From positions 1,860,001 through 1,924,000 of the forward strand of contig NZ_CP066801.1 of NCBI RefSeq assembly GCF_016598575.1: DNA of 64,000 bases, written 5' to 3'. Below are positions 1-64,000 of the stretch, piece by piece; within the stretch, counting starts at the first letter, position 1, and each line of letters begins with the position of its first letter. Position numbers and translations under genes: made by a program. The notes under the pieces are model-generated. The model did no database searches, was not told the DNA's origin, and saw only the letters and a program-made list of their open reading frames with translations. This stretch comes from Streptomyces sp. HSG2 (lineage in GTDB: Bacteria > Actinomycetota > Actinomycetes > Streptomycetales > Streptomycetaceae).

Positions 1-303
1 CCGGTCGCCCTCTCAGGCCGGCTACCCGTCGTCGCCTTGGTGAGCCACTACCTCACCAACAAGCTGATAGGCCGCGGGCTCATCCTGCACCGCCGGAGCT
101 TTCCACCACCACGGATGCCCGTGACAGTCAATATCCGGTATTAGACCCCGTTTCCAGGGCTTGTCCCAGAGTGCAGGGCAGATTGCCCACGTGTTACTCA
201 CCCGTTCGCCACTAATCCCCACCGAAATGGTTCATCGTTCGACTTGCATGTGTTAAGCACGCCGCCAGCGTTCGTCCTGAGCCAGGATCAAACTCTCCGT
301 GAA
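1..303 (-). rRNA. rrs: 16S ribosomal RNA, 5' end (partial)
   Basis: Read on the minus strand, the segment begins with the universal 16S 5' sequence (AGAGTTTGATCCTGGCTCAG at about 295 down to 276). It continues with the actinobacterial V1-V2 region (GCTTAACACATGCAAG; GGGTGAGTAACACGTG; CTAATACCGGAT). Only the first roughly 300 nt lie in the window; the rest runs off the left edge. The mature 5' end is placed at about 303 by analogy with Streptomyces 16S and could be a few bases off. Any translated open frames across it are meaningless. Confidence 0.97.
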
Positions 304-520
304 TGCTCTGCCGGTCACCCGGCACACAACACGGGAGCGGGACCACCGGAGGAATAACCCGATGATCCACAGCGTCCTCGCTGTGTTCTACTTCAAAGGA
401 ACCCGTCCACCGGAACAACAATCCCGGCGTCGGGGTATCAACATATCTGGCGTTGACTTTTGGCACGCTGTTGAGTTCTCAAGGAACGGACGCTTTCTTC
501 GTACTCACCCGAGAAACACA
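304..520 (-). promoter_or_regulatory. rRNA operon leader with processing/antitermination element
   Basis: On the minus strand this lies between the rrn promoters and 16S. It holds the element CCTTGAGAACTCAACAGCGTG (about 485-465), followed by a TTTTGGCA/TCAACGCC stretch. That motif is typical of actinobacterial rRNA leaders, where it belongs to the boxA-like antitermination and RNase III processing signals. It is visibly more AT-rich than its surroundings. No gene is present. The assignment of sub-elements is inference from known leaders. Confidence 0.75.
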
Positions 521-565
521 CTCTCTCGCGGCTTTCCTCCGGGCGTTTCCCCTTCGGTTTCACCG

Positions 566-595
566 ACTCTACCAGACCGTTTCCGACCCGATTTC
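566..595 (-). promoter_or_regulatory. rrn promoter, proximal copy (weak -35)
   Basis: On the minus strand the -10 hexamer TAGAGT (571-566) sits in TGGTAGAGTCGG. The same string is found 82 bp upstream in the next promoter. The matching -35 is poor. The repeated -10 context suggests tandem rrn promoters, as known in Streptomyces rrn operons. Confidence 0.5.
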
Positions 596-647
596 CTCGG
601 CCGCCTTCCCGAAAAGCACTTCCGCGCTTCCCTTTCCGGCCTCCCCG

Positions 648-676
648 ACTCTACCAGGAAATTCCGACCGGTCCGA
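648..676 (-). promoter_or_regulatory. rrn promoter, middle copy
   Basis: Minus strand: -35 TCGGAC (676-671), a 17-nt spacer, and -10 TAGAGT (653-648), followed by the same CGGGGA/CGGTGA context as the downstream copy. It fits a HrdB-type promoter feeding the 16S gene. Confidence 0.6.
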
Positions 677-804
677 CCGGCTCTCGTTTCCGATTCATCG
701 GGGCTTCGTCGACGCCGGCACACGCGATGTGCGGCGATTCGCGAAGCGGATAGATGTCCCACCGTCACCCTCGGGACCATCGGCCCGCTCTAGGCAACTG
801 TTCG

Positions 805-833
805 AATCTACCTTCCCGCCGGCACCATGTCAA
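805..833 (-). promoter_or_regulatory. rrn promoter, distal copy (near-consensus)
   Basis: Minus strand: -35 TTGACA (833-828), exactly 17 nt, then -10 TAGATT (810-805). This is the strongest sigma-70-type promoter seen in the window. It lies about 500 bp upstream of 16S and 50 bp downstream of the SpoIIM-like stop codon. Confidence 0.75.
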
Positions 834-886
834 TGGCCCCGGCGGAACGGAGAGGACAGTACCAGGTTCCGGGCGAGCGGCGCACC

Positions 887-1894
887 TCAGCCGGCGACGG
901 GAACCACCGCGCCGCGCTCGGCGGCCTTGAGGTCTCCCCGCTCACCCTCGCGCGCGGCCCGGCCACCGAGCACGTGGACGTAGAGGAGGAAGAGGATCTC
1001 GGCGGCCACGCCTATTCCGATCCTGGTCCAGGTGGGCAACCCCGAGGGAGTGACGAAACCCTCGATGGCCCCCGCTACGAGGAGGACCAAGGCCAGGCCC
1101 ACGGCCATGCCGACGGCCGCGCGGCCCTCCTCGGCGAGCGCCGTGCGCCGCGGTCTCGGACCGGGATCGACGAGCGTCCATCCCAGGCGGAGCCCCGTTC
1201 CCGCCGCGACGAAGATCGCCGTGAGTTCCAGCAGTCCGTGGGGGGCCAACAGGCCCAGAAAGACGTCCAGGCGGCCGGCCGAGTACATCAGACCGAGCCC
1301 CACTCCCAGGTTGAGCATGTTGAGGAAGAGGACCCACAGCACCGGCAGACCGAGGAAGACCCCGAGCGTCAGGCAGAGAGCGGCGACCCAGGCGTTGTTG
1401 GTCCAGACCTGGGCGGAGAACGACGCGGCCGGGTGCGTGGAGTAGTAGGACTCGTACTCGCCCCCCGGACGCGTGAGCCGCCGCAGTTCGTCGGGCGCGG
1501 CGATGACGGCCTGGACCTCGGGGTGCGTTCCCGTCCACCAGCCCAGCAGCGCGGCGACGGCGAGGGAGAGCAGGGCGGTCGGCACCCACCAGTGCCGGGC
1601 CCGGTGGACGGCCGCGGGGAAACCGGCGGCGAGGAAGTGCGTGACGTCGTGCCACGACGTCCGCCGGGTTCCGGCGACCGTCGCGCGGGCACGGGCGACG
1701 AGCCGGCTGAGTCGACCGACCAGCCGAGGATCGGGCGCCCCGGAGCGGATCACGGAGAGATGGGTGGCCGTGCGCTGGTAGAGGGTCACGATCTCGTCCG
1801 CCTCCGCGCCGGTCAGACCGCGACGGCGTCGGAGCAGGGCGTCGAGCCGATCCCACTCCGCTTGGTGCGACGAGACGAAGACGTCGAGGTCCAT
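887..1894 (-). CDS. SpoIIM-like (stage II sporulation M) membrane protein
   Basis: A 335-residue integral membrane protein of the SpoIIM/DUF95 family. The cytoplasmic N-terminal part (about 1-95) carries the usual MDLDVFVSSHQAEWDRLD start and a Leu/Arg-rich helical segment. At least four hydrophobic spans follow, around the motif WTNNAWVAALCLTLGVFLGLP and a SAGRLDVFLGLLAPHGLLEL segment typical of the family. I chose the ATG at 1894 because it starts at the conserved N-terminus; longer frames run into the divergent gene. The exact role in streptomycetes is unknown; the Bacillus homologue works in engulfment at sporulation. It is divergent from the RDD gene, and the pair is usually conserved together. 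Confidence 0.85.
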   Translation of the reverse strand: MDLDVFVSSHQAEWDRLDALLRRRRGLTGAEADEIVTLYQRTATHLSVIRSGAPDPRLVGRLSRLVARARATVAGTRRTSWHDVTHFLAAGFPAAVHRARHWWVPTALLSLAVAALLGWWTGTHPEVQAVIAAPDELRRLTRPGGEYESYYSTHPAASFSAQVWTNNAWVAALCLTLGVFLGLPVLWVLFLNMLNLGVGLGLMYSAGRLDVFLGLLAPHGLLELTAIFVAAGTGLRLGWTLVDPGPRPRRTALAEEGRAAVGMAVGLALVLLVAGAIEGFVTPSGLPTWTRIGIGVAAEILFLLYVHVLGGRAAREGERGDLKAAERGAVVPVAG

Positions 1895-2018
1895 CGGGTG
1901 CCTGCTCCTGAGCTGTCGGACGAGGGCATCGCGAATCCGATCGTCCTCTTGGGATGATCGCGCCCTCAGCTTGGCAGACTGTCCGTGTTCGAGGGTGTGC
2001 GAGGGAAGGACGACGGAC

Positions 2019-3005
2019 GTGGCCGCATGGGTGACGGGCGAGGCGGTGGCCCTGGAGCTGCGGCCGGCGCGGCTGCCGAGCAGGGCCCTCGCCCTGATGC
2101 TGGACCTCGCGCTGGCCTTGACCACCTACGTGGTCGTGGCCGTCCTCGTGTTGGTGGCCACCGCGTCGTTGGACGAGGCGGCGCGGGCCGCCGTGTCGCT
2201 GGCCACCTTCGTATCGGTGATGGTGGGGGGGCCGGTGGCCGTCGAGACACTGAGCCGCGGCAGGTCCCTGGGCAAACTGGCATGCGGTTTGCGGGTGGTA
2301 CGCGACGACGGCGGACCGATCGCGTTCCGGCACGCCTTGGTGCGGGGGTTGCTCGCCGTGGTCGAGATCCTCATGACCCTGGGTCTCGTCGCCTGCGTCG
2401 CCTCGCTGGTGTCGGCGCGAGGACGGCGGCTCGGGGACGTGTTCGCCGGGACGTTGGTAGTGCGGGAGCGCGTGCCCGCCGGGCCGGTCGCCTTCGTCCC
2501 GCCGCCCCCGCCGGGCTCCGAGAGGCTGTTCACCGGCCTGGACCTGTCGGCCGTACCGGACGACCTGTGGCTGGCCGTTCGACAGTGCCTCACGCGGGCG
2601 GGCGAGTTGGACCCCCGAGTGGGAGCGGCGATGGCGGCACGGCTGGCGTCCGACGTCGCCGCCCTGACGGGAGTCGCGGCGCCACCGGGGATGCCGCCTA
2701 TGGCCTACCTGGCCGGTGTGTCACACGAGCGTCGGGCACGCGAGGTCCGCCGGGCACACCTCTCGGGCTCCCCCTCCCAGCGCGTCCCGGGCGAGGGGGT
2801 CGGGCACCCGGCGCCCCCGCGGCATCGGGCGGAGGGGCCGGCGCCCCACGGGACGACCCATGACCCCGCCGGTCCCGCCCCCGCCTCGGCGTCGAACCGC
2901 GAGGGGTTCTTCGCGCACCCGCCGGCGACGGGGCCGGTCGACTCCCCCGAGCCGCCGGAGGGCGGGGCGCCCTCCCCCGGGACCCGCTTCAGCCCTCCGG
3001 GGTGA
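2019..3005 (+). CDS. RDD family membrane protein
   Basis: A 328-residue protein with an N-terminal RDD domain (about residues 5-150). It contains the family's Arg in LPSRALALMLDLALAL, an Asp-rich loop near DDGG and paired transmembrane segments. RDD proteins are small membrane proteins of uncertain transport or stress function. The GTG at 2019 is preferred because GGAAGGA lies 9 nt upstream; the GTG at 2031 would also fit the domain. The last 90 residues are a Pro/Gly-rich, low-complexity tail that is probably disordered. The 3' end overlaps the convergent hypothetical gene by 17 bp. Divergent from the SpoIIM-like gene. Confidence 0.85.
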   Translation: MAAWVTGEAVALELRPARLPSRALALMLDLALALTTYVVVAVLVLVATASLDEAARAAVSLATFVSVMVGGPVAVETLSRGRSLGKLACGLRVVRDDGGPIAFRHALVRGLLAVVEILMTLGLVACVASLVSARGRRLGDVFAGTLVVRERVPAGPVAFVPPPPPGSERLFTGLDLSAVPDDLWLAVRQCLTRAGELDPRVGAAMAARLASDVAALTGVAAPPGMPPMAYLAGVSHERRAREVRRAHLSGSPSQRVPGEGVGHPAPPRHRAEGPAPHGTTHDPAGPAPASASNREGFFAHPPATGPVDSPEPPEGGAPSPGTRFSPPG

Positions 3006-3627
3006 CGCGGGTTCGGGGGAAGACGGACGGTGGCGAGTCCAGGGCCTCCAGCTCGACCCCGGGGGCGGCCAACACCACGTCGCCCGCGACGTGGACGGTG
3101 TGTCGCTCGCCCGTGTCCAGCGCCGTGACGCCGTACTCGTCCACGAGGAGCGGGCCGTTGTCGGTGGCGTGTGTTTGGGTGTCCACCACGGTCCAGGACC
3201 GGTCCACCGTCCGCGGCGCGAGGACCGGTTCCGTGAAGGCGACCAGACGCAGTCGACCACTGGGTGAAGAGGGGGTGAGGCGCAGCAGCCGCGTGGCGGC
3301 GACCAGCAGGGCCGGGGAGGTGCCCGCGAAGCCGTGGGCACGGGCGGTGCCCTCGATGGCACGCGTCCCGGCGAGGTCCGTGCGGACCCAGGCCAACCCG
3401 TCCGACACGCCGCCCCGTACACGCCAGGGCCCGGTGCTCAGTTCCAGCCGGAGCGGTCGGCCGAGGGCGTCCAGGGTCAGATCGACGGAGCCCCGGTCGT
3501 CGCCGGCCGGAGTGGTCGTCCGCGAGACGTAGCGCCAGCCGGAGGGACCGAGGGCACAGTGGAAGTGCTCTTCCCCGAGAGGAGTGTGATCGAGGGGGTC
3601 GTGAAGCGAGTACCGACCGCGAGGCAT
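2989..3627 (-). CDS. conserved hypothetical protein
   Basis: A 212-residue soluble protein I cannot place in a named family. It starts MPRGRYSLHDPLDHTPLGEE and is rich in beta-type patterns (for example WRYVSRTTT, LRLVAFTEPVL). It has no signal peptide, membrane span or recognisable catalytic motif. Codon use is typical of the neighbourhood, so it is very likely real. Its stop overlaps the end of the RDD gene tail to tail by 17 bp. It follows ahcY on the same strand but is cut off from it by two strong hairpins (3698-3766). Confidence 0.7.
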   Translation of the reverse strand: MPRGRYSLHDPLDHTPLGEEHFHCALGPSGWRYVSRTTTPAGDDRGSVDLTLDALGRPLRLELSTGPWRVRGGVSDGLAWVRTDLAGTRAIEGTARAHGFAGTSPALLVAATRLLRLTPSSPSGRLRLVAFTEPVLAPRTVDRSWTVVDTQTHATDNGPLLVDEYGVTALDTGERHTVHVAGDVVLAAPGVELEALDSPPSVFPRTRVTPEG

Positions 3628-3697
3628 GGACGTCCAGGATCGTGACGGACTGGTGCGTGCGTACCGAGAGCCCCGGGCGGGGCCGTCGGCGGACCGA

Positions 3698-3766
3698 GGG
3701 GCGGGCCCCCCGACACGGGGGTGCGGGGGGCCCGCCCCGGAGGTGCCGTGGCGGCGGCACCTCCGG
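3698..3766. terminator. two tandem perfect hairpins downstream of ahcY
   Basis: Hairpin A: arms 3698-3712 and 3724-3738, 15 of 15 paired, 11-nt loop. Hairpin B: arms 3737-3748 and 3755-3766, 12 of 12 paired, 6-nt loop. They share two bases, so they cannot both form completely. No U-run follows, which is usual for Streptomyces terminators. They start 18 bp past the ahcY stop and probably end its transcript. Confidence 0.75.
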
Positions 3767-3784
3767 GGGGACCCGCGGACCGGC

Positions 3785-5242
<1,458 letters not shown>

Positions 5243-5507
5243 TACGGGCTGCTCCTCGGGTTTCGGTCGAGGTGGGTACGGCTGACCTGCGCGACGGCGG
5301 ACGCCGAGGCGCCCGAGGAGGGCACCGGCAGGCCCGGTCACGCGCGGCGCAGTCCGTCGGAGGCCCTCTCTCCCTCGGCCGGCCCTGATGCGACCGCCCG
5401 ACCGCCATCAGCAGCGACGTCTGGCTGCGACCAAGCTACACCGCCACCCCCGCCGCGCCCCAGCCCGCGAGCGACCGGGCCCCGTCGCAAGCGCGTCGCG
5501 GGCAGGC

Positions 5508-6482
5508 TCAGCCGGACGGCGGGATCGGGCCTCCGGGCGTGGCCTCCGGGTCGGCGCCCCTGGCGGCCTCCGTCTCGCTGTAGATGTCGGGTTCGAGGTA
5601 GATGACCCGGGCGATCGGGACGGCCGCCCGGATACGCGCCTCGGCGGCGTCGATGGCGGCGGCGATCTCGGTGGCCGTGCCGTCGTGCCGGACGGCCACC
5701 TTGGCGGCGACGAGCAGCTCCTCCGGACCGAGGTGGAGGGTGCGCATGTGGATGAGGCCGGTGACCGTGTCGCCGTCGACGGCGGCGTCCTCGATGCCGC
5801 GCACCTCGTCCGCTCCGGCGGCCTCGCCCAACAGCAGCGACTTGGTCTCGACGGCGAGGACCAGGGCGATCAGGATGAGCAGCGCGCCGATGCAGAGGGT
5901 GCCGACGCCGTCCCACACGCCGTCGCCGGTGAGCAGGGCAAGGCCGACGCCACCGAGGGCGAGGAGCAGACCGACCAGCGCGCCGAGGTCCTCCAGCAGC
6001 ACGACCGGCAGCTCGGGCGCCTTGGCGTGCCGCACGAACGCCGTCCAGGACTTCTCGCCCCGCAGGACGTTGGACTCCCGGATCGCGGTCCGGAAGGAGA
6101 ACGCCTCGGCGATGATCGCGAAGACGAGGACGCCCACCGGCCAGTACCAGTGCTCGATCTCGTGCGGATGCCTGATCTTCTCGTAGCCCTCGTAGAGGGC
6201 GAACATGCCGCCGACGGAGAAGAGCACGATGGAGACGAGGAAGGCGTAGACGTAACGCTCCCGCCCGTACCCGAAGGGGTGCCGAGGCGTCGCGGCCCGG
6301 CGGGCGCGCCTGCCGCCGAGAAGGAGCAGTCCCTGGTTGCCGGAGTCCGCGACCGAGTGCACGGCCTCGGCGAGCATCGACGACGAGCCGCTGAAGAGGA
6401 AGGCCACGAATTTGGCCACCGCGATCGAGAGGTTGGCGACCAAGGCCGCCACGATCGCCTTCGTCCCGCCTGACGCGCTCAT
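5508..6482 (-). CDS. cation diffusion facilitator (CDF) family metal exporter
   Basis: A 324-residue membrane protein with six predicted spans. It exports divalent metals such as Zn2+ in exchange for protons. The signature HSVAD (residues 42-46) in TM2 and the acidic LLEDLGALVG stretch of TM5 provide the transport-site residues. The C-terminal cytoplasmic domain (about 210-300) has the ferredoxin-like CDF fold (HLGPEELLVAAKVAV). A histidine-poor cytoplasmic loop argues against a strongly Zn-buffering subtype; the exact metal is unknown. It follows manA in the same direction with a 110-bp gap. Confidence 0.9.
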   Translation of the reverse strand: MSASGGTKAIVAALVANLSIAVAKFVAFLFSGSSSMLAEAVHSVADSGNQGLLLLGGRRARRAATPRHPFGYGRERYVYAFLVSIVLFSVGGMFALYEGYEKIRHPHEIEHWYWPVGVLVFAIIAEAFSFRTAIRESNVLRGEKSWTAFVRHAKAPELPVVLLEDLGALVGLLLALGGVGLALLTGDGVWDGVGTLCIGALLILIALVLAVETKSLLLGEAAGADEVRGIEDAAVDGDTVTGLIHMRTLHLGPEELLVAAKVAVRHDGTATEIAAAIDAAEARIRAAVPIARVIYLEPDIYSETEAARGADPEATPGGPIPPSG

Positions 6483-6592
6483 GTACCCCGTTGTCCCTTC
6501 GACGTCGTCCGCCCACGGCCGTGCCCACGCGCCACGGCGGCGTCATTGTCGCAGCTCGAAGGCGGCCCTGTCCCCCGTCCGGCGGGTAGGGG

Positions 6593-7744
6593 TCACAGAC
6601 GCACGGTGGCCCTGAAGAGGGTGCCGGAGCCGGAGACGTCGGTCCGCTCGCCCGCCGGGACGAAGACCGAGCCGCCGGCCGTCAGCTCCTGTCCGTCGAC
6701 GCGCACCGAACCCGCCGTGCACAGCAGGATCTGCGGGACGGGGCGGGTGAGGTCATGGGCGGCTCCCCCCTCCGACAGGACGTAGCGGGAGAGTCGGAAC
6801 TCGTCGGTCGGGGTCTCGTAGACCTCCTCGTCGCCGAGGGACGCCTCCGGGCGCAGGACCCCCGGATCGCCCGGCTCGAAGCGGACGACCCGCAGGAGTT
6901 CGGGGACGTCGACGTGCTTGGGGGTGAGCCCGCAGCGCAGCACGTTGTCGGAGTTGGCCATGATCTCCACGCCGAGGCCGCTCAGGTAGGCGTGCGGGAC
7001 CCCCGCGCCGAGGTAGAGGGCCTCGCCGGGGTGCAGCGTCACGTGGTTGAGCAGCATCGCGGCCAGGACTCCCGGGTCGCCCGGGTGGTGGTGGGCGATG
7101 CCGGCGTAGGGGGCGTAGACGCCGCCCAGGCGGTCGCAGGCCGCCTCGGTCTCGGCGACGGTCCGGGCCATCCGCTCGCGGTCGGCGGTCAGGACGGCGG
7201 TCAATACCTCACGGAGGGCGGCGTCCTCCGGCCGGGCGTGCAGGAGGTCGACGTAGGGCTTGAGGGAGTCGACGCCGAGTCCGTCGAGCAGGTCGGCGGT
7301 GTCGGCGGGGGGCCGGAAACCGCACAGCCCCTCGAACTCGGTCAGAGCACAGACGAGTTCGGGCTTGTGGTGCGGGTCGCGATAGTTGCGGTCCGGCGCG
7401 TCGACGTGGACGCCGCGCCGCTCCTCCTCGTCGTAGCCCGTGCGGGCCTGTTCCCGGTCGGGGTGGACCTGGAGGGAGAGCGGCGCCGCCGCCGAGAGGA
7501 TCTTGAGCAGGAAAGGCAGCCGCGGGCCGAACCGGGCGACGGAGGCGGGGCCCAGTTCCCGCGTGGGCGCCGCGTCGATCAGCTCCAGGAGGGTGCCGCG
7601 AGCGGTACGGGAGGGTGCGCCGGGGTGGGCGCCCATCCACATCTCCGCCTGCGGCTCGCCGGTCGGCTCGACGCCGAGCAGGTCGGGAATCGCGGTCGTC
7701 GAGCCCCAGGCGTAGGGGCGGATGGTGTTGTCGAGGCGGTCCAT
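6593..7744 (-). CDS. manA: mannose-6-phosphate isomerase, class I
   Basis: A 383-residue zinc enzyme that interconverts fructose-6-P and mannose-6-P, the entry to GDP-mannose, mannosylated lipids and glycoproteins. The cupin metal site is visible as LQVHPDREQA and HHKPELVCALTEFEG (Gln, His, Glu), plus GAGVPHAYLSGLGVEIMANSDN with the later His/Glu ligands. The start MDRLDNTIRPYAWGSTTAIP is the family N-terminus. It is flanked upstream by the SIS-domain gene and, further up, by manB, so mannose phosphate supply is clustered here. Confidence 0.95.
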   Translation of the reverse strand: MDRLDNTIRPYAWGSTTAIPDLLGVEPTGEPQAEMWMGAHPGAPSRTARGTLLELIDAAPTRELGPASVARFGPRLPFLLKILSAAAPLSLQVHPDREQARTGYDEEERRGVHVDAPDRNYRDPHHKPELVCALTEFEGLCGFRPPADTADLLDGLGVDSLKPYVDLLHARPEDAALREVLTAVLTADRERMARTVAETEAACDRLGGVYAPYAGIAHHHPGDPGVLAAMLLNHVTLHPGEALYLGAGVPHAYLSGLGVEIMANSDNVLRCGLTPKHVDVPELLRVVRFEPGDPGVLRPEASLGDEEVYETPTDEFRLSRYVLSEGGAAHDLTRPVPQILLCTAGSVRVDGQELTAGGSVFVPAGERTDVSGSGTLFRATVRL

Positions 7745-7863
7745 GGGCTCTCTCTGGTTCTCTCGGACGCGTGCGGCGTGCCGCGGCGGGTTCCGGTGCG
7801 TCGGGGGACCGGCGGCCCGTCCGCTCTCCGCGTGTTCGGGGCGGGGCGCTTCTCGCGTGGGGC

Positions 7864-8991
7864 TCAGGGCCGTGCGGCGAGGGCGAGGTAGACGGCGGCG
7901 AAGTCCGTGACGGCGATCAGCTCCGCGAGGGTCTCCAACTCCCCGCCGGCCTCGGGTTCGAGTTCACTGACCGGGGTGTCGTGGCCCAGGGCGAGTTCGC
8001 GGGCGGCGGGTGCGGCGGTCAGTCCCGCGATGGGACGGTCCCGCAGGAGGACCACCCGCGCGTGGAGGGCTGCCCGCTCCTCCACGCGGTCCCGGAAGAA
8101 GTCGTCGGGATCGGCGCCGGCTGCCAGGGGTCCGGCGAGCAACGCGCCGTGGGCGGCCAGCGCCTCGGGCAACTCGGCGACCATCGCGGGGACGCCGGAC
8201 AGCTCCGCCAGAGCGGCGGCGAAGCGTCGACCGGCCGGTCCCGCGGAGACCCCCTCGGTCCACACCAGGGGCAGCGCGTCGGCCAGTTCGGCGGCGAGGG
8301 TCTTGGCGGGGTTGCCGTAGGCGGCGATGGCCGGACCGCACCGCTCGGCCACCCGGTCGAGGCGGTCGGCTACCCCCCGCACGGCCGCGGGCGGCGCGGC
8401 GAGCAGTCCGGTGCGGTCCAGCAGCACCAGGAGCGGGGTCAGCAGCGCCCACAGGACGCCGGGGGCCGCGCCGGCGAGCGGCTCCTCCTGGTCGTAGGGC
8501 GCGGTCGCCATGGGAACGAACAGGCCGTGGGCCCCCGCGACCGCCTCGGCCAGCGGGCTGTCGCCCGGCGCCACGGCGGCGACGGCGCATCCCCTGCGGT
8601 ACGCCCGTTCGGCCAGGAGGCAGAGCCCCGGCTCGGTGCCGTCGGGGGTGGCGATGAGCAGCAGGTCGACCGATCCGGCCCACCCCGGCAGATCCCATCG
8701 GAGCGCCCCGGCGTCCGGGGCGACGCCGGTGGGTGCCAGGCGCGTGACCGGACTCCCCGCGCCGGCGAGAGTGCCCAGCAGGTCGGCGGCCTGCGTGGCG
8801 GCGGCGCCAGGACCCGCGATGAGGACGGAGCGGGGGCGGCCGTCCGGGCGGAGTTCGCCGACCCCCGCCTCCGCCGCGTGACGGGCCGCCGTGCGCACGC
8901 GCGCGCCGGCCTCCGCCGCGCCGCGCAGCAGGCCGCGCCGGTCGGTCTCGGACAGCCCGTCGGGGTTGTCGAGCAGTGATTCGTCGAACAT
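7864..8991 (-). CDS. SIS-domain protein of the phosphoglucose/phosphomannose isomerase type
   Basis: A 375-residue protein beginning MFDESLLDNPDGLSETDRRG. A SIS-type sugar-phosphate fold follows, with two beta-alpha halves (SVLIAGPGAAATQAADLLGT; LLLIATPDGTEPGLCLLAERA). It resembles the bifunctional phosphoglucose/phosphomannose isomerase family of actinobacteria, but the key catalytic Glu/His pair cannot be judged by eye. It lies between manA and the Trm112-like gene in what looks like one leftward transcript with manB, so a role in mannose phosphate metabolism or its regulation is a fair inference. SD GGAGA lies 8 nt before the ATG. Confidence 0.75.
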   Translation of the reverse strand: MFDESLLDNPDGLSETDRRGLLRGAAEAGARVRTAARHAAEAGVGELRPDGRPRSVLIAGPGAAATQAADLLGTLAGAGSPVTRLAPTGVAPDAGALRWDLPGWAGSVDLLLIATPDGTEPGLCLLAERAYRRGCAVAAVAPGDSPLAEAVAGAHGLFVPMATAPYDQEEPLAGAAPGVLWALLTPLLVLLDRTGLLAAPPAAVRGVADRLDRVAERCGPAIAAYGNPAKTLAAELADALPLVWTEGVSAGPAGRRFAAALAELSGVPAMVAELPEALAAHGALLAGPLAAGADPDDFFRDRVEERAALHARVVLLRDRPIAGLTAAPAARELALGHDTPVSELEPEAGGELETLAELIAVTDFAAVYLALAARP

Positions 8992-9045
8992 GGCGGCGGT
9001 CTCCGATCACCGGGGTGACTGGGGTGCGGTGCGTCGACACCGCCG

Positions 9046-9216
9046 CTACCCCGGGCGGCGCGCCTCGTCGACGAGGAGGACGGGAATGCCGTCGCGGACG
9101 GGATAGGCCAACCCGCAGTCCCGCCCGGCGCAGACGAGTTCGGCCTCGCGTTCCTCCAGTGGCGCGTGGCACGCCGGGCAGGCGAGGATCTCCAAGAGGC
9201 CGGCTTCGAGCGGCAT
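9046..9216 (-). CDS. Trm112-like zinc-ribbon small protein
   Basis: A 56-residue protein, [20 protein letters not shown] onward. A CPxC pair (CPAC, residues 13-16) and a second pair in VCAGRDCG form a zinc ribbon, followed by the [12 protein letters not shown] hallmark of the Trm112/UPF0434 family. Eukaryotic Trm112 activates methyltransferases; the bacterial role is not settled. It begins 116 bp after manB and ends 54 bp before the SIS gene, in the same orientation. The position between manB and manA is conserved in streptomycetes as far as I recall. Confidence 0.85.
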
Positions 9217-9332
9217 GACGGTTCCCTTCGGGAGCGGTGGGCTCGCGCGTTCGCGTGTCCTGACGTGCTGGTCAGCGTACCTCCGGTGGGCGTCGCCCGG
9301 CCTTCCGCGGCCCGGGCCCGCCTCGGGGGCCC

Positions 9333-10697
9333 TCAGCCTCTGATGATCGCCAGCACCTCGTCGCGAACGCGGGCCATGGTCGTCTCGTCCCGGGCCTCGG
9401 CGTTGAGGCGCAGCAGCGGTTCGGTGTTGGACGGGCGCACGTTGAACCACCAGTCGGCGGTGGTCACCGTCAGGCCGTCCAGGCCGTCCAGGCCGACGTC
9501 CTCGCGGTCCCGGTACGCGGCCCTGATCGCCTCGAGGCGCTCCGCCTGGTCGGCCACGGTGGAGTTGATCTCCCCCGATCCGACGTACCGGTCGTACTCG
9601 GAGACCAGCGCGGACAGCGGGGCGCGCTGCCCGCCCAGGGCCGCCAGCACGTGCAGGGCTGCCAGCATGCCGGTGTCGGCGTTCCAGAAGTCGCGGAAGT
9701 AGTAGTGCGCGGAGTGCTCGCCGCCGAAGATGGCACCGGTACGGGCCATCTCGGCCTTGACGAAAGAGTGCCCCACCCGGGTGCGCACCGCGGTGCCGCC
9801 GTGCTCGGCCACGACCTCCGGCACGGCCCAGGAGGTGATCAGATTGTGGATGACCGTCCCCCGGCCACCGTGGCGGGCGAGTTCCCTGGCCGCCACCAGG
9901 GCGGTGATCGCGGACGGGGACACCGGTTCGCCCCGTTCGTCCACGACGAAGCAGCGGTCCGCGTCGCCGTCGAAGGCGAGGCCGAGGTCGGCGTCCTCTT
10001 CGCGGACCCGCTTGCGCAGGTCGACGAGGTTGGCCGGGTCGAGCGGGTTCGCCTCGTGGTGGGGGAAGGTGCCGTCCAGCTCGAAGTAGAGGGGAACGAG
10101 GTCGACGGGGAGTCCGGCCAGGACGGTGGGCACGGTGTGCCCGCCCATGCCGTTGCCCGCGTCGACGACGACCCGCAGCGGACGGATCCCGTCGAGGTCC
10201 ACCAGGGACCGCAGGTGGGTCGCGTAGTCGTCGAGGGTCTCCCGCGCGCGCACCTCGCCCCGACGGGCCCCGGGCTCGGGGGGGCCTCCCGCGCCCCATC
10301 GCTCGACCAGCTCACGGATGTCGGCCAGGCCCGAGTCCGCGCCGATCGGGGCGGCACCCCGACGGCACATCTTGATGCCGTTGTACCGGGCGGGGTTGTG
10401 CGAGGCCGTGAACATGGCACCCGGCAGGTCCAGGGAGCCCGAGGCGTAGTACAGCTGGTCGGTGGAGCACAGCCCGATCTCGGTGACGTCGGCGCCCTGA
10501 CGGGACGCCCCGTCGGCGAAGGCGCGCGCCAGGCCGGGGGACGAGGCCCGCATGTCGTGTCCGGTCACGATCGCGGTCGCGTCCGTGACCCGGACGAACG
10601 CGGCGCCGAAGGACTCGGCCAGCGTCTCGTCCCACTGGTCCGGGACCACGCCGCGGATGTCGTACGCCTTGACGATCTGCGACAGCTCAGCAGCCAC
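9333..10697 (-). CDS. manB: phosphomannomutase/phosphoglucomutase
   Basis: A 454-residue alpha-D-phosphohexomutase interconverting hexose-6-P and hexose-1-P. All four family loops are present: the phosphoserine loop [11 protein letters not shown], the Mg-binding AFDGDADR, the sugar-binding [13 protein letters not shown], and the phosphate-binding [12 protein letters not shown] near the C-terminus. The GTG start at 10697 has GGAAGG 7 nt upstream. First gene of the leftward man block; it supplies mannose-1-P for GDP-mannose, or glucose-1-P. Confidence 0.95.
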
Positions 10698-10801
10698 GGG
10701 CGAGCCTTCCTGGGTTTCCGTGTCGGTGACCCCAAACTACCCGCTGCCGCGGACCACCTCGCCGGAGGGACCGCGCGCGGAGGGCCGGACGGCCCGGTCG
10801 C

Positions 10802-11224
10802 TCAGCCCTCCGGGGACCGAAGGACCCGCAGATGGCCTCGCCTGGCGACCTCCATGGGGTCCGCCGAACGGGCGACACCGCCCGCTTCCGCGACGCGCTC
10901 CCGGGGGCGCGCCGCCTCGCGCACGGCGTCGGCCAGGGCTTCCAGGTCGTCGCCGCGCGGGCGGGCGGGCGCCGAACCGTCGAGGAGCCGGACGACCTCC
11001 CAGCCCCGAGGGGCGGTGAGCCGCTCGGAGTGCTCGGCGCACAGGTCGTAGCAGTGAGGCTCGGCGTAGGTCGCCAACGGGCCGAGGACCGCCGTCGAAT
11101 CGGCGTAGACGTACGTCAGCGTCGCGACGGCGGGACGGCCGCAGGCGGTGCGCGAACAGCGACGTACAGGACTCACGGTGTTGGACGGTACCGCACTCCT
11201 GAGCGGGCCGCGATGACTCTCCAC
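10802..11224 (-). CDS. DUF3499 family protein (Cys-containing, actinobacterial)
   Basis: A 140-residue protein of unknown function. Its conserved N-terminal core reads VRRCSRTACGRPAVATLTYV followed by TYAEPHCYDLCAEHSERL, giving a C-x4-C plus C-x3-C-x2-H set that looks like a metal-binding site. The GTG at 11224 (VESHRGPL) is chosen because streptomycete homologues, as I recall them, start there; the GTG at 11176 is the alternative. The C-terminal third is Arg/Ala-rich. Divergent from the metallopeptidase at 11549; such linkage to whiB-region genes is conserved. Confidence 0.75.
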   Translation of the reverse strand: MESHRGPLRSAVPSNTVSPVRRCSRTACGRPAVATLTYVYADSTAVLGPLATYAEPHCYDLCAEHSERLTAPRGWEVVRLLDGSAPARPRGDDLEALADAVREAARPRERVAEAGGVARSADPMEVARRGHLRVLRSPEG

Positions 11225-11548
11225 CGGGTCACCCGCCCGTGTCGCCCACGCCACCGGGCGCCGAACACGCCCGACGCCACCGCCCCGAACTGCCCGAACA
11301 CCGCTGATCACCGACCCGAAGCGTGGCGTCGTCGATCGCGCGCGAGGGGACGAGCCCCGCCTCGCGCCCCGGGAGAGCCGGGCGACGCGGGGCGACGCGA
11401 TCGAGCCCCGCCTTGGCCGAATGCGCACCCTCGCGTCCTGGCGACACCCCGACGCGAAGTCGCCCGCCGCGTGGCGCCCCCGGGACTCGCACTCGGCGGG
11501 CCGGGGAACGGGGTGTCGCGACCGGCCGGGTACTAACCTTCAGCCTTG
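11225..11548. other. divergent control region between DUF3499 and metallopeptidase
   Basis: 324 bp without a convincing gene. The right end holds a TAACCT-type -10 (11534-11539) 9 nt before the metallopeptidase ATG, so that gene may be transcribed without a leader. The rest is GC-rich with short dyads and no clear motif. Confidence 0.5.
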
Positions 11549-12019
11549 ATGGACAGTCCCGTACCGCCCCGTTCCGCAGACCCGCCCGGGCCCCGTCGCC
11601 GCGACCGTCACGGCCGGGGCATGCGCGGCCCGATCGCGCCGCCGCAGGTGCCACTGGCGGCCAGCAGGGCGGAGACGTTCGCCGACCTCGTGCAGGACTC
11701 GGTGGAGCGGCTGGAGCGCCGGTGGCCCCAGCTCGCCGACATCGACTTCGTGGTGCTGGAGGTCCCCCGACTGGAGCGGTCCGACGACGGCTGGGGCGAC
11801 GAGGTCGTCCCGCTGGGCGGATCGGCGGCCGCCCGGGAGGGCCGCCGTGCCCGGGTGGTGGTGTACCGGCGTCCGGTGGAGATCCGCAGCAGGGGGCGGG
11901 ACGAGCGCGCGCTGCTGGTCCACGAGGTCGTGGTCGAGCAGGTCGCGGAGGTACTGGGGCTGACACCCGAGACGGTCGATCCGCGCTATGGGGAGGAACG
12001 GGGCTTCGGGGAGGACTGA
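11549..12019 (+). CDS. zincin-like metallopeptidase family protein (PF06262 type)
   Basis: A 156-residue soluble protein of the minimal zincin family. The core around residues 28-156 reads ADLVQDSVERLERRWPQL onward and ends TVDPRYGEERGF. The catalytic helix reads HEVVVEQ (in LLVHEVVVEQVAEVLGL). The first His and the Glu are present, but the second His of HExxH is Gln, so classical zinc peptidase chemistry is doubtful; streptomycete members share this as far as I recall. The N-terminal 27 residues are Pro/Arg-rich. The ATG at 11549 follows a TTG and a plausible -10 at 11534, suggesting a leaderless mRNA. Confidence 0.8.
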   Translation: MDSPVPPRSADPPGPRRRDRHGRGMRGPIAPPQVPLAASRAETFADLVQDSVERLERRWPQLADIDFVVLEVPRLERSDDGWGDEVVPLGGSAAAREGRRARVVVYRRPVEIRSRGRDERALLVHEVVVEQVAEVLGLTPETVDPRYGEERGFGED

Positions 12020-12026
12020 GCCCCCC

Positions 12027-12066
12027 GGGCCCGCGACGGGCCCCGCGCGGGGCGCGTCGCGGGGCC
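12027..12066. terminator. bidirectional GC-rich hairpin
   Basis: Arms near 12028-12045 and 12046-12066 (GGCCCGCGACGGGCCCCG against its near complement) pair almost throughout. They lie between the convergent metallopeptidase and DUF5719 stop codons. A shared terminator is the natural reading. Confidence 0.6.
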
Positions 12067-12102
12067 GGGGCGGTGGGCTCCCGGTCGGCGCCACCCGCGC
12101 GG

Positions 12103-13596
12103 TCAGCGTCGGACGAGGACCGACAGGTCCTGCCGCGCGTCGGGGACCGCCACCGTCCCCCGGTCGTCGGCGAGGGGCTGGACGGTGAAAGCGGGCACGT
12201 CCTTCACCGGAACGCTCAGCGTCCTGGACGCGTGCACCGGCCCGCCCGAGACGGGTTCGACCGTCAACGCGTAGACCCCCTTCAACCCCTCGGGGACCGG
12301 GAAATCCACGTCCTGGGTGGTGCCTCCCTCGATCGTGTACTCGCGCGACAGCCCCTCGCCCCCCTCGGAACCCGCCGACGCCGTGATCCGGACCCGGGCG
12401 GTCTCCCCGGGAGCGGTGACGTACAGGGTGGTGCCCTCCTTCGGCTGGTCCGGCGAAGTGGCGCGCGTCACGATCGGGCCGGTGGCCGGCAGGAACGCCG
12501 TCTCCCGGTCCTCTCCCTCGCCGCGCGTCACCCGGAGGGCCGCGACCACCGGGACGTCGCCGCCCGTCGGCGTCAGGACCAGCGACCCCGCCTCGCCCCG
12601 GGTGATGTCTCCCAGGTCGACCGCGGTGGTCAGACCGGCCTTGACCCGCACCGTCTCGTGCCCGGCCGGGGTGATCGGACCGGTGGGGGAGGCCAGGCTG
12701 ACGTCCAGGTCGGCGTCCACGTCGCCCGGTGTGAACATCACCAGGCGAACGGCGGTCGCGTCCTTCGGGATGCCGGGGAGGACGAGCCGGGCGGCAGGGT
12801 CCGCGGACGCGGTCAACCAGTCGCCGCCCGCCTCCGCGTCCAGGGCGAGCACCGCGGCGCCCACACGCCCGCTGCGCACGCCGACGTGCGCCGTGAGGTC
12901 CGTCTGACGCTCCTCGGCGAGCGTGCCGAGCAGAATCGGCCTCGTGGCCCGCGCGGGGACCGTGATGCCCTCGCCCAGCTCGGACTCCACCTCGCCGTCC
13001 TCGCCGTACAGGGTGATGTCCACCACCGCGGGCGTGTCGTCGGGGTTGGTGAGGTGTACGTAGTCGGTGCGGTCGGCCTCGGTGCCGACCCCCGGGAACC
13101 AGAACTCCGTGTCCGGGGCCCCGCAGGCGAGACCCGACAGCCCGCGCCCGAGGCCGGCGGCGATCTTCGTCGTCATCCCCACGCTCCACCCCGGGGCCAC
13201 CTCGCCCTCCGCGGTGCCGAGAAGGGCGGGGGCGTCGTCGCCGGTGTGCTCCCCCGTCGTCGGGGTGCCCGGACCCGCGGGTTCCAGGACCGCCTCACCG
13301 GAGGCCTCCTCATCCCCCTCGCCCGCCTCCGCGTCCCGCGTGAGCGGGAGAAGCTCGGCCGCCCCCTCCCCCTCCGCACCCTCCGTGACCGGGGTGAACG
13401 ACGTGTACGTCGTCTCCGCGACGTCCGAGGAGCCGGGCGACGGGCAGAGCACGACGCTGCGGTCGACCGGCAGGCGAGTGGCCGACGCTGCCGACGCGTC
13501 GTCGGCCGCGTCGCCGGGCGTGGTGATCGCCGCCGTGCCGGTGACGACGGCCAGCGCGGCGACGCAACCGAGGAAGGACAGGGTCGTACGTCTCAC
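12103..13596 (-). CDS. DUF5719 family exported protein
   Basis: A 497-residue protein with an N-terminal hydrophobic signal or anchor (RRTTLSFLGCVAALAVVTGT), so it is exported or membrane-anchored. The rest is beta-rich and made of repeated Ig-like stretches (VDITLYGEDGEVESELGEG; VRLVMFTPGDVDADLDVSL). No catalytic motif is visible. Its GTG start overlaps the stop of the upstream glycosyltransferase in GTGA, so the two are translationally coupled. That points to a role outside the membrane alongside the glycosyltransferase's polymer. Function unknown. Confidence 0.85.
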   Translation of the reverse strand: MRRTTLSFLGCVAALAVVTGTAAITTPGDAADDASAASATRLPVDRSVVLCPSPGSSDVAETTYTSFTPVTEGAEGEGAAELLPLTRDAEAGEGDEEASGEAVLEPAGPGTPTTGEHTGDDAPALLGTAEGEVAPGWSVGMTTKIAAGLGRGLSGLACGAPDTEFWFPGVGTEADRTDYVHLTNPDDTPAVVDITLYGEDGEVESELGEGITVPARATRPILLGTLAEERQTDLTAHVGVRSGRVGAAVLALDAEAGGDWLTASADPAARLVLPGIPKDATAVRLVMFTPGDVDADLDVSLASPTGPITPAGHETVRVKAGLTTAVDLGDITRGEAGSLVLTPTGGDVPVVAALRVTRGEGEDRETAFLPATGPIVTRATSPDQPKEGTTLYVTAPGETARVRITASAGSEGGEGLSREYTIEGGTTQDVDFPVPEGLKGVYALTVEPVSGGPVHASRTLSVPVKDVPAFTVQPLADDRGTVAVPDARQDLSVLVRR

Positions 13597-16500
13597 AGTC
13601 GGCTCCCGTCGGGACGCTCGTCGGTCGTGCCGTGCGGATGGCGGGGGTCGACCCCCGGCCCGCGGATCGGGTCGTACACGGCGGACGGATCATGGGCGTC
13701 GCCGCCGTAGGACGCGAGGTGGTCGGTCCCGTACGGCGCGCCGCCCGCGTCGTACCCACTGCCGGGCGTCGCGTCGTACGCGCCGTCGTGGCCCGGGTCG
13801 TACTCCCCGCCGAGCGCGGGGTCGTACGCGCCTCGGTAGGACGCCTCGTACCCGCCGCCGGGGGCGACGTCGTACCCGGCGTCGTACGAGGCGGGAGGCT
13901 CTTGCCGGTACGGCGGGAGCGAAGACGGGTCGGGCGCGACGCCCCCTTCGTGGTGGGCGCCGTACGACGACTCGTACGCGGCACGCGGCTCGTCTCCGAC
14001 CGGGCCCACGCCGGGGTGGTCCACGGCGTACGCGACCCCGGGGCCGCCCTGCGCGGGGATCCCGAGGGGATCGGCCGGGAACGGGGCGGACGCCTCGGAA
14101 CGGTCGTGGGCGCCGTACGACGACTCGTACGCGGCACGCGGCTCGTCTCCGACCGGGCCCACGCCGGGGTGGTCCACGGCGTACGCGACCCCGGGGCCGC
14201 CCTGCGCGGGGATCCCGAGGGGATCGGCCGGGAACGGGGCGGACGCCTCGGAACGGTCGTGGTCGGCGAGCGGGCCGCCGATGCCGTCCACCGCGTCCCC
14301 CGCCGGCTCCCGGGGCGCGTCCGCCCAGGTGCCGGGCGGGTGGGGGCCGCTCTCGCCCGCCGCGCCGGCGGCCTGGGCGCGCAGTCGCCGTGCCCGGCGG
14401 CCCTCCCCGGCGGCGGAGGGGGTCGAGGGCTCGTCGGGGAGGTCGTCGTCGACGTCGCGGCGCCGCCCGGGCAGCACGAGGACGACGAGAACGGCCGCGA
14501 GCAGGCCCTGGCACCACAGCCAGGCGGTGTGGGCGAGCGGGGCTTCGTGGGTGACGTCGAGTCTTCCCCCGCTGTCGGGCAGGGCGAACCCCTGGGCCCA
14601 GCCGTCGACCGTGGTACCGGTCAGCGGCTTCCCGTCGAGGGTGGCCGTCCATCCGGAGTCGGCGGTGTCGGCGAGGCGGAGGACGCGGCCTTCCGCGCCG
14701 GCGGGGATGTCCGTGTGGATCTCCACCGGTCCGGCCGCGACCGGCAGGGCGGTGCCCGAGCCCTCGGTGATCGTCGCGCGTGCGATCTCCCCCTCGACCC
14801 GCCACAAGGCGACGCCGTCCTGCCTGCTCAGCCTGGTCAGACCCACGGTGGAGTCCAAGACCCGGGCGATCTCGCGCGGGGCGCCGTCGTGCACGAGGAC
14901 GTAGCGGACGGCGAAGTCGCCCAGTCGCGCGGCCTGGTCGGCCCCGGACCCCGCCACGAGAGAGGCGACGACGTGGTCGAGTCGGGTGTTCGACCCCGCC
15001 GCGGCGGCCGTCTCGGCATCGCCGAGACGGGCCCCGGAGCCGCGAACCAGGACGTAGCGCACGGCGGTGGCGGAGTCGCTGTCCAGGACGAGGGTGCGGG
15101 CCTGGTCGCGCGTGCGGCTCTCCTCGGCGACGAACGCGGGCACCTGCTCCGGGGCGCGACGCTCCAGCGGGTCGCCGGCGCCCCGGACCATCCACCCGGC
15201 TGCGGCGAGCAGCGGACCGGCGGCCGCGGCGAACGCGACGAGCGCGGCGAGCGGTTGGCGCCAGCCGAAGCTCCGCTCGGCCACCCGCGCCCGTGCCCCG
15301 TCCGCGCCGAGGACGGCGGCGGCCAGCAGGCCGACGCCGTACACCAGGGTCGCCGGCCCCGCCCAGGCCGAACCGTTGGCCAAGACCGCCAGGAGCAGAC
15401 CGGCCAGGGCGGCGATCCAGGCGGTCCCGATGGCCGAGCGGCGGTCGGAGCGCAGGAGGGCGGCCAGCGCCGCCGCGACGACGCCGAACAAGAGGGGTCC
15501 GGAGAGTGTGCCGGGCCCCGAGGGATCGGCGCCCAGCAGGTCGTGGGCCGAGGCCGCGGAGGAGTCGTCGGCGAGCCCGGCCTCCCGGAGGAACCCGAAC
15601 GGGAAGAGCGAGAACGACCACGGCGCCAGGAGGATCAGCGGGGTGGCGAGCTGGGCCAGTACCCGCGGCCCGTACGCGGTGAGCTCGCGCCCGCGCGACA
15701 CCAGGACGACGACTCCGAGGACCAGCGCGACGGGCCACACGATCGGGGTGAAGGCGGTGGCGACGGTCAGCAGCAGGGCGTGGCCCCACGCGGCCCGCCA
15801 GCTTCCGCGCGCGCCGTCCGCGCGCGACAGCCCGGCGGCGGCCACGCCGGTGCGCGCGGCCCAGGGCAGGAGGACGGCGAGGACCGCGGTGCCGATACGA
15901 CCGCCGGCGACCGCTCCCGTGACCGCGGGGAGGAAGGCGTAGGCGACGGCGGCCCACGCGCGGAGCAGTCGCGATGTCACGAGTGGGCGGGAGGCGAGGT
16001 AGGCCGACATCCCGGCCAGCGGCACGGAGCCCAGGAGCGACAGGGTCACCGCGAGATCGGGAGAGCCCAACGACAGGACCGCGGCCAGGGCGAGCAGGGC
16101 GAGGTAGGGCGGCGCGGCGGACGCGTCGCCCGTGCCGACCGGGTGCCAGGCGGCGCTGAAGCGGGCCCACAGCTCGCCGGGCGAGTCGGGGGCCGGAAGC
16201 AACGCGCCGCCCGACAACCCGCCCTCGCCGAACAGCGCGCGGGAGGCGGCGAGGGTGGAGAGCACCAGGACCAGGGCAAGCAGCGGCCCGGGAGCGCGTG
16301 CGACCCGCCGGAGCCTGGCGAACCGGCGGGCCTCGGGGGGCACGGCGTCGTCGGCGCCGAGCGTCGTCGCTCCGTGCCGTCCCGCCCCCGGGGTCGCCTC
16401 CCCGGACGACCGGCGCCCGAACCGGCCGGCCGTCTGCTCCAAGGCGGCGCGGAGGGTGGCGCCGGGCGGTGGGAAGAGGGACCGCAGCTCGCGCCGCGTC

Positions 16501-17648
16501 ACCTGCGGGCGGCCTCGGTCACGCCGTCCGGCGAGGACACGTCCGGGGCGCAGCACCACGCTCAGCAGACCGCGCAGCTCGTCCAGGGCCTGGCCGGGGG
16601 CCTTGCCGAGGAGCGCTACGCCCGCGCGCAACAGGGTGCCGAGGACGAGCCGGAGGACGACCCAGGGCAGGGCGACGGTGGCGGTGTCGACCAGCAGGGT
16701 GCGGACGGCCCCCGCCTTGTCGACCCGACGGGGGGAGGCAACCGCGCGGCCGACGCAGTCGATCGCGCGCCGTTCACGGGAGGCGGCCTCCGCGTGCCGG
16801 ACGACGGCCTCCGGCGCCACCAGCACCCGGTACCCGGCGGCCTGGGCGCGCCAGCACAGGTCGACGTCGTCGCGCATGAGGGGCAGGTGCCGGTCGAATC
16901 CGCCGAGGCGCTCGAAGACATCCCGACGGACGAGCATGCCGGCGGTGGACACGGCGAGGACCGGGCGCACGTGGTCGTGCTGGCCCTGGTCCTGTTCGCG
17001 ACGGTCGAGTCCGGTCCAGCGGCGGCCGGAGGCGGCGATGGTGACGCCGACTTCGAGGAGTTGTCTCTCGTCGTACCAGCCGCGGAGCTTGGGACCGACG
17101 ACGGCGACGTCGTCGCGGCCGAGCTCGGACTCCGACTCCACGACGCGCAGCAGCTCGGCCAGGGCGGCCGGGTCGGGCGCGCAGTCGTCGTGCAGCAGCC
17201 ACAGCCACTGGACCGGTTCGCCGTGAGGCAGCTCCGGCAGTTCGTGGACGTCGTCGCGCCAGGTGCGCGTGACCGGGTCCCAGGCGTCGGGTCGTCTGAG
17301 GTAGGGGAGGTCGTCCGGGGTGAGGGCGGGGGCGGTGCGGGCCGCCTCCGCGACGGCCTGACCGAAGCCGGCGCGCCGGGCGAGGTGCACCACCCGGTCG
17401 TCGCCGAGGGCCTCGGCCAGGAGCCGGGCGCAGTCGTCGGAGCTGCCGGTGTCGGCGGCCGTGACCTGCTGGACGGGGCGCTCTTGGCCGAGGAGTCCGG
17501 CGAGCGCCTCCGGCAGCCAGCGGTCGCCGTCGTGCGAGACGAGGACCGCGGTGACGACGTGGCGCGGGAACTCCGGGGCGTGGGACGGGTCGAACGCGGC
17601 GGTGGCGGCGCCGGGGTGACGGGCCGCCGGGTGGCTGTGCACGGACAT
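13593..17648 (-). CDS. large membrane-bound family 2 glycosyltransferase
   Basis: A 1351-residue protein. The N-terminal GT2 domain (about 25-330) has AVLVSHDGDRWLPEAL, ADTGSSDD, the metal-binding LLHDDCAPDP and the acceptor loop MRDDVDLCWRAQAAG. About a dozen hydrophobic segments follow (about 340-880), then an extracytoplasmic beta-rich region and a Tyr/Pro/Gly-rich tail of roughly 230 residues. The architecture resembles actinobacterial enzymes that move sugars from lipid carriers outside the membrane; substrate unknown. The ATG at 17648 is chosen because the 16 residues upstream of it are not family-like. The tail carries a perfect 51-residue duplication (13953-14258). It is coupled to DUF5719 by a 4-bp overlap. 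Confidence 0.88.
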   Translation of the reverse strand: MSVHSHPAARHPGAATAAFDPSHAPEFPRHVVTAVLVSHDGDRWLPEALAGLLGQERPVQQVTAADTGSSDDCARLLAEALGDDRVVHLARRAGFGQAVAEAARTAPALTPDDLPYLRRPDAWDPVTRTWRDDVHELPELPHGEPVQWLWLLHDDCAPDPAALAELLRVVESESELGRDDVAVVGPKLRGWYDERQLLEVGVTIAASGRRWTGLDRREQDQGQHDHVRPVLAVSTAGMLVRRDVFERLGGFDRHLPLMRDDVDLCWRAQAAGYRVLVAPEAVVRHAEAASRERRAIDCVGRAVASPRRVDKAGAVRTLLVDTATVALPWVVLRLVLGTLLRAGVALLGKAPGQALDELRGLLSVVLRPGRVLAGRRDRGRPQVTRRELRSLFPPPGATLRAALEQTAGRFGRRSSGEATPGAGRHGATTLGADDAVPPEARRFARLRRVARAPGPLLALVLVLSTLAASRALFGEGGLSGGALLPAPDSPGELWARFSAAWHPVGTGDASAAPPYLALLALAAVLSLGSPDLAVTLSLLGSVPLAGMSAYLASRPLVTSRLLRAWAAVAYAFLPAVTGAVAGGRIGTAVLAVLLPWAARTGVAAAGLSRADGARGSWRAAWGHALLLTVATAFTPIVWPVALVLGVVVLVSRGRELTAYGPRVLAQLATPLILLAPWSFSLFPFGFLREAGLADDSSAASAHDLLGADPSGPGTLSGPLLFGVVAAALAALLRSDRRSAIGTAWIAALAGLLLAVLANGSAWAGPATLVYGVGLLAAAVLGADGARARVAERSFGWRQPLAALVAFAAAAGPLLAAAGWMVRGAGDPLERRAPEQVPAFVAEESRTRDQARTLVLDSDSATAVRYVLVRGSGARLGDAETAAAAGSNTRLDHVVASLVAGSGADQAARLGDFAVRYVLVHDGAPREIARVLDSTVGLTRLSRQDGVALWRVEGEIARATITEGSGTALPVAAGPVEIHTDIPAGAEGRVLRLADTADSGWTATLDGKPLTGTTVDGWAQGFALPDSGGRLDVTHEAPLAHTAWLWCQGLLAAVLVVLVLPGRRRDVDDDLPDEPSTPSAAGEGRRARRLRAQAAGAAGESGPHPPGTWADAPREPAGDAVDGIGGPLADHDRSEASAPFPADPLGIPAQGGPGVAYAVDHPGVGPVGDEPRAAYESSYGAHDRSEASAPFPADPLGIPAQGGPGVAYAVDHPGVGPVGDEPRAAYESSYGAHHEGGVAPDPSSLPPYRQEPPASYDAGYDVAPGGGYEASYRGAYDPALGGEYDPGHDGAYDATPGSGYDAGGAPYGTDHLASYGGDAHDPSAVYDPIRGPGVDPRHPHGTTDERPDGSRL
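13953..14258 (-). repeat. perfect 153-bp tandem duplication inside the glycosyltransferase gene
   Basis: Copies at 13953-14105 and 14106-14258 are identical base for base by my reading. The unit is 51 codons, so the frame is kept. Each protein copy contains HDRSEASAPFPADPLG and ends in ESSYGA. Zero divergence, including silent sites, implies a recent duplication or ongoing homogenisation. Confidence 0.95.
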
Positions 17649-17932
17649 CGAGGTACGGGCCCCGGTTCGGTGGACTGCGGTGGACGCCCGGCCCACGGAG
17701 GGGACGTCGGGCGTCTCGGACGAGCGCCCACACTATCGGCTGGACCGGGCGGCCGATCGCCGCCTGTGGACAACTCCGGCCGGCCCCCGGGGCCCCGCGG
17801 ACGCGGCCCCTCCGGACTCGCCGCGGAGACGCCGGTGTGCGATCCCACCGCTCGGCGTTCGATCGGGGCGGGGCTTTCCCGGAGCCGCTCCCGCCCCCCA
17901 AGGCGGCGCCCCCGGACTCGCCGGGGGTGCGG
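17649..17932. other. non-coding gap upstream of the glycosyltransferase
   Basis: No gene seen. A TAGTGT-like -10 (minus strand, 17735-17730) lies about 80 bp upstream of the glycosyltransferase ATG and could serve it. The remainder is GC-rich spacer up to the whiB hairpin. Confidence 0.4.
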
Positions 17933-17972
17933 GCGACCTCACCGGCCCCGCACGGAACGCCGGTGAGGTCGC
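17933..17972 (-). terminator. whiB terminator hairpin
   Basis: Arms 17933-17945 and 17960-17972 (GCGACCTCACCGG and its exact complement), 13 of 13 paired, 14-nt loop. It begins one base after the whiB stop codon. Confidence 0.8.
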
Positions 17973-17973
17973 G

Positions 17974-18237
17974 TCAGACCGCCGCCTTCTTCAACCGACG
18001 ACGCTCGCGCTCGGAGAGGCCTCCCCAGATACCGAAGCGCTCGTCGTTGGCGAGCGCGTACTCCAGGCACTCGGAGCGCACCTCGCAGGCGAGACAGACC
18101 TTCTTGGCCTCGCGCGTGGAGCCGCCCTTCTCCGGGAAGAACGACTCGGGATCGGTCTGGGCGCACAGCGCGCGCTCCTGCCAGCCGAGTTCCTCGTCCG
18201 CGTCGTCGACCAGCAGTTGCTGCACCAGCTCGGTCAT
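17974..18237 (-). CDS. whiB: WhiB, iron-sulfur developmental transcription factor
   Basis: An 87-residue Wbl protein that with WhiA drives the switch from aerial growth to sporulation septation in Streptomyces. It starts MTELVQQLLVDDADEELGWQ. The four [4Fe-4S] ligands are visible in ALCAQTDP and KVCLACEVRSECLEYAL (C-x29-C-x2-C-x5-C). The G[V/I]WGG turn is FGIWGGLSERERR, and a basic C-terminus RRRLKKAAV follows. The sequence matches, from memory, classic WhiB rather than WblA-E. The ATG at 18237 begins the canonical protein. A long upstream control region (18238-18941) and a dedicated terminator show it is a single-gene unit. Confidence 0.95.
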   Translation of the reverse strand: MTELVQQLLVDDADEELGWQERALCAQTDPESFFPEKGGSTREAKKVCLACEVRSECLEYALANDERFGIWGGLSERERRRLKKAAV

Positions 18238-18398
18238 GTGCGCCCCTCGTCTGTCTTCCGCGTCCCCGTGATCAGCCGTCACCGAATCCGGCCAAACGAC
18301 ACGAGTGAAATTACAAGTGTGCTGCTCCGGGCGAGTCAAGCCGAGATCTGCTAATGAGTCCCTTATTCACCCTGCGGAACCAAGGCCCCACAGAAAGT

Positions 18399-18430
18399 GT
18401 GGATATCGCCAAAAAATGCGACATATCCAC
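18399..18430. repeat. inverted repeat GTGGATAT-N16-ATATCCAC
   Basis: Arms 18399-18406 and 18423-18430 are exact complements around a 16-nt AT-rich spacer containing AAAAAATG. It lies 162-193 bp upstream of whiB. An operator with half-sites about two helical turns apart is possible. Confidence 0.6.
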
Positions 18431-18849
18431 GGCGCACCGATGCTCTCTCGCCGGCCTCCTCCGCGGGACAGGACGCGCGCGTGACCGATCCCGTTCCGAG
18501 ACGACCCCTTTCGCGAGCTTGATCACTTCCCGATCGCGGCGTCGCCTCGGGGGTCGCCGACCCGGCCTGTGCCGCATGTGTCCCCTGGACCGCCGGCGCA
18601 AACCCCGGACACCCCGAACGGACCGGAAGAGGTGAACCCTGTCCCACGGAGCGAGCATCGTATTGACAGCGCCGGGCATGAGCCGCTGTCCTTGACGGCA
18701 TGCTCGCGAACCCGGTGCTCGCCCCGACCCGCCCGTCCGGGTCTCTCGGTGCCGTCCTCTCGCGCTGTCGCTGTCGTCGCTGTCGCTGCTGTTGAGCCGC
18801 CCGCGCTCCCGCCGACCGGCCCCGCCCACCTCCTGACCCAGCCCCGCCC

Positions 18850-18875
18850 GCGTGGGCGTACGCGTACGCCCACGC
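18850..18875. repeat. perfect 26-bp palindrome upstream of cysteine dioxygenase
   Basis: GCGTGGGCGTACG followed directly by its exact reverse complement, with no spacer. It ends 66 bp before the GTG of the dioxygenase gene. It could be a dimeric regulator site or a cruciform or hairpin in the leader. Confidence 0.8.
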
Positions 18876-18941
18876 CCGGTGCGCAAGGTCCGGGCCGACG
18901 ACCCTCGCCCGCACTCCCTCCCGCCGAGGAGCCACCACCCC

Positions 18942-19457
18942 GTGAACAGCGACAGCGACCTGCAGATCGCCGGCGACATCCTCCAGGTCCCACACCTGCT
19001 GCGAACCCCCCGCCGACACCCTTCCACCGTGGCCGACTTCCTCGGGCTCGCCCGATCTCTCGCCGCCGAGCCCGAACGGTGGCGCCCACTGGTCCGCTAC
19101 GACCCCACCACCCGCTGGTACCACCGGCTGCGCTCGGGACCCGGCTACGAGGTGTGGTTGCTGTCCTGGCTTCCCGGCCAGGGCACCGGGCTGCACGACC
19201 ACGGCGGTTCGTCGGGGCTCCTCACCGTCCTGGAGGGCTCCCTGACCGAGCGCTCCCCGAGCGGGACCCGGACCCTGCGGCCGGGGCCACACCGGGTGTT
19301 CGCCCCCGGCTACACGCACGAGGTGGTCAACGACGCCTGGGAGCCGGCGGTCAGTCTCCACGTCTATCACCCCGGCCTGACGCGGATGACGGCCCACACC
19401 GACCGCGACTCCGCGGCGATCGCGGACCCGGCGGCAAAGGCACTGCCCGCGATCTGA
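18942..19457 (+). CDS. cysteine dioxygenase family protein
   Basis: A 171-residue single-domain cupin that oxidises cysteine (or a related thiol) to the sulfinate with non-heme Fe. The iron ligands are in GLHDHGGSSGLLTVLEGSL (HxH) and in the later His of HEVVN/SLHVYHPG. Upstream RYDPTTRWYHRLRSGPGYEVWLLSWLPGQ is typical of bacterial CDO. The GTG at 18942 has GAGGAG about 10 nt upstream. It degrades the cysteine made through AhcY and Cbs, but the physiological thiol has not been shown here. Confidence 0.88.
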   Translation: MNSDSDLQIAGDILQVPHLLRTPRRHPSTVADFLGLARSLAAEPERWRPLVRYDPTTRWYHRLRSGPGYEVWLLSWLPGQGTGLHDHGGSSGLLTVLEGSLTERSPSGTRTLRPGPHRVFAPGYTHEVVNDAWEPAVSLHVYHPGLTRMTAHTDRDSAAIADPAAKALPAI

Positions 19458-19601
19458 CCCGATCCGCCTCGCCGACCGCACTCGGGCGTGCGGCACCGGG
19501 ACCGGCGGGCGCGGCGGGCCGCGACCGCGTGGCCCGGGCCGCCGGCGCCGATGCCCACGACCGCCCGCGTCGACGTCCACCGGGCCTGCCACACTGTCGC
19601 C

Positions 19602-20561
19602 ATGCGCATTGTGGTTCTGGCGGGCGGCATCGGTGGAGCCCGCTTCCTGAGGGGCCTTCGACGGGCCGTGCCCGACGCGGACATCACCGTCGTCGGCAAC
19701 ACCGGCGACGACATCCACCTCTTCGGCCTGAAGGTCTGCCCGGATCTCGACACCGTGATGTACACCCTCGGTGGCGGCATCGACGAAGAGCGGGGCTGGG
19801 GGCGGGCCGACGAGTCCTTCCGCGTCAAGGAGGAGCTCGCCGCCTACGGGGTGGGGCCCGAGTGGTTCGGCCTGGGTGACCGGGACTTCGCGACGCACAT
19901 CGTGCGGACACAGATGTTGGATGCCGGGTTCCCGCTGAGTGCCGTCACCGAGGCGCTGTGCGACCGCTGGCGCCCGGGCGTGCGGCTGATCCCGATGACG
20001 GACGACCGGGTCGAGACCCACGTCGCGGTCGAGTCGGACGGCGAGCGCAAGGCGATCCACTTCCAGGAGTACTGGGTGCGGCTCCGGGCCTCGGTGACCG
20101 CGGAGGCGATCGTGCCGGTCGGCGCCGAACACGCGAAACCGGCGCCGGGCGTCCTGGAGGCGGTGGCCGAGGCGGACGTCGTCCTCCTCCCGCCGTCGAA
20201 CCCGGTGGTGTCGATCGGCACGATTCTCGCCGTGCCCGGCGTCCGCGAGGCGGTGGCGGGCGCGGACGCTCCGGTGATCGGCCTCTCCCCCATCGTGGGG
20301 GGCGCCCCGGTGCGAGGGATGGCGGACAAGGTGCTGGCCGCCGTGGGAGTGGAGGCGACGGCCGCGGCGGTCGCCGAGCACTACGGCGCGGACCTCTTGG
20401 ACGGCTGGCTGGTCGACGCCGTCGACGCGGACCACGTGGACCGGGTGGAGGCGGCGGGCATCCCCTGTCGCGCGGTGCCGCTGATGATGACGGACGTCGA
20501 GGCGACAGCGGCGATGGCCCGTGAGGCCCTGGCCCTGGCACGGGAGGTACGGCCGGCGTGA
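19602..20561 (+). CDS. fbiA: 2-phospho-L-lactate (phosphoenolpyruvate) transferase, F420 biosynthesis
   Basis: A 319-residue CofD/FbiA enzyme. It transfers the guanylylated three-carbon acid moiety onto Fo to give (dehydro-)F420-0. The hallmark N-terminus is [40 protein letters not shown] (Fo and metal binding) and the later [18 protein letters not shown] loop are also present. It ends in the GTGA overlap with fbiB, so the two are coupled. The CACACT hexamer about 7 nt before the ATG resembles leaderless promoters nearby. Confidence 0.95.
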
Positions 20562-21859
20562 GCGAGGAGGGATACCGGGTCTGGGCGGTGCCCGGCCTGC
20601 CCGAAATACTGCCCGGCGACGACCTGGCGAAGATGATCGCGACCGCCGAACCGACCCTCGTCGACGGGGACGTGCTGGTGGTCACCTCCAAGGTGGTGTC
20701 CAAGGCCGAGGGGCGGTCCGTGCCGGCCACCGATCGGGAGGCGGCGATCGACGCCGAGACCGTGCGGGTGGTGGCCCGGCGCGGCCGGCTCCGCGTCGTG
20801 GAGAACCGACAGGGCCTGGTGATGGCGGCGGCCGGGGTGGACGCCTCCAACACCCCGACCGGCACGGTCCTTCTGCTCCCCGAGGACCCGGACGCCTCCG
20901 CCCGCCGCCTGCGCGACGGGGTTCGCGCGGCCCTCGGCGTCACGGTGGGCGTGATCGTCACCGACACCTCCGGGCGTCCCTGGCGGGCCGGACTGACCGA
21001 CATGGCGATCGGCGCGGCGGGGGTCCGGGTCCTGGACGACCTGCGCGGCGCCTCTGACGGGCACGGAAATCCCCTGGGTGCCACCGTCGTCGCCACGGCG
21101 GACGAACTCGCGGCGGCCGGCGACCTGGTCAAGGGGAAGCTCGCCGGACTCCCGGTCGCGGTGGTCCGCGGGCTCGACCACCTCGTCGACGCCGAGGACG
21201 GAACGGGTGCCCGGGCCCTGGTCCGCGACGCGCGCGACGACATGTTCCGACTGGGCACCTCCGAGGCCGTCCGGGAGGCGCTGACCCTGCGCCGCACAGT
21301 GCGGCGGTTCTCCGACGAGCCCGTCGACGGCGAGGCGGTGCGCCGCGCGGTGGCGTCGGCCGTCACGGCACCGGCGCCGCACCACACCACGCCGTGGCGA
21401 TTCGTGCTCCTGGAGTCCCCCGCCTCCCGCACCCGACTGGTCGACGCGATGCGGGAGGCATGGATCGTGGACCTCAGGCGCGACGGCAAGAGCGAGGAGT
21501 CGATCACGCGTCGCGTCCGACGGGGAGACGTGCTGCGCGACGCGCCCTACCTCGTCGTCCCCTGCCTCGTGACGGACGGCGCGCACCACTACGGCGACGC
21601 ACGACGCGACGCCGCGGAGCGGGAGATGTTCGTGGTGGCGGCGGGGGCCGGTGTGCAGAACCTCCTCGTCGCGCTGGCCGGGGAGCGTCTCGGCTCGGCG
21701 TGGGTGTCCTCGACGATGTTCTGTCGGGACGTGGTGCGCGAGGTGCTCGGGCTGCCCGCCGACTGGGACCCGATGGGGGCGGTGGCGGTGGGACATCCCG
21801 CCGAGGAGCCCCGGCCCCGGGCACGGCGGGACCCTGAGGCCTTCATCGAGGTCCGCTGA
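20558..21859 (+). CDS. fbiB: bifunctional F420-0:gamma-glutamyl ligase / nitroreductase-fold FbiB
   Basis: A 433-residue two-domain protein. The N-terminal CofE-like domain (about 1-240) adds glutamates to F420-0 ([39 protein letters not shown]). The C-terminal nitroreductase-fold FMN domain (about 245-433, starting [19 protein letters not shown], with [13 protein letters not shown]) reduces dehydro-F420-0 in actinobacteria. This two-domain length is typical of actinobacterial FbiB; archaeal CofE lacks the second domain. It overlaps fbiA by 4 bp. Confidence 0.95.
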
Positions 21860-21965
21860 GGGCCCGCCGGCTCGGCGCGACGGCCCGCGACCGCCGCCGC
21901 CCGGCGTCCGACGCCTCCCGGCCGGCGCGAAGGGCGCGCCGGCACGGGACGACCGCGACGTCGCC

Positions 21966-21971
21966 TAGGCT
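21966..21971 (+). promoter_or_regulatory. -10 element TAGGCT for leaderless glycosylase gene
   Basis: TAGGCT ends 8 nt before the GTG at 21980, leaving no room for an SD-containing leader. The same arrangement (TAGGCT, 7 nt, GTG) recurs at 23019-23032. Confidence 0.6.
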
Positions 21972-21979
21972 CGTGAACC

Positions 21980-22969
21980 GTGGCAGGACGTCTCACCCCC
22001 CGACAGGCCGGGCCCCCCTCGCGGGTTGCCGGACCCGTCGGTCCGCCCCGGCGCGCCGCCCCGGGGCGGGTGCGCGCCTGGGTGCCCGACGGGCCGCTCG
22101 ACCTGGCTCTCGTCCTGGGGCCTCTGCGTCGCGGGCCCGGTGATCCGACCTACCGCGCCCTCCCGGACGGCTCGGTCTGGCGATGCGGTCTGACCCCCTC
22201 GGGCCCCGGCACGCTCCGCGTGCGAGCGCTCGGCGGCGAGGTGCGGGGCGAGGCCTGGGGGCCGGGGGCGGAGTGGCTGCTGGAGGGGTTGCCCTCGCTG
22301 CTGGGCGCCGACGACGACCCGACCCGTTTCACGCCCAGGCACCGACTGGTGGCGATGACCCGGCACCGGCGTCCGGGGCTGCGGCTCACGCGGACCGGCC
22401 TGGTGTTGGAGTCGTTGATCCCGTCGGTGCTGGAGCAGAAGGTGACGACGGTCGAGGCGTACCGGGCCTGGCGGCTGCTGGTGACCCGGTTCGGGCTGCC
22501 GGCTCCGGGGCCGGCGCCCGCCGGGATGCGGGTGATGCCGGAGCCGCGTACGTGGGCGCGGATCCCCTCCTGGGAGTGGCATGGCGCGGGGGTCGACGAC
22601 AAGCGGGCCTCCACCGTGCTCCGGGCCGTCCGGGTGGCCGGACGGCTGGAGGAGGCCGCGCGCATGGACCCGGTCGCGGCGCGGGAGCGGCTGGAGCGGG
22701 TGGCGGGCATCGGGCCGTGGACCTCCGCGGAGGTCGTCCAACGGAGCCATGGGGCGGCGGACGAGGTCACGGTCGGCGATCTGCACCTTCCGGGCATCGT
22801 GGGCTGGGCCCTCGCCGGCGACCGGGATGCCGACGACGACGAGATGCTCCGGCTGTTGGAGCCTTACACGGGCCAACGGCATCGCGCCGCCCGATTGGTC
22901 CTGTTGAGCGGGCGGGTGCCGCCGCGTCGGGCGCCCAGGGCGGCGCCCCGGGACTTCCGGCGTCTCTGA
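21980..22969 (+). CDS. AlkA-like DNA-3-methyladenine glycosylase (HhH-GPD family)
   Basis: A 329-residue DNA repair protein that excises alkylated bases. The HhH-GPD core is at about 215-300: LERVAGIGPWTSAEVVQRSHG (helix-hairpin-helix, Gly/Pro loop), then DEVTVGDLHLPGIVGWALAG with the catalytic Asp in VGD. The N-terminal 25 residues are basic and Pro-rich. The GTG start is supported by the leaderless -10 at 21966. It sits 120 bp after fbiB on the same strand with its own promoter. Confidence 0.85.
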   Translation: MAGRLTPRQAGPPSRVAGPVGPPRRAAPGRVRAWVPDGPLDLALVLGPLRRGPGDPTYRALPDGSVWRCGLTPSGPGTLRVRALGGEVRGEAWGPGAEWLLEGLPSLLGADDDPTRFTPRHRLVAMTRHRRPGLRLTRTGLVLESLIPSVLEQKVTTVEAYRAWRLLVTRFGLPAPGPAPAGMRVMPEPRTWARIPSWEWHGAGVDDKRASTVLRAVRVAGRLEEAARMDPVAARERLERVAGIGPWTSAEVVQRSHGAADEVTVGDLHLPGIVGWALAGDRDADDDEMLRLLEPYTGQRHRAARLVLLSGRVPPRRAPRAAPRDFRRL

Positions 22970-23031
22970 GCGTGACCTCGGGGGCCCGACCGCCGGAGCG
23001 CGGGTGGGTCGCCCCGCGTAGGCTTGCCCGG

Positions 23032-23793
23032 GTGAACGACCGTCACCGAACCCCCGCCGACCTGTTGGCCTCCGCGTTCGCGGCGGACCCGGGCAGGCCC
23101 CTCGTGACCTTCTACGACGACGCCACCGGCGAACGCGTCGAGTTGTCCGTGGCCACCTTCGCCAACTGGGTGGCCAAGACGGCGAATCTGCTCCAGGACG
23201 AACTGTCCGCCGAGCCGGGCGACCGGGTGGCACTGCTGCTGCCGGCGCACTGGCAGACGGCGGTGTGGTTGCTGGCCTGTGCCTCGGTCGGGGTCGTCGC
23301 CGACGTGGCCGGCGAACCGGCCGCGGCCCAGGTCGCGGTCAGCGGTCCCGAACCGGAGTCGCTGGAGGCGGCCCGGTCCTGCTCCGGGCCCCGCGTCGCC
23401 CTGGCGCTTCGCCCGCTAGGCGGGCGGTTTCCCCGGGTTCCGGACGGCTTCGCGGACTACGCGGTGGAGGTGCCGGGGCAGGGAGACCGGTTCGCGCCGT
23501 ACGCCCCGGTGGACCCCGACGCCCCCGCGCTCATCGTGGCCGGGCGGGAGTTCAGCGGGGCCGAGGTGGTCGAACGGGCGGGGGCGGAGGCCCCCGCACT
23601 GGGGTTGACGGGACCAGGCGCCCGGATCCTGTCGTCGCTGCCGTACGACACCTGGGAGGGGTTGCACGCCGGCCTGTACGGTCCGCTCGCGACCGGCGGC
23701 TCCGTCGTGCTCTGCCGGAACCTCGACCGGCTGCCGGCCGAGGACCTGGACCGGCGCATCGAGGCCGAGCGGGTCACCGTCACCGCGCGTTGA
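23032..23793 (+). CDS. TIGR03089 family protein (AMP-ligase-like N-terminal fold)
   Basis: A 253-residue protein resembling only the N-terminal part of acyl-CoA synthetases (LVTFYDDATGERVELSVATF; ANLLQDELSAEPGDRVALLLPAHWQTAVWLLACAS). It lacks the ATP-binding and catalytic C-terminal halves, so it is unlikely to be an active ligase. This short form is an actinobacterial family of unknown role. Leaderless: TAGGCT (23019-23024) lies 7 nt before the GTG. It precedes the LCP cluster by 250 bp. Confidence 0.8.
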   Translation: MNDRHRTPADLLASAFAADPGRPLVTFYDDATGERVELSVATFANWVAKTANLLQDELSAEPGDRVALLLPAHWQTAVWLLACASVGVVADVAGEPAAAQVAVSGPEPESLEAARSCSGPRVALALRPLGGRFPRVPDGFADYAVEVPGQGDRFAPYAPVDPDAPALIVAGREFSGAEVVERAGAEAPALGLTGPGARILSSLPYDTWEGLHAGLYGPLATGGSVVLCRNLDRLPAEDLDRRIEAERVTVTAR

Positions 23794-24043
23794 GGAGCGC
23801 CCGTCCACGAGGCGGCGGCGCCCGTGTGGCTCGCCCTTTCGTGGGCCGGGCGCCACCGGGACTCGCCCGGCCGGGCCCCTGCGTCGGCCAGGCCGACGGA
23901 CACCCGCCGCCGTCACCTGTTCGGCTCACTCCGGACTCCGCCGGGCACCGATCCGGGGCATCGTCGGAGGTGGCGTCGACGTGGGAGCGCGACGCCGCCT
24001 GCGGGTGCGCGGCACGTTCGGAACGGCGTGAGGGTGGTGCCAG

Positions 24044-25282
24044 ATGGGCGACGGGTCGGAGGCACCGCGGGACGGGGATCTTCCACCGGGGTCGAGGCCC
24101 GGGGCGTCCGCCACGGGGTCCGGGCTGCGGCGCCGGCGGCGGCGCCGGCGGCTCGGCTGGGCGGGGCTGGCGGTCTCCGGAGTGCTGGTCGGCGCGGCGG
24201 GGGCCGGCTTCGCCGCGTACGCCAAGCTGGAGGGGAACATCACCCCCGACGAGGCCGCGGCGGCGGAGTTGGAGCGGTACGAGGCGGAGCGCCCTCGCTC
24301 GCCGGTCGAAGGGGCTCGCAACATCCTCCTGATCGGTTCCGACTCGCGCTCGGGCGCGGACAACGCCGACTACGGCCGGGATCCGGGTACGGAGCGTTCT
24401 GACACGGTGATCCTGCTCCATCTGTCGGCGGGGCGGGAGGACGCCACCGCCGTATCCCTCCCTCGCGACCTGATGGTGCGAATACCGGATTGTCGAAGTC
24501 CGGACGGCTCCCGGACCGGTCCGGTCTTCGCCCAGCTCAACTTCGCGTTCGAAACGGGTGGATCGGCGTGCACGATCCGGACCGTGGAGAAGCTCACCCG
24601 TATTCGCGTCGACCACCACGTGGTCGTCGACTTCCAAGGCTTCAAGCGCATGGTCGACGCGGTGGACGGCGTGGAGATCTGCCTTCCGGAACCGATTCAC
24701 GACCAGGCGGCGAGAATCACGCTGCCCGCCGGGCGCGTCGTTCTCGATGGCGAACAGGCGTTGGGATACGTCCGGGCCCGGAAGTCGCTGGGCGACGGAA
24801 GCGACACGGAGCGGATGGCCCGACAGCAGGAGTTCCTCGGCGCGCTCGCCGGCAAAGTCCTGGGCAATGGCGTCCTGCTGAATCCGGCGAAACTGTATCC
24901 GGTGCTGGACGCCGCCACCTCGTCGCTCACCACCGATCCCGAGCTGGCCAGCCTCCGCGGTTTGTACGACCTGGTGCGCGGCCTGCGCGATATCCCCTCC
25001 GAAAGTGTGCGATTCATGACCGTTCCCCGCGAGTCCTACCCGGAGGACGCCAACCGCGACCAACTCGCACAACCGGCGGCCCGTGAACTCTTCGACCGAC
25101 TGAGGAAGGACGAGCCCGTCACGGTCGAGAACCGGGAGGGCGAGGACACGCCCGACGGATACGCTCCGTACGGGTCCGACGACACGGCGCCGCCGGAAAA
25201 GGGTGACTCGCTCGCGCGCGCGAGCGAATCCCCCGCACCCACCTACACCGGTAACACGGCCGCCGAGGACTCCTGCTCGTAA
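24044..25282 (+). CDS. LytR-CpsA-Psr (LCP) family glycopolymer transferase 1
   Basis: A 412-residue type II membrane protein. It has a basic cytoplasmic N-terminus (RRRRRRRRLGW), one transmembrane helix (about 38-60) and an extracytoplasmic LCP domain (about 90-330). LCP enzymes move wall glycopolymers from lipid carriers to peptidoglycan. Motifs: NILLIGSDSRSG, SDTVILLHLSAG, VSLPRDLMVRIPDC, and the polar stretch DGSDTERMARQQEFL. It ends in a Ser/Pro-rich tail with no LytR_C domain. First of five LCP genes in 9 kb. Confidence 0.93.
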   Translation: MGDGSEAPRDGDLPPGSRPGASATGSGLRRRRRRRRLGWAGLAVSGVLVGAAGAGFAAYAKLEGNITPDEAAAAELERYEAERPRSPVEGARNILLIGSDSRSGADNADYGRDPGTERSDTVILLHLSAGREDATAVSLPRDLMVRIPDCRSPDGSRTGPVFAQLNFAFETGGSACTIRTVEKLTRIRVDHHVVVDFQGFKRMVDAVDGVEICLPEPIHDQAARITLPAGRVVLDGEQALGYVRARKSLGDGSDTERMARQQEFLGALAGKVLGNGVLLNPAKLYPVLDAATSSLTTDPELASLRGLYDLVRGLRDIPSESVRFMTVPRESYPEDANRDQLAQPAARELFDRLRKDEPVTVENREGEDTPDGYAPYGSDDTAPPEKGDSLARASESPAPTYTGNTAAEDSCS

Positions 25283-25518
25283 AGGCCGTTCCCAGGGGAC
25301 GCACAGGACGCGGCACATCTCCTCACGATTGAGTGAATTGCCCGGGTTTTCGGAACGTGGAATGTGTCACCGCCGTCGCCGGATACCGGGGGAGGCCGTT
25401 AGTGTGAGCGATCCGTGCACCCGACCCCGACAGCGTCATGGCGTGGGTCGCGCACCGAGCGACAGACCGAGCGCCTCACGGGGGAAGGCGCCGCGCCCCG
25501 ACGGAGGATCGGACGACC

Positions 25519-27222
25519 GTGGACGCGCAAGGCCGTGGGCGGGGAGACAGCATCGATCCCGCAGACCAGTGGGTACGCAACCCGCACACCGGCGAATACG
25601 AACTGCGACTGCCCACTTCCGCTCCGCAGCCTTCGGTGCCCGGGCCGCGCAGGGGGGCGCCCGGCGGTCCGGGCATGCCCCCCCATCGGGCCCCGAACCC
25701 GCGCGACGACCTGCCAGGAGACCGGTCGCCCGGGCGGCGCGGCCGACGGCCGGTGAAGGCGACCTCGCGGGCGAAGAAGATACTCGGGTGGACCGGCGGC
25801 ACCCTGGCCTTCGTCGTGCTCGGCACCGCCGCCGGCGCCTACCTGTACCTGGACCACCTGAACGACAACATCACGGCCGTGTCCGACGACGGGGCGAGCA
25901 CCGGCGGCTTCCGCAAGGGCGAGGCCATCAACATCCTGCTGATCGGGACGGACAAGCGCACCGGCGAGGGCAACGAGGGATACGGCGACGCCGACAGCGT
26001 CGGCCACGCCGACACCACGATCCTGCTGCATGTCAGCCAGGACCGTTCGAACGCCACGGCCCTCAGCATCCCCCGCGACCTGATCGTCGACGTCCCCGAC
26101 TGCCCGACGGCGCGGGAGGACGGGACGACGGAGGTCATCCCGGGGGCGACGGGGGTGCGCTTCAACACCAGTCTGGGCCAGGACGGCCGCACGCCCAGCT
26201 GCACCCTGCGCACCGTGACCGAGTTGACCGGGGTCCAACCGGACAACTTCATGGTGGCCGACTTCAACGCGGTGAAGACCCTGACGACGGCGGTCGGCGG
26301 CGTCGAGGTCTGCCTGGACAAGGACATCGACGACGAGAAGTCCCAGCTGAACCTGCCGGCCGGGGAACACCTCATCGAGGGCGACGAAGCTCTTGCCTTC
26401 GTCCGCACCAGAGGTTCCGTCGGCCTCGGCAGCGACCTGAGCCGGATCGAGATCCAACAGCAGTTCCTCAGCTCGCTGATGCGCAAGCTGAAGTCCGAGG
26501 ACACCCTGACCGACCCGTCGAAGATGCTGAGCCTCGCGGAGGCGGGCACGGAGGCCCTCACCGTCGACACCCAGCTCGACAGCATCGGGAAACTCGCCGA
26601 TCTCGGGCTGGAGCTGGGCCGGCTCGACACCGGGAACCTGACGTTCGCGACCGTGCCGGTGGTCGACAACCCCGCCGAGACGGTGAAGGCCACGGTCGTC
26701 CTCGACGAGTCGAAGGCCGGTCAGGTCTTCGAGATGATCCGGAACGACGTGTCGTTCACCGAGGTCGAGGAGGCCGAGAAGCAGGAGAAGGCGGAGGAGG
26801 CCGCCGCCGTGGCCGCCCGCCTGGAGGGGCCCAGGGCCGAGCCGGCCGAGATCCGGGTCCGCGTCCTGAACGGCGGGGCGCCCAGCGGCAGCGCGCAGCA
26901 GGAGCTGACCTGGTTGCAGACCGAGGGCGGCGTCCTCAAGTCGGAGAACGGCGGCAACGCGGGCACCACTCTCGCCAAGACCACCCTGGAGTACGCCTCC
27001 GACCAGGCCGACCAGGCCCGCGCCCTCGCCGATCTGCTCGGCCTCTCCGCCTCGGCGCTGAAGCCCGGCGAGAGCGCCCCCAACTCGCAGGGGCTGCCCA
27101 CGATGACCCTGACCCTCGGCGAGGACTTCCTCGGCGCCGGCGTGAAGCTGGATTCCGCTTCGACGAAGGCCCCCGCCGAGGTGGAGACCTCCACTGCGGA
27201 CGAGGTCGTGTGCGCGAGTTGA
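25519..27222 (+). CDS. LCP family glycopolymer transferase 2 (with LytR_C domain)
   Basis: A 567-residue protein. The N-terminus contains DPADQWVRNPHTGEYEL, a sequence seen in streptomycete LCP proteins. A Pro-rich linker, a transmembrane helix (about 90-110) and an LCP domain with NILLIGTDKRTGEGN, ADTTILLHVSQD and LSIPRDLIVDVPDC follow. The C-terminal LytR_C domain (about 450-550) reads EIRVRVLNGGAPSGSAQQEL. GTG 25519 is preceded by GGAGG at 11 nt. Its 3' end overlaps the next LCP gene by 13 bp. Confidence 0.92.
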   Translation: MDAQGRGRGDSIDPADQWVRNPHTGEYELRLPTSAPQPSVPGPRRGAPGGPGMPPHRAPNPRDDLPGDRSPGRRGRRPVKATSRAKKILGWTGGTLAFVVLGTAAGAYLYLDHLNDNITAVSDDGASTGGFRKGEAINILLIGTDKRTGEGNEGYGDADSVGHADTTILLHVSQDRSNATALSIPRDLIVDVPDCPTAREDGTTEVIPGATGVRFNTSLGQDGRTPSCTLRTVTELTGVQPDNFMVADFNAVKTLTTAVGGVEVCLDKDIDDEKSQLNLPAGEHLIEGDEALAFVRTRGSVGLGSDLSRIEIQQQFLSSLMRKLKSEDTLTDPSKMLSLAEAGTEALTVDTQLDSIGKLADLGLELGRLDTGNLTFATVPVVDNPAETVKATVVLDESKAGQVFEMIRNDVSFTEVEEAEKQEKAEEAAAVAARLEGPRAEPAEIRVRVLNGGAPSGSAQQELTWLQTEGGVLKSENGGNAGTTLAKTTLEYASDQADQARALADLLGLSASALKPGESAPNSQGLPTMTLTLGEDFLGAGVKLDSASTKAPAEVETSTADEVVCAS

Positions 27223-28991
27223 CGCGCGGCGGAGCACAGGACACCACGAGGGCCGGCCAGGGCACGCCCGAGGCCCACGAGCGGGCCGTCCGTCCCACGG
27301 CGAGCAGCGCCCGCGTCCCGCAGCCGGTCGCCAAACCGCCCCCGGCGGGCGGCCCGGCCGAAGCCGGGCCCTCCGACCACGGCCCCGCCCTCCGCGACGA
27401 CCAGTCGATCGCACTCGGCACTCCACACCCCACCGCCCCCGAGGGAGCGCGGCCCGGGCGACGCCGGCGCCGGGTCCTTCGCTGGACCGCCGTCACACTC
27501 GCCGTGCTGATACTCGGAACCGCCGGCACGGGATACCTGTACTACCGGCACCTGAACGGCAACATCCAAAAGCGGGCACTCGACCTCGGCGACGTCGTGG
27601 TCGCCGAGCCGACGCCCAACGCCGCGGGCCAGACGCCGCTGAACATCCTCGTCATCGGCTCCGACGCCCGGGACACCGAGGAGAACCGGGAACTCGGCGG
27701 CGCCCGCGAGACCTTCGGATCGGCCCCGCTGGCCGACGTGCAGATGCTGGTGCACCTCTCCGCCGACCGCACCAACATGTCCGTCGTCAGCATGCCCCGC
27801 GACACCCTCGTCCACATACCCCGGTGCACCGACCCCGAGGACGGGACGGTGTACCCGGCCGGCGACAGCAGGACGATGGCCAACCAGAGCCTCGGACACG
27901 GCGGACCCGGCTGCACCGTGGCCACCTGGCAGCGACTGACCGGCATCCGCGTCGATCACTTCGTCATGGTCGACTTCGCGGGGGTGGTGTCCATGGCGGA
28001 CGCCGTCGGCGGCGTCCCGGTCTGCGTGGACGCCCCGATCCTGTCCCGGGACGCGCGCGGCCACGGCTCGGGGCTCAAGCTCGACGAGGGCACCCACGAC
28101 ATCCAGGGCGAACAGGCCCTGCAATGGCTGCGCACCCGCTACGGCTTCGAGGACGGCAGCGACCTCGCCCGCGCCAAGGCGCAGCACATGTACATGAGCG
28201 CGATGATCCGGCGACTGCGCGAGAACGCCACCCTGAGCAACCCCGACAAGCTCCGTCGCCTGGCGGAGGAGGCGACGCGGGCACTCACCGTCGATCCCGA
28301 CCTGGGAAGCGTGAAGAAGCTGTACGACCTCAGTACCGAACTGCGCCGGGTCGAACCCGAGCGCATCACCATGACCACGATGCCCAACCGCTACGTCGGC
28401 CACCGGGTCGAACCGACCGAGGAGGCCGAGCAGTTGTTCCGGCTGATACGCGAGGACGTCCCGCTGGACGGCGCGGGTCGGGAGACGGCGCCGCCCGCGT
28501 CCCCGGCCTCGGCACCCGAGACGGACGCCGAGGCCCCGTCGACGGCACCGGACCCGGACGACGCCGAACGATCCGCCGCCGACGAGGACATCGCCGTCCT
28601 GGTGCGCGACGGCACCGGCACCGCCGACCCGGGGGCGGGGGACGGGCGCGCCGACGCGATCACGAAGGCCCTGGCCGACCGAGGATTCCGCCGCGCGGTC
28701 GCCGACCCGACGGGAGCCGAGGAGGAACCGTGGACGGTCGTCCACCATCCGAGCGCCGAAGAGCGGGCGGACGCGCTGCGAGTCGCCGAAGTCCTGGGGA
28801 TTCCGTCGAACGCGGTCCGTTCCTCACCGGAGGTCTCCGGCATCACCCTCACCGTAGGCGCGGACTGGCGGGAGGACACGGTCTACCCGAAGGCCGAGGG
28901 GGGCGGCGCCGCTCCCGACTCCGTCGAGGCGCTGAACGGGGCCGACACGGACGCCTGCATGCGCGTGGACCCGGCCTTCAGTTGGTCCTGA
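27210..28991 (+). CDS. LCP family glycopolymer transferase 3 (with LytR_C domain)
   Basis: A 593-residue protein with a long Pro/Ala-rich cytoplasmic part (about 1-90), a transmembrane helix (about 95-115) and an LCP domain (NILVIGSDARDTEENRELGG, ADVQMLVHLSADR, VSMPRDTLVHIPRC, DGSDLARAKAQHMYM). An acidic linker and a LytR_C domain (ADEDIAVLVRDGTG onward) follow. The GTG at 27210 lies inside the end of LCP 2, 13 bp before its stop finishes, so translation is probably coupled. The start could be further in; the LCP domain is not affected. Confidence 0.88.
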   Translation: MRELTRGGAQDTTRAGQGTPEAHERAVRPTASSARVPQPVAKPPPAGGPAEAGPSDHGPALRDDQSIALGTPHPTAPEGARPGRRRRRVLRWTAVTLAVLILGTAGTGYLYYRHLNGNIQKRALDLGDVVVAEPTPNAAGQTPLNILVIGSDARDTEENRELGGARETFGSAPLADVQMLVHLSADRTNMSVVSMPRDTLVHIPRCTDPEDGTVYPAGDSRTMANQSLGHGGPGCTVATWQRLTGIRVDHFVMVDFAGVVSMADAVGGVPVCVDAPILSRDARGHGSGLKLDEGTHDIQGEQALQWLRTRYGFEDGSDLARAKAQHMYMSAMIRRLRENATLSNPDKLRRLAEEATRALTVDPDLGSVKKLYDLSTELRRVEPERITMTTMPNRYVGHRVEPTEEAEQLFRLIREDVPLDGAGRETAPPASPASAPETDAEAPSTAPDPDDAERSAADEDIAVLVRDGTGTADPGAGDGRADAITKALADRGFRRAVADPTGAEEEPWTVVHHPSAEERADALRVAEVLGIPSNAVRSSPEVSGITLTVGADWREDTVYPKAEGGGAAPDSVEALNGADTDACMRVDPAFSWS

Positions 28992-29022
28992 CGGTCCCGA
29001 GGGGCCCGTGTGGCGGGTCGTC

Positions 29023-30063
29023 TCAGGAGGCGCCCGCGGCGTCGGACGCCGGCGCCGGTCGCCGGCCGGCGACGACCTTTCGTGCCAGGGACCGGGGGCT
29101 CGTCAGGAACCCCCAGCCCCAGGACAGGTGCATCGTCGCCAGCGCCACCGGGATCCGGATCCGGGCACGCGGGGGCAGCCCCCGACCCGCGGGCACGGCG
29201 CCCGCGAGGATCGCGGCCAGATATCCTCCCGGCACCACGAACCCCCAAGGCGTGACCGCGATCCCCACCACCGCGCCGGCGACGATCGCGCACAGCGCGA
29301 CCGGCGGCGCCAGATAGCGCAAGTTGACGGAGCCCCGGTGGTAGCGGGCGACGACGTGCCGCCAGCGACCGTAGTCCCGGTACTGACGGGCCAGCGCGCG
29401 GACGCTCGGCCTCGGCCGGTACGACACCCGCAGCTCCGGCGAGAACCAGATCAGCCCACCGGCCTCGCGGATGCGGAAATTCAGCTCCCAGTCCTGGGCC
29501 CGGACGAACTCCTCGTTGTACCCGCCCTGACGCTCCAACGCCTCCCGGCGGAACACCCCGAGGTAGACGGTCTCGGCGGGCCCCGCGTGGCCACCCGTGT
29601 GGAACGCGGCGTTTCCGACGCCGATCCTCGACGTCATCGCCGCTGCGACCGCGTGTTCCCAGTCGTTCTCGCCCTCGGCGCGCATGACACCACCGACGTT
29701 GTGTGCGCCGGTCTCCTCCAGCAGCCTGACGGCGGTCGCGATGTAGTCCGGCGACAGTATGCCGTGACCGTCCACGCGCACGACGACGGGGTGGCGGGAC
29801 GCCCGGATGGCGGCGTTCAGCGCGGCGGGCGTGCGTCCCGACGGGTTGGGCACGGTGCGCACCCGCGGGTCGCCCGCCACCAGCTCGGCGGCGATCTCGT
29901 CCGTCCGGTCGGTGGACGGGCCGAGAGCGATCACGACCTCCATCTCGCCGGCGTACTCCTGGGCGAGGATGGCGCGGACCGCGCCACGCAGGTGCCGCTC
30001 CTCGTTCAGGACGGGCATGATCACGGAAACGGCGGGGTGCCGCGCGTCGGACTTGGCGTTCAT
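29023..30063 (-). CDS. family 2 glycosyltransferase, membrane-associated
   Basis: A 346-residue protein. The GT2 catalytic domain (about 10-240) has SVIMPVLNEERHLRGAV, the GPSTDRTDE nucleotide loop, VRVDGHGILSPDY (the DxD-like DGH) and the acceptor motif RAQDWELNFRIREAGG. The C-terminal 90 residues hold two or three hydrophobic helices. It resembles succinoglycan/exopolysaccharide-type transferases. It sits among five LCP genes, divergent from LCP 4, so its product may be the glycopolymer or its linker that LCPs anchor. Confidence 0.88.
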   Translation of the reverse strand: MNAKSDARHPAVSVIMPVLNEERHLRGAVRAILAQEYAGEMEVVIALGPSTDRTDEIAAELVAGDPRVRTVPNPSGRTPAALNAAIRASRHPVVVRVDGHGILSPDYIATAVRLLEETGAHNVGGVMRAEGENDWEHAVAAAMTSRIGVGNAAFHTGGHAGPAETVYLGVFRREALERQGGYNEEFVRAQDWELNFRIREAGGLIWFSPELRVSYRPRPSVRALARQYRDYGRWRHVVARYHRGSVNLRYLAPPVALCAIVAGAVVGIAVTPWGFVVPGGYLAAILAGAVPAGRGLPPRARIRIPVALATMHLSWGWGFLTSPRSLARKVVAGRRPAPASDAAGAS

Positions 30064-30172
30064 CGGGGGTCACGTTACCGCGAACGGGGGACACCGATGC
30101 GCCGCGCGGGTCCCGGTGCACCGGGCCGCAGATCGTATCGTCCTATCGTGCACGGGGTCCCCCACCCGGCCC

Positions 30173-30191
30173 GCGGTCCGCCGCGGACCGC
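30173..30191 (+). repeat. short hairpin just upstream of LCP 4 ribosome-binding site
   Basis: GCGGTCCG (30173-30180), loop CCG, CGGACCGC (30184-30191): 8 of 8 paired. It ends 9 nt before the GGAGG at 30201 that serves a TTG start, so it could influence translation. Confidence 0.5.
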
Positions 30192-30212
30192 CCCCGCCGC
30201 GGAGGTGTCCCC

Positions 30213-31715
30213 TTGCCCACGCCGCCCCGCCCCACCGCACGACGGGCCGAGGAAGACTCCGCGAGGGGCGGCCCGACACGGCGCGGGAGGCGGCCCGGTA
30301 CGCCCGCGCGCCGGGAAGGACGGCGCGGACGCCGCTGGGCCACCCGCGCCTGCACCGCGCTGTCGGCGGCCGTCCTGGCCTGTGCCGGGATCGGACACGC
30401 CGTCCTGTCCACCGTGGACGACGAGATCGCCCGGGTGGACGCCTTCAAGGACATGAAGAACCGCCCCGAGGCCGGCCACGGCACGAACATCCTCCTGGTC
30501 GGCACGGACGGCCGCGACAACGTCTCCGCCGAGGAACGACGCGAGTACCGACTCGGCGGCGCGCCCTGCCACTGCACCGACACGATCATGGTCGTGCACC
30601 TCTCGGCCGCCCGGGACCGGGCCACCGTCGTCAGCCTGCCTCGGGACAGCTACGCCGTGGCACCCGCCCACACCGACCTGACCACCGGGGAACGCCACGG
30701 CGAGCACGGTCTGAAACTGAACGCCGCCTACGCCGAGGGCGGTCCGCGACTCACCCTCCGCACCGTGGAGAAGATGACCCGGCTCAAGATCGACCACTAT
30801 CTCGAAGTCGACTTCACCAGCTTCATGAAGACCGTCGACGTCCTGGGCGGCGTACGCGTGTGCACCTCCGTCCCCCTGAAGGACAGTCACAGCGGCCTCG
30901 ACCTGCCCGCCGGCGAGCACCTGTTGAACGGCGGCCAGGCCCTTCAGTACGTGCGCGCCCGTCACGTCGACGGTGCCGCCGACCTCGGCCGCATGCGGCG
31001 GCAGCAACACTTCCTCGCCGCCCTGGTCGACCGGGTGGTCTCCTCCGGGATCCTGCTCCACCCCGTCAGGTTCCGCGAGGCCACTCGGAACGTGCTCGGT
31101 TCGGTACGCGCCGACGTCGGCCTCGGAGCGGACGAACTGGTGGCCCTCGGGCGTGCCATGCGGAGCCTCTCCCCCGCCTCCTCGGAGTTCACCACCGTGC
31201 CCGTGGGGCGGGGCGGCAAGACCGTGAAGGGCGCCGGGGCCACGCTGTCCTGGGACCGAGAGGCGGCCGAGCGACTCTTCGCCGCCCTGCGCGAGGACCG
31301 CCCGCTGTCCGACCCCACGCCCCGCGAGAAGAGGGCGGCGCGTCCCGTCCCCGTCGCCCCGGGGGCGATCCGGGTCCGCGTGGAGAACGGCACCGACACC
31401 GAGGGGCTCGGCGAACAGGTGCACGACGCGCTCGCGGCGGCCGGGTTCCGCACCACCGGCGCCCCCGTGAACGCCCCGGAGCGCGGCGTCGAGCGGACCG
31501 TCGTCGTCCACGACCCCCGGTGGGACCGTTCCGCCGCCTCGCTGGCCGCCGCGCTGCCCGGCAGCGCGCTCCGGGAGGTCGCCGGCCAGGGCGCCACGCT
31601 GCGGGTGGTCGTGGGAGCCGACTTCGCCGGCGTCCGCGCCGTGCGCCCGGCGGACCCTCCCCGGGAGCCGGGCACGGCGGTCCGGGGCGACGCGGTGGTC
31701 TGCGGCGGTGGCTGA
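30213..31715 (+). CDS. LCP family glycopolymer transferase 4 (TTG start)
   Basis: A 500-residue LCP protein with a highly basic N-terminus (about 1-45), one transmembrane helix (about 46-65), an LCP domain (NILLVGTDGRDNVSAEE, CTDTIMVVHLSAARDRA, VSLPRDSYAV, KLNAAYAEGG) and a LytR_C-like C-terminus (AIRVRVENGTDTEG). The start is TTG at 30213 with GGAGG 7 nt upstream; no ATG or GTG in frame lies nearby. It contains HCT cysteines in the loop GGAPCHCTD not seen in the other four, possibly a disulfide. Confidence 0.9.
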   Translation: MPTPPRPTARRAEEDSARGGPTRRGRRPGTPARREGRRGRRWATRACTALSAAVLACAGIGHAVLSTVDDEIARVDAFKDMKNRPEAGHGTNILLVGTDGRDNVSAEERREYRLGGAPCHCTDTIMVVHLSAARDRATVVSLPRDSYAVAPAHTDLTTGERHGEHGLKLNAAYAEGGPRLTLRTVEKMTRLKIDHYLEVDFTSFMKTVDVLGGVRVCTSVPLKDSHSGLDLPAGEHLLNGGQALQYVRARHVDGAADLGRMRRQQHFLAALVDRVVSSGILLHPVRFREATRNVLGSVRADVGLGADELVALGRAMRSLSPASSEFTTVPVGRGGKTVKGAGATLSWDREAAERLFAALREDRPLSDPTPREKRAARPVPVAPGAIRVRVENGTDTEGLGEQVHDALAAAGFRTTGAPVNAPERGVERTVVVHDPRWDRSAASLAAALPGSALREVAGQGATLRVVVGADFAGVRAVRPADPPREPGTAVRGDAVVCGGG

Positions 31716-31747
31716 TCCCGCGCCCACCGGGCGGCGCCGGAGGCGGG

Positions 31748-33016
31748 TCAGTCGCCGGTGACAGTGACCTTCTCGTCGTTCTTCAGCTGGCGCACCAGCT
31801 CCTCGACGCGGGGCGTGTCCCAGAGCAGGTTGCCCCCCGCGGTGCTGCCCGCGAGGGGCATGTTCATGGAGGTTCCGTCGCCGCCGCTGACGCCCTTCAT
31901 CGCCCAGAACATGTCGGCCAGGTCCAAGAGGCCCATGTCCTCGTCGACGATGAGCGCGTCCAGTCCGGCACCGAGCGTCGGGTAGAGGGTGAAGGGGTTC
32001 AGCACGGTCGCCGGGGTGGCCACCTGGCCGGCCAGGGCCGACAGGAACTTCTGCTGGTTCTTGGTCCGGTCCAGGTCGGAACCGGCCAGGGCGTACCGGG
32101 TCCGGACGAAGGCCAGCGCCTCCTGGCCGTCCAGGGTCTGGCGTCCGGCCTTCAGGTCGGCGCCGGACTTGGCGTCCTTGATGTCCTGCGGGATGTCCAT
32201 CTCGACGCCCCCGACGGCGTCGACGATGTTGGCGAAGCCGGCGAAGCCGATCTCGACGTAGTGGTCGATGCGCAGCCCGGTGTTGTACTCCACCGTGCGC
32301 ACCAGCAGCTCGGGGCCGTCCTCCGCGTAGGCGGCGTTCAGCTTGACCTGCCGACCGGTGCCCTCGTAGGTCTTGCCGGACTCCGAACCGACGAACGTCG
32401 GTATCTCCACATTGGAGTCGCGGGGCAGGGAGATCAGGGTGGCGCCGTTGTCCCCGGTGTGCAGGATCATCATCGAGTCGGTGCGCTTGCCCTCGGCGGA
32501 CCCGGTGTGCAGGTCCTGCTTCTCCTCGTCGGTCATGCCCTCCCGGCTGTCGGAGCCGACGATGAGGTAGTTGGTCCCCTCTCCCTCCTCCGGCCGGTCG
32601 ATGACCTTGGACAGCTCGACCTCGCGGTCCAGCCGGGAGTCGGCCCACACGTACGTCCCGACGCCCGCGGCGAGCAGCGCCGCGGCCACCGCGAAGGCGA
32701 CGACCTTGACGCGCCGCCGCCGGTTCGGCGCGCCGCCCGCGCCGCCCTGTCTCCGCCCGGAGGGGCCCCGGCCGCCCGGGGTCCCGTAAACCTGCCCGGT
32801 GTTGTACCCGTCGTGGTCGCCGCCGTGCCCGGGGGCGTACGAGGGCTGGCGCGGAAACTCGCCCTGTCCCGGAGGCCCCGTGCGGCCCTGCCCGGGCGCA
32901 CCGGAACCGCGGCGAACCTGCCGCATCACGCGGGCCTTCTCGGGCCGCGCGCTCGCGCTGCCGCGTCCGTAGCCGCCACGCTCGTCGCCGGACCGCCCCT
33001 CGGGCCATTCGTTCAT
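31748..33016 (-). CDS. LCP family glycopolymer transferase 5
   Basis: A 422-residue LCP protein. The cytoplasmic N-terminus of about 105 residues is rich in Gly, Pro and Arg (MNEWPEGRSGDERGGYGRG). A transmembrane helix (about 107-125) precedes the LCP domain with NYLIVGSDSREGMTDEEKQD, TDSMMILHTGDNGATLISLP and VKLNAAYAEDGPELLVRTVE. It has no LytR_C domain. It faces LCP 4 tail to tail with 32 bp between stops. ATG 33016 begins the family-like N-terminus. Confidence 0.92.
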   Translation of the reverse strand: MNEWPEGRSGDERGGYGRGSASARPEKARVMRQVRRGSGAPGQGRTGPPGQGEFPRQPSYAPGHGGDHDGYNTGQVYGTPGGRGPSGRRQGGAGGAPNRRRRVKVVAFAVAAALLAAGVGTYVWADSRLDREVELSKVIDRPEEGEGTNYLIVGSDSREGMTDEEKQDLHTGSAEGKRTDSMMILHTGDNGATLISLPRDSNVEIPTFVGSESGKTYEGTGRQVKLNAAYAEDGPELLVRTVEYNTGLRIDHYVEIGFAGFANIVDAVGGVEMDIPQDIKDAKSGADLKAGRQTLDGQEALAFVRTRYALAGSDLDRTKNQQKFLSALAGQVATPATVLNPFTLYPTLGAGLDALIVDEDMGLLDLADMFWAMKGVSGGDGTSMNMPLAGSTAGGNLLWDTPRVEELVRQLKNDEKVTVTGD

Positions 33017-33134
33017 GCGCCCCAGTGTGCCGGGCACCCCCCGGCGGCATACAAGGGTCGTCGGAAAACCGGAGCGGGCTCGTTGCCAAGCCGGCACAAA
33101 TCGTACGGGAGTCCGGGGGACATAGGGTGGGGCC

Positions 33135-33407
33135 ATGACAGAGCAGGCACAACAGGCCTCGGCCGGCGGGCCGGACACCCCGGAGATCCCGGGCAAGCCG
33201 ACCTCGGCCTCCCGCACCACCCTCAGCCCCATCATGACGCACAGCGGCACCGACCCGCTCGGTACGGTGCGCGGCGGCGTGATCATGAAACTCGTCGACG
33301 ACGGCGCCGGCGCGGGGCGGCACTCCGGTGGACCGGCGGTCACGGCGTCCATGGACGAGACGGCGTTCCCGGAACCGGTCGGGGTGGGCGACCTGGTCCA
33401 CAGTTGA
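33135..33407 (+). pseudogene. truncated duplicate of the acyl-CoA thioesterase gene
   Basis: 90 codons that parallel the N-terminal half of the intact thioesterase at 33519 (KPTSASRTTLS, GGVIMKLVDD, GPAVTASMDE, VGDLVH), then stop exactly where the parent continues VHVRAQ. A two-residue deletion (AGAVAGRHS versus AGAGRHS) and changes in the active-site loop (GTVHGG to GTVRGG, DDAAG to DDGAG) are seen. The C-terminal half of the hotdog fold is missing, so an active enzyme is very unlikely. A TAGGGT -10 lies 6 nt before its ATG, so it may still be transcribed. Confidence 0.82.
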
Positions 33408-33459
33408 TCCCCCAAGACACAAATACGCTGACCAGCAGAAACGTGCGGCGAGGGTCTAC

Positions 33460-33503
33460 AGGGCGGCCCCGACATCGTCCCGGCACGGTGTCGGGGCCGC
33501 CCT
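33460..33503 (+). terminator. very strong hairpin between the two thioesterase copies
   Basis: Arms 33460-33474 and 33489-33503 are exact complements (15 bp). The stem extends inward through a G-T wobble and three more pairs to a CCCGGC loop. It starts 53 bp past the truncated copy and ends 15 bp before the ATG of the intact gene. A terminator for the upstream copy is likely; a leader structure is the alternative. Confidence 0.75.
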
Positions 33504-33518
33504 CTTATGGTGGAGAAC

Positions 33519-34070
33519 ATGACTGATCAGGGCCCTACGTCGGCAGGGGACGACCTTCCCGGCAAGCCGACATCGGCGTCGCGCACGACGCTGTCGCACA
33601 TCATGACGGCGAGCGAAACGAACCTGCTCGGGACCGTTCACGGCGGCGTGATCATGAAACTCGTCGACGACGCGGCCGGGGCGGTCGCGGGGCGGCACTC
33701 AAGCGGGCCCGCCGTCACCGCGTCCATGGACGAGATGGTGTTCCTCGCACCTGTCAGAGTGGGTGATCTCGTTCATGTGCGGGCGCAGTGCAACTGGACG
33801 GGGCGCAGCTCCATGGAGATCGGCGTACGGGTCCTCGCCGAGCGGTGGAACGAGTCGACGCCGGCGCAGCAGGTCGGCTCCGCGTATCTGGTCTTCGCGG
33901 CGGTCGACGCGGACGGCAAGCCGCGGCCGGTGCCGCCCGTGATCCCGGAGACGGAGCGGGACAAGCGCCGATACCAGGAAGCGCAGATTCGCCGGACGCA
34001 CCGCCTCGCCCGCCGACGCGCGATCAAGGAACTTCGGGAGCAGCGAGCGGCGGAGGGACTCGACGGCTGA
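33519..34070 (+). CDS. acyl-CoA thioesterase (hotdog fold, YciA/BACH type)
   Basis: A 183-residue cytosolic enzyme that hydrolyses acyl-CoA to free acid and CoA. The single hotdog domain (about 15-140) has LLGTVHGGVIMKLVDDAAG (active-site Asp region) and AVTASMDEMVFLAPVRVGDL. A basic C-terminal helical tail follows (RDKRRYQEAQIRRTHRLARR). The ATG at 33519 is chosen from the family N-terminus (MTDQ); an in-frame ATG at 33507 is an alternative. TATGGT ends 7 nt upstream, so it may be leaderless. It neighbours an acyl-CoA dehydrogenase, consistent with fatty acid turnover. Confidence 0.9.
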   Translation: MTDQGPTSAGDDLPGKPTSASRTTLSHIMTASETNLLGTVHGGVIMKLVDDAAGAVAGRHSSGPAVTASMDEMVFLAPVRVGDLVHVRAQCNWTGRSSMEIGVRVLAERWNESTPAQQVGSAYLVFAAVDADGKPRPVPPVIPETERDKRRYQEAQIRRTHRLARRRAIKELREQRAAEGLDG

Positions 34071-34075
34071 CACGG

Positions 34076-34113
34076 CGGCCCCGGCGCCCCTGTGCGGGGT
34101 GACGGGGCCGTTT
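34076..34113 (+). terminator. hairpin terminator after the thioesterase gene
   Basis: CGGCCCCG (34076-34083) pairs with CGGGGCCG (34103-34110), with an inner CCCC/GGGG stem, followed by TTT. It starts 5 bp past the stop. Confidence 0.65.
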
Positions 34114-34364
34114 CCGTGCCGGGGCCTTGGATACCGGCGGCGGCCGTCACGCGGGAGCGCGGGGATCGGCCGCCGACATGTCGGCGAACTGCCACGAGTA
34201 CGCACCCCCGCGTTGCCGACATCGGAGCGGGCGTCGCCCTCCCCGACATACCGGCGGGCCACGGCGGCCGACTCGGGGGCCGGGGATCGGGCCGCGACCG
34301 ACAGGAAGCGGACGCTACCCTCCCCGGACCCTCCGAACACCCCTTCGGCAAACCCGCGAGAACC

Positions 34365-35525
34365 CTACTGGGGAAGGTTCCTCGCCATGACGATCCGCTG
34401 GACCTGGTTCGTCCCCTCGTAGATCTGTGTGATCTTGGCGTCGCGCATCATGCGCTCCACCGGGTAGTCGCGCGTGTAGCCGTAGCCGCCGAGGAGTTGG
34501 ACGGCGTCGGTGGTGACGTCCATCGCGACGTCGGAGGCGAAGCACTTGGCGGCGGCGCCCTGGAAGGTCAGGTCGTCGTCGCCGCGCTCGGACTTGGCGG
34601 CGGCGGCGTACGTCAGCTGGCGGGCGGCCTCGATCCTCATCGCCATGTCCGCCAGCATGAACTGGACGCCCTGGAAGTCCGCGACGGGGCGGCCGAACTG
34701 CTTCCGCTCCCGGACGTAGCCCTTGGCGTAGTCGAGGGCGCCTTGGGCGATGCCGAGGGCCTGCGCCGCGATGGTGACGCGGGTGTGGTCCAGCGTCCTC
34801 ATGGCGGTGGCGAAGCCGGTGCCCTCCGCGCCGATCATGCGGTCGGCGGGGATACGGACGCTGTCCAGGTAGACCTCGCGGGTGGGGGACCCCTTGATGC
34901 CGAGCTTCTTCTCCGGGGCGCCGAAGGAGACGCCCGCGTCGGACTTCTCCACGACGAAGGCCGATATGCCCTTGGAACGCTTCTCCGGGTCGGTGACGGC
35001 CATCACCGTGTAGTACTCGCTCTCGCCGGCGTTGGTGATCCAACGCTTGACCCCGTCGAGGACGTAGTGGTCCCCGTCCCGGACCGCCTTCGTCTTCATC
35101 CCGGCGGCGTCGGAGCCCGCGTCCGGCTCCGAGAGGCAGTACGAGAACATGCCCGCACCCTGGGCGAGCGGCGTCAGGTACCGCTTCTTGAGCTCCTCGG
35201 AGCCGGAGAGGATCACCGGGAGGGATCCGAGCTTGTTGACCGCCGGGATGAGCGAGGAACTCCCGCAGACGCGCGCCACCTCCTCGATGACGATCACGGT
35301 GGCGAGGGCGTCCGCCCCGGCCCCGCCGTACTCCTCGGGGACGTGCACGGCGTGCAGGTCGTTGCCGACCAGGGCTTCCAGCGCCTCGCGGGGGAAACGC
35401 GCCTCCTCGTCGACGGCGGCGGCGTACGGGGCGATCTTCGCCTCGGCCAACGCCCGGACGGCGTCGCGGAGCATGCCGTGCTCCTCGGACGGGCGGTACA
35501 GGTCGAAATCAGCCGATCCGGCCAA
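34365..35525 (-). CDS. acyl-CoA dehydrogenase
   Basis: A 386-residue FAD enzyme that introduces the alpha-beta double bond into acyl-CoA. Both family signatures are present: YCLSEPDAGSDAAGMKTKA (about 120-140) and the C-terminal QLLGGYGYTRDYPVERMMRD with IYEGTNQVQR, whose Glu is the catalytic base. Length is normal. The best start is TTG at 35525 (MAGSADFDLYRPSEE). It is divergent from UDP-glucose dehydrogenase; a TACT-N4-AGTA dyad 40 bp upstream may be its operator. Confidence 0.93.
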   Translation of the reverse strand: MAGSADFDLYRPSEEHGMLRDAVRALAEAKIAPYAAAVDEEARFPREALEALVGNDLHAVHVPEEYGGAGADALATVIVIEEVARVCGSSSLIPAVNKLGSLPVILSGSEELKKRYLTPLAQGAGMFSYCLSEPDAGSDAAGMKTKAVRDGDHYVLDGVKRWITNAGESEYYTVMAVTDPEKRSKGISAFVVEKSDAGVSFGAPEKKLGIKGSPTREVYLDSVRIPADRMIGAEGTGFATAMRTLDHTRVTIAAQALGIAQGALDYAKGYVRERKQFGRPVADFQGVQFMLADMAMRIEAARQLTYAAAAKSERGDDDLTFQGAAAKCFASDVAMDVTTDAVQLLGGYGYTRDYPVERMMRDAKITQIYEGTNQVQRIVMARNLPQ

Positions 35526-35564
35526 GGTGTCTCACGCTCCAGGACGGTGTGGGGATGACGTGGC

Positions 35565-35576
35565 TACTGTTAAGTA
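35565..35576 (-). promoter_or_regulatory. candidate operator TACT-N4-AGTA
   Basis: A 12-bp dyad inside an unusually AT-rich patch (GTTACTTAACAGTAGCC on the minus strand), 40 bp upstream of the acyl-CoA dehydrogenase start. Its placement over the expected promoter suggests repression by a fatty-acid-responsive regulator; the regulator is unknown. Confidence 0.45.
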
Positions 35577-35709
35577 ACTCCAATTTTAGAACCCCGGGGA
35601 ACCCCTGGATAGGTGAGTTGGACGACAGCCGGGGCACCGCCCCCGCAACGGTGCGACAGACCCCGGATATGCTCGCCCGGCACGTCGGCCCTACGCCCCT
35701 GGAGCACCC

Positions 35710-37053
35710 ATGGCCCTCAAGATCACCGTGATCGGCACCGGCTATCTCGGCGCGACCCACGCGGCGGCCATGGCGGAGCTGGGCTTCGAGGTCCTGGGAC
35801 TCGACGTCGTGCCGGAAAAGATCGACACGCTGCGCCGAGGCGAGGTCCCCCTCTACGAGCCCGGCCTCGAAGAGCTGCTGCGCGCGCACGTCGAGGGGAT
35901 CCCCGGCTCCACCGGTCGGCTGCGCTTCACCACCGACTACGCGGAGGCCGCCGCCTTCGGGGACGTGCACTTCGTGTGCGTCAACACCCCCCAGCGACAC
36001 GGGGAGTACGCCTGCGACATGTCCTACGTGGACGCCGCCGTCGCCTCGCTGGCACCGCACCTGCGCGGCCCGGCGCTGGTCGTCGGCAAGTCGACGGTGC
36101 CCGTCGGGTCGGCCGACCGCCTGGCCGGATACCTCGCCGAACACGCGCCGGCCGGCGCGGACGTGGAGCTGGCCTGGAACCCCGAGTTCCTGCGGGAGGG
36201 CTTCGCGGTCGACGACACCCTGCGCCCGGACCGGATCGTGATCGGCGTGCGTGGCGAACGAGCCGAGAAGCTGCTGCGGGAGGTGTACGCGACGCCGATC
36301 GCGGAGGGGTCGCCGCTGATCGTCACCGATTTCCCGACCGCCGAGCTGGTGAAGACCTCCGCGAACAGCTTCCTGGCCACCAAGATCTCCTTCATCAACG
36401 CCATGGCCGAGATGTGCGAGGCGGCGGGCGGCGACGTGGTGAAGCTGGCCGAGGCCATCGGCCACGACGACCGGATCGGCGGCAAGTTCCTGCGGGCGGG
36501 CATCGGCTTCGGCGGGGGCTGCCTGCCCAAGGACATCCGGGCGTTCATGGCCCGGGCCGGCGAGTTGGGAGCCGACCAGGCGCTCACCTTCCTCCGCGAG
36601 ATCGACTCGATCAACATGCGCCAGCGCGGCCAGATGGTGGAGTTGACCCGCCAGGTCCTGGGGGGCGGACCCTTCCTCGGCCGACGGGTCGCGGTGCTCG
36701 GGGCGACCTTCAAGCCCGACTCCGACGACGTACGGGATTCCCCCGCGCTGAACGTCGCCGGGCAGATCCACCTACAGGGCGGACAGGTGACCGTGTACGA
36801 CCCCAAGGGCATGACCAACGCCAGGAGCCTCTTCCCGACCCTCGACTACGCGGAGTCGGCCGTCGAGGCGGTCAGGGGCGCGGACGTGGTGCTGCACCTG
36901 ACGGAGTGGCGAGAGTTCCGGGAGATCGACCCGGCGGCACTCGGCGAGGTGGCCGCGGGCCGCGTGATCCTCGACGGGCGCAACGCGCTGGACGGGGAGG
37001 CCTGGCGCCGAGCGGGGTGGACCTACCGGGCGATGGGGCGCCCCACCGCCTGA
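35710..37053 (+). CDS. ugd: UDP-glucose 6-dehydrogenase
   Basis: A 447-residue NAD enzyme that oxidises UDP-glucose to UDP-glucuronate for surface polysaccharides. It starts MALKITVIGTGYLGATHAAA (Rossmann GxGxxG). The catalytic Cys lies in GIGFGGGCLPKDIRAF. Also visible are WNPEFLREGFAVDD and the C-terminal GATFKPDSDDVRDSPAL. GGAG lies 6 nt before the ATG, and TATGCT (35668-35673) could be its -10. It fits the surrounding glycopolymer genes. Confidence 0.95.
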   Translation: MALKITVIGTGYLGATHAAAMAELGFEVLGLDVVPEKIDTLRRGEVPLYEPGLEELLRAHVEGIPGSTGRLRFTTDYAEAAAFGDVHFVCVNTPQRHGEYACDMSYVDAAVASLAPHLRGPALVVGKSTVPVGSADRLAGYLAEHAPAGADVELAWNPEFLREGFAVDDTLRPDRIVIGVRGERAEKLLREVYATPIAEGSPLIVTDFPTAELVKTSANSFLATKISFINAMAEMCEAAGGDVVKLAEAIGHDDRIGGKFLRAGIGFGGGCLPKDIRAFMARAGELGADQALTFLREIDSINMRQRGQMVELTRQVLGGGPFLGRRVAVLGATFKPDSDDVRDSPALNVAGQIHLQGGQVTVYDPKGMTNARSLFPTLDYAESAVEAVRGADVVLHLTEWREFREIDPAALGEVAAGRVILDGRNALDGEAWRRAGWTYRAMGRPTA

Positions 37054-37179
37054 CCGGCGGGGCCGTCACGCTCCACCGCGCCGCGCCCGACCGGACCGTC
37101 CGCGACACGGACCGACCTCGTCCGCGGCCTCGGCCCGCCGGGGCACCACCGCACCGGGGGGGCGGGCACCTCCGGGGCC

Positions 37180-38358
37180 CTAGCCGTCCAGGGCTTCCCG
37201 AGTGGCGTTCGAGGGGCCTCTGAGGGCCTGCGTCCGCCGGGCCACGTCCTCCGCCGCGCCCAGGACTCGAACCGCGTTCCGCCAGGTCAGCTTGGCCAGG
37301 TCGGCCTTGGACCAGCCTCGGTCGAGCAACTCCGCCAGGAGGCGGGGGTAGCCGGAGACGTCGTCCAGCCCGTCCGGGGTGAAGGCCGTGCCGTCGTAGT
37401 CCCCGCCGATGCCGAGGTGGTCGACGCCCGCGACCTCGCGCATGTGGTCCAGGTGATCGGCGACGGTCGCCACGGTGGCGAGCGGGCGTGGGCGACGCTC
37501 CTCGAAGTCGCGGTGGATCCGCATCGCCTCGGCGCCGGTGTCCAGAGGGTGGAGTCCGTGCGCGCGCATGTTCTCGTCCGCCGCCGCCGTCCAGTCCGCC
37601 GCGGCCCGGAGGACGAACTTCGGCACGAAGGTGACCATGGCGACGCCTCCGTTGGCCGGCAGCCGCTCCAGGACGTCGTCCGGGATGTTGCGAGGGTGGT
37701 CGCAGACGGCACGCGCCGAGGAGTGGGAGAAGATCACCGGTGCGGTGGAGGTGTCCAGCGCGTCCCTCATCGTGGTCGCCGCGACGTGGGAGAGATCGAC
37801 GAGCATGCCGATCCGGTTCATCTCGCGCACGACCTCGCGGCCGAAGGCCGTCAGCCCACCGGCCCGGGGCTCGTCGGTGGCGGAGTCCGCCCAGCCGACG
37901 TTGTCGTTGTGGGTGAGCGTCAGGTAGCGGACGCCGAGGAGATACAGGCCGCGCAGGGTGGCCAGGGAGTCGGCGATGGAGTGCCCGCCCTCCGCGCCCA
38001 TGAGCGAGGCGATCCGTCCCTCGGCGCGGGCCGCCTCCATGTCGGCCGCCGTGAACGCGGCCCGGAGCCGGGTCGGGTGGCGCTCGATCAATTGCCGCAC
38101 GCAGTCGATCTGCTCCAGCGTCGCCGGGACCGCGTCGGGCAGGTCGGAACGGACGTACACGGACCAGTACTGGGCACCCACGCCACCCGCGTCGAGCCGG
38201 GGCAGGTCGGTGTGCAGCCGTCCGCTCTGGTCACGGGAGATGTCGCGGGCGTCGTGGTCGTAGCGGACCTGGGAGCGCAGGGCCCACGGGAGGTCGTTGT
38301 GCCCGTCGACGACGGGGAACTCGCGCAGCAGTTCCCGTGCCTCGTCCAAGCGGGTCAC
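37180..38358 (-). CDS. membrane dipeptidase (peptidase M19 family)
   Basis: A 392-residue binuclear zinc dipeptidase. Metal ligands: [11 protein letters not shown] (HxD), [10 protein letters not shown] (Glu), [20 protein letters not shown] (two His), and GIGGDYDGT (Asp). No signal peptide, so it is probably cytosolic and cleaves a broad range of dipeptides, including D-amino acid ones in homologues. GTG 38358 overlaps the purE stop in GTGA, so it is coupled to purine genes for reasons that are not clear. Confidence 0.92.
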
Positions 38359-38897
38359 CGGGGGCCCGCCCCGAAGCCGATGCCCGTTCCGGCGCCCCCG
38401 GCCCGGGATCGCAGCCGTCGGCCCTTCTCGGTGGCCTGCTCGGTCAGCTCCCGCTGGAACTCGCTCATCCGACCGCGCAATTCCTCGTCGTGTGCGGCGA
38501 GCATCCGGACGGCGAGCAGCCCGGCGTTGCGGGCGCCGCCGACGGAGACGGTCGCGACCGGCACCCCGGCGGGCATCTGCACGATGGAGAGCAGCGAGTC
38601 CATGCCGTCGAGGTGCCTGAGCGGGACGGGCACCCCGATCACCGGCAGCGGCGTGACGGAGGCGAGCATGCCCGGCAGGTGGGCGGCGCCACCGGCGCCG
38701 GCCACGATCGCCCGCAGCCCCCGCCCGGCGGCCTCTTCCCCGTAGGTGATCATCTCGCGTGGCATCCGGTGCGCGGAGACCACGTCGACCTCGTACGGGA
38801 CGTCGAACTCGTCGAGGGCCTTGGCCGCCGCCTCCATCACGGGCCAGTCGGAGTCCGACCCCATGACGATGCCGACCAGAGGGTTCGCGGATGTCAT
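38355..38897 (-). CDS. purE: N5-carboxyaminoimidazole ribonucleotide mutase
   Basis: A 180-residue enzyme that rearranges N5-CAIR to CAIR in de novo purine synthesis. Class I PurE motifs: [27 protein letters not shown] (catalytic His) and [16 protein letters not shown]. It follows purK with an ATGA overlap, so the two sequential enzymes are co-translated. Confidence 0.96.
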
Positions 38898-40033
38898 GCC
38901 GTGATCGTTCCTCGTAGGTAGTCGGCCGCGTGACGAGCGCGCGCCAGCACGTCGTCCAGGTCGTCGCCGTAGGTGTTGACATGCCCGACCTTGCGGCCCG
39001 ACTTCACGTCCTTGCCGTACATGTGGATCTTAAGTCGGGGGTCGCGGGCCATGCAATGCAGGTAGGCCGCGTACATGTCCGGGTAGTCGCCGCCCAGGAC
39101 GTTGGCCATGACCGTCCAGCGCGCGCGGGGACGGGGGTCGCCGAGCGGGAGGTCCAGGACGGCGCGGACGTGGTTGGCGAACTGCGAGGTGACGGCGCCG
39201 TCCATGGACCAGTGGCCGGAGTTGTGCGGGCGCATCGCCAGCTCGTTGACCAGGATCCGCCCGTCCCGGGTCTGGAACAGCTCGACGGCGAGGTGTCCCA
39301 CCACCCCCAACTCCTTGGCGATCCTCAGCGCCGTCTCCTCGGCGCCGAGGGCTAGCGCCTCGGGGAGGTCGGGGGCGGGGGCGACGACCGTGTCGCAGAC
39401 CCCGTTCACCTGCCGGGACTCCACCACCGGGTAGGCAACGGCCTGGCCGTGGGGCGAGCGGACCACGTTCGCCGCCAGCTCCCGGACGAAGTCCACCTTC
39501 TCCTCCGCGAGGACCGGCACCCCGGCCCGGAACGGCGCGGCGGCCTCCTCGACCGAGCCCACGACCCACACGCCCTTCCCGTCGTAGCCACCGCGCGCCG
39601 TCTTGAGGACCACGGGGAAGCCCTCGCCCTCGGCGGCGAAGGCCGCCACGTCGGCCGGGTCCGCCACCACCCGGTGTCGCGGGCAGGGGACGCCGATGGC
39701 CACGAGCCCCGCCCGCATCACCGCCTTGTCCTGGGCGTGCGCCAAGGCGTCGGGCCCGGGGCGCACCCGTACGCCCTCCGCCTCCAGGGCCCTGAGGTGC
39801 GCCAGAGGCACGTGCTCGTGGTCGAAGGTGATCACGTCGCAGCCCCGGGCGAACGCGCGCAGCGTCGCCAGGTCGCGGTGGTCGCCGACGACGACTTCGC
39901 GCACGACCTGTGCCGCGGAGTCCTGGGGCGTGTCACTGAGGAGTTTGAACCTGATGCCCAACGGGATGCCCGCCTCGTGTGTCATCCGAGCGAGCTGCCC
40001 CCCGCCGACCATGCCGACTACCGGGAACGTCAC
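38894..40033 (-). CDS. purK: N5-carboxyaminoimidazole ribonucleotide synthase
   Basis: A 379-residue ATP-grasp enzyme that makes N5-CAIR from AIR, bicarbonate and ATP. It starts [20 protein letters not shown]. The ATP-grasp loop is [18 protein letters not shown], and the metal/ATP site is [18 protein letters not shown]. The GTG at 40033 is preceded by TACGCT (40045-40040) and six G residues, so the message is probably leaderless. Head of the purK-purE-dipeptidase unit and divergent from gtrA. Confidence 0.95.
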
Positions 40034-40193
40034 CCCCCCAGCGTATCGGTCGTCGCGGGCCCGCCGGCCCGCCGCCCACCCGGCGCACGGGTGCCGTCGG
40101 CGGTGGCGCGGGGTCGACCGCAGGAAGATCGCACGAACGTGTGGATAGCATGGGCGGATCGACACCGACCGACGGACGGGGGCCTGCACGACG

Positions 40194-40811
40194 ATGGGAC
40201 GCGGTTCCGCTGCGCCTCGCCCACCCCACCCGCCTCCGTCCTCGCGTGCCGGGCTCTTGCGGCGCGTTCGGAGGTCGACGTCCGAGATCGCGAAGTTCGG
40301 CGCGGTCGGCGGCGCCGGGGTCCTGGTCAACCTCGGGGTGTTCAACCTGGTCCGGCAGACGACGGACTTGGCGGTGGTCAGGGCGGGCGTCCTGGCCACC
40401 GTCGTCGCGATCGCCTTCAACTACGTGGGCTTCCGGTACTTCACCTACCGCGACCGCGACAAGACCCACCGCACCCGGGAGCTGTCGCTGTTCGTACTGT
40501 TCAGCTCCGTCGGACTGGTGATCGAGAACGGCGTGCTCTACACGGCGACGTACGGACTCGGCCTGGACACCCCCTTGCAGAGCAACATCTTCAAGTTCCT
40601 CGGCATCGGACTGGCCACGCTGTTCCGCTTCTGGTCCTACCGCGGCTGGGTCTTCCGTCGCCTCCCCTCCCGCGACACGGTCGTCCACGCGGAGAGTCTC
40701 CCGGAGTCCGTCGACTCCCAGGCGGGTGCGTGGAGCGACCCCGCCCCCCTTCCGGCGGGGGCCGCGCGGCGACGGCCCACCGGCGCGACACGGCTCGACC
40801 GGCGTCCCTGA
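40194..40811 (+). CDS. GtrA family membrane protein
   Basis: A 205-residue protein with four hydrophobic helices between about 30 and 150: FGAVGGAGVLVNLGVFNLVR, then VVAIAFNYVGFRYFTYRDRD (the family's NF-x-x-x-R-x-W/Y-F motif), and LGIGLATLFRFWSYRGWVFR. GtrA proteins are thought to flip lipid-linked sugars or help glycan modification. The C-terminal 45 residues are disordered. It is convergent with the sensor kinase gene, with 10 bp between stops. Confidence 0.85.
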   Translation: MGRGSAAPRPPHPPPSSRAGLLRRVRRSTSEIAKFGAVGGAGVLVNLGVFNLVRQTTDLAVVRAGVLATVVAIAFNYVGFRYFTYRDRDKTHRTRELSLFVLFSSVGLVIENGVLYTATYGLGLDTPLQSNIFKFLGIGLATLFRFWSYRGWVFRRLPSRDTVVHAESLPESVDSQAGAWSDPAPLPAGAARRRPTGATRLDRRP

Positions 40812-40821
40812 CCCCGGCGAC

Positions 40822-42090
40822 TCAGCGGACGGTGCGGTCCGTGGAACCCGTCTTCGCCGGCGGCGTCCGGGACAGGAAGAGTCCGAAGACCGGCGGTTTG
40901 GACTGGAGCAGTTCGAGTCGCCCGCCGTCCGCCTCGGCGAGATCCCGGGCCACGGCGAGCCCGATGCCCGTGGAGTTCCGTCCGCTGATGGTCCGCTCGA
41001 AGATCCTCGCCCCGAGGTCGGCGGAGACGCCCTGTCCCTCGTCGGTGACCTCGACCACGGCCTGGTTGCCGGTCACCCGGGTCCGCAGGGCGACCGTGCC
41101 ACCACCGTGCATCAGCGAGTTCTCGATCAGTGCGGCGAGCACCTGTGCGACGGCTCCCGGGGTGCCGACCGCCTGGAGATGCCGCTTGCCGGAGCTGACG
41201 ATGGCACGCCCGGCGCTGCGGTAGGCAGGCCGCCACTCGGCTATCTGTTGCTGGATCACGTCGTCCAGTTCGAAGGTCACGGCAGAGCCGCTGCGTGGGT
41301 CGCGGGAGTGGGTCAGCAACCGCTCCACCACGTCCGTGAGGCGCTCGATCTGACCCAGCGCGATCGTGGCCTCCTCGCGCACCGTCTCCGGGTCGTCGGC
41401 GACGGTGATCTCCTCCAGGCGCATCGACAGGGCGGTCAGCGGGGTGCGGAGCTGGTGGGAGGCGTCGGCGGCCAGGCGACGCTCGGCGGTCAGCATTCGG
41501 GCGATCCGTTCCGCCGACGCGTCCAACACGTCGGCCACCCGGTCCAGCTCGGGGACGCCGTAGCGGCGGTGGCGCGGCCGGGGATCGCCGGAACCGAGCC
41601 GCTCGGCGGTCTCGGCGAGGTCGGTGAACGGCGAGGTGAGGCGATTGGCCTGGCGGACCGCGAGCAGGACCGCGGCGACCACGGCCAGCAGCGCGACCAG
41701 CCCGATGATCGCGAGGGTCCGCCCGACCTCCCGGGTGACTGAGGAACTGGGCTCCTCGACGACGACGGTCTCCCCCTCCTCGCCGGTGGCCTCCCCCCGG
41801 ATGACGTCTCCCTCCGGCTCGGTGCCGACGGTGATCGTCGGCTGTCCCGGGACGCGGATCTCGGCGTATCGGTCGCCCGTGACCTGTCCGCGCAGGACGT
41901 CGGCGTCGACAGAACCGGTGCCGATGCGGCGGCCGTCCACGATGCCGGCGAGTCGGGCGGCCTCCAGGTCGACCCGTTCCTGGGCGGTGTTGGTGATCGT
42001 CCTGGTCTCCACGAGGACGAGCGAGACCCCGAAGACGGCGATCACGACGAGCACCACGGCGAGGGTGGACTGGATCAATCGGCGGCGCAT
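40822..42090 (-). CDS. sensor histidine kinase
   Basis: A 422-residue membrane kinase with TM1 (about 8-28), an extracytoplasmic sensor loop (about 29-120) rich in acidic residues, TM2 (about 125-147), HAMP (about 148-200), HisKA with the phosphoacceptor in LAADASHQLRTPLTALSMR, and HATPase_c (LIENSLMHGGG, DEGQGVSADLGARIFER, STGIGLAVARDLAE). It partners the OmpR-type regulator at 42275, which lies upstream in the same direction with a 184-bp gap. Ligand unknown. Confidence 0.93.
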   Translation of the reverse strand: MRRRLIQSTLAVVLVVIAVFGVSLVLVETRTITNTAQERVDLEAARLAGIVDGRRIGTGSVDADVLRGQVTGDRYAEIRVPGQPTITVGTEPEGDVIRGEATGEEGETVVVEEPSSSVTREVGRTLAIIGLVALLAVVAAVLLAVRQANRLTSPFTDLAETAERLGSGDPRPRHRRYGVPELDRVADVLDASAERIARMLTAERRLAADASHQLRTPLTALSMRLEEITVADDPETVREEATIALGQIERLTDVVERLLTHSRDPRSGSAVTFELDDVIQQQIAEWRPAYRSAGRAIVSSGKRHLQAVGTPGAVAQVLAALIENSLMHGGGTVALRTRVTGNQAVVEVTDEGQGVSADLGARIFERTISGRNSTGIGLAVARDLAEADGGRLELLQSKPPVFGLFLSRTPPAKTGSTDRTVR

Positions 42091-42274
42091 GTACTCCTGC
42101 CCGGACCTCGGCGACCCGGGTGCTGCGGGTCGGATGGCACGCGGCGTCTGGTTCGCGCGCGCGGGGTGTCGTCGGCCACGCGGGGGTGCGCGCGGCCCCG
42201 GCTCCCCACCGGAGCCCGGTCGCGGGGGCGCCGCGTCCGTCGACCGGGGGGAGTCGGTCCTCCTCGAATCGGGG

Positions 42275-42952
42275 TCAGCTCTTCTCGAATCGGAACCCCA
42301 CGCCGCGCACGGTGGCGATGTAGCGCGGGTTGGCCGCGTCGTCCCCCAGCTTCTTGCGCAGCCAGGAAATGTGCATGTCCAGGGTCTTGGTCGACGACCA
42401 CCAAGTGGTGTCCCAGACCTCGCGCATCAGCTGGTCACGGGTGACCACCCGACCCGCGTCGCGGACCAGCACCCGCAGCAGGTCGAACTCCTTCGCGGTG
42501 AGCTGGAGCTCCTCCTCGCCCATCCAGGCCCGGTGCGACTCGACGTCGATGCGGACGCCGTGGGTGGACGTCGTCTGCTGCGGCTCGGCCGCGCCCCGGC
42601 GGAGCAGGGCCCGCACCCGAGCCAACAGCTCGGCCAGACGGAAGGGCTTGGTGACGTAGTCGTCCGCGCCCGCGTCCAGACCCACCACGGTGTCCACCTC
42701 GTCGGCACGCGCGGTGAGGACGAGGATCGGCACGCCGTGTCCGTCCGAGCGCAACCGCCGGGCGACCTCCAGGCCGTCCATGTCGGGCAGTCCGAGATCG
42801 AGGACGACCAGGTCGATGCCGCCCTGAAGGCCCGCGGCCAGCGCGGTCGGGCCGTCCTCGCGCACCTCCACCTCGTACCCCTCGCGCCGCAGGGCGCGGG
42901 CCAGAGGCTCGGAGATGGACGCGTCGTCCTCGGCGAGCAGTACACGGGTCAT
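42275..42952 (-). CDS. OmpR/PhoB-type response regulator
   Basis: A 225-residue two-domain regulator. The receiver (1-115) has LLAEDDASISEPLARAL, phosphoacceptor Asp in DLVVLDLGLPDMDGLEV, and the KPFRLAELLARVRALLRR switch region. The winged helix follows (about 130-222) with LQLTAKEFDLLRVLVRDAGR and a C-terminal RYIATVRGVGFRFEK. The ATG at 42952 has TACCAT 6 nt upstream, a likely leaderless start. It precedes its sensor kinase. Confidence 0.94.
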   Translation of the reverse strand: MTRVLLAEDDASISEPLARALRREGYEVEVREDGPTALAAGLQGGIDLVVLDLGLPDMDGLEVARRLRSDGHGVPILVLTARADEVDTVVGLDAGADDYVTKPFRLAELLARVRALLRRGAAEPQQTTSTHGVRIDVESHRAWMGEEELQLTAKEFDLLRVLVRDAGRVVTRDQLMREVWDTTWWSSTKTLDMHISWLRKKLGDDAANPRYIATVRGVGFRFEKS

Positions 42953-43414
42953 GTCCTGATGGTAATCCGCCGGCGGCTCCGGCCGGGTGGCGGGCGGCCT
43001 CGCGGCGGGGGGCGACAGCGTGCCGTGACCCGCCGCCGACGCCGCCCCCGCCTGCGCGATCCCGGTTCCCCAGGGGGTTGTGACCCCCCTCTCAATACCT
43101 TTCATATCGGTCATTCTCATGCAGTAATATGCATTGACTCTTGTATCGCCACACGGGATGCCCAGTGATCGTCGTCACGGTGCGTCCCGTACTCCGCGGA
43201 CCGGCCACTCTCGAACGGGCCGCGGCCGGGCCCGGGGGCGCGAAGGCGCGCCGCCGGGCCCGGGTCGAGCGGTCGCCGTCCCCCCTTACCGCCCCCGGGC
43301 GGATCCTCGCGATCCCCGCGGCGCGGACCGGCACGGACCGGGGGTCGACCGCCTCACCCCCACCTCACGGGCGCCACGAGCACGCCCGTCTGTCCTGAGC
43401 AGCGAGGATCGAGC
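42953..43414. promoter_or_regulatory. divergent control region of response regulator and peptide transporter
   Basis: 462 bp with no convincing gene. The core 43090-43150 is strikingly AT-rich for this genome (CAATACCTTTCATATCGG, GCAGTAATATGCATTGAC) and contains an ArgR-like dyad. A TTGACT at 43134-43139 could be a rightward -35. The rest (43150-43414) would form a long GC-rich leader for the transporter. Confidence 0.5.
43119..43134. promoter_or_regulatory. ArgR-like operator ATGCA-N6-TGCAT
   Basis: Within TCATGCAGTAATATGCATTG. The two CATGCA/ATGCAT halves at this spacing resemble the actinobacterial ARG box. It overlaps the TTGACT at 43134 by one base. The assignment is by resemblance only. 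Confidence 0.4.
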
Positions 43415-44911
43415 ATGGCGTCCAGCCTGACGAAGGACTCGGTGGCCCCGGGAATCCCCGGCCCCGAGAAGACCTTCCTCGGCCACCCACGAGGTCTGGC
43501 CACCCTCTTCCTGACCGAGATGTGGGAGCGCTTCTCCTACTACGGCATGCGGGCGTTGCTCCCGCTCTACCTGGTCGCACCCGGTGGCCTGGGACTGAGC
43601 CTCGGCACCGCGACCGCCGTGTACTCGGTGTACCTGTCGCTGGTGTACCTGCTCACGATGCCCGGCGGCTGGTTCGGCGACCGGGTGTGGGGCCCGCGCA
43701 AGACCGTGGCCATCGCCGCCGCCGTCATCATGCTGGGCCATCTGACGCTGGCCCTGCCCGCCGCCGGCACCTTCTACGCGGGTCTCGGCCTGGTGGCGGT
43801 CGGCTCGGGTCTGCTGAAGGCCAACATCTCGACCATGGTCGGGCAACTCTACGACGGGCCGGACGACCCCCGCAGAGACGGCGGGTTCACCGTCTTCTAC
43901 ATGGGCATCAACCTCGGCGCCTTCGCCGCGCCGCTGGTCATCGGCACCGTCGGGGAGAGTGTGAACTGGCATCTGGGCTTCGCCCTGGCGGCCCTCGGCA
44001 TGGCCCTGGGGGTGACCCAGTTCCTGATCGGGAGCCGGCACCTCGCCCCGCGCTCGGGGGTCGTGCCGAAGCCGCTGACGGCGCGGGAGCGGACCACGAC
44101 CCTGCGCAAGGCCGCCTTCTGGGCCGTCCTCGCGGCGGTCTCCTACACGATCCTGGGGTTGTCGGGTCACTACACCCTGAACTGGATCCTGGTGCCGCTC
44201 ACGCTGCTCGGCGTGATCATTCCGGTACTGGTGCTGACCCGCATCCGCCGGGACCCGGAGCTGGACACCTCCGAGCGGTCCAAGATGTCGGCGTACGTGT
44301 GGTTCTTCGTGGCCGCGGCCGTGTTCTGGATGATCTACGACCAGGGGGGCTCCACCCTGGCGCTGTTCGCCGACTCCTCGACCGACAACACCGTCCTCGG
44401 CTGGGGTTTCCCGGTTTCTTGGTACCAGTCCGTCAACCCCGTCCTGATCATGGCGCTGGCCCCGGTGTTCGCGTTCGTCTGGTTGGCGCTGAACCGGCGG
44501 GGCCGGGAGCCGAGCACGATCGTGAAGTTCTCCTTCGGCCTGGTCCTCATCGGCGTCTCCTTCCTGCTCTTCCTGGCGCCGCTCGCCATCGCCGGGAGCG
44601 GCGCGCAGGCCGCCGCGGCGTGGATGGTGGCGATCTACTTCGTGCAGACCGTGGCCGAGTTGCTGCTCTCGCCGGTCGGCCTGTCGGTGACGACCAAGAT
44701 GGCTCCGGCGAAGTACGCCTCGCAGATGATGGGCGTCTGGTTCCTGGCCGTCACGGCGGGCGACGCCACGACCGGACTGCTCTCCCTCGCGGGCGTCGAT
44801 CTGAACACGTCGGGGGTCGTCGCCGCCGAGGCCGTCCTGGCCCTGGCCGCCGGTGCCGCGATAGGGATGTACCGCAAGCGCGTACGCGCGCTCATGGGCG
44901 ACGTGCGCTGA
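43415..44911 (+). CDS. POT/PTR family proton-coupled peptide transporter
   Basis: A 498-residue, 12-14-span MFS transporter for di- and tripeptides. It starts with FLTEMWERFSYYGMRALLPL, the family's ExxERFxYY motif. GGWFGDRVWGPRKTV, the PTR signature FYMGINLGAFAAPLVIG, and ELLLSPVGLSVTTKMAP near the C-terminus follow. GAGG lies about 7 nt before the ATG. Imported peptides could feed the dipeptidase at 37180. The upstream ArgR-like dyad hints at amino-acid control. Confidence 0.94.
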   Translation: MASSLTKDSVAPGIPGPEKTFLGHPRGLATLFLTEMWERFSYYGMRALLPLYLVAPGGLGLSLGTATAVYSVYLSLVYLLTMPGGWFGDRVWGPRKTVAIAAAVIMLGHLTLALPAAGTFYAGLGLVAVGSGLLKANISTMVGQLYDGPDDPRRDGGFTVFYMGINLGAFAAPLVIGTVGESVNWHLGFALAALGMALGVTQFLIGSRHLAPRSGVVPKPLTARERTTTLRKAAFWAVLAAVSYTILGLSGHYTLNWILVPLTLLGVIIPVLVLTRIRRDPELDTSERSKMSAYVWFFVAAAVFWMIYDQGGSTLALFADSSTDNTVLGWGFPVSWYQSVNPVLIMALAPVFAFVWLALNRRGREPSTIVKFSFGLVLIGVSFLLFLAPLAIAGSGAQAAAAWMVAIYFVQTVAELLLSPVGLSVTTKMAPAKYASQMMGVWFLAVTAGDATTGLLSLAGVDLNTSGVVAAEAVLALAAGAAIGMYRKRVRALMGDVR

Positions 44912-44965
44912 CCCGGGCCGGGCTCCCCCGGAAGCCCGGGGCGCGGGCACACGCCCGCTCACCCG

Positions 44966-45676
44966 TCAGCCGCCGGGCGGCCCGACCCGCCCGCGGACGC
45001 GCAGCCACACCGCGCCCGCCAGGCCGGTCAGAAGGGCGACGCCTCCCAGGGCCCCGACGATCGACACCGCGTCCCCGGGGCCGGTGCGGGGCAGCTCGTC
45101 ACCGAGCCCCGGACCGGCGGGGGCCGCCTCGGCCGGGGCCTCCGGAGCGGGGTCCCGGCCGCCGTCCGCGGCGACGACGTCCAGCGTCAGCGCGGGAGCG
45201 GGGTCGCCGGCCGGTACGCAGGTCGTGGTCGTGCCCAGCGCCCGGATGGTGAGCGTCCCCGCCGTGAGGGTGACCTCGCCGGACCCCGAGGGGCGGTAGG
45301 TCCCGCCGAGATCGTCGACGCGGATGGGGGTGTCCGGGGGGACCGGCGCGGAGTTCACCGGGCCGGTCAGCTCCACGGTCTGGCGGTCCGCCCCCTCCAC
45401 ACGCACCGTGGCGCTCGGGCTCATCGCCCCCGTGCCCAGTTCGACGGGGCTGGAGGACACCCCTCTCTGCCACGACATGGTGATCCGGTAGCCGTCCCCC
45501 TCGCGTTCCGCCGAGATGTCGATCGGCGACACGGCCCGCCGCTCGCCTATGGGCGTGTCGCACCGGTAGTCGACGTCGACGACCTCGGCGAGCGCGGTCG
45601 GGGCGGACAGCCATACCACCGAGCAGGCCAGGGTCGCCGCGGACACGAGAGCGACGGTTCGCTGCTGGTTCGGCAC
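44966..45676 (-). CDS. secreted LPxTG-type surface protein
   Basis: A 236-residue protein with an N-terminal signal peptide (about 1-30, cleavage near TALA-EVV). A beta-rich extracellular domain (about 31-170) has one Cys pair (YRCDTP and TTTCVPAG). A Pro/Ala linker and the sorting signal LPRTGPGD (about 197), a hydrophobic helix and a basic tail (WLRVRGRVGPPGG) complete it. Sortase would link it to the wall; most streptomycete sorting signals read LAxTG, so LPRTG hints at a class A or E variant. Function unknown. Confidence 0.82.
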   Translation of the reverse strand: MPNQQRTVALVSAATLACSVVWLSAPTALAEVVDVDYRCDTPIGERRAVSPIDISAEREGDGYRITMSWQRGVSSSPVELGTGAMSPSATVRVEGADRQTVELTGPVNSAPVPPDTPIRVDDLGGTYRPSGSGEVTLTAGTLTIRALGTTTTCVPAGDPAPALTLDVVAADGGRDPAPEAPAEAAPAGPGLGDELPRTGPGDAVSIVGALGGVALLTGLAGAVWLRVRGRVGPPGG

Positions 45677-45930
45677 GGCGCCCCCCGCTTTTCTGACTGC
45701 CCATCAGATGAGCTGCCAACGTACGCGCCGCCGCGTGGAGAGGGAAGACGCGCGACAGACCCGCCTCACCGAGAGGGGAGGCCGCCGACGGTCGCCGGGG
45801 CGGGGAGTCCCGCCAGGGCCGGGTGCGGAGCCCTAGCGAGCCCCGACCGGCGGGGTCCGGGAGGGGCCCGGCCGACCCGAAGGCGGGAGGGGAGGGGCCG
45901 CCTCGCGGAACACCCCCTCGCGGGCCGCTC

Positions 45931-46509
45931 CTACGCGGGGGCGCCGAGTTCCGCCCAGACCGTCTTCCCGGCGACGCCGGGGGCGCGGACGACCCCCCAG
46001 TCGAGGCAGAGCCGCTGGACGATGAACATGCCGTGGCCGCCCGGCCGACCCGCTCGGTGCGGGGTGCGGGGCGCGGGCTGACCGGTGCCCCGGTCGGTGA
46101 CCTCCAGCCGGATGACCTTCCGGTCACAGGAGATCCACAGCCCGGCGGGGCCCTCGGCGTGCAGGCAGGCGTTGGTCACCAACTCGGAGACCACGAGCAG
46201 CACGTCCTCGGCCGCCGCGCGGCGATCGGCGGTCGTCGCGGGAAGCCATCCCCACGCGTGCAGCGCCTGCCGGGTGAAATCGCGGGCCAACGGCACGACT
46301 CCGCTGGCACCCTCCAGATCGAGACCGCGACTCAGCCCCCCCGCCACGCCCTCGGGCGGTCCGCCCCCCGCCGCCGCTCCGTCCGCGGGCGCCGGCGACG
46401 CGGTGGGCCCCCCGGGGCCCCGGGTCACGGGCGCGCCGCGCGCGGGCGCCCCGGAAGCGCTGGGCTCCCGACCGCGGTCGCCCGGCGAGTAGGGCCGGGT
46501 GGTGCTCAT
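45931..46509 (-). CDS. prsI: anti-sigma factor kinase (RsbW/SpoIIAB-like)
   Basis: A 192-residue protein. The N-terminal 60 residues are a disordered Pro/Ala/Gly tail. The HATPase_c_2 domain follows with the N box DVLLVVSELVTNACLHAEG, the G1 box EVTDRGTG and GRPGGHGMFIVQRLCLDW. Partner-switching kinases of this type hold a sigma factor and phosphorylate the antagonist. Its antagonist (46738) is immediately upstream and the sigma gene (47383) divergent, matching from memory the PrsI-ArsI-SigI module of S. coelicolor. The symbol is given on that basis. Confidence 0.85.
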   Translation of the reverse strand: MSTTRPYSPGDRGREPSASGAPARGAPVTRGPGGPTASPAPADGAAAGGGPPEGVAGGLSRGLDLEGASGVVPLARDFTRQALHAWGWLPATTADRRAAAEDVLLVVSELVTNACLHAEGPAGLWISCDRKVIRLEVTDRGTGQPAPRTPHRAGRPGGHGMFIVQRLCLDWGVVRAPGVAGKTVWAELGAPA

Positions 46510-46737
46510 CAGCGCTTCACCTCACCGATTCACCGGTTCATATGGTCGATTCCTGTTGCCGCCGGTCGCGTGACGCGAGCGACGCGCGCCCCTCGGCGGG
46601 GCGTCGAGCACGCGGACGTTCAGCATCTCTCCTGCCCGGGCCGGCCGGAGGAACACCCCCCGTTCCCGCCCGGATTCCGGACGGGTGCCCGAGGCCCGGC
46701 CGGGGCGCGGCGCCGGAGGAGGCCCGCGAGGGGCGAT

Positions 46738-47130
46738 TCAGCCGGGGCCGTCGGCGGAATCGTCGTCCGACAGCGCGTCCCGCAGCGTGTCGTGGACGGT
46801 GAAGACGGCCTCCGCCCCCGTGATCTCGAAGACTCGGGCGACGACCGGCCTCATCGCCGCCAGGTGCACCCCGCCGCCCGCCGCCTCGGCCTTCAGGCGG
46901 GCGCCCAGGAGGACGTTGAGCCCGGTGGAGTCGCAGAACTCCAGCCGGCCACAGTCCACCACGAGCCGGTTGAATCCCTTGGCCAGGAAGTCCTCCAGCG
47001 GCTCACGCAGCAGATCGGCGGTGTGGTGATCCAGCTCACCCGCCGGCGCGACGACGGCGCTGTGGCCCTCTTCCCGCACCTCCACCAGAAGCCGGCCCGA
47101 CTGTGCGTTGCCGACCGTCCCGCGGTCCAT
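46738..47130 (-). CDS. arsI: STAS-domain anti-anti-sigma factor
   Basis: A 130-residue STAS protein. The core reads APAGELDHHTADLLREPLED and then VVDCGRLEFCDSTGLNVLLG, where the Ser of DSTG is the expected phosphorylation site for the partner kinase. When unphosphorylated it should release the sigma factor. It is cotranscribed with the downstream kinase (228-bp gap) and divergent from the sigma gene. Symbol by position and similarity to the SigI module. Confidence 0.87.
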   Translation of the reverse strand: MDRGTVGNAQSGRLLVEVREEGHSAVVAPAGELDHHTADLLREPLEDFLAKGFNRLVVDCGRLEFCDSTGLNVLLGARLKAEAAGGGVHLAAMRPVVARVFEITGAEAVFTVHDTLRDALSDDDSADGPG

Positions 47131-47282
47131 GCCGTCTCTCTCTCCCGGGGTGGTTCATGCTTCCGACGTCCGCGAACACTACGCCCTCCCACCTCTCTCC
47201 GACACCCGAACATCGCCACGTAACCGGACATAATCGCACGTAATGCACTTGCGATCGATGTCCTGAAGCCGGTAGGCCTAGT

Positions 47283-47288
47283 GGGTAC
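47283..47288 (+). promoter_or_regulatory. SigB-family type -10 (GGGTAC) upstream of the sigma gene
   Basis: GGGTAC matches the -10 of promoters read by the stress sigma factors of this family (GGGTAY), about 95 bp upstream of the sigma ATG. The -35 (GTTT-like) is not clear. Autoregulation would be the reading. Confidence 0.35.
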
Positions 47289-47382
47289 ACGAAATCGACA
47301 CGGCCGGCTTTGGAGGCGCCGCACACCGCACGTGCACGCAACCGGCTTCGGCAGCCGCATGCCGAGAACGATGGAGGACACC

Positions 47383-48294
47383 ATGTCACCCCGGCTCGAC
47401 GGATCGCCTACCCCCAGAGCGACGTCGACACCCCCTCCGGAACATCTGGATCCCATCGAGCAGCACGATCCCGCCGTCCCGGACGGCGCACTCCTCGGAC
47501 TCCCGGACATCCCGGCCTACGACGAGGTGGCCCCGGCGGACGCTCGGGCCCTGTCCAAGACCCTCTTCGAGCGCCTGGAGTCGCTGGAGGAAGGCACCCA
47601 CGAGCACGCCTACGTCCGCAACACGCTCGTGGAGCTGAATCTCGCGCTGGTGAAGTTCGCCGCCTCCCGGTTCCGTTCGCGCAGCGAACCGATGGAGGAC
47701 ATCGTCCAGGTCGGCACCATCGGCCTGATCAAGGCCATCGACCGGTTCGAGTTGTCCCGCGGCGTGGAGTTCCCCACCTTCGCCATGCCGACCATCATCG
47801 GCGAGATCAAGCGGTTCTTCCGGGACACCTCGTGGTCGGTGCGCGTCCCGCGCCGGCTCCAGGAGCTCCGGCTCGACCTGGCCAAGGCGGGCGACGAACT
47901 GGCCCAGCAGCTCGACCGGGCCCCCACGGTGCAGGAGCTGGCCGAGCGCCTCGGCCTCTCCGAGGACGAGGTCGTGGAGGGCATGGCCGCTTCCAACGCC
48001 TACACCGCCGCCTCGCTCGACGCCCAGCCGGAGGAGGACGACGCCGAGGGCGCGCTGGCGGACCGGATCGGCTACGAGGACCACGGGCTGGAGGGCATCG
48101 AGTACGTCGAGTCGCTCAAGCCGCTGATCGCCGAGCTCTCGCCCCGGGACCGGAAGATCCTCTCCTTCCGCTTCGTCGCGGGCATGACGCAGTCGGAGAT
48201 CGGCGAGGAACTGGGGATCTCCCAGATGCACGTCTCCCGCCTGCTGTCCCGCACGCTCAGACGACTGCGCAAGGGCCTGACCGTCGTGGATTGA
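47383..48294 (+). CDS. sigI: SigB/SigF/SigG-family alternative sigma factor (SigI-like)
   Basis: A 303-residue group 3 sigma-70. Region 2 (LVKFAASRFRSRSEPMEDIV, GTIGLIKAIDRFELSRGVEF), region 3 (RVPRRLQELRLDLAKAGDEL) and region 4 (SPRDRKILSFRFVAGMTQSE with helix-turn-helix GEELGISQMHVSRLLSRTL) are all intact. The ATG at 47383 has GGAGG 5 nt upstream; ATG 47371 is an in-frame alternative. Divergent from its anti-sigma and antagonist genes. Confidence 0.93.
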   Translation: MSPRLDGSPTPRATSTPPPEHLDPIEQHDPAVPDGALLGLPDIPAYDEVAPADARALSKTLFERLESLEEGTHEHAYVRNTLVELNLALVKFAASRFRSRSEPMEDIVQVGTIGLIKAIDRFELSRGVEFPTFAMPTIIGEIKRFFRDTSWSVRVPRRLQELRLDLAKAGDELAQQLDRAPTVQELAERLGLSEDEVVEGMAASNAYTAASLDAQPEEDDAEGALADRIGYEDHGLEGIEYVESLKPLIAELSPRDRKILSFRFVAGMTQSEIGEELGISQMHVSRLLSRTLRRLRKGLTVVD

Positions 48295-48414
48295 CCGCCT
48301 GGGCGCGACGCTCTTCGCGGGGGCGGCGGGAGTCCGGACAGCGCCGGCGCGAGGCCGGGTCCGGAGTCCGGACCGCCCCTCGCGCTTCCCCGTCTTCTCT
48401 CCGGCGCCCCACGC

Positions 48415-49590
48415 TCAGACCACCCTCGCCCCACGCCGCCACACGGCCCGGACCAGGGGAACGCCGGGGCGGTAGGCGAGGTGGACGTGGCTCGGGGCGT
48501 CGAGCAGGATCAGGTCCGCGCGGGCGCCGGGTCCGAGACGACCGACGTCGTCCCTGCGCAGGGCCCGCGCGCCGCCCGCGGTGGCGGCCCAGACCGCCTC
48601 GTCGGGCGTCATGCCCATGTCCCGGACCGCCAGCGCGACGCAGAACGGCACCGAGGACGTGAAGGAAGAGCCCGGATTGCAGTCGGTCGACAGTGCGACG
48701 GTCACGCCGGCGTCCAGGAGCCGGCGGGCGTCGGGCCACTCGGCCCGGGTGGAGAACTCCGCACCCGGCAGCAGCGTGGCCACTGTGTCACCGTGTGCCA
48801 GGGCGTCCACGTCGGCGTCGGTCAGGTGGGTGCAGTGGTCGGCGCTGGCCGCGTCGAGCTCGACCGCGAGACGGACCCCGGGCCCGGCCGAGAGCTGGTT
48901 GGCGTGGACACGTGGCAGGAGGCCCCGGGCCCGGCCGGCGGCGAGGACGGCGCGGGCCTGGTCGCCGTCGAAGGCACCCCGCTCGCAGAAGACGTCGATC
49001 CAGCGGGCGTGCGGCGCGCAGGCGTCGAGCATCTCCCCGGTGACCAGCGCGACGTAGGCGGCGGGGTCGTCGGCCAGCTCGGGCGGGACGACGTGGGCGC
49101 CGAGGAAGGTCACCTCGTCGGTGTGCCGTGCGGCGACGCGCAGCGCGCGCGCCTCGTCGGCGACGGTCAACCCGTAGCCCGACTTGGTCTCCAGTGTGGT
49201 CGTGCCCTGGCGGAGGGCTTCCGCGAGATGACGGGTGAGAGTCGCCTCCAGCCGCTCGTCGCTCGCGGCGCGGGTGGCCGCCACGGTGGTGCGGATACCG
49301 CCGACCGAGTACGGGCGGCCCGACATGCGGGCGGCGAACTCCTCCGTGCGGTCGCCCGCGAACAGCAGGTGGGAGTGCGAGTCCACGAAGCCCGGCAGGA
49401 CGGCCCCGCCCCCGGCGTCCACGCGGCGGTCGGCGGCGGGCGCCGCGGTCGTGGCACCGACCCAGGCGACACTCCCGCCCTCCAGGACGACGGCCGCGTT
49501 CCGCACGGTTCCCAGCGGGGAACCGTCGCCCAGTGACGGGTCGTTGGTGACGAGGGTGCCGATGTCGGTGACGACCGTGCTGCCGCTCAA
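48415..49590 (-). CDS. hutI: imidazolonepropionase
   Basis: A 391-residue metal-dependent amidohydrolase that opens imidazolonepropionate to N-formiminoglutamate, the third step of histidine breakdown. Metal ligands: [14 protein letters not shown] (HxH), [15 protein letters not shown] and [13 protein letters not shown] (Asp). KSGYGL is the substrate loop. TTG 49590 is chosen because GGAGG lies 6 nt before it and it begins the family N-terminus. It follows hutF (85-bp gap) at the 3' end of the hut operon. Confidence 0.94.
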
Positions 49591-49675
49591 CGCGAACCTC
49601 CGAGGAAACCCGCGGCCCGCGCCCCGGGGTGGAAGGAAGTCCGCCGCCGTCGACGGGGACATCGGGGTGGGCCGC

Positions 49676-51019
49676 TCACGCGCGCAACGCCCGGATCGCA
49701 CGGGACAGCTCTGCCGGCACGTCGTGCACGAGCGTGTGCGCCCCGTCCCGGACGACGTGCCTGCCCGCCACGACCGTGTGCCGCACGTCCGCCGCCGTCG
49801 CCGCGAACACGGCGATCTCGGCGCCCAGTCGGGGCGGCGGCCCGGCCGTCCTGACCGAGTCCAACGAGATCGTGGTCAGGTCGGCGCGGGCGCCGGACTC
49901 CATGACTCCGACGTCCCCCCAGCCGAGCGCGGCGTGGCCGTCGACGGTGGCGGCCCGCAGCAGCGCGGCGGCCGTCCAGTGGCCGCGGGCGCGGGTGCGC
50001 AGCCGCTCGTGGAGTTCCATCGCGCGGGCCTCCTCGAAGAGGTCGACCACGGCGTGGCTGTCGGAGCCCAGGGACAGCGGCGACCCCGCCCGTCGCAGGG
50101 CGCTCGCCGGACCGATGCCGTCGGCGAGGTCGCGTTCCGTGGTCGGACACAGGCACGCCCCGGTCCCGCTGCCGCCGAGCAGGGCGACGTCGGCGTCGGT
50201 GAGGTGGGTGCCGTGCACCGCCGTGGCTCGCGGCCCGAGAACCCCGTGATCGGCGAGGAGCCGGGCCGGCGTCCGGCCATGGGCGGCCAGGCACGCCTCG
50301 TTCTCGGCGACCTGCTCGGACAGGTGGACGTGGAGCGGCGCGCCCCGTTCCGCGGCCCAGCGGGCCACCGTCCCCAACTGGTCGGCGGGGACGGCCCGCA
50401 CCGAGTGCGCCGCAGCCCCGATCCGGGCGTGCTCTCGGTCCACCAGACCGGAGCAGCGCTCCGCCCAGTCCTCGGCGGTCCCGTCGTGGAAGCGGAGTTG
50501 GTGACGCCCAGGGGGCTCGCCGAAGCCGGCGGACAGATAGCAGGCGTCCAGCAGGGTGAGGCGGACGCCGGCGTCGGCGGCGGCCTGGATCAACGCCTCC
50601 CCCATGACGTTCGGCTCGGCGTACGGCTTCCCGCCGGGAGCGTGGTGCACGTAGTGGAACTCCCCCACCGAGGTGATCCCGGCCAGGGCCATCTCCGCGT
50701 ACACGGCGCGGGCCAGGCGGTGGTAGCTCTCCGGGGTCAGTCGTTCGGCGACGGCGTACATGACCTCGCGCCAGGTCCAGAAGGTGCCGGAGCCGACCTG
50801 GACGGTGCCGCGCAGGGCCCGGTGGAAGGCGTGGCTGTGGACGTCGGCCAACCCCGGAAGCGTCAGCCCGCGCAGGACCTCCGCGCCGGACGGCGGCGCC
50901 TCGACGTCGGTGCGGACCGCCGTGAAGCGCCCGTCGGCCACCTCCACGGCCACCCCGGGCTCCACATGGGTGCCGAGCCAGCCGTGCTCCAGCCAGTAGA
51001 CGCGCGGCGGGGCGGTCAT
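49676..51019 (-). CDS. hutF: formimidoylglutamate deiminase
   Basis: A 447-residue amidohydrolase converting N-formiminoglutamate to N-formylglutamate and ammonia. Motifs: [15 protein letters not shown] (HxH plus substrate Arg), [40 protein letters not shown] and [16 protein letters not shown]. An adjacent GTG codon at 51022 is also possible; GGGGAGG lies just upstream. Its presence shows the formylglutamate branch is used rather than direct HutG formiminoglutamase. Confidence 0.93.
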
Positions 51020-51194
51020 CACGCCTCCCCGGGGGCCACCGAGGCCCGCATGCCGGGAAGGGGACCCCGCTCGCCCGGACCGAACCTCCGACCGGCGCGG
51101 CGAAGGCCCGGCCGGAGGTTCCCCGAAGGGGGCTTGGGCCGGGGCGCGCTTCGGGTGGACGGTGGGCGACGGAGAGGGCGTTCACCTGCGGGCA

Positions 51195-52418
51195 TCACGT
51201 GCGGGCCAGTCCTTCCAGTACGTCGGCGAGCGCCAGGACCCCCGCCACGCAGTCGTCCTCGGCGGCGAACTCGGCCGGGGAGTGGGACACCCCCGTGGGG
51301 TTGCGCACGAACAGCATGGCCGTCGGGACCGCCCCGGAGAGGACTCCGGCGTCGTGTCCGGCCCCGGTGCCCAGCACCGGCACCCGGCGGGAGGGGTCGG
51401 CGTCCCGGGCCAGGAGGCGGACCAGCGCGTCCCGCAGGCCGTGGTCGAAGTCGACGAGGGGGGTGAGGGACTCGCGTGCCACGTCGAGGGCGACGCCGTG
51501 GGCCGCGGCGTGGCGCCGGGCGGCCCGCTCCACGGCGCCGACGAGGGTGTCGAGGGTGTCCGGAGCCGGCGCGCGGGCGTCGAGCCAGCCGCGCACGAGG
51601 GAGGGGACGGCGTTGACGCCGTTCGGCTCGACGGCGACCTTGCCGAACGTGGCGACGGCACCCGTCCGTTCCGCCTCCCGGCGGGCCGCGAGGACGGTCT
51701 CGGCGTAACCGATCATGGGGTCGTGTCGGTCGGCCAGGCGGGTGGTGCCGGCGTGGTTGGCCTCGCCCCGGAAGTCGAACCGCCACCGACCGTGCGGCCA
51801 GATGGCCGACGCGACGCCGACGGGGTCGCCGGTGAGTTCCAGAGCGCGCCCCTGCTCGACGTGGAGTTCGACGAAGGCCCCGATCCTCGCGAGCCGCTCC
51901 GGATCGGGGCCGATGGCGTCGGGGTCCTGACCGGCGGCCTCCATCGCCCGGGGGAGGGTGACGCCGTCCCCGTCGGTCAGCCGGCGGGCGCGCTCGGCGT
52001 CCAGCGCGCCGGTGAGAAGCCGGGACCCCAGGCAGGCCGGACCGAAGCGGGCCCCCTCCTCCTCGGCGAAGTTGACGATGCCGAGGGGCCTGCGGAGCAC
52101 GGCGCCCCGGGAGCGGAGTTCGTCGAGGGCGGCGAAGGCGGACACCACCCCGAGCGGGCCGTCGAAGGCCCCACCGTCCGGCACCGAGTCGAGATGCGAT
52201 CCGGTGACGACGGCGTCACCCCGGGCCGGGTCGCCGAGCCAGGCCCACTGGTTGCCGTTGCGGTCCGTCTCCTGGGACAGCCCCCGCTCCCCCGCCTGCC
52301 GGACGAACCAGGCACGGCATTCCGCGTCTGCGGCGGTCCAGCCGAACCGCCGGTAGCCGCCGGTGGCGGAGGAACGGCCGACCGGGAGAAGCTCCGCCCA
52401 CATTCCGTGGAAGCTCAC
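51195..52418 (-). CDS. M20-family amidohydrolase (allantoate amidohydrolase type) in the hut operon
   Basis: A 407-residue binuclear zinc amidase of the hydantoinase/carbamoylase family. Ligands and catalytic residues are all present: [19 protein letters not shown] (His, Asp), [20 protein letters not shown] (catalytic Glu and ligand), [11 protein letters not shown] (His) and [13 protein letters not shown] (His). The dimerisation loop is [17 protein letters not shown]. Families like this hydrolyse allantoate, ureidopropionate or N-carbamoyl amino acids. It is coupled to hutU by a GTGA overlap and precedes hutF. No hutG homologue is seen, so it may deformylate N-formylglutamate here. Confidence 0.88.
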
Positions 52419-54079
52419 CCCGCGTCCCCCTCGCGCATCGGCACGCGGACGCCGCGTTCCCTCGCCACGGCGTCCGCGCGTTCGTAGCCGGCGTCGACGT
52501 GGCGGACGACGCCCATACCGGGGTCGTTGGTGAGCACCCGGCGGATCTTCTCCCCGGCGAGCGCCGTGCCGTCCGCGACGGTGACCTGGCCGGCGTGGAT
52601 CGACCGGCCCATGCCGACGCCTCCGCCGTGGTGCACGGAGACCCAGGAGGCACCGGAGGCCACGTTGACCATGGCGTTGAGCAGCGGCCAGTCGGCGATG
52701 GCGTCGGAGCCGTCGAGCATCGCCTCGGTCTCGCGGTAAGGGGAGGCGACCGAGCCGCAGTCGAGGTGGTCCCGCCCGATCACGATCGGCGCCGCCAGTT
52801 CCCCGCTCGCCACCATGTCGTTGAACCGCTCGCCGGCCCGGTCCCGCTCTCCGTACCCGAGCCAGCAGATCCGCGCGGGCAGCCCCTGGAACCGAACGCG
52901 CTCGCCGGCCATCCGGATCCACCGCGCCAGCGACTCGTTCTCCGGGAACAGGTCGAGGACGGCCCGGTCGGTCCTGGCGATGTCGGTCGGGTCGCCGGAG
53001 AGGGCCGCCCACCGGAAGGGCCCCTTGCCCTCGCAGAACAGCGGCCGGATGTAGGCGGGCACGAAGCCGGGGAAGGCGAAGGCGCGGTCGTATCCGGCGA
53101 GTCTCGCCTCGCCGCGCAGGGAGTTGCCGTAGTCGAACACCTCGGCGCCCGCGTCGAGGAAGCCCACCATGGCCTCGACGTGCCGTGCCATGGACTCCCG
53201 GGCACGGGCGGTGAATCCGGTCGGGTCCTGGGCGGCGGCGTCCGCCATGTCGGCGAAGTCCACACCGAGGGGCAGGTAGGCCAGCGGGTCGTGGGCGGAG
53301 GTCTGGTCGGTGACGATGTCGATCGGCGCGCCGGTGGCCAGCAGCCCGGGCACCACCTCGGCGGCGTTGCCCAGGACCCCGACGGAGAGCGGCCGGCGGG
53401 CGTCCCTGGCCTCCTCGGCGAGCCGCAGCGCGTGGTCGAGGGAGTCGGCCCGGACGTCGAGGAACCCGTGCGCGAGCCGTCGGTCGATGGCGCGCGGGTC
53501 GCAGTCGACGCAGAGGGCCACACCGTCGTTCATGGTGACGGCGAGCGGCTGGGCGCCACCCATGCCGCCGAGGCCCGCCGTCAGCGTGACGGTCCCGGCG
53601 AGCGTGCCGCCGAACCGCTTGGCGGCGATGGCGGCGAAGGTCTCGTAGGTGCCCTGCAAGATGCCCTGGGTGCCGATGTAGATCCAGGAACCGGCCGTCA
53701 TCTGGCCGTACATCGTCAGCCCGAGCGCCTCCAGCCGGCGGAACTCGTCCCAGTTCGCCCAGTCGCCGACGAGGTTGGAGTTGGCGATGAGGACGCGGGG
53801 GGCCCACTCGTGGGTCCGCAGGACGCCGACCGGCCGACCGGACTGGACCAGCATCGTCTCGTCCTCGCGGAGGGACTCCAGGGTGCGGACCATGGCGTCG
53901 AAGGAGCGCCAGTCGCGCGCCGCCTTGCCGCTGCCGCCGTAGACGACCAGGCGGTCGGGGTGCTCGGCGACCTCCGGGTCCAGGTTGTTCCGCAACATGC
54001 GCAGGGCGGCCTCCTGGGGCCACCCCCGCGCGGTCCGCCGGCCGCCGCGGGGCGCTCGGACTGACCGGGGTCCTGACAT
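52415..54079 (-). CDS. hutU: urocanate hydratase
   Basis: A 554-residue NAD-containing enzyme turning urocanate into imidazolonepropionate. Hallmarks: the NAD loop [60 protein letters not shown] with the active-site Cys-region change typical of the family, and [21 protein letters not shown] lies 6 nt before ATG 54079. First gene of the hut operon (hutU, M20 amidase, hutF, hutI); histidine ammonia-lyase is not in the window. Confidence 0.96.
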
Positions 54080-54140
54080 GGGCTGCCTCCTGATGGCCCG
54101 CTCACCGCGGGACGGCCGAACCGCGCACTCGGATATTCAC

Positions 54141-54169
54141 ATCCTGTACCGCTGAATAGAACCAGTCAA
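54141..54169 (-). promoter_or_regulatory. hut operon promoter with overlapping inverted repeat
   Basis: Minus strand -35 TTGACT (54169-54164), 17 nt, -10 CAGGAT (54146-54141), about 60 bp before hutU. The inverted repeat TATTCA-N13-TGAATA (54134-54158) covers the -10, a natural place for repressor binding. Confidence 0.6.
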
Positions 54170-54220
54170 TACGGGGGTCGGGGCCGGCGAGGACCTCCCC
54201 CGGGTGTTTCGCTGGGACGC

Positions 54221-55657
54221 ATGGAGAGCGGCGAGGCGGACACCCGAGGGCCCGCGAGCGACCGCCCGCCGCCCGCCCCGGCCGCCGGGGCCGACGCGCG
54301 AAGGGTCGCCCGGCGGGACCGCGCGGTGCGGGCCGCCGTGACACAGAGGCTGCTCGGTCCCGACACCCCGATGGTGGCACTGCTGGACGTGGCCGGCGTC
54401 CGGGAATCGGCGGCCGGTCTACGGGCCGCCTTCGACGCGGTGCTGCCGCCCGGCACTCCCGTGCTGCACACCTTCGCCGTGAAGGCCTCCCCGCTGGTGC
54501 CCGTCCTGCGACTGCTCCGCGACGAGGGAATGGGCGCCGAGGTCGCCGGCCCGGGCGAGCTGGCACTGGCCCGCGCCGCCGGAGTACCACCCGAGCGGAC
54601 GGTGTGGGACTCCCCCGCGAAAACCCCGGCCGACCTGCGCGAGGCGCTGGCCCTCGGCGTCGCCGTCAACGCCGACGGACCCCAGGAGCTGGCGCGCCTC
54701 GACGCGCTGCTGGGGTCGGCCCCCGGTCGCCCGTCCCTCGGCCTGCGGGTGAACCCCCAGGTCGGAGGTGGGTCGATCGAGGCACTCTCGACGGCCACGG
54801 CGACCTCCAAGTTCGGCGTGGCACTCCGCGACGAGGGCGCCCGGGAGTGGGTCGTGCGGGCGTGCCTGCGGCGCCCCTGGCTGACCCGGCTGCACGTCCA
54901 CACGGGCTCCCAGGGCGTGCCGCCCGCCTTGATGGCCGAGGGGGTCCGGCAGACCTGCCTCCTCGCCGAGGAGATCAACGCCAGGGCCGGGCATCGCCGG
55001 ATCGACACTCTCGACATCGGCGGCGGACTGCCGGTGAACTTCGCCTCCGACGCGACCTCCCCCACCTTCGCCGCCTACGCGGACCTCCTGCGCGCCGCCG
55101 TGCCCGACCTCTTCACCGGCCGGTACGCACTGGTGACGGAGTTCGGCCGGTCCCTGCTGGCCAAGCACGGCGTGGTGGTGACCCGTGTGGAGTACACCAA
55201 GCGGGCGGGGGGCAGACGGGTGGCGATCACCCACGCCGGCGTGCAGGTCGCGACGCGCACGGTCTACGCACCGGCGACGTGGCCGCTGCGGATCGTCGCC
55301 TACGACTCCTCCGGGGCGCCCAAGGGCGGCCCGCCGCTGATCCAGGACGTGGCGGGCCCCGCCTGTTTCGCCGGCGACCTGCTGGCCGCGGGCCGCTCGA
55401 TGCCCGAGCTGGAGCCCGGCGACCACGCGGCGGCGCTGGACACCGGGGCCTACTACTTCGCCCACCATTACGCCTACAACTCCCTGGCGCGGCCACCGGT
55501 CCACGGCTACCACGAGGACGCGTCCGGGAGGACACGCTTCGCCGTCGTCCGCGACGCCCAGACCACTCGGGAGATCGTGGCCGAGGCGGGAGGCGACCAC
55601 ACCGACGCGCTCGTGACGGCGGCGACGCACCGGGGGGAGGCGGACTTCGCCGGGTGA
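54221..55657 (+). CDS. fold-type III PLP enzyme, diaminopimelate decarboxylase-like
   Basis: A 478-residue protein of the alanine racemase/DapDC fold. The PLP lysine is in LHTFAVKASPLVPVL (about 87). Also present are HTGSQG, the phosphate-binding TLDIGGGLPVNF and VTEFGRSLLAKHG. The C-terminal active-site stretch is GPACFAGDLLAAG, where true DapDC has C-E-S-G-D; C-F-A-G-D is different, so the substrate is probably not meso-DAP. The N-terminal 45 residues are extra and Pro-rich. Divergent from hutU. Function unknown; decarboxylase or racemase of another amino acid. Confidence 0.75.
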   Translation: MESGEADTRGPASDRPPPAPAAGADARRVARRDRAVRAAVTQRLLGPDTPMVALLDVAGVRESAAGLRAAFDAVLPPGTPVLHTFAVKASPLVPVLRLLRDEGMGAEVAGPGELALARAAGVPPERTVWDSPAKTPADLREALALGVAVNADGPQELARLDALLGSAPGRPSLGLRVNPQVGGGSIEALSTATATSKFGVALRDEGAREWVVRACLRRPWLTRLHVHTGSQGVPPALMAEGVRQTCLLAEEINARAGHRRIDTLDIGGGLPVNFASDATSPTFAAYADLLRAAVPDLFTGRYALVTEFGRSLLAKHGVVVTRVEYTKRAGGRRVAITHAGVQVATRTVYAPATWPLRIVAYDSSGAPKGGPPLIQDVAGPACFAGDLLAAGRSMPELEPGDHAAALDTGAYYFAHHYAYNSLARPPVHGYHEDASGRTRFAVVRDAQTTREIVAEAGGDHTDALVTAATHRGEADFAG

Positions 55658-56204
55658 CGGGCGACGATGCCGAGGAAGAGGCGGTACTCCGACCTACGCC
55701 CGTCGCCGCCGGTCGGCCCACCGATACCGAAATCCGCGCCGTCCAGAGGCACGGTCCGCGCCCGCACACACCCGGCATGACGGTTGGTCAGAACGACGAG
55801 AGTCCAATGCTCACCAGGCCCGAAAACGCACCGCTCCCCCCCGCTCGTCATCGGATTGGGTTCACGTGCCATCCACGCGACAAACGGGGCGAAGCTCCCT
55901 GTACTGCGGGGTACGGCGTGTTCCGCGTATCGGACCTGTTCAGCGACCGACGGATCCGACAGGGGAACCGGATTTCACCGCAAGCGGCCATCGCTTTCCG
56001 GCCGGCGATGCGGTTGCCTCCGCGACGCGTGATGACGGTGTGTCTAGGATGCCGCGCACGACAGGCCACGGACTCCGCCACCGCAGCCACTACCCCTGAC
56101 ACATGACCGCGGCGGGCGCGTGCCACCCGTGTCCGACCTGAACCGCCCGTGCCCCGGGCCTGGTCCGGACAACGACGGATGCCCCCCCAGCGAGGAACCG
56201 GCCC
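55658..56204. other. 547-bp gap without a convincing gene
   Basis: Open frames cross it but have weak third-position GC bias and no recognisable family. The central part (about 55780-56050) is less GC-rich than surrounding genes. TAGGAT (56045-56050) is a plausible rightward -10 for the small gene cluster starting at 56205. Confidence 0.45.
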
Positions 56205-56330
56205 ATGGCCGACGAAATGGTGCGCGCAGCCAAGCGATTCAACAACCCCGCGACGCTGCTGTTCGGCATCGGCGCGCTCGTCCTGACCTGGTTCGTCATC
56301 GCACACCACAAGAAGGGCAACCACTCGTGA
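56205..56330 (+). CDS. small single-span membrane protein
   Basis: A 41-residue protein: MADEMVRAAKRFNNPATLLF, then GIGALVLTWFVIAHHKKGNHS. A short amphipathic start is followed by one transmembrane helix (about 17-34) and a His/Lys tail. Codon use is typical. GAGG lies about 10 nt upstream. Its TGA overlaps the GTG of the next reading frame (GTGA), so the two are coupled. I do not recognise the family; membrane anchoring or partnering of the exported protein next door is inference. Confidence 0.7.
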   Translation: MADEMVRAAKRFNNPATLLFGIGALVLTWFVIAHHKKGNHS

Positions 56331-56470
56331 CCACCCGCCTGTCCCGTCGGCTCGTCCTACGCCGGGCCGCCTTCCTGGCCGCGGGCACCGTCGTCGCCGC
56401 TCAACCGCTCTCCTCCCCTGCCTTCGCGAACCCCACCGGTCCGGAGCCCTCGCGGCTCCGGAGTCGGTGA
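56327..56470 (+). pseudogene. signal-peptide portion of a frame-split exported protein
   Basis: 47 codons from GTG 56327: a Tat-like n-region SRRLVLRRAAF, a hydrophobic core FLAAGTVVAAQPL and a signal peptidase site near SPAFA-NP. A short tail PTGPEPSRLRSR follows and then the stop. By itself it is only a signal peptide. The domain it should export lies in the adjoining frame (56467-57015), so I read this as the 5' part of a gene broken by a frameshift between about 56440 and 56466. A programmed -1 shift or re-initiation at the GTGA is possible. Confidence 0.65.
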
Positions 56471-57015
56471 GACGGGCGCGGGAGCGCAGCGAACGCGCCC
56501 TCAGCGGCGTCCCGTCGGCCAACGGCCGGGAGATGGAGAAGACCGCCGACGCCCACGGACACGTCTACACCCGCCCCGTGCCCGGACTGCCCGTGGAGGG
56601 CGTCCGGGTCCGCATCGGCGACGTCGAGACCCTGCTGGTGCACGTGCTCCGCCGCTTCCACTACGAGGTGGAGGAGCTGCGCCCCGACGACGTGACCGGC
56701 TGGCACAACCCATCCAGGCTCCGCAAGGGGCTCCCCGAGTCCAACCTGGTCTCGGGCACAGCGGTCCGGATCCGCCCCGGCGCCTACCCCGCCGGTGTCC
56801 GCGGCGGGTTCTGGCCCCGGCAGCTGGCGGCGATCCGCAGCATCCTCGACGAGTGCGACGGCGTGGTCCGCTGGGGCGGCGACGACAAGCGCCCGGACGA
56901 GGCATTGTTCTACGTCGCCGTCGCGCCCGGTGACGCACGGCTGCCGCAGCTGGCCGAGAGGATCGTGCGGTGGAACTGGACCCCCGGCCGGGGTGCCGGT
57001 TCCGGCGCGATCTGA
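56467..57015 (+). CDS. M15 (D,D-peptidase)-like domain protein with lost metal ligands; 3' part of a split gene
   Basis: 182 codons from a GTG that overlaps the previous TGA. The fold pattern of M15C-type peptidases is visible: ESNLVSGTAVRIRPGAYPAG, GGFWPRQLAAIRSILDEC, VVRWGGDDKRPDEALFYV. Where active enzymes have H in the S-x-H-x-x-G stretch, D in AxDI and H in DEMHF, this protein has V, R and L, so zinc binding looks abolished. Upstream in this frame, codons read SGALAAPESVRRARERS, implying the original frame continued from a signal peptide. The mature protein would lack a signal if made alone. Confidence 0.65.
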   Translation: MRRARERSERALSGVPSANGREMEKTADAHGHVYTRPVPGLPVEGVRVRIGDVETLLVHVLRRFHYEVEELRPDDVTGWHNPSRLRKGLPESNLVSGTAVRIRPGAYPAGVRGGFWPRQLAAIRSILDECDGVVRWGGDDKRPDEALFYVAVAPGDARLPQLAERIVRWNWTPGRGAGSGAI

Positions 57016-57157
57016 CACTGGTCGCGCCCCACGCCATGGCAACACCGTCGCGTTGTGCGGTTCGGCGTCCTGTGGGTGGGCGCGCCGCGAGGCGACCGAC
57101 CCGGTTCCACGCCCCGGACCGGCCGGCCGCCGGTTCCCGGGCTCGCGTGGGCGCGCG

Positions 57158-57736
57158 TCAGGCGGCGACGGGCCTCCGGCGCGCACCGCCCGGAGCGGCG
57201 TCCCCGGCCGCCACCCCGGTGCTCCGATAGCCCCGGACCTCCTGGCGCACCGGACCGCCCGAGCGGGCGAGCCAGTCGACGCGGACCCAGAGCAACGCGT
57301 CCCGCGCCTGTTCGAGGCGGCCCAACCACAGCGACTTCAGCCAAAGGCCCACTCCGCATCCGGCCAACATCATCCCGCCCGCGGCGGGAACGACGACGGC
57401 GGAACCGACCGCCGCCAGGAAGGCGAGCAACAGCCACCAGCGGTGACCACGTCGCCAGTCGCGGAGGGTCACCACCCGGTCCCGCAGCACGTCTTGCCTG
57501 CCCGCGCGGGAGGCGGCCCGGGCCAAGGCCCGGTAGCGGGAGCGGCGGACGGTCGCCACCACGGCGGCGGCCACCAGGAAGAGGGCGGCACCCGCCAGTA
57601 CCCCGATCCGCCGTCCCGTCCAACCCGGCTGGACCAGTCCGATCCCGGCCGCGCCCACTCCGAGCCACCACAGCGGCGCGGCCCCCGCCCGCACGACGAC
57701 GGCCACCCGAGCAAGCCCCTGTCCTCCACGCGTCAC
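57158..57736 (-). CDS. hypothetical membrane protein
   Basis: A 192-residue protein with four hydrophobic helices in two pairs: VVVRAGAAPLWWLGVGAAGI and GRRIGVLAGAALFLVAAAVV, then WWLLLAFLAAVGSAVV and GGMMLAGCGVGLWL. The loop between the pairs is very basic. GTG 57736 is supported by GGAGG 7 nt upstream. I do not recognise the family. It stands alone between the split gene (convergent) and the RpiR regulator. Confidence 0.7.
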   Translation of the reverse strand: MTRGGQGLARVAVVVRAGAAPLWWLGVGAAGIGLVQPGWTGRRIGVLAGAALFLVAAAVVATVRRSRYRALARAASRAGRQDVLRDRVVTLRDWRRGHRWWLLLAFLAAVGSAVVVPAAGGMMLAGCGVGLWLKSLWLGRLEQARDALLWVRVDWLARSGGPVRQEVRGYRSTGVAAGDAAPGGARRRPVAA

Positions 57737-57978
57737 GTCCCGCCTCCGTCTCTCGTCCTTCGAGGGGATTCCCGAGCACGGCAGGATAGCCCCGGGACGT
57801 GAGACGGATCTGAGAGCGCGGGGCGCCCGACACCGGGGACGGAGCGGCTGCGCGAGCGCGGGCCGAGGACGGGGACGCTCGTCGCCGCGGAGGCCGGGAC
57901 GGGCGGCGTCGACGGCGGAAGGGGGCCACCGGCACCGCGCCGACCGTCCGGGCACGAGCCGAGAGCGGTGCCGGACCC

Positions 57979-58824
57979 TCAGTCCACGAAGAGTCCGCGA
58001 GCCGCCGCCCTGCTGTCGAACTCCTCCAGCCGTGCCTGCGCGTCCGGCAGCGCGTCGCACATCGTCTCCAGCAGGACCCGGCCGAGCAGCATCGGCGCGC
58101 AGACGGTGTCGAAGGCGAGTCCGGTCCCGACGGCGGCCGGCAGCAGCAGGTCCGACGCCTTGGCCACCGGGGCGAAGGCGGAGTCGGCGACGGTCACCAC
58201 GATCAGCCCCGAGTCCTTGGCATGGGTCAGGGCGTCGACCACCTCGCGCGGGTGCCTCGGGAGCGCGAAGCAGAGCAACGTAGTGGCACCCGCCCGGACG
58301 GCCGCGTCGACACCGTCGAGGACGACGGTGCCGCCCTCGTCCAACAACCGGACGTCCGGATGCACCTTGCCCGCGAAGTAGGCGAAACCGCGTGCCTGGG
58401 CCGCCGCCGCGCGCAACCCCAGCACCGGCAGGGGGCGAGTGGCGGCGAGCAGCCGACCGGCCTCCCGCACGGGCGCGGGGTCCGCGAGCACCTCGGCGAG
58501 GTGCCTCAGGTTCTCGATCTCGCCCTCCACCGCCCGCTGGTACTCGTTGCCCGATGCCGGTTCCCCCGCCGGTCCGACGGGCGTGATCTCCCGGAGCCGC
58601 CGGCGGAGCGCGGGGTAACCGTCGAAGCCCAGGGCGACCGCGAAGCGGGTGACCGAGGGTTGGCTGACGCCCGCCGACTCGGCCAGCTCCACACTCGACA
58701 GGAAGGGGACCTCGGCGGCGCGCCGCACCATGCTGTGGGCGATCCGCCGTTGCGTGGGCGTCAACCGGTGCCCCTCGAAGAGCGCCTGCAGCCGCATCGC
58801 GGGGCTGTCGCTGCTCTCGCTCAT
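57979..58824 (-). CDS. MurR/RpiR family transcriptional regulator
   Basis: A 281-residue regulator: N-terminal HTH_6 domain (about 10-85, with AHSMVRRAAEVPFLSSVELA and ESAGVSQPSVTRFAVALGF) and C-terminal SIS domain (about 115-260, PLPVLGLRAAAAQARGFAYF; GATTLLCFALPRHPREVVDA) that senses phosphosugars or related ligands. ATG 58824 is preferred because the upstream ATG at 58866 falls inside an 18-bp dyad that is a likely operator. Regulators of this family are often found beside murein or hexosamine genes; here no such target adjoins. Confidence 0.88.
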   Translation of the reverse strand: MSESSDSPAMRLQALFEGHRLTPTQRRIAHSMVRRAAEVPFLSSVELAESAGVSQPSVTRFAVALGFDGYPALRRRLREITPVGPAGEPASGNEYQRAVEGEIENLRHLAEVLADPAPVREAGRLLAATRPLPVLGLRAAAAQARGFAYFAGKVHPDVRLLDEGGTVVLDGVDAAVRAGATTLLCFALPRHPREVVDALTHAKDSGLIVVTVADSAFAPVAKASDLLLPAAVGTGLAFDTVCAPMLLGRVLLETMCDALPDAQARLEEFDSRAAARGLFVD

Positions 58825-58860
58825 CTCCAGCGCCCCTCCCCCATTCATCCGAGACCGATT

Positions 58861-58878
58861 CTGCATACCGTTATACAG
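58861..58878. promoter_or_regulatory. 18-bp dyad CTGCATACCGTTATACAG upstream of the RpiR gene
   Basis: Half-sites CTG(C/T)ATA around a CCGT spacer, one mismatch between arms, 36 bp before the ATG. It is the most AT-rich patch nearby and includes a TATAAC-like -10 for the minus strand. Autorepression is likely. Confidence 0.6.
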
Positions 58879-59073
58879 CCGGCGGTGCCCCTCGGCACGA
58901 CGGGGTGCCGGGCGGGCGAGGCGGGGCGCCGCCCGCGAGTCGGTGGTCGCCGCAGTGGGGGCCTGGAAGGTGGGGGCGGCGCGCACGATCGAGACAGGGC
59001 CCCCTCCGGCGGGGTTCCTCGCCTTCGCCGGATCGGCGTCGGCGCCGGCGAGGAACCCGTACCGGTGGACGTG

Positions 59074-60747
59074 TCAGACCACCGGCGCGTCGACCCGCTC
59101 GACTCGCTGGGTACCGCTGCGGGTGCGGTAGGAGCGGGCCCACGAGACCGTGGCGTCGGCCTTGGTCCGGTCGGACAGGGTGTAGTAGTCCATCTGGGAA
59201 CGGTCGGCGGTCACGTCGAGCACGCCGTAGCCGTGGTTGTCCATGTCGACCCATTTGACGTGGCGGTTGGCGAGCCGCACGGCCCCGCTGGCGACGACCG
59301 AGACCGTGCCGGGCGCCACGCGCAGGACGTCGTCGAGGTTCTCCGTGGTCACCGAGGCCACCACGAACTCGGAGGCGGCGGAGGCCGAGAGCGGATAGGT
59401 CGCGGCCTTGACCGGCACGTCGTTGGCCCAGGCCGTGTGGATGTCCCCGGTGAGGAAGACGGTGTTCTCGATGCCGCGATCCACCAGGTGCCCGAGCAAC
59501 TCCCGGCGGTCGTCGGTGTAGCCGTCCCACTGGTCGACGTTGACCGCGAGCCCCTCGCGTGGCACCCCCAGGAGCTCGGCGAGCGGGGCGAGCAGATGGG
59601 CGGGCAGCGAACCGAAGGCGATCGGGGAGATCATCACCGAGGTGCCGACCAGCCGCCAGGTCGCCCGGGAGGACTCCAGTCCCGACTTCAACCAGTCCAA
59701 CTGCGCGCGTCCGGTGATGGTGCGATCCGGGTCGTCGACGTCCTTGCTTCCCACGGTCGCCTGCTGCGAGCGGAAGGACCGGAGGTCCAGCAGGTGCAGG
59801 TCGGCCAGTGTCCCGAAGCGCAGGCGTCGGTAGACCGTACCGGCGGTGGAGGCGCGGACCGGCATCCACTCGAAGTACGCCCGCTTCGCGGCGGCGGCGC
59901 GCGCGGCGTAGTCGCCCTCGCCGCCCGGGGTGTGGTTCTCCGCGCCGCCGGACCAGTTGTTGTTGGCTATCTCGTGGTCGTCCCAGATGGCGACGAGGGG
60001 GTGGGCGGCGTGCATCGCCTGGAGGTCGGCGTCGGTCTTGTAGGTGCCGTGCCGGAGGCGGTAGTCGGCCAGGGTGAGGATCTCGTGCGTGGGCTGGTGC
60101 CTCCTGATCACGTATTCCTCGTCGGGGATGCGGCCGGTGCCGTACTCGTAGATGTAGTCGCCGAGGTGGACGACGGCGTCCAGGTCGGTCCTCGCGGCGA
60201 GGTGTCGGTAGGCCGCGAAGTACCCCGACTCCCAGTTGGCGCAGGAGGCCACGCCGAACCGGAGGCGGGACACGGCGGCGTCCTCGGCGGGCGCGGTGCG
60301 GGTCCGGCCGACGGGCGACACCGCGCCCTGGGCGCTGAATCGGTAGTAGCAGACGGTGGCCGGGCCCAACCCCCGTACGTCGACCTTGACCGTGTGGTCG
60401 GACGCGGTGGTGGCGGTGGAGCTCCCCCGGGCCAGGATCCGGGTAAACCCGCGGTCGGCCGCGACCTCCCAGCCGACCTCGGTGTCCGGCCCCAGGCCGG
60501 AGCCGGGCCGGGCGTCGGGTGTCGGGGTGACGCGGGTCCACAGGAGGACGCCGTCGGGGAGCGGGTCGCCGGAGGCCACGCCGTGCAGGAAGAGCGGTCC
60601 GGTGTGCTCGGAGGACCGCGTGGCGGCGGGGAGCGAGGTGGCGGAGGCCGAGGCGGTGCCGGCCGTCAAGGAACCGGCGACGGCGGTGGCGGCAGCGGCC
60701 TTGACGACCGCGCGTCTGGTCGTGGTGGTGCTGTCTCTTCTCGTCAC
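59074..60747 (-). CDS. phoD: secreted alkaline phosphatase, PhoD family
   Basis: A 557-residue exported phosphodiesterase/phosphatase. A Tat signal ([20 protein letters not shown], cleavage near ASA) leads into the PhoD N-terminal domain ([20 protein letters not shown]) and the metallophosphatase core: [61 protein letters not shown] 60747 has TAGCCT (60761-60756) 8 nt upstream with a TGTCAG -35 at 17 nt, so it is probably leaderless. No tandem GTTCACC (PHO box) is seen upstream. Confidence 0.92.
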
Positions 60748-61533
60748 GCCCCGTCAGGCTACTGGGAGAACGGCGGGGCTGACAGGGCGTACGCCGTACC
60801 TTCCTCCGCCCGTCGTGCGCGGTCGGGCGGAGGAGGCGACGTGCGCCGGAGCCGACGGCAGGGTAGCGGGCGGGGGAGCCCGCGTGTGGGCAGGGCGGGG
60901 ACGTGGGGCCGGATTGTGCGCGCAGCGGGCGGGGGAGCCCGCGTGTGGGCAGGGCGGGGACGTGGGGCCGGATTGTGCGCGCGAGGACCGCCGCACCCCC
61001 GTCGTCGGGGGGCGGGACGACGGCGGTCCCCGCGCGACGCGCGTCGGCCGTGGAGCCAGGCGTCGCGTCCCTGGCGTCCGTGGAGGTCCGGGAGCCGCTC
61101 CGGAGGTCCTGACGCCGTTCGGCACCGATCGACCACGCTCCTCCCGCACGATCCCCGGGAACGGACCCGCGTCCGACCGACGCGCACAATCTGCCGGGCC
61201 GGTGTCAAGGGCGTGTTGCGCGGACGTGACGCGGGCGTAGCACTTCCGCGAAGCCTCCCGGACGGGGCGAACGAGCGTGCGCCCTCGCCTCTCGGCCACG
61301 GGATCGCGGTTCGCGGCGTGGGACCCGGGCCCCCGACTCCGGCGCCCCGTCCGAGGTCCCGCGCCCCTTTCCGGTGGCGGCGCGCCGAGGTCGTGCGTGT
61401 CTCGGCGGGCGTGTCCCCCGGCCGGAGTAGGCGAATTCCCCCGGGACACGGGCCGTCCTCGGGACATCCGGGGCCTCGAAGAGCGCCGATCGTGGTCAGG
61501 AGAACGCCAGCCCGTCAGCCGGAATGAGGAGTC
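60748..61533. other. 786-bp non-coding region with a tandem repeat
   Basis: No gene supported: open frames lack codon bias and family matches. It contains the phoD promoter at the left, the 59-bp tandem repeat (60865-60982), and an inverted copy of the repeat's GATTGTGCGCG core near 61173-61183. GAGGAG at 61525-61530 precedes the next small gene. Confidence 0.55.
60865..60982. repeat. perfect 59-bp direct tandem repeat, two copies
   Basis: Copies 60865-60923 and 60924-60982 are identical by my reading. Each holds a small hairpin GCGGGC-GGGGGA-GCCCGC followed by GTGTGGGCAGGGCGGGG and ending GGATTGTGCGCGC. The repeat lies about 120-235 bp upstream of phoD. Confidence 0.92.
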
Positions 61534-61731
61534 GTGACGAGCGTGACGCCCCCAATCGACGCAGCGCGCCTGCCCACCGGGCGTCTGTCGGAGGAGGACG
61601 CGGGAACCTCGCGTCGGGAGCCCCCGCCGACCGGTGCCACCCCCGCCTATCTTCTCGGCGGATCGGCGATCATCGGCGGAATCGCGGGCTGCGTCGTGGG
61701 CGCGGGGCTGGGCTTGGCCGTGATCGGCTGA
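61534..61731 (+). CDS. small Gly-rich hydrophobic protein A
   Basis: A 65-residue protein from GTG 61534. The hydrophilic N-terminal 38 residues (TSVTPPIDAARLPTGRLSEE ...) are followed by a 26-residue hydrophobic segment LLGGSAIIGGIAGCVVGAGL GLAVIG. That segment contains repeated GxxxG/GGxxGG spacing, a glycine zipper, and one Cys. GAGGAG/GGAG lies just upstream. It is followed 51 bp later by a second protein of the same design. I do not recognise a family. A small membrane protein or the precursor of a two-peptide bacteriocin-like toxin are both possible. Confidence 0.6.
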   Translation: MTSVTPPIDAARLPTGRLSEEDAGTSRREPPPTGATPAYLLGGSAIIGGIAGCVVGAGLGLAVIG

Positions 61732-61782
61732 CCGCCCTCGCCCCACCCCCGACGAACGTCCCCGAAAGGAACCCCGAGCGCC

Positions 61783-61974
61783 ATGACGATCGAGTCCGTG
61801 ATCGAGGAGTGCCACGCGCACCGACTCACCGAGCGGGACACCGGCACCGTCCGCACCACCGGCCACGTGATCGGGGTCGCCATGGCCGTGACGATGGTGA
61901 TGGCGGGAGCGGGCGGGTTCCTCGCCACCGTCGGGGCGGGAGTCGGCGTGGTCCACGCCGTTGTCGGCGGCTGA
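61783..61974 (+). CDS. small Gly-rich hydrophobic protein B
   Basis: A 63-residue protein from ATG 61783 with AAGGA about 11 nt upstream. The N-terminal 28 residues are charged (MTIESVIEECHAHRLTERDT GTVRT). The C-terminal part is hydrophobic and glycine-spaced: VAMAVTMVMAGAGGFLATVG AGVGVVHAVVGG. Same layout as the preceding small protein, so the pair probably works together. No immunity, protease or ABC exporter gene adjoins. Function unknown. Confidence 0.62.
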   Translation: MTIESVIEECHAHRLTERDTGTVRTTGHVIGVAMAVTMVMAGAGGFLATVGAGVGVVHAVVGG

Positions 61975-61982
61975 CCCCGAGA

Positions 61983-62020
61983 CCTCCTGCCGCCGGGCCC
62001 GCTGGTGCCCCGGCGGGAGG
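61983..62020. terminator. hairpin between small protein B and cbs
   Basis: CCTCC...CGCCGGG (61983-61997) pairs with CCCGGCGGGAGG (62009-62020), with a three-base bulge. It lies between convergent stop codons. Confidence 0.45.
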
Positions 62021-62066
62021 ACGGGGCACCCCGTCGGGCGCGGGACCGGCGCGTCCTCCGGGCGGA

Positions 62067-63467
<1,401 letters not shown>

Positions 63468-63625
63468 CGTTGTCTCCGGATGCTGCGAAAGATTGCCGTC
63501 GTGATGGTTCCGCCAGCCTATGGCCTGTGGCTGCCCCTTGGTGTTCGTTCCCAGGTGGCCGAGATTGGACGGCGTGCGCTACGGGGCAAGGAGTGGGTAC
63601 GGCTCGGAGGAGGTGACGGCGGCGC

Positions 63626-64000
63626 GTGAGCGACATGGCGAGGGCGAGGGTGGCCCGGCGGATCGCGGCGGGTGCGGCGTACGGCGGCGGCGGTGTCGGC
63701 CTGGCCGGTGCCGCCGCCGTGGGGCTGCTGCTGGCGGAGGTGCAGTTGGCCCGGCGGCGGGTGGGCGTCGGCACACCGGACCGCGTGCCGGACGCGGGCG
63801 GCCTCTACGGAGGCGGGGCGGCCGGGGAGGGCGCCGGGCGAGAGGAGCCGCTGCGGCTGGCGATGCTGGGCGACTCGACGGCGGCCGGCCAGGGGGTGCA
63901 CCGGGCCGGGCAGACTCCCGGGGCGCTGCTGGCGTCCGGGGTGGCGGCGGTCGCCGAGCGTCCGGTGCGGCTGGTGTCGGTGGCGCTGACCGGAGCCCGG
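63626..64000 (+). CDS. SGNH/GDSL hydrolase (partial, 5' end)
   Basis: 125 codons before the window edge. An N-terminal hydrophobic helix (GAAYGGGGVGLAGAAAVGLL) acts as signal or anchor. After a Gly-rich linker comes the SGNH block I motif LAMLGDSTAAGQGV, whose Ser is the nucleophile, then a LLASGVAAVAERPVRLV stretch. These are secreted or membrane-tethered esterases/lipases. GTG 63626 has GGAGGAGG about 9 nt upstream. The 3' part lies outside the window. Confidence 0.85.
   Translation, partial: MSDMARARVARRIAAGAAYGGGGVGLAGAAAVGLLLAEVQLARRRVGVGTPDRVPDAGGLYGGGAAGEGAGREEPLRLAMLGDSTAAGQGVHRAGQTPGALLASGVAAVAERPVRLVSVALTGAR

What the first reader, a model, noticed from the sequence alone, without database searches (positions are those of the whole stretch)
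61534..61974. Tandem pair of about 64-residue glycine-zipper peptides
Two adjacent small genes encode proteins of nearly equal length (65 and 63 residues) and the same plan. Each has a charged 28-38 residue start and a hydrophobic C-terminal helix with repeated GxxxG spacing (GGSAIIGGIAGCVVGAG; GAGGFLATVGAGVG). Paired GxxxG helices are the hallmark of two-peptide (class IIb) bacteriocins and of small oligomeric membrane peptides. They have their own ribosome sites and follow a 786-bp non-coding region. No exporter or immunity gene is adjacent, which would be unusual for a classic bacteriocin, so a regulatory or toxin-like membrane peptide pair is an alternative.
Basis: partly seen in the sequence, partly recalled or inferred. 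Interest (0 to 1): 0.62.

Follow-up and report, generated by a model that had tools for sequence, protein, structure and literature searches.

The report
Orphan tandem pair of membrane peptides
A Streptomyces-type chromosome carries two neighbouring tiny genes, duplicates of each other, that encode about 62-residue peptides with a shared soluble motif and a glycine-rich hydrophobic helix; they appear unique to this lineage, and the evidence does not support calling them a classic two-peptide bacteriocin.

Summary
Both genes are really there and are very probably genes. They are same-strand ORFs of 62-65 and 63 aa, each with a polar start and a hydrophobic Gly-rich end. None of 3000 shuffles of the intergenic stretch gave even one such ORF. 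They are tandem paralogues, and the motif occurs only at these two places in the 5.28 Mb genome. GxxxG spacing is not enriched for their composition. No relative was found in 393 congeners, family genomes, GTDB220 contigs, plasmids, viral contigs or family libraries. Class IIb bacteriocin is not supported: no Peptidase_C39 anywhere in the genome, no shared GG leader, no exporter or immunity gene recognised beside it. Daptide membership fails too (no ELExMEAP, no C-terminal Thr). Best guess: a lineage-specific pair of single-span membrane peptides whose cytosolic motif binds a partner and whose helices associate; trans-processed secreted peptides are the main rival. The upstream 'non-coding' region contains a conserved element, a candidate small RNA absent from Rfam.

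The parts
61534..61731 (+). peptide 1 gene (65 aa from GTG 61534; probably 62 aa from GTG 61543)
   Evidence: ORF; GC3 0.83; KD19 2.30; motif shared with peptide 2
61526..61531 (+). GAGGAG ribosome-binding-site-like sequence of peptide 1
   Evidence: read in sequence; spacing 2 nt to GTG 61534, 11 nt to GTG 61543
61582..61614 (+). shared N-terminal motif RLSEEDAGTSR of peptide 1
   Evidence: pattern found only twice in the genome
61648..61728 (+). hydrophobic Gly-rich C-terminal helix of peptide 1 (YLLGGSAIIGGIAGCVVGAGLGLAVIG)
   Evidence: hydropathy; helix 36-65 in the AlphaFold model (low confidence)
61783..61974 (+). peptide 2 gene (63 aa)
   Evidence: ORF; GC by position 0.70/0.52/0.92; single helix 3-62, mean pLDDT 87.6
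61764..61770 (+). GAAAGGA ribosome-binding-site-like sequence of peptide 2, 12 nt before ATG
   Evidence: read in sequence
61822..61854 (+). shared N-terminal motif RLTERDTGTVR of peptide 2
61864..61971 (+). hydrophobic Gly-rich C-terminal segment of peptide 2 (HVIGVAMAVTMVMAGAGGFLATVGAGVGVVHAVVGG)
   Evidence: hydropathy

Best explanation
The two genes are a lineage-specific tandem duplication encoding two paralogous small membrane peptides, probably co-transcribed. Shown or strongly indicated: both frames are coding, they are related to each other, each has a polar N-terminus with RL[S/T]ExDxGTxR and a Gly/Ala/Val-rich hydrophobic C-terminal helix long enough to span a membrane, and no related sequence was found elsewhere. 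Inferred: the peptides insert with the N-terminus inside (arginines lie on the N-terminal side; nothing charged follows the helix), the small-residue helices pack with themselves or each other, and the cytosolic motif, more conserved between the two than most of the helix, docks to a common partner protein, so that the pair modulates a membrane or cytosolic target rather than killing competitors.
For: Shared motif with mostly third-position changes (codon-position differences 4/2/7); motif unique to this locus in the genome; coding-like GC pattern, strong for peptide 2; 0 of 3000 shuffles; membrane-length hydrophobic segments; helical models; no relatives in any collection searched; neighbours on both sides read as housekeeping-type genes, with no biosynthetic or export cluster recognised in the coding-ORF list.
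Against: No expression, translation, localisation or partner data. Peptide 1 alone has a weak coding signature (GC3 0.83, GC2 0.67). With no orthologue, selection cannot be measured between species. Topology rests on charge distribution only, and the models were made without alignments.
Confidence: 0.45

Rival explanations
1. Precursors of a secreted two-component membrane-active peptide. The shared motif is a leader recognised by modification, protease or export enzymes encoded elsewhere in the genome, and the Gly-rich C-terminal helices are the released products. The precursor plan is like that of daptides.
For: Architecture: common N-terminal motif plus divergent aliphatic C-terminal helices in tandem copies, the pattern described for daptide precursors (PMC10036551); two LanC-like genes exist elsewhere in the genome.
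Against: No modification, protease or transporter cluster recognised beside the pair; hydrophobic regions almost without Ser/Thr/Cys; no ELExMEAP motif and no C-terminal Thr (sequence); no NCBIfam match.
Confidence: 0.25
2. Small membrane toxin or autoregulatory peptide pair that depolarises the producer's own membrane, as in type I toxin-antitoxin systems, possibly controlled by a nearby RNA.
For: Short hydrophobic peptides; a conserved element lies about 280 bp upstream.
Against: The element is conserved in genomes that lack the pair at this position, so it is not its dedicated antitoxin; no antisense RNA over the pair was identified; no Rfam match; only a weak E=0.4 PADLOC match.
Confidence: 0.1
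3. Classic class IIb two-peptide bacteriocin with double-glycine leaders.
For: Two adjacent small peptides with Gly-rich helices; peptide 1 has LLGG followed by SAIIGG.
Against: No Peptidase_C39 domain in the genome (with working controls); the GG is not shared at an aligned place; no immunity or transporter gene recognised adjacent; GxxxG at chance level.
Confidence: 0.05
4. Non-functional or spurious ORFs in a young intergenic insertion, for example a decaying duplicate.
For: No orthologue anywhere searched; weak coding signature of peptide 1; the stretch between the conserved element and cbs is variable and carries a collagen-like gene in G193 instead.
Against: Shuffle test, shared motif with synonymous-type changes, plausible ribosome sites, GC3 0.92 in peptide 2.
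Confidence: 0.12

Closest known systems
Class IIb two-peptide bacteriocins
   Same: two adjacent small genes, Gly-rich helices
   Different: no shared double-glycine leader, no C39 transporter in the genome, no immunity gene recognised, GxxxG not enriched
Cdz system CdzC/CdzD of Caulobacter crescentus (PMC5380434)
   Same: tandem pair of small Gly/Ala/Val/Ile-rich proteins with glycine-zipper-like helices
   Different: Cdz proteins are 84-86 aa, sit beside the type I secretion genes cdzAB and the immunity gene cdzI, and the wider family has a leader ending in G[G/A/S] and a polar C-terminal tail; none of these is seen here
Daptide precursors (PMC10036551)
   Same: several similar short ORFs with a common N-terminal motif and an aliphatic, helical C-terminal part
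   Different: daptide motif ELExMEAP and invariant C-terminal Thr are absent; no aminotransferase, dehydrogenase, methyltransferase or RRE-protease genes recognised adjacent

Membership tests
Class IIb two-peptide bacteriocin | two adjacent small peptide genes | tested here: met
Class IIb two-peptide bacteriocin | double-glycine leader on both peptides | tested here: not met
   GG in peptide 1 has no aligned counterpart in peptide 2
Class IIb two-peptide bacteriocin | C39-peptidase ABC exporter | tested here: not met
   no PF03412 match in the whole genome
Class IIb two-peptide bacteriocin | adjacent immunity gene | tested here: not met
   flanking genes are PhoD-like phosphatase and cystathionine beta-synthase by my reading of the translations; no small membrane gene besides the pair
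Class IIb two-peptide bacteriocin | GxxxG motifs beyond composition | tested here: not met
   P 0.43 and 0.91
Class IIb two-peptide bacteriocin | synergistic antimicrobial activity | not testable with these tools
   needs an assay
Cdz-like glycine-zipper proteins | adjacent CdzAB-type type I secretion system | tested here: not met
   not recognised among the adjacent ORFs by reading; not searched genome-wide
Cdz-like glycine-zipper proteins | polar or charged C-terminal tail after the zipper | tested here: not met
   both end in the hydrophobic segment (AVIG, AVVGG)
Daptides | leader motif ELExMEAP | tested here: not met
   motif here is RL[S/T]ExDxGTxR; definition from PMC10036551
Daptides | invariant C-terminal Thr | tested here: not met
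   both end in Gly
Daptides | clustered oxidative decarboxylase, aminotransferase, methyltransferase genes | tested here: inconclusive
   not recognised by eye among adjacent ORFs; no profile scan of the neighbours or genome-wide search was run

The most novel reading that the evidence does not exclude
The pair founds an undescribed type of two-component peptide in which a short leader or docking motif RL[S/T]ExDxGTxR, served by machinery encoded in trans, delivers two different glycine-rich helices to the membrane or the outside.
Probability: 0.15. Interest if true: 0.65.

Novelty: new member of a known kind. Interest (0 to 1): 0.3.

Why it matters
Tandem paralogous small membrane peptides with one conserved soluble motif are good handles for finding a partner protein, and orphan genes in a sparse lineage show how such peptides arise. 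It also shows that Gly-rich composition alone makes GxxxG spacing look meaningful. The neighbouring conserved element may be a widely held Streptomyces small RNA not catalogued in Rfam.

Tried and rejected
Homology: p1 and p2 by tblastn in 61 relatives and 393 congeners; weak hits (E 0.0006-0.01) lie mostly in frames of 200 residues or more, and a recurrent p2 hit is the Gly-rich stretch of an unrelated protein of about 300 residues, so they were rejected as composition matches. A two-row profile in 298 family genomes found only the window itself above noise. GTDB220 contigs, plasmids, viral contigs (18, 41), Pfam, NCBIfam, PHROGs, PADLOC and PDB gave nothing convincing; the PHROG match (phrog_19803, E 0.0077, unknown function, Gly-rich part only) was set aside. 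A remnant of the ~150-aa membrane gene found beside cbs in relatives was considered and rejected: that gene lies on the other side of the conserved element. A single gene split by a stop was considered because both frames coincide, but each half has its own start, ribosome site and motif copy. An antisense gene (61647-61928, -) was considered: its GC1 is below GC2, unlike real genes here, and the antisense reading of the motif is less conserved (5/10 vs 7/11). LanC-like loci elsewhere in the genome gave no link to the pair.

Full report
What is there. Between a PhoD-like phosphatase gene (59074-60747, -) and a cystathionine beta-synthase gene (cbs, 62067-63467, -), both named from my reading of the translations, are two + strand ORFs: peptide 1 (61534-61731) and peptide 2 (61783-61974), 51 bp apart and in the same frame. 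They run towards the 3' end of cbs, 92 bp away. The start of peptide 1 is more likely GTG 61543, because the GAGGAG is 11 nt from it but only 2 nt from GTG 61534.

Are they genes? Peptide 2 has a codon-position GC profile like its neighbours (0.70/0.52/0.92); peptide 1 is weaker (0.71/0.67/0.83). Shuffling the intergenic stretch 61254-62066 with dinucleotides preserved gave no ORF of 50-90 aa with a membrane-grade hydrophobic segment in 3000 trials, while the real sequence has two side by side. The strongest evidence is internal: the two polar N-termini share RL[S/T]ExDxGTxR (RLSEEDAGTSR / RLTERDTGTVR; BLASTP 7 of 11 identical, E=0.001 for the single comparison; P=0.0003 against shuffled N-termini and 0.003 for whole peptides with halves shuffled). 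In that motif the DNA differs at 4, 2 and 7 first, second and third codon positions, as expected for selected coding sequence. The degenerate motif occurs only at these two places in the genome, and the reversed control pattern nowhere. Thus they are tandem paralogues; alignment from the motif onward gives 42% identity.

GxxxG. Three such spacings in the helix of peptide 1 and one in peptide 2 are not more than shuffles of the same residues give (means 2.3 and 1.8). The helices are rich in small residues; the zipper spacing is not evidence in itself. AlphaFold without alignments gives a helix for residues 36-65 of peptide 1 in a tethered read-through chain (mean pLDDT 65) and one helix 3-62 for peptide 2 (mean pLDDT 88); these do not show whether the two helices pair.

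Relatives. None was found. The nearest neighbouring-gene match (cbs C-terminal part, 86%) is G193, where the corresponding stretch has a remnant of a second cbs 3' end and a collagen-like secreted protein gene; the next, G021 (74%), has no pair. So the pair is probably a recent arrival or innovation in a variable spot beside cbs.

Function. The known machinery of class IIb bacteriocins is absent: no Peptidase_C39 domain in the genome although controls ring, no adjacent transporter or immunity gene recognised (by reading), no aligned GG leader. Cdz (PMC5380434) and daptides (PMC10036551) are the closest described pair systems; each fails defining features (see membership test). The two LanC-like loci in the genome are far away, and the peptides have almost no Ser/Thr/Cys in the hydrophobic part. 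I therefore favour resident small membrane peptides with a docking motif (0.45), with trans-processed secreted peptides next (0.25). Topology, packing and partner are inference.

The upstream region. The 786-bp 'non-coding' stretch holds, at 60979-61253, an element conserved at 72-87% in all 29 relatives fetched, always near the 3' end of cbs. Read on the minus strand it has a near-invariant CGGAGCGGCTCCCGG hairpin with GGACCTCC before it and ACCTCC after it, and a 3' GC-rich hairpin. Consensus folding gives 52 pairs but only 3 with compensatory changes, and the single-sequence fold is not better than shuffles (z -0.9), so sequence conservation is clear but structure is not proven by covariation. 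It has no Rfam match. It exists independently of the peptide pair. A perfect 59-bp tandem duplication (60865-60982) adjoins it.

Noticed in passing
window 60979-61253 (-): Intergenic element conserved at 72-87% DNA identity beside the 3' end of cbs in all 29 Streptomyces relatives fetched; minus-strand reading has a CCTCC-bearing hairpin and a 3' GC-rich hairpin; no Rfam match. Candidate small RNA.
   Followed up: partly
window 60865-60982: Perfect head-to-tail duplication of 59 bp next to that element.
   Followed up: no
L043 6880-7900: In G193 a leftover of a second cbs 3' end and a gene for a secreted protein with a short collagen-like GPAGPQGPPGPPGPP stretch lie between the conserved element and cbs, suggesting replacement or duplication of the cbs end.
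   Followed up: partly
L015-L042, first about 1200 bases (for example L017 507-1118, L024 647-1126): Many relatives have beside cbs a roughly 150-aa protein (DARDADLKKELDATLQARRELGEEYESALVDSFLEKVDQRIDGAVERR..., with a hydrophobic C-terminal part) that is absent at this place in the window.
   Followed up: no
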